In this document: in pieces, positions 1 through 32,751 of the stretch
Position numbering within the stretch: position 1 is the first letter of the stretch
Layout of the letters: every line of letters starts with the position of its first letter
Source: a virus
IMG/VR virus record: IMGVR_UViG_3300042883_000977
Coordinates: 1 to 32,751 of that record
Length of the DNA: 32,751 bases
Direction: 5' to 3' (one strand)
The notes under the pieces: model-generated
Databases searched by the model: none
What the model saw: the letters and a program-made list of their open reading frames with translations, nothing else
Told to the model about the DNA's origin: nothing
Translations under genes and position numbers: made by a program

Positions 1-1
1 T

Positions 2-3000
2 ACGGATTCTAACATTTACCCAAATGGTTTTAGTGGTACATCAATTCAAACATGGTCGGTAATTTTACCTGATAATTTAATTGATTTTGTTGCGTCATCA
101 GGAACTTGTTCTCCAAATCAAAATACGACAGGGGTTAATTATTTTATTGTCCCTTCATTCGGTTCTTCAGTAAATCAAGTTAATGTTGAATGTTTACAAA
201 ATAACAATCAAATTGTACCAATATTAAATAACCCATCTGTTTATAATGGTTCTGTTAGATTATTATGGTCAGCACCAAATTATGGTTATTTTGATAATAA
301 TCAAATAGTTAAACCACAACCCGACTCTTATGTTAATCAAATTTTAACTGGTAATACAAAACAAGCGCCGTTTAAATTATTATTGGAAAATAACTATTCT
401 AATATTGAAGAAGTATTTTCAGTATTTGATAAAAGTATTTTAGATAAATTTGAACAAGAGTTTTTAAATTTTTCTAAACCAATATCTGACATAGATTTAG
501 GACCTCAAGTTGTTATTCCCGTTAATCAATCTCCTGTAGATAATAGTGCAACGTTTAAAAACTTCCAATATTTGTTTAAAAGTTTGATGTCTGTTAATGC
601 TAATGCGAATTTAACAAATTCGGAGTATTTTAATACTCTTGGAGATAAACAACTGGTTACATTTTCAAACACAATTAAATCATTCATGGAATATGATGTG
701 GTTTTAAAATATGGTAACCCCGCAAATTATAAAAGAAGAGTCGTTGATTCGTTCCTCGCGTCTAATGGGGGAAACAATCCGATTGTAGACCCAATTCAAT
801 TTGGTACGTACATTAATAATACATTGCCATCTGTTAATGGTGCGATTACTTTAGCTCAATCAAAGGCGGCATATTCTCAAGCTTGGTTAGCGTTAGAAAC
901 CGAAGTAGGATTTTCAACTATTACCAATTTAATATACACTGACCAAGGTTCATATATTACGGATTTCTTTATTGACAATAATATTGAATTTTCAGTTAAT
1001 AATGTTGTGTTATGTTCGCAACTTATTAAACAATATGCCACTCAAAAATTAAATGTGCCAACAATTAATAGTTTGCAATTTAAAACAAACATCAACACTT
1101 ATTTAGGTGGGACCGATGCCTTACAAAATATTTTCTTGAATCAAATATTAACAAAAGTAAGGGCCGATTTACCTAATCAACAAGAGTTACCTGAAAGAAA
1201 AATACAGAGTGTTATTGATGGACAACAAAGTAAGGTTGAAAATTACGAAGTGTTTAAAGCCTTAAATGATAAATGGATTTCTGGTGGTGATTTTACAAAC
1301 AAGACATTATTTGAAGACTTTTTATTCTTAGATAGAGCATCGAGAAATATTGGAGACGTTCTTCTTATTGATGTGTTTGATTTAAAAAATACTTTAAAGG
1401 CTAGTTCCATTAATATGGAAATGAGTGTGTTCACATTTCTTAGTGGAATATTAATTAAAAACAAATTTAATGTAATGCCATTACCTGCGTATGTTAACTT
1501 TTATAACGTACAAGATGCGGATGGAACTACAATATCACAAAGCGCTGAAGGGTCTTTACAGTTTGCAGATAATATGTGGGGAACGTTTTTGGATGTGGAC
1601 TACAGAAAATCAGGACCAAAAATGATTTGTTTTTATGCTGGTTTACCATCAACCTATTTAGATTTACCAAAGGGAAATTCTCGATATAGAAATGATGCCT
1701 TTGATTTAAGACGAGCATCGGAAAATCCATTAATTGAAAATCAAGTTGGAAAAAAAGATTGGGCGTTATCTAATAAATGTGTTGGGTTTAATGTTGATAT
1801 TGGAACAAGAAATCAGAATGTATTCTACTCGTTTAGTGTTTCTATGGATAGTGGTAAAGCGACTTCAGAAACAATTCAAACACAATTAAACATGGTAAAC
1901 CAATATAATGGTAAAAATGTTGCAACCCAAAACGTTGGTTTATATAATTTATACAAACAAAGAAGTTATAAATGTGATGTGGTTTGTTTAGGAAATGCGT
2001 TATTACAACCTACAATGTATTTTAATCTTAGACATGTTCCAATGTTTAATGGTCCTTACTTAATTACTGAAGTTAATCATACGATAACTGCTGGTGAATT
2101 CCAAACTAATTTTTCTGGTGTTAGACAAGGAATTTATGATTTACCGTCAATTGATAATTTCTTACAAAGTGTTAATCAAAATCTTTTAACTCAGATTGAA
2201 ACTGTAATTCTTGCCAATAAAGATAATATTACGGATAAACCAATCACCAATATTAATAAAACTGCACAATTGACTCAATTGGGTGATAATGTTGGCGCGG
2301 CAACAAATACATGTACAAACAACTTAAATACCAATTATAGTACTTGGGGGGATTTTGTTGAATCAGTTACAATAGGTTTAACACCTACACAACTTGCCGA
2401 CGCTATTAAAGCTAAAACAACTAGTACTGAGATACAAACTAGTATCTACTTGTTATGTTATGTTCTAACATTTAATAAAAATAAATTTGAAGGGTATAAT
2501 AATAATTTTGCGTCAGTCGCTTTAAATACTTATTGGGGTGCAAGTACACAATATTTTATACAAAAACAAGCATCGTGTGTTAAACTTCCAAACTCATTGG
2601 GGGCTCCAACATCACAACCTATTGCCAATTTTGAAAACCTTGACAAATTCTTAGATTTTATGGTTGCAAGATTAACACCAAATATTCGAAGAATATATTT
2701 TGGTGAAAACGGTAATGCTCCATTAGGATTAGCCAAATACTACGTATGTTATTGGAAACCACCAAGTGATGGAATTCCAAATATTAGTGAAGCTTATTAT
2801 GATGAGAACTTTGATTCATTTAAAGTATTGTTTGATACTTTAGATAAAGGTTATAAGTCCGCGGCATTGGTTGGATTAGATTTTGAATCTGCTAGAAATG
2901 CTGCTAAGAGTCAAGCTCAACAAATTGCTGACGGAGTAATGGGAGCAACCAATAATCTTAACACAACAAAACTTCCACCTCCAACATGTCTTCCACCGAC

Positions 3001-3775
3001 AATTGTATCGTTCTCACCATTAACAGGTGTTACAAATACAATATTGAATATAACAGGAACTCATTTAGAAAGCGTAACTGCGGTGACAATAAATAACGTT
3101 AAAACCACAACAGGAATAACTATTAATAGTAGTGTTAATATTGTTGTGTTGGTACCATTTAGTAATACAACAGTACCACAAAATAATACAATCGTTGTTA
3201 GTGGACCATATGGTAGTGGTGCAAGCTCAACAACATTTACTTATAATCCTTCACAAACAACTGCGGCACCACCAATAACAATTCCTGGTGCACCACCTAA
3301 TGTTAATACTCAACCACAACAAACGGGACCAATTGTTTTGACAGGAAAAACAACAAGTAATCTTAATGGAAGTAATGAAACACTTACTGTTGGTATAAAT
3401 CCTGCGGCGGGTAATTGGGAAATTCTTTCAGAGTTTAACAGTTGGCAATATAAAATTGTCAAACGTGTTTTAGGACCAAATAATATTGTTGTTGAAGAAG
3501 TGTTAGATGAAGGAACTGTTGAGCAAGAATTCCGAGTAAATGTGAGTGCTAATAAACAAAGATTCTTCTTGACTGATTTTGGTTTGATAGAAGGAATAAA
3601 GGCAAATACTGGTTTGACGGATAAACAGATTGCAAGTGCGTCTGTTATTTATAACAAATTTGAGTTTGTTGCTTCGTCACCTGACAAATTTGTTAAATGG
3701 AAAACAACTAGAAATCCTGACGATGTGATTGACGACGTATATCAATCATTTACAATGCTATTGAAATTCCGTTAA
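2..3775 (+). CDS. Large virion (baseplate/tail hub-like) protein, 5'-truncated by window edge
   Basis: The reading frame is open from base 2, so at least 1257 residues are visible and the true start lies outside the window. The first start-like codon inside (TTG at 383) is not a credible start, because the 127 codons before it are also open and similar in composition. Around bases 1760-2140 there is a stretch reading like contractile-tail hub or late-control proteins: an F-x-V-D-I-G segment, then LLQPTMYFNL, GPYLITEVNH and TAGEFQTNFSGVR (the 'product already exists, H-x-I, T-x-F-x-G-R' pattern). Around bases 2985-3245 a CLPPTIVSFSPLTG...NITGTHL segment resembles an IPT/TIG Ig-like domain. A Pro-rich linker and a C-terminal domain of about 140 residues follow. 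No catalytic motif is visible. A virion structural role is likely; the hub assignment is an inference from weak motif resemblance. Confidence 0.7.
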   Translation, partial: TDSNIYPNGFSGTSIQTWSVILPDNLIDFVASSGTCSPNQNTTGVNYFIVPSFGSSVNQVNVECLQNNNQIVPILNNPSVYNGSVRLLWSAPNYGYFDNNQIVKPQPDSYVNQILTGNTKQAPFKLLLENNYSNIEEVFSVFDKSILDKFEQEFLNFSKPISDIDLGPQVVIPVNQSPVDNSATFKNFQYLFKSLMSVNANANLTNSEYFNTLGDKQLVTFSNTIKSFMEYDVVLKYGNPANYKRRVVDSFLASNGGNNPIVDPIQFGTYINNTLPSVNGAITLAQSKAAYSQAWLALETEVGFSTITNLIYTDQGSYITDFFIDNNIEFSVNNVVLCSQLIKQYATQKLNVPTINSLQFKTNINTYLGGTDALQNIFLNQILTKVRADLPNQQELPERKIQSVIDGQQSKVENYEVFKALNDKWISGGDFTNKTLFEDFLFLDRASRNIGDVLLIDVFDLKNTLKASSINMEMSVFTFLSGILIKNKFNVMPLPAYVNFYNVQDADGTTISQSAEGSLQFADNMWGTFLDVDYRKSGPKMICFYAGLPSTYLDLPKGNSRYRNDAFDLRRASENPLIENQVGKKDWALSNKCVGFNVDIGTRNQNVFYSFSVSMDSGKATSETIQTQLNMVNQYNGKNVATQNVGLYNLYKQRSYKCDVVCLGNALLQPTMYFNLRHVPMFNGPYLITEVNHTITAGEFQTNFSGVRQGIYDLPSIDNFLQSVNQNLLTQIETVILANKDNITDKPITNINKTAQLTQLGDNVGAATNTCTNNLNTNYSTWGDFVESVTIGLTPTQLADAIKAKTTSTEIQTSIYLLCYVLTFNKNKFEGYNNNFASVALNTYWGASTQYFIQKQASCVKLPNSLGAPTSQPIANFENLDKFLDFMVARLTPNIRRIYFGENGNAPLGLAKYYVCYWKPPSDGIPNISEAYYDENFDSFKVLFDTLDKGYKSAALVGLDFESARNAAKSQAQQIADGVMGATNNLNTTKLPPPTCLPPTIVSFSPLTGVTNTILNITGTHLESVTAVTINNVKTTTGITINSSVNIVVLVPFSNTTVPQNNTIVVSGPYGSGASSTTFTYNPSQTTAAPPITIPGAPPNVNTQPQQTGPIVLTGKTTSNLNGSNETLTVGINPAAGNWEILSEFNSWQYKIVKRVLGPNNIVVEEVLDEGTVEQEFRVNVSANKQRFFLTDFGLIEGIKANTGLTDKQIASASVIYNKFEFVASSPDKFVKWKTTRNPDDVIDDVYQSFTMLLKFR

Positions 3776-3793
3776 TTTATTAACCTAATCGTA

Positions 3794-3800
3794 TATTTAT
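3794..3800 (+). promoter_or_regulatory. TATTTAT element, candidate late promoter (copy 1)
   Basis: The heptamer lies 14 nt before the ATG at 3815, in the 39-nt gap after the large virion gene. The same heptamer sits 15, 15 and 16 nt before three other genes that follow a gap (14352, 23155, 29579). Here it is part of TATTTATA, the reverse complement of the T4 late -10 box TATAAATA. Promoter function is inferred from position and recurrence only. Confidence 0.4.
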
Positions 3801-3814
3801 ATAAAAACATAATT

Positions 3815-4039
3815 ATGGATATTAAATCAGCATTAGACAACTATCTTGGTAAATCTACAAGAATTTCCCAAGAAGATAACGGTGACGGAACTAAACAAGT
3901 TTGCGACTTAGATACAGGTGATTGTTATACTGTAAGAGAAAGAGACGGTCTTATTGAAAGAGCTGGACACCAAACAACCGCTAATAGAAGAGTTAGGGTT
4001 GAAACATCTAACGGTATTAAACAATTATTAAATGGTTAA
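3815..4039 (+). CDS. Small hypothetical protein (74 aa)
   Basis: A small, charged protein that I do not recognise. It begins MDIKSALDNYLGK, carries a short segment CDLDTGDC with two cysteines seven residues apart, and ends with an Arg-rich strand-like stretch (NRRVRVETSNG). The ATG is preceded by an A-rich leader without a Shine-Dalgarno sequence, as is usual in this window. Its last 8 bases overlap the start of the next gene (ATGGTTAA), suggesting translational coupling with the acidic protein downstream. No signal peptide or membrane segment is seen. The two-cysteine segment might bind a metal or form a disulfide, but nothing else supports this. Confidence 0.65.
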   Translation: MDIKSALDNYLGKSTRISQEDNGDGTKQVCDLDTGDCYTVRERDGLIERAGHQTTANRRVRVETSNGIKQLLNG

Positions 4040-4724
4040 CAACATGGGCATAGATAAAAAAATATTAAGTGAAATTCGAAGATACAATAGTATCAACAAA
4101 TATGTAATGGAACAGGCGGCAGAACCTGCACCTGATGACTTAGGAGCTTTGGCACCTGAAGCGGGGGCAACACCTCCACCACCACCTGCAGATGCGGGAG
4201 CAGTTCCACCACCACCACCAACAGGAGAAGCAACACCAATTGATGTTGATGCTGACCCCGATGTTGAAAAAATTGATGATGATGGAAAATCTGATGAAGA
4301 TACAGACAACAAAAGTAGTGAAAGTGAAGAACTTGATATTACTGACTTGGTTACTACTCAAAAAGATACTCAATCAAAACAAGACGAATACTTTGAAAAC
4401 TTATTTGGGCAATTAGGTAAATTGGAATCAAGATTAGGTGAGATGGATGCAATCATGAACAAGTTAAATGCTCTTGAAAACAAAATTGAGAAATACAGAG
4501 AAAAGACCCCACAAGAAAGATTGGAGTTAAGAAGTTACGACTCATACCCATTCAACCAAAAATTATCACAATTCTTCGATGATAAATCAGAAGAGATGGA
4601 AAAGACGGGAAAAAATGATTATGTTTTAACACCTGATGACGTGACCGACATCAATGTTAATGATATTAAGAATTCTTTCCAAAACAAATCCAATGGATTT
4701 GAAGACGAGTTCAAATACAAATAA
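4032..4724 (+). CDS. Acidic, Pro/Ala-rich hypothetical protein with coiled coil (230 aa)
   Basis: I do not recognise the family. The protein has three visible parts: a basic helical N-terminus (KKILSEIRRYNSINKYVMEQ), a disordered region of about 80 residues with two runs of five prolines and a strongly acidic Ser/Asp/Glu stretch, and a heptad-like helical segment (LGKLESRLGEMDAIMNKLNA) followed by a charged tail. The start at 4032 overlaps the previous stop by 8 nt; a second ATG at 4044 (MGIDKK) is an equally good start. Its position next to virion genes and upstream of a terminator suggests it ends the preceding structural transcript. A scaffold or core-like role would fit the acidic helical composition, but that is speculation. 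Confidence 0.7.
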   Translation: MVNNMGIDKKILSEIRRYNSINKYVMEQAAEPAPDDLGALAPEAGATPPPPPADAGAVPPPPPTGEATPIDVDADPDVEKIDDDGKSDEDTDNKSSESEELDITDLVTTQKDTQSKQDEYFENLFGQLGKLESRLGEMDAIMNKLNALENKIEKYREKTPQERLELRSYDSYPFNQKLSQFFDDKSEEMEKTGKNDYVLTPDDVTDINVNDIKNSFQNKSNGFEDEFKYK

Positions 4725-4744
4725 CAAACACAATAATAAAATGG

Positions 4745-4773
4745 AAGGTCACTCAAAAGGTGACCTTTTTTTT
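4745..4773 (+). terminator. Rho-independent terminator after the acidic protein gene
   Basis: A perfect 8-bp stem (AAGGTCAC / GTGACCTT) closes a 7-nt loop and runs straight into eight T residues, two of them within the stem. It lies 20 nt after the stop at 4724 and ends 2 nt before the -35 box of the next promoter, so it separates upstream transcription from the gp32 unit. Confidence 0.88.
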
Positions 4774-4775
4774 AT

Positions 4776-4804
4776 TTGACAAACTGAGGAAACTAGACTA
4801 TAAT
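4776..4804 (+). promoter_or_regulatory. Consensus promoter of the gp32-like gene (TTGACA-N17-TATAAT)
   Basis: TTGACA (4776-4781) and TATAAT (4799-4804) are exact matches to the primary sigma-factor consensus with an ideal 17-nt spacer. The same bases also read TTTG (4775-4778), 20 nt, then TATAATTG, which differs from the Bacteroidota consensus TTTG / TAnnTTTG at one position. Transcription would start near 4811, giving a leader of about 27 nt. It is the only full consensus promoter I see in the window. Confidence 0.85.
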
Positions 4805-4837
4805 TGTAAAACAAATTAAACTTAATATATAAAAAAC

Positions 4838-5683
4838 ATGATGAGTTCATTAGACGCCGTATTGGCACAGTACGAAAAAGCACAACAAGGGGGCGGGGCC
4901 CAAAGCAAAATGTCGCAAGACGAAAGAATGAAAAAGTATTTCGCTTGTATTCTTTCTGACAAAGAGAAATCAGGACAACGTAGAGTACGTATCCTACCTA
5001 CACCAGATGGTTCTTCACCATTTAAAGAAGCGTGGTACCACGAAATTCAAGTTGGTGGACAGTGGAACAAATTCTTTGACCCAGGAAAAAATGATAACGA
5101 ACGTTCACCTTTGAATGAGGTTTACGAAGAGTTGATGTCTACGGGTAAAGAATCAGACAAAGAATTGGCAAAACAATACAAGTCTCGTAAATTTTACATC
5201 GTTAAAGTTATCGACCGTGATAATGAGGAAGATGGAGTTAAATTTTGGAGATTTAAACACAACTATAAGAATGATGGTATCTTGGATAAAATCATTCCGA
5301 TTTGGAGAAACAAAGGTGATATCACTGACCCTGAAAAAGGACGTGACCTTGTTATCGAATTGACAAAATCTAAAACACCCGCAGGTAAAGAATACACAAG
5401 TATTTCTACAATCATGTACGATGACCCAGCTCCTGTTCACGAAGATAAAGCTCAAGCTAACGCTTGGATTAATGATGAGATGACTTGGTTGGATGTATAT
5501 TCTAAAAAACCTGTTGATTATCTTGAAGCAATTGCTCGTGGAGAAACTCCAAAATGGGATAGTGATAAGGGTGGATATATATATTTAAACGATACTGAAT
5601 CAACTACATCTATTGGTGGTAAATCTGCACCAATCGTTGACCCACAGGCTAACGACGAGGTTGACACTGAATTACCATTCTAA
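4838..5683 (+). CDS. 32: Single-stranded DNA-binding protein, T4 gp32-like
   Basis: Probably coats ssDNA at replication forks and recombination intermediates and organises UvsX and helicase loading. At 281 residues it is close to T4 gp32 (301). The N-terminal region (DAVLAQYEKAQ, then a Gly/Gln-rich linker) precedes the core: VRILPTPDG, FKEAWYHEI, a K-F-Y-I-V-K-V strand and the VKFWRFKHNYKND segment, the usual pattern in gp32-like proteins of T4-type phages. The C-terminus is acidic and ends EVDTELPF, like the acidic tails through which SSBs recruit partners. Only one cysteine is visible, so the zinc site of T4 gp32 is absent. The gene has its own consensus promoter and is flanked by terminators on both sides, fitting a protein needed in large, separately controlled amounts. 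The start is ATGATG at 4838; the second ATG (4841) would serve equally well. Confidence 0.85.
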   Translation: MMSSLDAVLAQYEKAQQGGGAQSKMSQDERMKKYFACILSDKEKSGQRRVRILPTPDGSSPFKEAWYHEIQVGGQWNKFFDPGKNDNERSPLNEVYEELMSTGKESDKELAKQYKSRKFYIVKVIDRDNEEDGVKFWRFKHNYKNDGILDKIIPIWRNKGDITDPEKGRDLVIELTKSKTPAGKEYTSISTIMYDDPAPVHEDKAQANAWINDEMTWLDVYSKKPVDYLEAIARGETPKWDSDKGGYIYLNDTESTTSIGGKSAPIVDPQANDEVDTELPF

Positions 5684-5690
5684 TTAAACT

Positions 5691-5736
5691 GAGCTTGGAC
5701 ACTTACTTAGACATAGTGTCCAAGCTCTTTTCTTTT
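5691..5736 (+). terminator. Rho-independent terminator after the gp32-like gene
   Basis: A perfect 13-bp inverted repeat (GAGCTTGGACACT at 5691-5703 and its complement at 5715-5727) encloses an 11-nt loop and is followed by TTTTCTTTT. It starts 8 nt after the gp32 stop. No clear promoter is visible between it and the next gene at 5753, so downstream genes need readthrough or an unrecognised phage promoter. Confidence 0.88.
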
Positions 5737-5752
5737 ATAAAAAAAATAACAC

Positions 5753-5980
5753 ATGGAAAATAGAATAGGAAAAAGAATGTTTGAATCTCTTGTATTAAAA
5801 TATGAGAGTGAAGTTGCTGAAGCTGAGGCAACATTAATGGTTTATATGGAGAATGCCGTAGGAATTGGGGAACACCCTCAACACTTGGAGGAGATGGATA
5901 GTTTTGTCGAAAAACTTGCAAATGCTTCAGATAAACTTGTAAACCTAAAAGAATTTTATTCAAGACATTATGGCAATTAA
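5753..5980 (+). CDS. Small helical hypothetical protein upstream of UvsX (75 aa)
   Basis: Unrecognised, almost entirely alpha-helical in appearance, with two helical stretches (residues about 8-35 and 45-72) separated by a Gly/Pro-containing turn (VGIGEHPQH). It contains no cysteine, signal peptide or membrane segment. Its 3' end overlaps the start of uvsX by 11 nt, so the two are probably translated together. The place between the gp32-like gene and uvsX would suit a small recombination mediator or accessory factor (T4 UvsY does this job but is about 137 residues), yet I see no sequence motif that ties it to UvsY. The function remains unknown. Confidence 0.7.
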   Translation: MENRIGKRMFESLVLKYESEVAEAEATLMVYMENAVGIGEHPQHLEEMDSFVEKLANASDKLVNLKEFYSRHYGN

Positions 5981-6974
5981 AAAGAACGATTTTAGTTCAG
6001 TAAAGAAAAAATTCTCTACTTCAGCTAAGTACAAACCACAAAGGTTTTTTGATTTAGGTTCTGACTTCTTGGATGCGGTTGGACTGCCAGGTCCGGCAAT
6101 TGGACACTTAAATATGTTCTTGGGTCACTCTGACACAGGAAAAACAACTGCGTTGGTTAAAGCTGCCGTTGATGCCCAAAAGAAAGGTATTCTACCTGTA
6201 TTCATTATTACCGAACAAAAATGGTCTTTTGAACACGCAAAACTTATGGGTTTTGAATGTGAAGAAGTTGTTGATGAAGAAACAGGTGAATCGGATTGGG
6301 ATGGGTTTTATATATTCAATAATGATTTTAACTACATTGAACAAATTACTGACTACATTAATAGTTTGTTAGACGCACAAGAAAAAGGTGAATTAGATTA
6401 TAGTTTATTGTTCTTGTGGGATTCAGTTGGTTCAGTTCCTTGTAAGATGACATTTGATGGTAAAGGTGGTAAACAACACAACGCATCTGTATTGGCGGAT
6501 AAGATTGGTATGGGTATTAACCAACGTATTTCAGGTTCACGTAAATCTGATTCAAAATACGAAAACACATTGGTTATTGTAAACCAACCTTGGGTTGAAT
6601 TACCTGACAATCCATTTGGTCAACCAAAGATTAAAGCAAAAGGTGGTGAAGCTATTTGGTTGAACTCATCTTTGGTATTCTTATTTGGTAATCAAAAAGG
6701 TGCGGGAACAAACAAGATTACAGCAACAAAAGACAAAAGAAGTGTTAAGTTTGCAATCAGAACAAAAGTATCCGTAATGAAAAATCACATCAATGGATTG
6801 GGTTATGAAGACGGAAAAATTATTGTGACACCACACGGGTTTTTGGCAGGTAAAGAAGCGGCTGAAGAGAAGGTTTCGATTGAAAACTACAAGAAAGAAT
6901 ATGCAGAATATTGGAAAGATATTCTTGGGGTTAGTTCAATTGATTTTGAACTGAAAGAAGAGAAGGAAGATTGA
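5970..6974 (+). CDS. uvsX: UvsX/RecA-like recombinase
   Basis: ATP-dependent strand-exchange protein that would form filaments on ssDNA for recombination-dependent replication and repair. The RecA core is clear: Walker A GHSDTGKTT at residues 52-60, a catalytic-glutamate strand ending IITEQ (Glu82), and Walker B LLFLWDSVGSV with Asp151. A later segment, VIVNQPW, matches the RecA/UvsX strand after the DNA-binding loops, and KAKGGEAIWLNSSLVFLF follows in the expected place. The length of 334 residues is a little below T4 UvsX (391) and close to bacterial RecA (about 350). The ATG overlaps the upstream small gene, and the order gp32-like, small ORF, UvsX, nuclease, helicase makes a compact replication-recombination cassette. 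The acidic C-terminus (ELKEEKED) is RecA-like. Confident in the family; UvsX rather than host RecA because of the phage context. Confidence 0.93.
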   Translation: MAIKKNDFSSVKKKFSTSAKYKPQRFFDLGSDFLDAVGLPGPAIGHLNMFLGHSDTGKTTALVKAAVDAQKKGILPVFIITEQKWSFEHAKLMGFECEEVVDEETGESDWDGFYIFNNDFNYIEQITDYINSLLDAQEKGELDYSLLFLWDSVGSVPCKMTFDGKGGKQHNASVLADKIGMGINQRISGSRKSDSKYENTLVIVNQPWVELPDNPFGQPKIKAKGGEAIWLNSSLVFLFGNQKGAGTNKITATKDKRSVKFAIRTKVSVMKNHINGLGYEDGKIIVTPHGFLAGKEAAEEKVSIENYKKEYAEYWKDILGVSSIDFELKEEKED

Positions 6975-7003
6975 GTTATTGTTTCACCATTTAAATCACA
7001 AAT

Positions 7004-8008
7004 GTGATTAAGACATTATTAGTAGACGGAGATAATTTATTTAAGATAGGATTCCACGGAGCAAAAGACGTGTTTAACGACGGAGCTCATGTGGGCGGAG
7101 TATTTCACTTTGTGAGTGTACTCCGCAAATTCCTTGACGAACACAACCATGATAGAGTTGTTGTGTTTTGGGATGGTGATTCTAATTCATCCATCAGAAA
7201 ATCTATATACCCTCAGTATAAAGCAAACAGACGACAAGACGATATGAATGAATACAAGTACGAATCGTATTTGTATCAGAAGTCTCGAATCAAACAATAT
7301 CTTGAGGAAATATTTGTAAGACAGGTTGAGATGCATGACAATGAGGCAGATGACCTCATTGCTTATTATTGTAAGATATCTAAAGACGAGAAGATTATCA
7401 TTTTTTCCGCAGACAAGGACCTTACACAACTTATCTCTGAGAATGTGACAATCTATTCACCAATCACAAAACAGTACTTTAAAAACGGAGATATGATATC
7501 TTTGAACAAGGTAGACATACCTCACTATAATGTATTGTTGACAAAGATATTCACGGGGGACAAATCAGATAATATTGAAGGTATTCAGGGACTTGGAGAA
7601 AAAACATTAGTTAAGTTTTTCCCTCAGGTGCAGGAGAAACCCTGCACTATGGAAGAAATCTTGGATTATGCACGAAACATCAAGCAAGACAAACCTTCAA
7701 AAACATTTACAAATCTTTTGACTGGCAAAACAAAATCAACTATACTTGGTGAAGAGTTTTATGCCACAAACAAAAAGATAGTTGACCTTACAAACCCTTT
7801 AATCACTTCCGATGGAAAAGAATTAGTTGAACAAATTTTGACAGACAGTATAGACCCCACAGATAGGGGTTATAAAAACTTAATGAGAATGATGATGGAA
7901 GATGGTCTCTTTAAGTATCTACCCAAGAACGATGAAGCTTGGGTTAACTTCCTCAAACCATTTATGAAATTAACAAGAAAAGAAAAAAGAAATACAAACA
8001 AAAATTAA
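7004..8008 (+). CDS. rnh: 5'-3' exonuclease / RNase H of the T4 Rnh (FEN) family
   Basis: A flap endonuclease-type enzyme expected to remove RNA primers and 5' flaps from lagging-strand fragments. Metal-binding and substrate motifs are all visible: VDGDN (Asp8, Asp10), FWDGD (57-59), YPQYKANRR (69-77), EADD (114-117), SADKDLTQL (Asp137, Asp139), GDKSDNI (185-191) and the helix-three-turn-helix GIQGLGEKT (193-201). At 334 residues it is close to T4 RNase H (305). The start must be GTG at 7004: in this frame a TAA stop lies four codons upstream, and the overlapping ATG at 7002 is followed at once by TGA. It sits 29 nt after uvsX and 2 nt before the next gene. A free-standing role like that of the PolA 5'-nuclease domain is the alternative. 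Confidence 0.92.
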   Translation: MIKTLLVDGDNLFKIGFHGAKDVFNDGAHVGGVFHFVSVLRKFLDEHNHDRVVVFWDGDSNSSIRKSIYPQYKANRRQDDMNEYKYESYLYQKSRIKQYLEEIFVRQVEMHDNEADDLIAYYCKISKDEKIIIFSADKDLTQLISENVTIYSPITKQYFKNGDMISLNKVDIPHYNVLLTKIFTGDKSDNIEGIQGLGEKTLVKFFPQVQEKPCTMEEILDYARNIKQDKPSKTFTNLLTGKTKSTILGEEFYATNKKIVDLTNPLITSDGKELVEQILTDSIDPTDRGYKNLMRMMMEDGLFKYLPKNDEAWVNFLKPFMKLTRKEKRNTNKN

Positions 8009-8010
8009 TT

Positions 8011-8463
8011 ATGAAAGAACAAGACAGCACCAAAATGGAATTCTTACTGACGTTGAACGATAACATCGTTGTTCAAAGATTCTTTAATGTTAAAGGGTAT
8101 AACCCAAAGGCAAAAAACTCCTTGGAATTATACTACTTTATTCGACAATTTAAAGACGAGATTGAGTACTACTTGAAAATGAAAACAGTTGTTTATATGA
8201 TGGACAACATGGATGCAATTTTGAGTGACCCGTCAATTATGGACACATCGTTTACTGAAGGTAGCGAACAATTTAACATTTACATCAAAATCGGAGAGCA
8301 GACAATTTGTCATAGATATTTTGATGGAAAAACATTCCCACCAAAAGTTCGTTATACCGTTGACGTACGACCATTTTTAAAGAACACGTTAAGAGAATTA
8401 ACTGACATTTTTTCCGAACAAAAATTAAGTTTGGAATATATGGACTTTGACCTAAACAAGTGA
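8011..8463 (+). CDS. Hypothetical protein between nuclease and helicase (150 aa)
   Basis: Not recognised. It looks like a compact alpha/beta protein: an N-terminal strand-rich part (MEFLLTLNDNIVVQRFFNVKGYN), two helices (ELYYFIRQFKDEIEYYLKMK), a strand pair around FNIYIKIGEQTICHRYFDGKTFPP, and a C-terminal helix (RPFLKNTLRELTDIF). No catalytic motif, signal peptide or membrane segment is seen, and it has a single cysteine. It begins 2 nt after the nuclease stop and lies 34 nt before the helicase gene. In T4 the region after rnh carries dsbA (dsDNA-binding) and gene 33; position alone suggests a DNA-transaction accessory protein, but there is no sequence evidence linking it to either. Confidence 0.75.
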   Translation: MKEQDSTKMEFLLTLNDNIVVQRFFNVKGYNPKAKNSLELYYFIRQFKDEIEYYLKMKTVVYMMDNMDAILSDPSIMDTSFTEGSEQFNIYIKIGEQTICHRYFDGKTFPPKVRYTVDVRPFLKNTLRELTDIFSEQKLSLEYMDFDLNK

Positions 8464-8497
8464 ATATTTAATTAAACAGACGAACGCAAATTACAAT

Positions 8498-9874
8498 ATG
8501 AACAAGAACTTTGACTACTTAGGGAATACATTTCAAATACAACTTTTAAACCAACTTATCGTGGATAAAGAATTTTCAACATCAATTATGGATGTAATTG
8601 AGATTTCTTATTTTGATAACAAATACTTCAAGATTATCTTGCAAATGACCAAGGAGTACCACGCCAAATACCAATCAACCCCTAATTTCGATACTCTTGA
8701 ACAGATTGTAAAATCTGAAATTTCACAAGAATTAGTTGCAAAAATTGTCCTTGACACCATCAAACAAGTAAAAGACGCTCCATTTGAAGGGACTCAGTTT
8801 GTTCAAGAAAAGGCTTTGAAGTTCTGTAAACAACAAGAACTACAAAAGGCAATGGACAAAGCCCAAAAGATTATTACCGAAGGAGACTTTGAATCTTATG
8901 ACAAGGTTGAGAGTTTGGTTCGTGAAGCATTACAGGTTGGGGAAAAAGACACGGGTACAACTGATGTATTTTCTAACCTTGACACAGTACTTGATGAAGA
9001 TTTTAGACACCCAATTCCATTAGGAATACCAGGTATTGACAGATTACTTAAAGGTGGTTTGGCTAAAGGAGAAATTGGTGTTATCTTAGCACCTACAGGT
9101 GTCGGTAAAACTACCATCTTAACAAAGATTGCGAACACTGCGTTTAATCTTGGATATAATGTTCTTCAAATATTTTTTGAGGACAACCCAAAGATTGTAC
9201 AACGTAAACACTTCACACTTTGGACAGGTATTGAACCAGACAACTTGGTAAACCATAAAGAAGAGGTCATGGCTAAACTTACAGACATCAAAGAAACAAT
9301 GAAGAACGAGTTAATTATGAAAAAACTTCCTTCAGATTCAATGACAATGAACCAAATCAAAAACCAAATCAGAAAGATGATTGCTGATGGTACAAAAATT
9401 GACTTGGTTCTTTTGGACTATATTGATTGTGTGGTTCCTGAAAGTTCGAGTAAAGATGAATGGAAAGCTGAGGGTTCAGTAATGAGAGGTTTTGAAGCGA
9501 TGTGTCACGAACTATCATTAGTTGGATGGACAGCAACACAGGGTAACAGAAGCTCTATATCTTCTGAGGTTGTTACCACCGACCAAATGGGTGGTTCTAT
9601 TAAGAAAGCACAAGTTGGACACGTTATCATTACCGTGGCTAAAACTTTACAACAAAAAGAAATGAACTTGGCAACAATTGCTATTACCAAATCACGTATT
9701 GGTAAAGATGGAGTAGTGTTTGAGAACTGTAAGTTTAACAACGAACTACTTGAAATTGATACAGAGTCATCTGTAACCTTCTTAGGTTTTGGTGAACAAC
9801 AAGAAGAAAGAAAACGTGACCGAGTTAAAGAACTCTTAGAAAAGAGAAAACAAAGAGAAGAACAAAAACAATAA
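8498..9874 (+). CDS. 41: Replicative DNA helicase, DnaB/T4 gp41-like
   Basis: Hexameric 5'-3' helicase expected to drive the replication fork. An N-terminal helical domain (residues 1-150) is followed by a RecA-fold motor: Walker A APTGVGKTT (198-206), the catalytic-glutamate strand LQIFFEDN (Glu228), Walker B DLVLLDYID (302-310), motif H3 TATQGNR (345-351; Gln348) and an ITKSRIGKDG segment at the place of the DnaB arginine-finger loop. The motor is introduced by GIPGIDRLLKGGLAKGE, a typical DnaB entry sequence. At 458 residues it matches T4 gp41 (475). The C-terminus is a charged helix rich in Glu, Lys, Arg and Gln. No primase domain is fused and none is recognisable elsewhere in the window, so a gp61-type primase must be encoded outside it. 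Confidence 0.92.
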   Translation: MNKNFDYLGNTFQIQLLNQLIVDKEFSTSIMDVIEISYFDNKYFKIILQMTKEYHAKYQSTPNFDTLEQIVKSEISQELVAKIVLDTIKQVKDAPFEGTQFVQEKALKFCKQQELQKAMDKAQKIITEGDFESYDKVESLVREALQVGEKDTGTTDVFSNLDTVLDEDFRHPIPLGIPGIDRLLKGGLAKGEIGVILAPTGVGKTTILTKIANTAFNLGYNVLQIFFEDNPKIVQRKHFTLWTGIEPDNLVNHKEEVMAKLTDIKETMKNELIMKKLPSDSMTMNQIKNQIRKMIADGTKIDLVLLDYIDCVVPESSSKDEWKAEGSVMRGFEAMCHELSLVGWTATQGNRSSISSEVVTTDQMGGSIKKAQVGHVIITVAKTLQQKEMNLATIAITKSRIGKDGVVFENCKFNNELLEIDTESSVTFLGFGEQQEERKRDRVKELLEKRKQREEQKQ

Positions 9875-9893
9875 AATAAAATAAACAAAAATT

Positions 9894-12415
<2,522 letters not shown>

Positions 12416-12420
12416 TACAA

Positions 12421-14259
12421 ATGGCAAATAACAGAATATCATACGCATCTAGGGATTATCAGTCAATCAGGACCGAGCTCTTAAATTATACCAAAACTTA
12501 CTATCCTGACTTAATCCAAGACTTTAACGATGCTTCGGTCTTCTCCGTATTCATTGATTTAAATGCTGCGATTGCAGATAACTTACATTATAACATTGAC
12601 CGAAGTATTCAGGAGACTGTTTTACAATATGCTCAACAAAGGTCATCAGTTTATAACATTGCCAGAACCTACGGTTTAAAATTACCAGGACAAAGACCAT
12701 CAGTTGCTTTAGTTGATTTCTCAATTACAGTTCCTGCTTTTGGTGATAAAGAAGATGAAAGATACCTTGGAACATTGACAAGAGGTTCACAAGTTGTTGG
12801 TGCTGGAATTGTTTTTGAAAATGTTTATGACATTGATTTTGCTTCACCATATAATTCTCAAGGTTTTCCAAATAGATTAAAAATACCGAACTTTAACTCA
12901 AATAATGTTTTAGTTAATTATACAATCACAAAAAGAGAAATTGTTGTAAATGGTATTACGAAGGTATTCAAACGAGTTATTGGGGCCAATGATGTTAAAC
13001 CATTCTTTGAATTATTTTTACCTGAAAAAAATGTGTTAGGTATTACAAGTGTGTTATTAAAGAATGGTACACAATATACAAACACACCAACAACTGCGGA
13101 GTTTTTAGGTGTTGATAATAGATGGTATGAAGTGGACGCCTTAGCCGAAGATAGAGTCTTTATTGAAGACCCTGCAAAAGTTTCTGACCAACCTGGTATT
13201 AAAGTTGGTAAGTATATCCAAACTCAAGATAGATTTATTACCGAATATACCCCTGAAGGATTTAAGAAAATGACATTTGGTGGTGGTACAAATACGGCTC
13301 AAGACCAATTGAATCAGTTTACAACTTTAGGTACAACATTAGAACTTCAAAAATATTCTAACAATTTTTCATTAGGTTCAACATTAACGCCAAATTCAAC
13401 ATTGTTTATTCAATATAGAGTTGGTGGTGGATTGGCAACAAACTTAGGAACAAACGTAATCAATCAAATTGGTACTGTTTCATTCTTTGTTAATGGTCCA
13501 TCTGAGACAACAAACTCAGCGGTAGTTAATTCATTAAGATGTGTTAACGTAACTGCTGCGGTAGGTGGAGCGGGCATTCCATCATTAGAAGAAATTAGAA
13601 ACTATGTATCGTTTAACTTTGCGGCTCAAAAGAGAGCGGTTACCGTACAGGATTATGAGTCAATTATTAGAAACATGCCAGCTCAGTTTGGTGCACCTGC
13701 AAAAGTATCTATCACAGAAAATGATAACAAGATATTAATTCAAATATTATCTTATGACACTTCGGGTAAATTAACCAATATCGTTTCAAATACTTTGAGA
13801 CAAAACATTGCAAATTATTTATCAAACTACCGAATGATGAATGATTATATTTCAATATTCAGTGCTGAGGTTATTGACTTGAGTGTTGATGTTGCAATTG
13901 TATTAGATTCCGCCCAAAACTCAGGACAAGTCATTTCAAGTGTTATTGATAAAATATCTGCATACTTTAACCCTCAATCAAGACAATTAGGTCAGAATGT
14001 TTATCTATCCGAAATTAGGAGTATTATTCAAAATACAAATGGTGTATTAACCGTTTCAACTTTAAATGTGTTTAATGAAGTTGGTGGTCAATATTCATCC
14101 GCTGAAACATCTATGGAATATTCAGACCCTGAATTAAAACTTATTGGTCCTGTTGACGATACTATTTTTGCTCAACCATCACAAGTGTATCAGATTAGAT
14201 ACCCTGGTAAAGACATTAGAGTTTCGGTTAAGAACTTCCAATCAATTACTTTTTCTTAA
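12421..14259 (+). CDS. 6: Baseplate wedge protein, gp6 / baseplate J-like
   Basis: Forms the wedge ring that joins the hub to the periphery of the baseplate. The N-terminus (ISYASRDYQSIRTELLNY, then ASVFSVFIDLNAAIADNLHY) is typical of gp6-like proteins. In the second half the baseplate J signature appears: IPSLEEIRNYVSFNF, KRAVTVQDYESIIRNM and a following AKVSITE strand, near residues 380-440. At 612 residues it is close to T4 gp6 (660). The gene starts 5 nt after gp25. A TATAAATA sequence, identical to the T4 late promoter box, lies at 12403-12410, but inside the gp25 coding end, so it may be chance. The stop overlaps a weak AT-rich hairpin (GTTAAGAA 14227-14234 with TTCTTAAC 14253-14260) followed by a T-rich run, which could act as a poor terminator. 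Confidence 0.88.
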   Translation: MANNRISYASRDYQSIRTELLNYTKTYYPDLIQDFNDASVFSVFIDLNAAIADNLHYNIDRSIQETVLQYAQQRSSVYNIARTYGLKLPGQRPSVALVDFSITVPAFGDKEDERYLGTLTRGSQVVGAGIVFENVYDIDFASPYNSQGFPNRLKIPNFNSNNVLVNYTITKREIVVNGITKVFKRVIGANDVKPFFELFLPEKNVLGITSVLLKNGTQYTNTPTTAEFLGVDNRWYEVDALAEDRVFIEDPAKVSDQPGIKVGKYIQTQDRFITEYTPEGFKKMTFGGGTNTAQDQLNQFTTLGTTLELQKYSNNFSLGSTLTPNSTLFIQYRVGGGLATNLGTNVINQIGTVSFFVNGPSETTNSAVVNSLRCVNVTAAVGGAGIPSLEEIRNYVSFNFAAQKRAVTVQDYESIIRNMPAQFGAPAKVSITENDNKILIQILSYDTSGKLTNIVSNTLRQNIANYLSNYRMMNDYISIFSAEVIDLSVDVAIVLDSAQNSGQVISSVIDKISAYFNPQSRQLGQNVYLSEIRSIIQNTNGVLTVSTLNVFNEVGGQYSSAETSMEYSDPELKLIGPVDDTIFAQPSQVYQIRYPGKDIRVSVKNFQSITFS

Positions 14260-14329
14260 CAAGTTTATTTATTTTTTCTTTGGATTATTATTTAATTGTG
14301 TGGGTTCACTTTAAAAATCCTGCATAAAC

Positions 14330-14336
14330 TATTTAT
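14330..14336 (+). promoter_or_regulatory. TATTTAT element, candidate late promoter (copy 2)
   Basis: Located 15 nt before the ATG at 14352, in the 92-nt gap after the gp6-like gene, the widest gap in the structural region. The surrounding bases ACTATTTAT are shared with the copy at 23133. Function inferred from recurrence. Confidence 0.45.
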
Positions 14337-14351
14337 TAACTAAAGACATTA

Positions 14352-17300
14352 ATGGGTCAATCATATAGAATAAGGACTGAATTAGGGGTTAACAAAACAA
14401 TCAACGTACAATTAGACCAAGAGTTTGAACAGTTAGAGATTTTATCTTTAAAAATACAACAAGAGGATGTCTATATTAGAAGTTGTGCCGATTATGGAGT
14501 CATTGTTGGTAGGGTTACCGCTAACAATGGTTTTGGATTACCAAACGCAAGGGTGTCAATATTCATACCTATCACAACGGTAGACGAATCAAACCCAATC
14601 ATTTCAAGTATATATCCGTACAAATCTCCAACGGATAAAAATGAAGATGGTTATAGATACAATCTTTTACCTTACGAAAAATCATACTCAACTCACGCAG
14701 CGACAGGTACAATACCATCAAGATTGGATGTACTGACAGGAACAACCGCTGTTGAAATATATGACAGATATTATAAGTTCACAGCCAAAACAAATGATAG
14801 TGGGGATTACATGATAATGGGGGTACCATTAGGTTTTCAAACTGTTGTTATGGATGTTGACTTGTCTGATATTGGAGAGTTTTCATTGACACCACAAGAT
14901 TTAATTAGAATGGGTCTTGCAACCGAGGCTCAAGTTGCGGGTAATCGTTTTAGAACATCAACAGATTTAAACTCATTACCTCAAATTATTAATTTAGTTA
15001 AAGGTATTGAAATTTCGCCACTTTGGGGAGACCCTGAAATTTGTGATATAGCAATTAATCGTCTTGATTTTGATTTAAGAGATAATGCAAATGTTAATAT
15101 ACAACCAACGTCAGTTTTCATGGGGTCGATTTATTCTACATCTGATGCTTATCGAGTTAGGAGAAACGCTAAACCCAAAGATGATATGGGTAATCTTTGT
15201 AGTTTACAATCAGGACCTGGTCAAATATTGGCAATTAGACAAACCATCCAACAAGATACTACTGGTAATCCAATACTGGAACAATATCAATTAGAACAAG
15301 CTGGAAATATTATTGATGGTGATGGAGTTTGGTTGACCGAATTACCAATGAATTTGGATTATTACATAACTAATGAATTCGGTGAAAAAGTTATATCAAA
15401 TGACCCAACTATAGGTATTCCAACTAAGGCAAAATATAGATTTAAAATTAAATGGACACAACCAACAGCATTGACTGAGCAAACAAGACGACCATATTTT
15501 TTAGTTCCTAACGTTAGGGAGTATGGTTGGAGTAATACTATAATCGACCCAAATTATTTATCAACAAGTTCATCTGAGGGAAAAAAATTAGCAGGGTCAT
15601 ATTATTTTGGATTAGATTGGACAGGTTATACTAACACTACCGCGGCAATAAATTGTGATGATACCTTTTACCAATTTGAATTTAACAAAGTGTATACTGT
15701 TTCAGGTTTGATTGATGAATTTAAAAATGGTACTAAAGGTAGATTTATAGGTATTAAAGAAATTGAAAGTCAAGATTGTGATAGTACTATTAATAAATTT
15801 CCTGTAAATGAAGGATTTAGAAATTTTGATTTAATATATTTCTTGTTCTCAATTATATTTCAAGTAATTCAAATTATTGGTATTCCATTGTTAACGTCTT
15901 ACCACGTTATTGCATATCTTTGGAATAATTTTGCAGTTCCTTTAATAATTGCATTAAGCGCATGGATTTTAAAAAATATAATTGAGTTATGGATAACTTC
16001 TGCGAGTTTGTTTGCTTCGTCGGCAGTCTTGCCATTTCTTCTTCCTGCGGCACAGACAACAGCTCTACAGGCGCTTGGTTGGACAGTGCTTGGTGTTTTT
16101 ATTGGTACACTTCTTTTTAAATTTAGATTTAGAAAATTTAATAGATTCAAATTACCAATGATAACATATCCTGATTGTCAAGCCTGTGAATGTAGTCCTG
16201 AAACTTCATCGGATTCTAGCTCTTCAGTACCAACATCATCACTGGTTAGTCAATTATCTAATCCTTCATTTTATTATGATAATTTGGTTGCATATCAAGA
16301 ATCGATATCTACAATACCACCCGATAACGAAAATTATTTTACCTATAATTCTACTGACGCTATAATGAAAAGTCAGGCGATTGGTGGGTTTACTGGTCAA
16401 GAAAAAAACCCAACTAGATTTAAAACAGGTGTTAGTGAAATTGCCACATTTCCTGACGGAACTAGAAAGTTTGCGGTTTCAAGAACAATAATGCCAGGAG
16501 AAAGAATTAATATTTATAATACAAGAAATAAGTATTTTCAAGGGGTTAATAAAATAAAAGTAACTTTTGCTTCAGATATAAATAACTCAAATGGTCTATA
16601 CCATTATGATAATACTTTAACTATAGTATCTCCTGGTGAATTTCCTGTAGGTGCATTATTAACATTTGTAAATCCTGAACAAACAAAAGATAAAAATTAT
16701 CTATGGTCGGGTACTACTTCAGTTGGAAAGGCTCTACTTAGAGGTATTAATGGTAAAATACAAACGGACCAATTTGTTAGTCAAGTTTATTATGCTAACC
16801 CAACAGATAATACTCAAACCACTAATTTATCTACATTATATACTATTCCAAGTGCAACGACTCAATGTGTTGATAGTATTACCATTTCGGCAACAACTAT
16901 AGGTACAGTACAATATTATAACTGTTCATCTGTTAGTGTTATTTATAGTGCAGGTACATTAGGTGTACATACAATTACTGACACAAATTGTATTAATTTA
17001 AGTAATTTAGGTGGTACTGCCGAGTATATTGTGATTAACAGTGGTGATACATGTCAAAGATATATTTACCCATCTGATATAGAATATTATCAAGTATTAA
17101 CAGCAATCACAATTACTACAAATATTGTTAATGGAGTTCCACAATATTCAATACCTAATTTAGGGACGGGAATAAGTATTTGGAATACGTTAAATTCTGC
17201 TAACGAGATTCAATCCTATAAAGAAGTTAAGGGAACTTTAGGTACCAAGGGATGGTTAGAGGAAGCACCTGCAGAAAATCTACCAACAAGTTTATTTTCT

Positions 17301-19532
17301 GATTTTTCAAGTCAAACTATTTTAATATTACAAAGAGGGGTTGACCCATATTCTCCACTATTAACTAATCAATATGGTATTGGAAAAATATTGGGACATG
17401 CCAACGAAGACGATGTTATAATTACGGGACAAACTAGAATGAACATCCCTATTCAAAAATTACCTACAGGGTCATTAACTACTGTCCAACAACACAACCA
17501 ACAAGATAATATTTATTTTCCATCTTATGTCTATACACCAGGATTTACGGGGTCAACAACACCAGGATTACAATTCTCAGCATATTCGACAAGTAATGTT
17601 GGTTATTATGGGGCGTTAGATTCAATCACACCTGATAGAAAAATTGCTTACAAAGTTGGAAATAATACCTATTATGGATTTTCAAGTGGTGTTATCAACA
17701 AATCACCATCATATGGAATTGCAAAAGGTGTTTCAAGTAAAATAAATAATATAAATGTGTATTATGATAGTTCAGTTAGTATTGGAAAATATGACAGTGC
17801 TGAAGATTTGTCAGGTGGTGCAATATTCACATTAAAACCATTGGTTTTAAATACTATTATTATTTCTATCCCGACTTATCTGGCATATGACTCACCACCA
17901 GTCTCAACTTATTTTAGTCCAATACTATATCCAACATTAACGGGTACAAGCGCTTTGAATATTACTAATTATTCAAAAAATGTTATGAGGACTGATAGAT
18001 TACCATCTTCGGATTATATTGATAGTGGGGATTTAAATGGTAATGCTAGTTTATTACAAGAAAATATTGGGTTTTCGGCTTATGTTATAAGTGGACCAGA
18101 AAACGGTGATACTTCTATTGGATTTTCAACAGGGGCATCCCAAGTAACACAAGATATTGAAGGTCAACTTGCAAGTGAAAATGTTTTAAAAACATTAAGT
18201 ACTTGTGAAAATATGGTTGGTCTTACTTGTTATAGTGGCAATGGAGTTACCTTTGGAGTTAATACTGGATGTCAGGGAACAGATACTGTTGAAAACGGTT
18301 GTTATGTTTTTATGGATGAACCTTTGATTGATTTACAAAAAGATATAAATTCATTTGCTGAATGGGGCTATAGATTTAGATTTTTTTATGGTTTATGTCG
18401 TGGAGTTTTATCTCAAACATTTACAAACAATTGGGTTAATGGTTCCTTATTTACATTCCCAATACAAGTAGATACTTATTTTGACAAACAAAATAAACCA
18501 TTACCTCCTGAATTTGCAAAAGAACTTGTTTATTTTGATGATAAGACAAACAATTTCTACTACAGAAGTTCTCCTTATTTTTCAGGTGCAACATCTCAAA
18601 GATTTATAGGTAGACCAACAACTGGTTTAATTTCGCCTGTTAATAGACGAAATTTATTGTTCCCAACAACAATTATTAACTTGGGTATTAAAGACGATTT
18701 TTACCAAGAAATAATATTTGACCCATCAGCAAAAGGTTATATTATGAATACTTTAAATCCAACAAGTTACTCAGATACTTCTGATTTGGTTAATTTATTT
18801 GTAATATCAAGAATAACTGATGAAGGATTTTTAAGTCAACTTATTCCTACAGGTAATAATGGTTTAAATCAATTATTTAGTAGACCCGATAGACGAATTG
18901 ATGGTGACTTAGCTCAAAGTATGTCAATCAACTCTGAATATGGTGTAATACCTTTTTCACCTGAATACTATCGTGTTTATGGTAATAGTAATGACCCTGT
19001 TGTTATTTTAGGTGGACTTGATAATCCAACAATGGGTATATTCTTTTCATCAACAACAGTTGATTTACAAAACAAAGATTTTATAACACCAGGTGTAATT
19101 GATTTTAGACCATCAAACAATGCCAATGCAATCACTTATCCTTATGGCATTAAGTCACAATATGTACCATTTTATCAATGGGGATTAAAACAACCATCAA
19201 TTCAAAGTATTTTTGGTTCACAGTATAATGATTGGGTGACAAATCAATCACCAACTATTAGTAATTCAGGTATTTTTGGATATAATTACCAATCATTGGA
19301 TAGAAGAAATACGGGAACACCGAGTTATTTTATTGGTTCAGATACACAAGTAAGTGACATATACGAAAGAGGTTACATTTTTAATGTTAAACCTAATGGT
19401 GATTATTCTTACGATGGTGGAACATACCCAAGTAAATTCTTAGTTAGTGCTCCATTCCATTTTTATTTTGGAATAAATGTAGGATTGACAGCGTTAGATA
19501 AATTTAAAACAAAATATTCTGTAGGTGAATAA
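14352..19532 (+). CDS. Giant baseplate/tail protein with Ig-like domain and hydrophobic multi-helix segment (1726 aa)
   Basis: The longest gene in the window and not a recognised family as a whole. Residues about 50-176 look like a carboxypeptidase-regulatory/CnaB-like beta-sandwich: GVIVGRVTANNGFGLPNARV at the start and YKFTAKTNDSGDYMIMGVPLG later, with a long insertion between. Residues about 492-596 are strongly hydrophobic and could make three or four membrane helices (for example LIYFLFSIIFQVIQIIG, PLIIALSAWIL, TVLGVFIGTLLF), ending in a basic stretch (KFRFRKFNRFK) and a Cys motif DCQACEC, then a Ser-rich linker. The remaining 1100 residues are beta-rich, Asn/Ser/Thr/Tyr-rich and without known motifs. 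Position directly after gp6 is where T4 carries gene 7, but no gp7 similarity is visible. A virion role is likely from context; the hydrophobic segment is unusual for a baseplate protein. Confidence 0.8.
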   Translation: MGQSYRIRTELGVNKTINVQLDQEFEQLEILSLKIQQEDVYIRSCADYGVIVGRVTANNGFGLPNARVSIFIPITTVDESNPIISSIYPYKSPTDKNEDGYRYNLLPYEKSYSTHAATGTIPSRLDVLTGTTAVEIYDRYYKFTAKTNDSGDYMIMGVPLGFQTVVMDVDLSDIGEFSLTPQDLIRMGLATEAQVAGNRFRTSTDLNSLPQIINLVKGIEISPLWGDPEICDIAINRLDFDLRDNANVNIQPTSVFMGSIYSTSDAYRVRRNAKPKDDMGNLCSLQSGPGQILAIRQTIQQDTTGNPILEQYQLEQAGNIIDGDGVWLTELPMNLDYYITNEFGEKVISNDPTIGIPTKAKYRFKIKWTQPTALTEQTRRPYFLVPNVREYGWSNTIIDPNYLSTSSSEGKKLAGSYYFGLDWTGYTNTTAAINCDDTFYQFEFNKVYTVSGLIDEFKNGTKGRFIGIKEIESQDCDSTINKFPVNEGFRNFDLIYFLFSIIFQVIQIIGIPLLTSYHVIAYLWNNFAVPLIIALSAWILKNIIELWITSASLFASSAVLPFLLPAAQTTALQALGWTVLGVFIGTLLFKFRFRKFNRFKLPMITYPDCQACECSPETSSDSSSSVPTSSLVSQLSNPSFYYDNLVAYQESISTIPPDNENYFTYNSTDAIMKSQAIGGFTGQEKNPTRFKTGVSEIATFPDGTRKFAVSRTIMPGERINIYNTRNKYFQGVNKIKVTFASDINNSNGLYHYDNTLTIVSPGEFPVGALLTFVNPEQTKDKNYLWSGTTSVGKALLRGINGKIQTDQFVSQVYYANPTDNTQTTNLSTLYTIPSATTQCVDSITISATTIGTVQYYNCSSVSVIYSAGTLGVHTITDTNCINLSNLGGTAEYIVINSGDTCQRYIYPSDIEYYQVLTAITITTNIVNGVPQYSIPNLGTGISIWNTLNSANEIQSYKEVKGTLGTKGWLEEAPAENLPTSLFSDFSSQTILILQRGVDPYSPLLTNQYGIGKILGHANEDDVIITGQTRMNIPIQKLPTGSLTTVQQHNQQDNIYFPSYVYTPGFTGSTTPGLQFSAYSTSNVGYYGALDSITPDRKIAYKVGNNTYYGFSSGVINKSPSYGIAKGVSSKINNINVYYDSSVSIGKYDSAEDLSGGAIFTLKPLVLNTIIISIPTYLAYDSPPVSTYFSPILYPTLTGTSALNITNYSKNVMRTDRLPSSDYIDSGDLNGNASLLQENIGFSAYVISGPENGDTSIGFSTGASQVTQDIEGQLASENVLKTLSTCENMVGLTCYSGNGVTFGVNTGCQGTDTVENGCYVFMDEPLIDLQKDINSFAEWGYRFRFFYGLCRGVLSQTFTNNWVNGSLFTFPIQVDTYFDKQNKPLPPEFAKELVYFDDKTNNFYYRSSPYFSGATSQRFIGRPTTGLISPVNRRNLLFPTTIINLGIKDDFYQEIIFDPSAKGYIMNTLNPTSYSDTSDLVNLFVISRITDEGFLSQLIPTGNNGLNQLFSRPDRRIDGDLAQSMSINSEYGVIPFSPEYYRVYGNSNDPVVILGGLDNPTMGIFFSSTTVDLQNKDFITPGVIDFRPSNNANAITYPYGIKSQYVPFYQWGLKQPSIQSIFGSQYNDWVTNQSPTISNSGIFGYNYQSLDRRNTGTPSYFIGSDTQVSDIYERGYIFNVKPNGDYSYDGGTYPSKFLVSAPFHFYFGINVGLTALDKFKTKYSVGE

Positions 19533-21213
19533 GTTTATAATAATACCAAGTAGTCAGGAATATCAGTCAGCTCCATCAGTTGACCAAGATATTACTATTA
19601 CTTTAGAGCAACAGAGTCAACAAATGGTTGAATATGACCGAAGTCAAAGTATTAGTTTGGCTCAAGTATTTGATGATGAAAGACAAAGTAGTAGTACATT
19701 TAGACCTACATTTAAAATAAATTATTTGTATGGTAATACATATACAGGTACTACTGAATATGTTCCATTTAGAAATACCTTATATTATGTTGATGCGGAA
19801 CAATCTTCAGTTAGTACAATATGGAAAGGATTTCCACAATATTATGAATTTGATTTTTATAGACCTAATATATCTGACCAGCATATTAATTATGTCGCAA
19901 AAAGCGCCTACACTTACAATTGGACATATTATATTAGTTATGTTCAAAGTAACAATGATTTAAAACAAATGTCATACACATTAAATAATGGTAGTTACGA
20001 TTGGCTTGCATCCGAAGGTATTCCGTTTTCAATAATTAATGGAACTCAAAATGGTAGTAATGTTATTAGATTCCAATGTATTGCACCACATGGATTAACT
20101 GTCGGTGAGTATGTTGAATTACCTTTCTTTTATAACCAATTAAATTTATTCCAAGTTTATTCGTTAGGTAATAACCAATTAGATAGTGACCCTTATGTGT
20201 TTAATATATTTAATTTTGGATATACAGGTACCACATTTGCCAATGGAGTTACTGGAACATTTAAAAGAGTTATTAATCCTGATAATTTATTGGAAACAAA
20301 GTCAAAATATTATGTAAGAGAACATAAAATTTTAACAAATGTTGGAGATTGTATTATGGTTAAAAATGCGTTTGAAAAAAATCTATTTAACGAAGAAAGA
20401 AAGTTTGAATATAGTTCAATAACACCAAACCAAATCTCAAGAGTATCTCAAAAGACAAGTAGTAATTCTTATAATGTTACGGTCAATTATGATTTAGATT
20501 TGAATGGTGTTTTAGATAATCAAAAACGACCTGTTAGTGAATTATTTTTAACTGTTATTAATAAAGGATATACAGGTTATTTTAATCAACCAAATAATGG
20601 TATTGGATTGAAACAAGGTTGGGAATTTAATTTAACAAACCCAATAAGTTCTTGGTGGGATTTAAATAATTCATATTCCGATACAAACATACAAACATCA
20701 AATTATACTTTGACAAGTGGTGTTACAAAAACATTTTATTATAATCAGGATTTAAAAAAGGATGATTTGATTGATGGGGACTTTTGTGAGTGGAATGATT
20801 ATGACCAAATTGAAAGGGTTATTTCACCATACTATCAAAAACTAAAATACAATCAAAACGTATTTCAAACTACTGATACATATTCAACAAATAGTCCTGG
20901 GTTTTATTATAAACCCCACACATCGATGAGGATTAGAGTTTTCTCTGATTATGTTGAGACTGCGGTTGCGGGACAAGTTGAGAATGTACCTTTCTATTCT
21001 TTTTATTCTTCTGCCGACCAATCGTTTAGATGGAGAGACATATATACTTATGGGTTTAAAGATAACCTTGAAAGGGGGGTTGATTTTCCATTTATGAATA
21101 GTGCTCAATATCCATATCAAGAAGCCATCTTTAGATTAATACCAGAAGGAATAAACTATAACTCTTTAGGAGTTCAATACCCAATTAAGCCATTGTTTGA
21201 TGAGTGTGAATAA
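19525..21213 (+). CDS. Structural protein of unknown family (562 aa)
   Basis: Starts at GTG 19525: the codon immediately upstream in frame is TAG, and the next ATG (19624) would remove 33 residues. The start overlaps the previous stop as GTGAATAA, an 8-nt coupling junction. The sequence is beta-rich with many Tyr, Asn, Ser and Thr residues and two GYTGTT/NTYTGTTEYV-type turns, but no domain that I recognise, no signal peptide and no membrane helix. Its C-terminal third is Trp/Tyr/Phe-rich (residues about 350-540). Location between the giant baseplate-region protein and other tail genes makes a baseplate or short-fibre role likely. T4 has gp8 at a comparable position, without visible similarity. 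Confidence 0.75.
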   Translation: MNKFIIIPSSQEYQSAPSVDQDITITLEQQSQQMVEYDRSQSISLAQVFDDERQSSSTFRPTFKINYLYGNTYTGTTEYVPFRNTLYYVDAEQSSVSTIWKGFPQYYEFDFYRPNISDQHINYVAKSAYTYNWTYYISYVQSNNDLKQMSYTLNNGSYDWLASEGIPFSIINGTQNGSNVIRFQCIAPHGLTVGEYVELPFFYNQLNLFQVYSLGNNQLDSDPYVFNIFNFGYTGTTFANGVTGTFKRVINPDNLLETKSKYYVREHKILTNVGDCIMVKNAFEKNLFNEERKFEYSSITPNQISRVSQKTSSNSYNVTVNYDLDLNGVLDNQKRPVSELFLTVINKGYTGYFNQPNNGIGLKQGWEFNLTNPISSWWDLNNSYSDTNIQTSNYTLTSGVTKTFYYNQDLKKDDLIDGDFCEWNDYDQIERVISPYYQKLKYNQNVFQTTDTYSTNSPGFYYKPHTSMRIRVFSDYVETAVAGQVENVPFYSFYSSADQSFRWRDIYTYGFKDNLERGVDFPFMNSAQYPYQEAIFRLIPEGINYNSLGVQYPIKPLFDECE

Positions 21214-22021
21214 AGTTAAAATTAGTCAAAACGGTTTTGTTGACCGACAACTTACAATTCCCATTCAGTTAACGTGGGACTATGTGGGGTTGGACCAAAG
21301 TATTGATGAGTACGAAAGTAAAATCATTACTGAGGTTATTGGTGTTGGTAGAGATTTTGAGGTAACTCGATTTGCTCACGCTCCTTTGACAGGTACAACG
21401 ACTGAACCAACGGATATTGAATATGAGTTTAATTTTTATTCAGGAGGTTCTTTAAATGACGCAACAAATTGGAAGTCCAATTATCAGGTGGAAGGGTTTA
21501 CAACTCAAGAGATTTTTTATTATACAAACAACTTTACCAATTCATTTTTTAAATTGGATTTGTATGACAATGTTGATGAAAAGAGACAGACCAATTATAT
21601 AACAATTATTATACCGACACAACAAGGGTTAAAGATGGATGCAATTATGCAGACGACACCTGTTAGTATTAAAAAACCATATTTTGTTTTGGACTATGTT
21701 GGAGACAAAGAAGGTTTCTTTATCTATTGGTTAAAGAAAAGAACATTTTTGGATATCAGTACATTTTACATGACTGCCAAGTTCTATGATGCAAAAAATG
21801 GATACTTTACAAAGATGATGAATATGCCACAATCATCATTACCTGGTAACAAATATATCTTTGATGGTTCACAATATTTTTATTATCGTGTTGAATTAAA
21901 TTATGAAAAACATGATTATCAAATATTCAACATGAATCCAAATCAAACAATATATCTTAATGATGGACAAAGGGCGGGTACGTTACAACCCATAAAATGG
22001 TATGAATATGTTAACCCATAA
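21200..22021 (+). CDS. Structural protein of unknown family (about 273 aa)
   Basis: Two starts are credible: ATG at 21200 (14-nt overlap) and GTG at 21206. The second gives the same GTGAATAA junction and M-N-K beginning as the upstream gene, which argues for it. The product is beta-rich, with LTIPIQLTWDYVGLD near the N-terminus and a PYFVLDYVGDKEGFFIYWLKK segment in the middle (split here for length), but has no motif that I recognise. It ends in WYEYVNP. Its stop shares one base with the next start (TAATG). Baseplate or tail accessory role inferred from the operon alone. Confidence 0.73.
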   Translation: MSVNKVKISQNGFVDRQLTIPIQLTWDYVGLDQSIDEYESKIITEVIGVGRDFEVTRFAHAPLTGTTTEPTDIEYEFNFYSGGSLNDATNWKSNYQVEGFTTQEIFYYTNNFTNSFFKLDLYDNVDEKRQTNYITIIIPTQQGLKMDAIMQTTPVSIKKPYFVLDYVGDKEGFFIYWLKKRTFLDISTFYMTAKFYDAKNGYFTKMMNMPQSSLPGNKYIFDGSQYFYYRVELNYEKHDYQIFNMNPNQTIYLNDGQRAGTLQPIKWYEYVNP

Positions 22022-23130
22022 TGGAAGATTTTTATAATATTATAATATCACCTGAAACAATTAAGGGTGACTTGTTTATTGTTAATATGCAAGGTGAAAA
22101 CGTTGGACCAAGTTATACAGGTGAAACGACTGGTGTTTATTCGGGGATGACCCAAGTATTGACTGCGGGACCAAATGGAAGTTCAATATTATCAGGAATT
22201 ACAATTCCAATTTTATTCAGACAAACTGCGGTTGATGTTGGTTACTTCAGTCCATTTGATGGTGCGGTATTGCAGAAAGATGTGGTTGCCAATTTTATAT
22301 TTTCATCAACAACCGCCAACCCATATGTTTATAATGTGTATAACACATCAAGTGAGTTTCAAAAATTTCTTGATTTATCATCTTATAAGGTTAGTTGGGG
22401 TGATGGGACACCATTGCAAACCATTAGTTCATACACACCCAATTCAATCGTACACACTTATCCTGTCGCAATTGCTCAATACACGATTACATTAGAACAA
22501 ACAAATCCGTGGGGAATTACAAGAGTTTCTAAAACAATCACGACACCATTTTCTGATGTGGTTATCAATAACCCAAATGGTGAGGCATTTTTTATTCCTG
22601 TGGGTGGTAATTGGATTGAAACACCAATCAGTTATAACTACATATTTTCAGGGGATGCTGTTAATGAAGTATCTGCTCAAACATCAAATAATTTTACAAC
22701 GGTTCCATTTACGGTTTCAGGTTTAACAAAATCCAAACTTAATGAGTTGGCAATGTATGGACCAAACAAATTCCAAGTTGGAGTTCCCGTTATTAAGAAC
22801 GGTCAGATATGGGGAGCAATAACTAATACTGCAACAACATTTACCGCCTATACAGTTAATTTAGTTGATTACTATGATTACATAGACGGGACAACAATAT
22901 TTTTTGAACAATCTTCAGGATTTACAGAGAATAATTTAACACAAAGACCAATAACAAAAGAGGAAGTTTTAATCAAAGTTATTGACCAACCACAAATACA
23001 AACAAATGTTTTTGTTGAACGAGGAAAGAATTCTGCATACGAAAGAATCCAAAGATTAGGAGAGGTTGATAATTTAGGTGACATGATTAATTACGGATAT
23101 GGATTTTTTAACGTTGAAAAAAAGAACTAA
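22021..23130 (+). CDS. PKD-domain tail/baseplate protein (369 aa)
   Basis: Contains one PKD-like Ig fold at residues about 120-165: YKVSWGDGTP, then HTYP and YTITLEQTNPWG, the standard WGDG...H-x-Y-x-x-G pattern (with Ala-Ile in place of the usual Gly). PKD domains are common in extracellular adhesive proteins and polysaccharide-binding enzymes. The N-terminus (EDFYNIIISPETIKGDL) has no signal peptide, consistent with a virion rather than a secreted protein. A C-terminal helix-turn (SAYERIQRLGEVDNLGDM) precedes the end. The gene starts on the stop of its neighbour (TAATG) and is followed by a 24-nt gap holding a TATTTAT element. A role in baseplate periphery or receptor contact is plausible but not shown. 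Confidence 0.77.
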   Translation: MEDFYNIIISPETIKGDLFIVNMQGENVGPSYTGETTGVYSGMTQVLTAGPNGSSILSGITIPILFRQTAVDVGYFSPFDGAVLQKDVVANFIFSSTTANPYVYNVYNTSSEFQKFLDLSSYKVSWGDGTPLQTISSYTPNSIVHTYPVAIAQYTITLEQTNPWGITRVSKTITTPFSDVVINNPNGEAFFIPVGGNWIETPISYNYIFSGDAVNEVSAQTSNNFTTVPFTVSGLTKSKLNELAMYGPNKFQVGVPVIKNGQIWGAITNTATTFTAYTVNLVDYYDYIDGTTIFFEQSSGFTENNLTQRPITKEEVLIKVIDQPQIQTNVFVERGKNSAYERIQRLGEVDNLGDMINYGYGFFNVEKKN

Positions 23131-23132
23131 AC

Positions 23133-23139
23133 TATTTAT
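23133..23139 (+). promoter_or_regulatory. TATTTAT element, candidate late promoter (copy 3)
   Basis: Lies 15 nt before the ATG at 23155 in a 24-nt gap. Its octamer TATTTATA is the exact reverse complement of the T4 late box, as in copy 1. Function inferred from recurrence. Confidence 0.42.
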
Positions 23140-23154
23140 AAGATAAAATAAGAT

Positions 23155-24063
23155 ATGGCAATCGGTTCATACGGCACAATTAGACCTTCAGACGTTTCAC
23201 CTGAAGACGTAGAGATTATATTGAATTATACTCCTTCAAGGGATGTTACGAGTAATTTCGTCCTAACTCAACTTGATGCACAAACAATTCTTAAACCTTA
23301 TTTTAACAACACACAAACAGGTGGAAACGCAGGTGTTGAGGTTTTGGGTGGATTATACAACTTAACATTACCCGCTGAGCAGTTCAATGCTCTTGGAATT
23401 TACACACTTTATTTAAGACCAGCACAAATCAGAACAAGAATTACTGATTGTGGTGTGTTAAGTGCTTTGCCAAACGTAAAAGGAATTGTGATTGACATTT
23501 CAAATGTTCCAACACAATATCAAAATAAATTTGTTCCACAAGGATTGGTTGGGTTTAGAGTTGAATATTTAAATCCTGATGGTTCAAAGATACCAAATTT
23601 CTTTAGGGTTATTACCTCATCGTTCTTTTGTGAACCTGTGGTGACAAACCAAACAAATACAACACAAAAGGCTATTAGATATAGATATGTTGATGGAAAT
23701 TCAAATTTAATATTCTTAACTTTATCACCATCTTCATCTCCAACTAATAATCCAAACGCAACACCATTCATTGGTCAGCCAAATCAAAGCATTATTATAT
23801 CAAACACATTCTTTAATCCAATTACTTTGGAAGTTGAAATGGTTGAGTACGATGTATCATCTCTTGCAATTGCTCTTTATGGTAATCAAACCAAATCAAT
23901 TGATGACGGTGTTTACACAATCTATGACTCTGAAAATAACATATACAGACAATACAACTTGTATGAAATTAGAGACCAATTTAACGCATTGTTATATGAG
24001 GTTAGACAAAGTAGAGGTAATAACATTGATTTCAGTAAAAACTTTACAAACATAACTGGTTAA
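23155..24063 (+). CDS. Structural protein of unknown family (302 aa)
   Basis: Not recognised. The N-terminus (GSYGTIRPSDVSPEDVEIIL) is followed by beta-rich sequence with a YTLYLRPAQIRTRITDCGVL segment near residues 84-103 and a Ser/Pro/Asn-rich loop (about residues 190-210). The C-terminus is helical (LYEIRDQFNALLYEVRQSRG). It contains two cysteines and no signal peptide or membrane helix. The gene is preceded by a candidate late element and linked to the next gene by a TAATG junction, so these two probably are made in fixed proportion. A baseplate role fits its place just before the gpI/gp7-like candidate. Confidence 0.75.
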   Translation: MAIGSYGTIRPSDVSPEDVEIILNYTPSRDVTSNFVLTQLDAQTILKPYFNNTQTGGNAGVEVLGGLYNLTLPAEQFNALGIYTLYLRPAQIRTRITDCGVLSALPNVKGIVIDISNVPTQYQNKFVPQGLVGFRVEYLNPDGSKIPNFFRVITSSFFCEPVVTNQTNTTQKAIRYRYVDGNSNLIFLTLSPSSSPTNNPNATPFIGQPNQSIIISNTFFNPITLEVEMVEYDVSSLAIALYGNQTKSIDDGVYTIYDSENNIYRQYNLYEIRDQFNALLYEVRQSRGNNIDFSKNFTNITG

Positions 24064-27047
24064 TGGCGGTAAACACAACAAATACTAAATACTTTTATCC
24101 ACCAAGACCAGGTAATGGCGGGGGGACTTTCTCTGACAACATTGTAGGATTACAAACTGTCGAGGGTGGAGGACTTACGCAAGGTAATTTTGAGTTTACA
24201 ACAGGAGTAACCGAAAAAGTTAATCGTACATTCAATGTCGGAGCGTTCTCTGAACCGATGACTTTGGATATGATGAATATCGATAGTTTAGAAGAAAGTA
24301 GAAGAATACTTGCAACTCAATTTAGAGTTTATCCCAACTTTGATATAACTCAGGTTCTTAACTTTTCAATGTATGGTTCTCTATCTGAAAGATTTAGGGT
24401 TTCAATTACTCGTGTTATTAATTATTTCCCAGCGTCTTTAGATATTATATTTACTAATAGTGATTTCTCAACAGGTAATACTGCTTATGATATTGTTTAT
24501 GATGTTCAAAATGATGAAACATATTTTAAGGTTAATGTTGATAGAATAAAAAATCCATTTGATATTGATTACTCTGTTAGTGCGTCAACTAACTTAACAC
24601 TAAGAGAGTTGGATGTTTCACCATATAGAAATCTTAACAACACTTATTTAGATTATTGTGTTAGTATTGATGATAATATCTATAAGATTTTGGCATTTAT
24701 TCCGTCTACCACATTAACATCTGGTGACATCACATTTTACGTTTCTGGTTCACCATTTGGAACAACGGCGACCACAATCCAACAAGAATATCAAATCAGA
24801 CCAAATGATTATATTGTTGACAAAATATTCCAAGAAAGTTTTGATGAGGTTGAAAAATTCTTACTTAATAGATTGGTTAGACCTGAATATACTGCAGTAT
24901 TTCAAGTACCGCAACAAAATGAATTTGGTCAAACATATACTGAATATCAACAAGTGACTTGGCCAAAAGATGGTCCTTGGAATTTAGATATTAGTTCATT
25001 CTTATTTGATGCATACTTGGAACAAATCCAAGCAATTGCGGTTAACTTGGATTCGTTTAAGACCAATTTAATTTCAAGATTCTTAATTTCGGATTCTTTA
25101 AAGGAATTTGATACTTTGGGTAGAAAAGTCGAAAAGATATTCCAAATTTACGGTAGAAGTTTCGACCAAATAAAACAATTTATTGAGGGGTTGGCTTACA
25201 TGAATTCTGTAAACTATAATCCATCAAATGATATACCTTCACAATTATTGGCGAATTTATCTCAAACATTGGGATGGTCATCTAATTTCTCACCAATTAC
25301 AAATGAAGATTTCTTATCATCTGTGTTTGGTAATACGTCAACACCAACTTATCCTGGTTACGCTCGAGCTTTAACGCCAACAGAATTAAACTATGCTTAC
25401 TATAGAAACTTAATTCTTAATGCATCGTACCTGTTTAAATCAAAAGGTACGAGAAGGTCTGTTGAATTTTTATTAAGATTGATTGGAGCACCTGATTCAT
25501 TAATTGAATATAATGAACACATTTATTTGGCTGACCAAAAAATTAATCTTGACCAGTTCTATAATCAATGGAGTCAAATTTCAGGTGGTACTTACGTTCA
25601 AGAAACACCATCTTATGCTGTAGGTCAAACATATAGCATTTATGGGCAAATTTATACTGCATTTACAGAAACCGCAACATATACCGATACTAATATAACA
25701 TTAGCCGCATACCCTATTGATATTGAAGGTTATCCAAAAGCACCTGTTAATACGGAAACATACTTTTTCCAAATTGGTTCTGGTTGGTACGAAACCACAC
25801 CATCACATAGAAGTCCTGATAATGTTGTACTTACAGGAAATGTTTACACAGGACAAAACTTTAGTATCCAAACACAATTACAACCGTTTACTTACGGTCA
25901 GACTTATCTGAATAGATTTAGGGATTTCCCTTATATGACGGAAGGATTTAAACTTCAAAAAGTTGTGGATAATAATAAATCATGGTTAGCGGACGATGAT
26001 AAAATTAGAGTTTCAACTCAAGGAGATTACAATGCGTACTACTTTGTCGACAATGAAAAATTAGTATTAAACGTAAAGAACGTTGACATATTCTTAAATC
26101 CTGGCCAAGGTCTCGTTTATGATGTTTGGGACCAATCAAGAAGATATGATTACCCAATTCCTGAATCAGGTTTAACAGTTGGTTATCCTGTACCAGGTGG
26201 AGTCGATTGGACATATGTTGACCCCAAGCCTAAGAAGAAAACATTCTTTGAATTCTCCCAAACTTTTTGGCAGAATATGATTAACACTCGAAACAGACAA
26301 TACATTTCTGATGGTAAAACGGGTGGCTATCCTACACTACAATCTATTTGGTGGAAATACATCGAATCAGAACAAACTGTCGGGTTGCCCAACAACAAGT
26401 ACACTTATCAAAAGTTAATCGATTACGTGAACGGTATTGGTCCTTATTGGACTAAGTTGGTGGAACAGATGGTTCCCGCAACAACCATTTGGAATGGAGG
26501 GGTTAGATTTGAAAACTCTGTACTACATAAACAAAAGTTTGTTTATAGAAGACAAAGAGGTTGTCAGTTTATACCTGTCCCTGTTGACCCATGTTATATT
26601 ATATCAAGTATTTTTGATTACACATGTAATTCAGAGTATGTTGATTTTTATATTTATCCATGGCTTAATGATGATATTAGTGTATCTAACTTTAATAGTA
26701 TTCTTGCCAACAGAATTAATAATATGTTATCATCAAGTGGATTAACGCTTAATGAATGTTACCAAAATTCAGTTCAGACAGAATGGTATGTTGATTTAAG
26801 AATTAATAATCAAATCTTAATTCAAGATAGTTTTTATAATGGGTATGGTTATAATGACGTACCAACAGATTCACAGTGGAGAAATGCTTTAATAGATTAT
26901 TTGCCAACTTTATATGATTATGGCTACACATATTTCTTAAATGGTAATAGATTAACAATAACTAATTTAGGATGTGTTTCCCAAAATTTAGAAGAAACGG
27001 TAGTTTTAAACGTAGGAATAAATATTAATATAAATTGTACTAGATAA
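24063..27047 (+). CDS. Candidate baseplate wedge protein with gpI/gp7-like segment (994 aa)
   Basis: A large protein that begins with a Gly-rich segment (RPGNGGGTFSDN). A helical stretch at residues about 368-492 resembles the tail protein I pattern of contractile tails: FDQIKQFIEGLAYMNSVNY, IPSQLLANLSQTLGW, then YRNLILNASYLFKSKGTRRS and EFLLRLIGAPDSLIEY, i.e. 'x-L-A-x-x-L-G-W ... lykyKGTx-x-x-l-x-x-l-L'. In T4 the corresponding wedge partner of two gp6 copies is gp7 (about 1030 residues), so length also agrees. Downstream parts are aromatic-rich and include WWKYIESEQTVG and a Cys-containing strand RGCQFIPVPVDPCYI. Weak but specific resemblance; if right, this gene completes the gp25-gp6-gp7 wedge set. 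The stop overlaps the next start as TAATG. Confidence 0.72.
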   Translation: MAVNTTNTKYFYPPRPGNGGGTFSDNIVGLQTVEGGGLTQGNFEFTTGVTEKVNRTFNVGAFSEPMTLDMMNIDSLEESRRILATQFRVYPNFDITQVLNFSMYGSLSERFRVSITRVINYFPASLDIIFTNSDFSTGNTAYDIVYDVQNDETYFKVNVDRIKNPFDIDYSVSASTNLTLRELDVSPYRNLNNTYLDYCVSIDDNIYKILAFIPSTTLTSGDITFYVSGSPFGTTATTIQQEYQIRPNDYIVDKIFQESFDEVEKFLLNRLVRPEYTAVFQVPQQNEFGQTYTEYQQVTWPKDGPWNLDISSFLFDAYLEQIQAIAVNLDSFKTNLISRFLISDSLKEFDTLGRKVEKIFQIYGRSFDQIKQFIEGLAYMNSVNYNPSNDIPSQLLANLSQTLGWSSNFSPITNEDFLSSVFGNTSTPTYPGYARALTPTELNYAYYRNLILNASYLFKSKGTRRSVEFLLRLIGAPDSLIEYNEHIYLADQKINLDQFYNQWSQISGGTYVQETPSYAVGQTYSIYGQIYTAFTETATYTDTNITLAAYPIDIEGYPKAPVNTETYFFQIGSGWYETTPSHRSPDNVVLTGNVYTGQNFSIQTQLQPFTYGQTYLNRFRDFPYMTEGFKLQKVVDNNKSWLADDDKIRVSTQGDYNAYYFVDNEKLVLNVKNVDIFLNPGQGLVYDVWDQSRRYDYPIPESGLTVGYPVPGGVDWTYVDPKPKKKTFFEFSQTFWQNMINTRNRQYISDGKTGGYPTLQSIWWKYIESEQTVGLPNNKYTYQKLIDYVNGIGPYWTKLVEQMVPATTIWNGGVRFENSVLHKQKFVYRRQRGCQFIPVPVDPCYIISSIFDYTCNSEYVDFYIYPWLNDDISVSNFNSILANRINNMLSSSGLTLNECYQNSVQTEWYVDLRINNQILIQDSFYNGYGYNDVPTDSQWRNALIDYLPTLYDYGYTYFLNGNRLTITNLGCVSQNLEETVVLNVGINININCTR

Positions 27048-29185
27048 TGTCAGTGTTTAATTACAACATAGCGGTTACGGGAGATTGTTCAAATACAAAC
27101 TCAGGGTCAATTAGTTTGACTTTGACTGGTGGTACTCCACCATATACCGTACAATGGTTAAGTCCTGTATTGTCGCCCGACGTTGTCACAACATTACCTG
27201 CGGTTAAAACAGGATTAAGTGCCACAACATATTCAGTTAGGGTTAATGATAGTAGTTTACCGACAAATTCCGAATTTTACATTAACATACCAATTTCAAG
27301 TGGGGTATGTGCAAGTATTCTTGGTGTTATGGGAACAACATGTTCTGAAAATAATGGTTCGGTTACAGGAACATCGACATCAGATTATTCCTCAACAAGT
27401 TTTTATTTATATCATGGGGATGGGGTATTTTCTCAATCTGCAACCACAAGCCAATCTACCGTTGAATTTGGAAGCCTAACAGCGGGAACATATTATATAA
27501 CTGTTCTTGACTTGGGTGGTTGTACAGGACAAAGTGCCAATTTTATCATTGAAGATTCCGATACATTAGATTATGGACTATATGTGGTACCAAACTCATC
27601 TTGCGGAAGTAGTACTGCCATGGGTAAAATTATGATTACTGGTTTAACGGGTAGTCCACCATATACATATCTTTGGAATACAAGTGCTACGGGGTCAACA
27701 GTGACTGGATTAACGGCAGGAATTTACTCTGTTAGTGTCACAGATTTTTATGGATGTGTGACAACAAAGTCGGCAACAATTGTTGATGTACCACCAATAG
27801 GATTGGGAACATTTACGGCAACGGAACCAACTTGTTTTTCTGCCGATGGAGTTTTAACCATTCAAATTACGGGAGGAACGGCACCTTATTACTACTCAGC
27901 ATCTACAGGTCAAGTGGTTGTTCAATATCCGACATCATGGTCAATATCCGGATTATCGCCAGGAAATTATTCTTTCCAAGTTACCGATGCTGCTTTATGT
28001 ACAATCACGGCAGGTACAACATTAACATCGCCAAATGGTATAAACTCAGTTAGTATTTCAACACAAGGTTCAACATGCTCAAGTAACGGTGGTTCAATAA
28101 CTGTTTCGGTTATTGGAGGTACATCACCTTACATCTATACTTTAATTTATCCTAATGGAAACACATTAAATGTGAGTAATACTCAAACAACTCAATTATT
28201 TTCAAATTTATATTCAGGAACATATAGTGTTGCCGTTCAAGACCAATCAGGTTGTTATTATATGGATGAGGTTACATTATATGCCACCAATACCTTTACA
28301 ATTTCTACTGAAACTACAGGAACAACTTGTAATCGTGATAATGGTTATATTACAGTTACTAAAAGTAGTGGTGGGGCATCTCCATTTGATTATTCATTAG
28401 ATGGTTTGGTTAATATAAATAATACATCATTATCTGCGGTTACATTTGATAATGTTTCAGAGGGACAACATACAATTACCGTTACAGATAGTACGGGTTG
28501 TACCCAAACTACTCAAGTATATGTTGGGGAAAGTTCACCGTTAGATTATAGTTTGTATAGTACTTCTTGTGGTACAGGTTCTGATGGGATGTTAACCGCA
28601 TTTATCTCATCTGGCACTCCACCGTTTACGTTTACTTGGTCAGATAACGTACCAAATAATCCACAAGAAATTACAGTTCAAGGATTAACTGGTGGTACAT
28701 ATGATTTAACAATAGTTGATGATAATGGTTGTTCATTATCAAGAACTACCAATATTACTTGTGATGCCGCATATGTTTCATACCAAACTTATGTAATGGG
28801 GTCTCAAGTGTTTAACATTCAATCACAAACTAAGTTTGGATTATTACAAATGTTAAATGTTGGATTTGATGATTTAACTTCGGGAAATACAAGTTGTAGT
28901 TTAATATCTGCAACGTTTACGGTTAAAGTTTCCGTAAATCCTTTAGGTTTAACAACAAGTGATACGTTCTTTACAACAACATCTTTGAATGTTGCTCCAA
29001 GTGATAATGATTATTATGATACGGTTGTTAGTTTATTAAATACAATACCTGGTATTGGTGTAATAACGGTAGATTCTGCCAATAATCAAATAATAATTCA
29101 AACAAGTCCAACCAATAATAGTTTAAATGGACAGGAAATTATTATTGAATTGATAATCGTTTATGATACAATTTGTTTAACATGA
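27047..29185 (+). CDS. Phage adhesin-like protein with seven SprB-type repeats (712 aa)
   Basis: Residues 14-562 form seven consecutive units of about 55-80 residues. Each starts near a cysteine in a C-S-x-N-G-x-I context, has a GGTPPYT-W-like strand (28-37, 202-210, 276-284, 357-365, 442-450, 522-531; degenerate in unit 2), and ends with GLTAGTYSVSVTD-x-x-GC-like sequence (cysteines at 159, 237, 318, 403, 485, 562; unit 1 lacks the final Cys). This is the signature of SprB repeats, known from the flavobacterial gliding adhesin SprB and relatives. The last 140 residues form a different domain, rich in Thr, Ser and Asn. There is no signal peptide or type IX secretion C-terminal domain, so it is not a host-type secreted adhesin. 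It is joined to its neighbours by TAATG and ATGA junctions. A tail-fibre or receptor-binding role is inferred. Confidence 0.85.
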   Translation: MSVFNYNIAVTGDCSNTNSGSISLTLTGGTPPYTVQWLSPVLSPDVVTTLPAVKTGLSATTYSVRVNDSSLPTNSEFYINIPISSGVCASILGVMGTTCSENNGSVTGTSTSDYSSTSFYLYHGDGVFSQSATTSQSTVEFGSLTAGTYYITVLDLGGCTGQSANFIIEDSDTLDYGLYVVPNSSCGSSTAMGKIMITGLTGSPPYTYLWNTSATGSTVTGLTAGIYSVSVTDFYGCVTTKSATIVDVPPIGLGTFTATEPTCFSADGVLTIQITGGTAPYYYSASTGQVVVQYPTSWSISGLSPGNYSFQVTDAALCTITAGTTLTSPNGINSVSISTQGSTCSSNGGSITVSVIGGTSPYIYTLIYPNGNTLNVSNTQTTQLFSNLYSGTYSVAVQDQSGCYYMDEVTLYATNTFTISTETTGTTCNRDNGYITVTKSSGGASPFDYSLDGLVNINNTSLSAVTFDNVSEGQHTITVTDSTGCTQTTQVYVGESSPLDYSLYSTSCGTGSDGMLTAFISSGTPPFTFTWSDNVPNNPQEITVQGLTGGTYDLTIVDDNGCSLSRTTNITCDAAYVSYQTYVMGSQVFNIQSQTKFGLLQMLNVGFDDLTSGNTSCSLISATFTVKVSVNPLGLTTSDTFFTTTSLNVAPSDNDYYDTVVSLLNTIPGIGVITVDSANNQIIIQTSPTNNSLNGQEIIIELIIVYDTICLT

Positions 29186-29508
29186 TACAGGTAAGAATAA
29201 CGGAAATATCAGGAGGTACATATCCAATTGATGTATACATATCAGATGTATATGGTAACTATCAAACTTTACTTGGTACTATAAATACAGGACCCGTTCC
29301 ACCTACAGTTGAATATAACAACACAATACCTTCAATATTTAATACTGCTCCTGAGATAATGTTAACCTTAACGGATAACAATGGATGTAGTATTTTTAAA
29401 TTATTACAATGTACTTTTGGTTGTACGTTCCAAATCACAATTGAATTAGCGTCTTGTATTGTTAATATTGATATTCAAGAGTCAAACTGTCTTTTTACTC
29501 TTGTATAA
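29182..29508 (+). CDS. Small Cys-containing beta protein following the SprB-like gene (108 aa)
   Basis: The ATG at 29182 overlaps the previous stop as ATGA and is a better start than the upstream TTG at 29173, which lies within the end of the preceding gene. The product reads MIQVRITEISGGTYPIDVYI and continues with beta-rich sequence, LTLTDNNGC at mid-length, and six cysteines in all, mostly in the second half. The TDNNGC stretch resembles the end of an SprB-type repeat, and the PIDVYISDV stretch resembles FNVYVDDV in the N-terminal domain of the next gene, so it may be a free-standing copy of a small fibre-associated domain. Function unknown. Confidence 0.68.
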   Translation: MIQVRITEISGGTYPIDVYISDVYGNYQTLLGTINTGPVPPTVEYNNTIPSIFNTAPEIMLTLTDNNGCSIFKLLQCTFGCTFQITIELASCIVNIDIQESNCLFTLV

Positions 29509-29555
29509 ACTTTTTATTATTTTAAATAAGTTTTACTGAAATAGTATTGTTGTGG

Positions 29556-29562
29556 TATTTAT
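29556..29562 (+). promoter_or_regulatory. TATTTAT element, candidate late promoter (copy 4)
   Basis: Located 16 nt before the ATG at 29579 in a 70-nt AT-rich gap that holds no gene or clear terminator. Context is GGTATTTATTAA. Function inferred from recurrence. Confidence 0.42.
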
Positions 29563-29578
29563 TAAATAAAAACATCGG

Positions 29579-31132
29579 ATGTCCACATATTCTATATTAG
29601 TAACAAATAACGCTCCAGGATGTGCAACTGAAATTGAACAACAATTAACAGTTACAGGTTGTACTTCTTATATTGTTAGACTAGCGTCTAATTCAAATGC
29701 TTTGGGACCATTTAATGTCTATGTTGATGATGTAATTTATTATTCTGCACAGACAAGAAATGAAATGTTTAATGGGGTTGTTGTAACCCTTGAGTGTGTA
29801 ACGCCAACGCCAACAGCCACACCAACTATTACTCCAACACCAACTCAAACTGACCCAATGACGGGTACAACTACAACACCTACTGCAACACCTACTAATA
29901 CACCAACCAATACTGCAACACCAACATCAACACCTACAAATACTAATACACCGACTAATACTAATACTCCGACTAACACTGAAACATCAACACCAACGGT
30001 AACGCCTACTAATACTGAGACGCCAACGTCAACTTCAACACCTACTAACACTCAAACACCAACTAATACCGCGAGCGAAACACCTACAAATACTCCAACA
30101 GTAACGCCTACTAATACTGAAACTTCAACACCTACTAATACTGCAACACCAACAAATACGCCAAGCGAAACACCTACAAATACTCCAACAGTAACACCAA
30201 CTAATACTGAAACACCAACTCAAACCCAAACACCAACTAATACCGCTAGTGAAACCGCGACACCAACTCAGACACCAACTCAAACTCAAACACCAACCAA
30301 TACTGCGAGTGAAACTGCAACACCAACTCAGACGCCAACTCAAACTCAAACACCAACAAATACTTCAAGCGAGACCCCAACCCCAACACCAACTAACACC
30401 GAAACTCCCACAAATACTCCAACTAATACAAATACTCCAAGTGAAACTGCAACTAGTACACCAACAAATACACCAACACAAACTAACACACCAACAAATA
30501 CTAACACACCAACACCAACTAATCTACCGTTCTCGGCTTACATTTTCCCTGAACCACAAGATTCAACATCTCAAGGAGATATAGGTACTTTCACATTTGG
30601 TTTAGGTGGTAATTTTAATGGATTTACTAATAATGGTGGACCTGCGGGTGGAGCAACATACGCTGCTGACATGGCAATCTACGTTCAATATCCTGGATGG
30701 TCAGGTTCAAGTGGTAATTTCATCACCAACGTTGGTACGATTAAAAATTCAATCAGACAAGCCTCAGGTGCAGGAACTGACTCACAAGGATGTTCGCAAA
30801 ATCAATATACGTTTGGAAGTATTGGTATTACAACAACTACGGTTAATCCTAATGAACAATATGTTTATACTGTTTGGATTCCATTGGCTGGTGTTGGAGG
30901 TACCATGAACAATATGACATTAGATGTTGGTACTGGTGCTGCTTGTTCGGTGTCAGTTATTAATGACGGTATTCCTGACCCTGGAAATGCTGGGATAAAT
31001 GTAACAGTACCTGGTGGTTGTGTAATACCTGCCGGTGTCTATAGAGTGTTATGGTTAAGTGAACTTTATTATGTTCCACCTACAGTTCCGTTAGTTGCAA
31101 CTCTTTGGATTAAAGGTGATACTAAAACATAA
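29579..31132 (+). CDS. Fibre-like protein with long Thr/Pro stalk and beta-rich tip (517 aa)
   Basis: Three parts are visible. Residues 1-74 form a small beta domain with four cysteines (TNNAPGC, VTGCTSY, VTLEC and neighbours). Residues 75-315 are almost only Thr and Pro with Asn, Gln, Glu, Ala and Ser, in a T-P-T-x-T-P alternation that must be extended and rod-like. Residues 316-517 are a globular, Gly/Asn/Tyr-rich beta domain ([51 protein letters not shown]) suited to a receptor-binding tip or carbohydrate contact. No signal peptide. The architecture, small anchor plus stalk plus tip, fits a tail fibre or fibre-associated adhesin. Thr-rich stalks can be glycosylated, but the Asp-Ser/Thr motif used in Bacteroidota O-glycosylation is absent from the stalk. 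Confidence 0.8.
29801..30523 (+). repeat. Thr/Pro-coding low-complexity tandem repeat
   Basis: About 720 bases built from ACx-CCx-ACx-AAT-type codons. Longer periods are visible inside: a 90-bp period with near-identical blocks beginning at 30074 and 30164 (AGCGAAACACCTACAAATAC), and a 60-bp tandem pair at 30239-30298 and 30299-30358. Differences are mostly synonymous (ACA/ACT/ACG, GCG/GCT), so protein sequence is kept better than DNA. Confidence 0.92.
30239..30358 (+). repeat. 60-bp tandem duplication inside the Thr/Pro stalk
   Basis: Two adjacent copies (30239-30298 and 30299-30358) encode the same 20 residues, [20 protein letters not shown], with a few third-position differences. A partial third copy follows from 30359 (NTSSET). 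Confidence 0.88.
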
Positions 31133-31155
31133 AACAACATAAAAAAATATAAAAT

Positions 31156-32751
31156 ATGTCATTTGATTATAAAAATCCACTATCATCCTCACAATTAAGT
31201 GGTACTCAAAGTGTTGCTAGGACTTCAACATTTGGTAATACATTTTCTGTATTAAATGTTGGGGGTTTCATGGAGGTTTATTATTTAAGAGACCTTGAAT
31301 TAATCCTTACCGCTTCAACATATCCTGCGAATATACAATTATCTGCAAATACAATACCAATTAACTTTACCAAAGGAACTGGTTCGGCATTTTCACCTGA
31401 TAGTATAAGTTTAAATTCGGACAATATTTCTTCGGGTAGAAGAAGATTGGGTATGCAGGTTTATGTACAAGAAACTGACACTGTTTATCAATATACAATA
31501 TTGAATTACGAAACATTATGGGATTCGTTATCGGGACTTACGGGTAATTCCGCAAAAACGGTAACTGATTATTCAACTGTGGTAAATAGTCGTTCACAGG
31601 CGGGTAAAAATTTCATTAATGCGTGGACAGGTTCAACTATTGAGGGATATAATGACACGAGAGAAAATGCTCGTTGGAGAATATTTTATGGAACTGACGT
31701 TCAAATCACAGGTGGAACTTATTTTTCAGGTACATCTGATTTAGACTTATATAATAATACTGGTGGTACAATTACAATTACAGGTTTAACCGCACCAATT
31801 ACGGGCGGAACTTATAATAGTGGTAGCCAAACTTTAACTCTTACCAATTCACTTGGTGAAGATATTCAGGTAACTGGATTTACAAGCGGTGGAGGAGGTA
31901 GTCCACTTACAATTTATGATGCCACGTCAGGTGTAACGGCAACAAATGTTACAGGTATGACATTTTCAGGTGCTTCGGTTATTAATAACGGAGACGGTAA
32001 TGTAATAATTAATTTTACGGGTGGAACGGGAACATCGGGTTCAAGTGGTACTTCAGGTATTAGTGGTATTGATGGTTCTTCAGGAACTTCAGGTTCAAGT
32101 GGTACTTCAGGTATTAGTGGTATTGATGGTTCATCAGGAACGTCAGGTTCATCGGGAGAAAGCGGAACTAGTGGTTCTTCAGGAACATCAGGTTCATCAG
32201 GTGAAAGTGGAACTAGCGGTTCTTCAGGAACATCAGGTTCAAGTGGTGAAAGTGGAACAAGTGGTTCATCGGGAACATCAGGTTCAAGTGGAGAAAGCGG
32301 AACAAGTGGCTCTTCAGGAACATCAGGTTCAAGTGGAGAAAGCGGAACTAGCGGTTCTTCAGGAACATCGGGTTCAAGCGGAGAAAGTGGAACTAGCGGT
32401 AGCTCAGGAACATCAGGTTCAAGTGGAGAAAGCGGAACAAGTGGCTCTTCAGGAGAAAGTGGAACTAGCGGTAGCTCAGGAACATCAGGTTCAAGTGGAG
32501 AAAGCGGAACAAGTGGCTCTTCAGGAACATCGGGTTCATCAGGAGAAAACGGAACATCAGGCTCATCAGGTGAAAGTGGAACTAGCGGTAGCTCAGGAAC
32601 ATCAGGTTCAAGTGGAGAAAGCGGAACTAGCGGTTCTTCAGGTACTAGTGGTACTTCAGGTGTTAGTGGTATTGATGGTTCCTCAGGAACATCAGGTTCA
32701 AGTGGTACAAGCGGTTTGTCGGGAACTAGTGGTACTTCAGGTTCTTCAGGT
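31156..32751 (+). CDS. Collagen-like fibre protein, 3'-truncated by window edge (at least 532 aa)
   Basis: The frame runs from the ATG at 31156 to the last base without a stop, so the end lies outside the window. The N-terminal 200 residues form a globular virion-type domain (SFDYKNPLSSSQLSG, GGFMEVYYLRDLEL, RRRLGMQVYVQETDTVYQY) with an NFTKGTGS segment, typical of phage tail proteins that attach a variable fibre. Residues about 195-290 are Gly/Thr-rich beta strands (TGGTYFSGT, TITGLTAPITGGTY). From residue 292 on the sequence is an uninterrupted Gly-X-Y repeat in which X-Y is mainly Ser-Ser, Thr-Ser or Glu-Ser, with rare Ile-Asp and Val-Ser. It probably forms a trimeric rod. The ATG has an AAAATAT leader without a Shine-Dalgarno sequence; no TATTTAT element is present in the 23-nt gap. 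Confidence 0.85.
   Translation, partial: MSFDYKNPLSSSQLSGTQSVARTSTFGNTFSVLNVGGFMEVYYLRDLELILTASTYPANIQLSANTIPINFTKGTGSAFSPDSISLNSDNISSGRRRLGMQVYVQETDTVYQYTILNYETLWDSLSGLTGNSAKTVTDYSTVVNSRSQAGKNFINAWTGSTIEGYNDTRENARWRIFYGTDVQITGGTYFSGTSDLDLYNNTGGTITITGLTAPITGGTYNSGSQTLTLTNSLGEDIQVTGFTSGGGGSPLTIYDATSGVTATNVTGMTFSGASVINNGDGNVIINFTGGTGTSGSSGTSGISGIDGSSGTSGSSGTSGISGIDGSSGTSGSSGESGTSGSSGTSGSSGESGTSGSSGTSGSSGESGTSGSSGTSGSSGESGTSGSSGTSGSSGESGTSGSSGTSGSSGESGTSGSSGTSGSSGESGTSGSSGESGTSGSSGTSGSSGESGTSGSSGTSGSSGENGTSGSSGESGTSGSSGTSGSSGESGTSGSSGTSGTSGVSGIDGSSGTSGSSGTSGLSGTSGTSGSSG
32029..32751 (+). repeat. Gly-X-Y coding repeat, mainly 45-bp period
   Basis: The whole stretch is in Gly-X-Y triplets. The commonest unit is five triplets (GSS GTS GSS GES GTS, 45 bp). 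Blocks that include G-I-S-G-I-D-G-S-S occur near 32053 and 32104, and a G-V-S-G-I-D version near 32659, so larger blocks were also copied. Codons vary (TCA/AGT/TCT/AGC; GGA/GGT/GGC). Confidence 0.92.

Follow-up and report, generated by a model that had tools for sequence, protein, structure and literature searches.

How contractile phages pass their DNA through membranes is poorly known, and the parts of the virion that touch a membrane have usually been sought in tape-measure proteins. In T5, pb2* contains 46 hydrophobic residues that could form two helices inserted into the outer membrane. The tape-measure protein of TP901-1 has two hydrophobic regions, but deleting one of them hardly mattered and the authors favoured a role in chaperone binding. 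Outside the tape-measure proteins, the RcGTA megatron is a multi-domain baseplate protein for which a membrane-pore helix has been proposed (the iris or penetration domain), and the hub protein next to it holds an Fe-S cluster bound by four cysteines. In T4 the gene directly after gp6 encodes gp7, a large protein that forms a heterotrimer with two gp6 copies in the wedge and is not known to have membrane segments.

The locus compared with these systems here lies in a 32.7-kb fragment of an uncultured virus record, analysed over its full 32,751 nucleotides and referred to below as the window. It encodes a protein of 1726 residues whose gene adjoins a gp25-gp6 pair, directly 3′ of gp6:

11945..12415, + strand: gp25-like baseplate wedge gene (phrog_261, 3e-18)
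12421..14259, + strand: gp6/Baseplate_J wedge gene (phrog_219, 2e-24; PF04865, 2.6e-8)
14352..19532, + strand: ORF of the 1726-aa protein, member of a large family found in uncultured phages only

Upstream in the window are genes for SSB, UvsX, an exonuclease, DnaB and a class II ribonucleotide reductase, followed by the T4-like gp25 and gp6, and the 1726-aa gene is followed by several genes that have no assignment and by a tail-fibre gene. The order exonuclease-g150-dnaB-(often rnr)-gp25-gp6-1726-aa gene-g562-g274-g369-g302-g994-g712 is constant across the related loci listed, and by this synteny the protein is presumably part of the virion. The ribonucleotide reductase of the window (9894-11753) is 68% identical to that of Mel-JY01, 63.6% to that of Vibrio phage VPs20 and 62.5% to that of an Oceanospirillum phage; since it is far closer to those phages than the structural genes are, horizontal transfer of this gene is likely. 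In L033, L042, L050, L080 and L116 it has no tblastn match, with a dnaB-gp25 interval of similar length, and in L066 the match is 34% only; the spot between dnaB and gp25 is possibly one of gene replacement.

Sequence and profile searches with the 1726-aa protein gave no Pfam, PHROG or PDB relative, the PDB matches to membrane regions of TRPV4 (E ~2 or worse) being rejected as matches of composition only. No relative was found among the isolated phages searched, and a peptide-pattern search of GTDB genomes, which distant copies could escape, returned no copy. In IMG/VR at least 589 stretches encode the family, and a second profile added more divergent members; as judged by these searches, the family is absent from the databases searched apart from the uncultured viruses of IMG/VR. 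A T4-like sheath is encoded on related contigs as long as 317 and 326 kb, and in the 317-kb relative, G008, it has genes for the tube and for a gp26-like baseplate protein next to it, which identifies a group of giant contractile-tailed phages. The tail sheath of G008 (L145, 10397-13606) has 1069 residues, of which the C-terminal third contains the sheath match, and the T4 gp18 sheath is ~400 aa shorter.

Of the family's six long contigs five encode bS21, and in G008 the bS21 gene is found opposite those for the MCP, protease, portal and terminase. PMC9723584 describes this placement for bS21 phages predicted to infect freshwater Bacteroidetes; the accessible text of that paper does not mention the 1726-aa protein. 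The likeness is known from the long relatives, the window being a fragment without the TerL/MCP/protease/portal region, and from their bS21 setting the host of the window phage is probably a Gram-negative Bacteroidetes.

The part of the 1726-aa protein that recalls the membrane segments of tape-measure proteins is an internal hydrophobic block, one unbroken stretch in one frame, with NKFPVNEGFRNFD upstream and a basic stretch and KLPMITYPDCQACEC downstream:

15777..15779, + strand: Cys476, at the upstream edge of the block, invariant (108/108)
15792..15830, + strand: residues 481-493, NKFPVNEGFRNFD, conserved upstream boundary
15831..16127, + strand: hydrophobic helical block, residues ~494-592, AlphaFold2 helices 494-557 and 561-592, probable membrane hairpins
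16119..16151, + strand: residues 590-600, KFRFRKFNRFK, basic downstream boundary
16164..16193, + strand: residues 605-614, TYPDCQACEC, with Cys609, Cys612 and Cys614 invariant (108/108 each)
16194..16250, + strand: residues 615-633, variable Ser/Thr-rich linker, pLDDT <50

The first-pass annotation had described a hydrophobic segment of ~105 residues (492-596) with three or four possible helices, bounded by the basic stretch and a DCQACEC motif, and this description holds. There are four Kyte-Doolittle peaks (residues 494-512, 528-546, 546-564 and 571-589), the best 105-residue window, from residue 489, has a mean of 1.28 where 1000 shuffles averaged 0.50 and never exceeded 1.02, and the two bounds are found at 590-600 and 608-614. 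The best 19-residue peak, 2.14, is unexceptional (mean maximum of the shuffles 1.89), so what stands out is how long the hydrophobic run is and not any single peak. The core is 5.8% charged and 66% AILMFVWC, with an Eisenberg mean H of 0.60 and a low moment of 0.20; 18-mers above 0.5 amount to 74% in the block, compared with 0-1% elsewhere in the protein. By an approximate Hessa-type score, two of the four helices are confident in the window sequence and one to five across the family, and the last 25 residues before YPxC have an average net charge of +3.6. The helices are hydrophobic, uncharged and of sufficient length to span a bilayer, and we regard a membrane character of the block as probable.

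Conservation was assessed over 108 non-redundant proteins of <95% identity. In nearly all relatives the block is framed by NKFPVN and LPMITYPxC, and inside this frame mean pairwise identity is 0.21-0.29 (0.21-0.27 at 541-600), among the most variable stretches of the protein. Homologues lacking the segment would have told against it, and none was found: the KD19 peak is at least 2.0 in all 127 distinct readable inserts, which measure 55-156 residues between the flanking motifs. A further 13 proteins were missed by the motif regex and lie outside this automatic measurement; examples of these (L091, L111, L113, L117 and L213) have the same hydrophobic character where sequence was shown. Chance or artefact as the origin of the block is ruled out by the shuffles, by its universality in the relatives and by the dN/dS values given below. 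The spacing from C476 to C609 falls into three classes, 69-101 (45 proteins), 122-137 (51) and 144-170 (12), the intervals 102-121 and 138-143 being empty. A tree built from the flanks implies at least 10 switches between short and long forms, eight of them forced by well-supported branches. Many short forms (e.g. L137 and L138, at ~540-580) have extra cysteines inside the insert, as in LCFLCG...FICNALRLSC, a possible second metal site that would replace the second hairpin.

Two further parts of the protein enter the structural comparison:

14493..15014, + strand: residues ~48-221, N-terminal CnaB/transthyretin-like beta domain, weak match to PA1324 (3qec)
18204..18398, + strand: second conserved Cys cluster (C1285, 1293, 1307, 1317, 1349), near-invariant

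AlphaFold2, run on an alignment of 76 relatives, gave a mean pLDDT of 59 for residues 1-760, within which the two helices of the block were modelled at pLDDT ~74-90. With lengths of 64 and 32 residues they are without breaks at membrane thickness, which counts against membrane hairpins. A fold in which the segment is the buried bundle of a soluble domain had been named as the outcome that would overturn the membrane interpretation; the predicted fold does not bury the block, but the Cys-bearing flanks are modelled at pLDDT <50 and the model is thus not decisive. Residues 600-1726 reach pLDDT 78 and are mainly beta. Foldseek searches of PDB and BFVD with both models gave no match at E <1e-3: the N-terminal domain matched 3qec with probability 0.99 but E 4e-3, the second Cys cluster (1285-1349), which lies in the best-conserved part of the C-terminal region, had no fold match, and parasporin hits at probability 0.09 were set aside as noise.

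The first-pass annotation had also considered such a segment unusual for a protein encoded after gp6, and the tail proteins of G008 and the proteins beside gp25 and gp6 in Mel-JY01 bear this out in having no equivalent. Over the first 100 kb of G008 the 60-residue hydrophobicity of this protein is 1.54 and the next value 1.05, and no comparable block is found in the sheath, tube, hub or baseplate genes or in a helix-rich 615-aa gene that sits after the tube and gp26-like genes. This last gene has no PHROG match and is, on position and composition, presumably that of the tape-measure protein. The second highest 60-residue stretch in the 100 kb lies near residue 566 of a 694-aa protein (L147, 13546-15630; G008 93.5-95.6 kb). 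In the Microcystis phage Mel-JY01, the nearest isolated phage, gp6 matches that of the window over its full length (1.8e-55) and the gene after it encodes 386 aa; among the proteins encoded between gp25 and the end of the downstream cluster none has a hydrophobic block of this kind, and the N-terminal profile of the 1726-aa protein has no match in this phage. A 363-aa protein further upstream in Mel-JY01 has one strong membrane peak.

Compared with T5 pb2 and the tape-measure protein of TP901-1, the 1726-aa protein differs in being encoded after gp6, in being mostly beta-rich with a low helix content outside the block, and in belonging to phages of which one encodes another, helix-rich protein as tape-measure candidate, which has no such segments. 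Identity with a tape-measure protein was rejected on these grounds, the C-terminal model being beta-rich and the gene following gp25-gp6 and not lying between the tube and hub genes, and also because there is no sequence match to the tape-measure families of PHROG and Pfam. It resembles T4 gp7 in its large size and its position directly after gp6, the gp25-gp6-gene order being fixed in the related loci, but has no sequence or fold similarity to solved baseplate-wedge proteins; it cannot be filed as either gp7 or a tape-measure protein. The likeness to RcGTA is that of a multi-domain baseplate protein with membrane-type helices, the four-cysteine site being in RcGTA in the neighbouring hub. The megatron helices form a short N-terminal iris, whereas the block described here is internal, much longer and variable, and the models of the 1726-aa protein have no fold match to solved structures.

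Between closely related phages one part of the block has been exchanged:

15940..16146, + strand: exchanged part, over which DNA similarity is missing against L004 and L005

The DNA of the window is 95.2% identical to that of L004 up to 15940 and 90.6% from 16136, with 15940-16136 as the only alignment gap, and 95.7% identical to that of L005 up to 15994 and 90% from 16146, with 15994-16146 as the only gap. The block DNA of L004 is 82-89% identical to that of the far more distant L053 and only 40-52% to that of its sister L001, the window. At 551-600 pS rises to 0.77 between L001 and L004 (elsewhere typically 0.2-0.4) and to 0.62 between L021 and L056 (elsewhere mostly 0.0-0.25), as expected for replacement by an older allele. 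The second half of the block is thus swapped between phages as a cassette. In most alignable pairs the dN/dS of the block is 0.1-0.3, which is purifying and comparable to the values for the remainder of the protein; in two exceptions, L040/L042 and L107/L108, it is ~0.95 in the insert, with few changes. Relaxed selection as the source of the variability is ruled out by these values for most pairs, and purifying selection within lineages marks the block as a maintained, traded module and not decaying sequence. Against a reading specific to the block, residues 641-700, 801-850 and 1101-1200 are also variable, and between L005 and the window the 1726-aa protein is 77% identical where gp25, gp6 and g562 are 96-100% identical, so that the whole protein changes fast and the block is its most extreme part.

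By analogy with T5 pb2* and the penetration domain of the RcGTA megatron, we favour a mechanism in which the block would be a tail module of alpha-helical hairpins that inserts into a membrane at entry, a proposal to which we give an even chance. Both ends of the block would be fixed to one soluble domain by the conserved motifs and the four invariant cysteines, and Cys476 with Cys609, Cys612 and Cys614 may form a metal, Fe-S or disulfide clamp at its base. With both ends held on one side, the simplest reading is that helices are added pairwise; they would probably be gained and lost in pairs, the short form being approximately one hairpin and the long form approximately two, although an exact helix number is a guess that depends on the model. 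Shielded inside the baseplate in the virion, the block would become exposed when the tail contracts or is triggered and would then insert into a membrane of the host envelope, where it would anchor the tail or help to open a path for the DNA; in many phages this work falls to the tape-measure protein. The second half would be swapped as a cassette probably because the membrane partner is specific to the host or to an exclusion system. The sequence analysis establishes the block and its presence in all readable relatives, the cysteine frame, the length classes, the exchange and the purifying selection; insertion into a membrane, the membrane concerned, the timing at entry, the clamp and the cause of the exchange are inferences. 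The earlier suggestion that the segment inserts into the host membrane during infection is kept as the leading idea, and a use of the block at entry could about equally prove right or wrong. Against this proposal stand the TP901-1 deletion result and the location of a wedge protein outside the tube, which would bring it up against the outer membrane, a membrane into which alpha helices seldom insert.

The TP901-1 regions, as proposed chaperone-binding sites, also agree with a role in assembly alone, in which the hairpin would tether the baseplate, while it is being built, to the cytoplasmic face of the inner membrane or to a chaperone. Synthesis takes place in the cytoplasm, and the hairpin could insert from there; the basic downstream edge fits the positive-inside rule with both ends cytoplasmic; such a tether poorly explains swaps between near-identical genomes with presumably similar hosts, and we consider it unlikely. 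We give the same low credence to the block being an oligomeric hydrophobic bundle within the baseplate, such as one along a trimer axis, that has no lipid contact and drifts because hydrophobicity alone matters. Simple long helices in the AlphaFold2 model and low identity with hydrophobicity retained would suit such a core, but 45-100 residues have almost no charge and a low hydrophobic moment, hairpin-sized pieces gained or lost 8-10 times would be hard for a core to accommodate, and the pS spikes indicate exchange rather than drift. That the block is a pore module released by protease, also suggested in the first-pass annotation, is highly improbable: no cleavage evidence was found, the flexible Ser/Thr-rich linker that would favour it lies on one side only, and the edges are conserved Cys-bearing motifs that look like a clamp and not like variable cleavage sites.

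The membrane-sited defence SNIPE reportedly acts when the genome is injected, by way of tape-measure or injection proteins, and allele trading in the block would, by analogy, suit a host-variable partner or an exclusion system. The findings suggest that in these phages a baseplate protein rather than a tape-measure protein touches the host membrane at infection. More speculatively, this giant contractile-tailed lineage might have shifted membrane penetration from the tape-measure protein to a protein of the baseplate, in the form of a Cys-clamped hairpin cassette with stepwise helix number whose alleles are recombined for host membrane partners or for escape from exclusion and defence. If true, the block would be a new, testable entry component in an abundant group of uncultured freshwater phages, and its natural variation would provide a handle on what selects the membrane-penetrating parts of phages.
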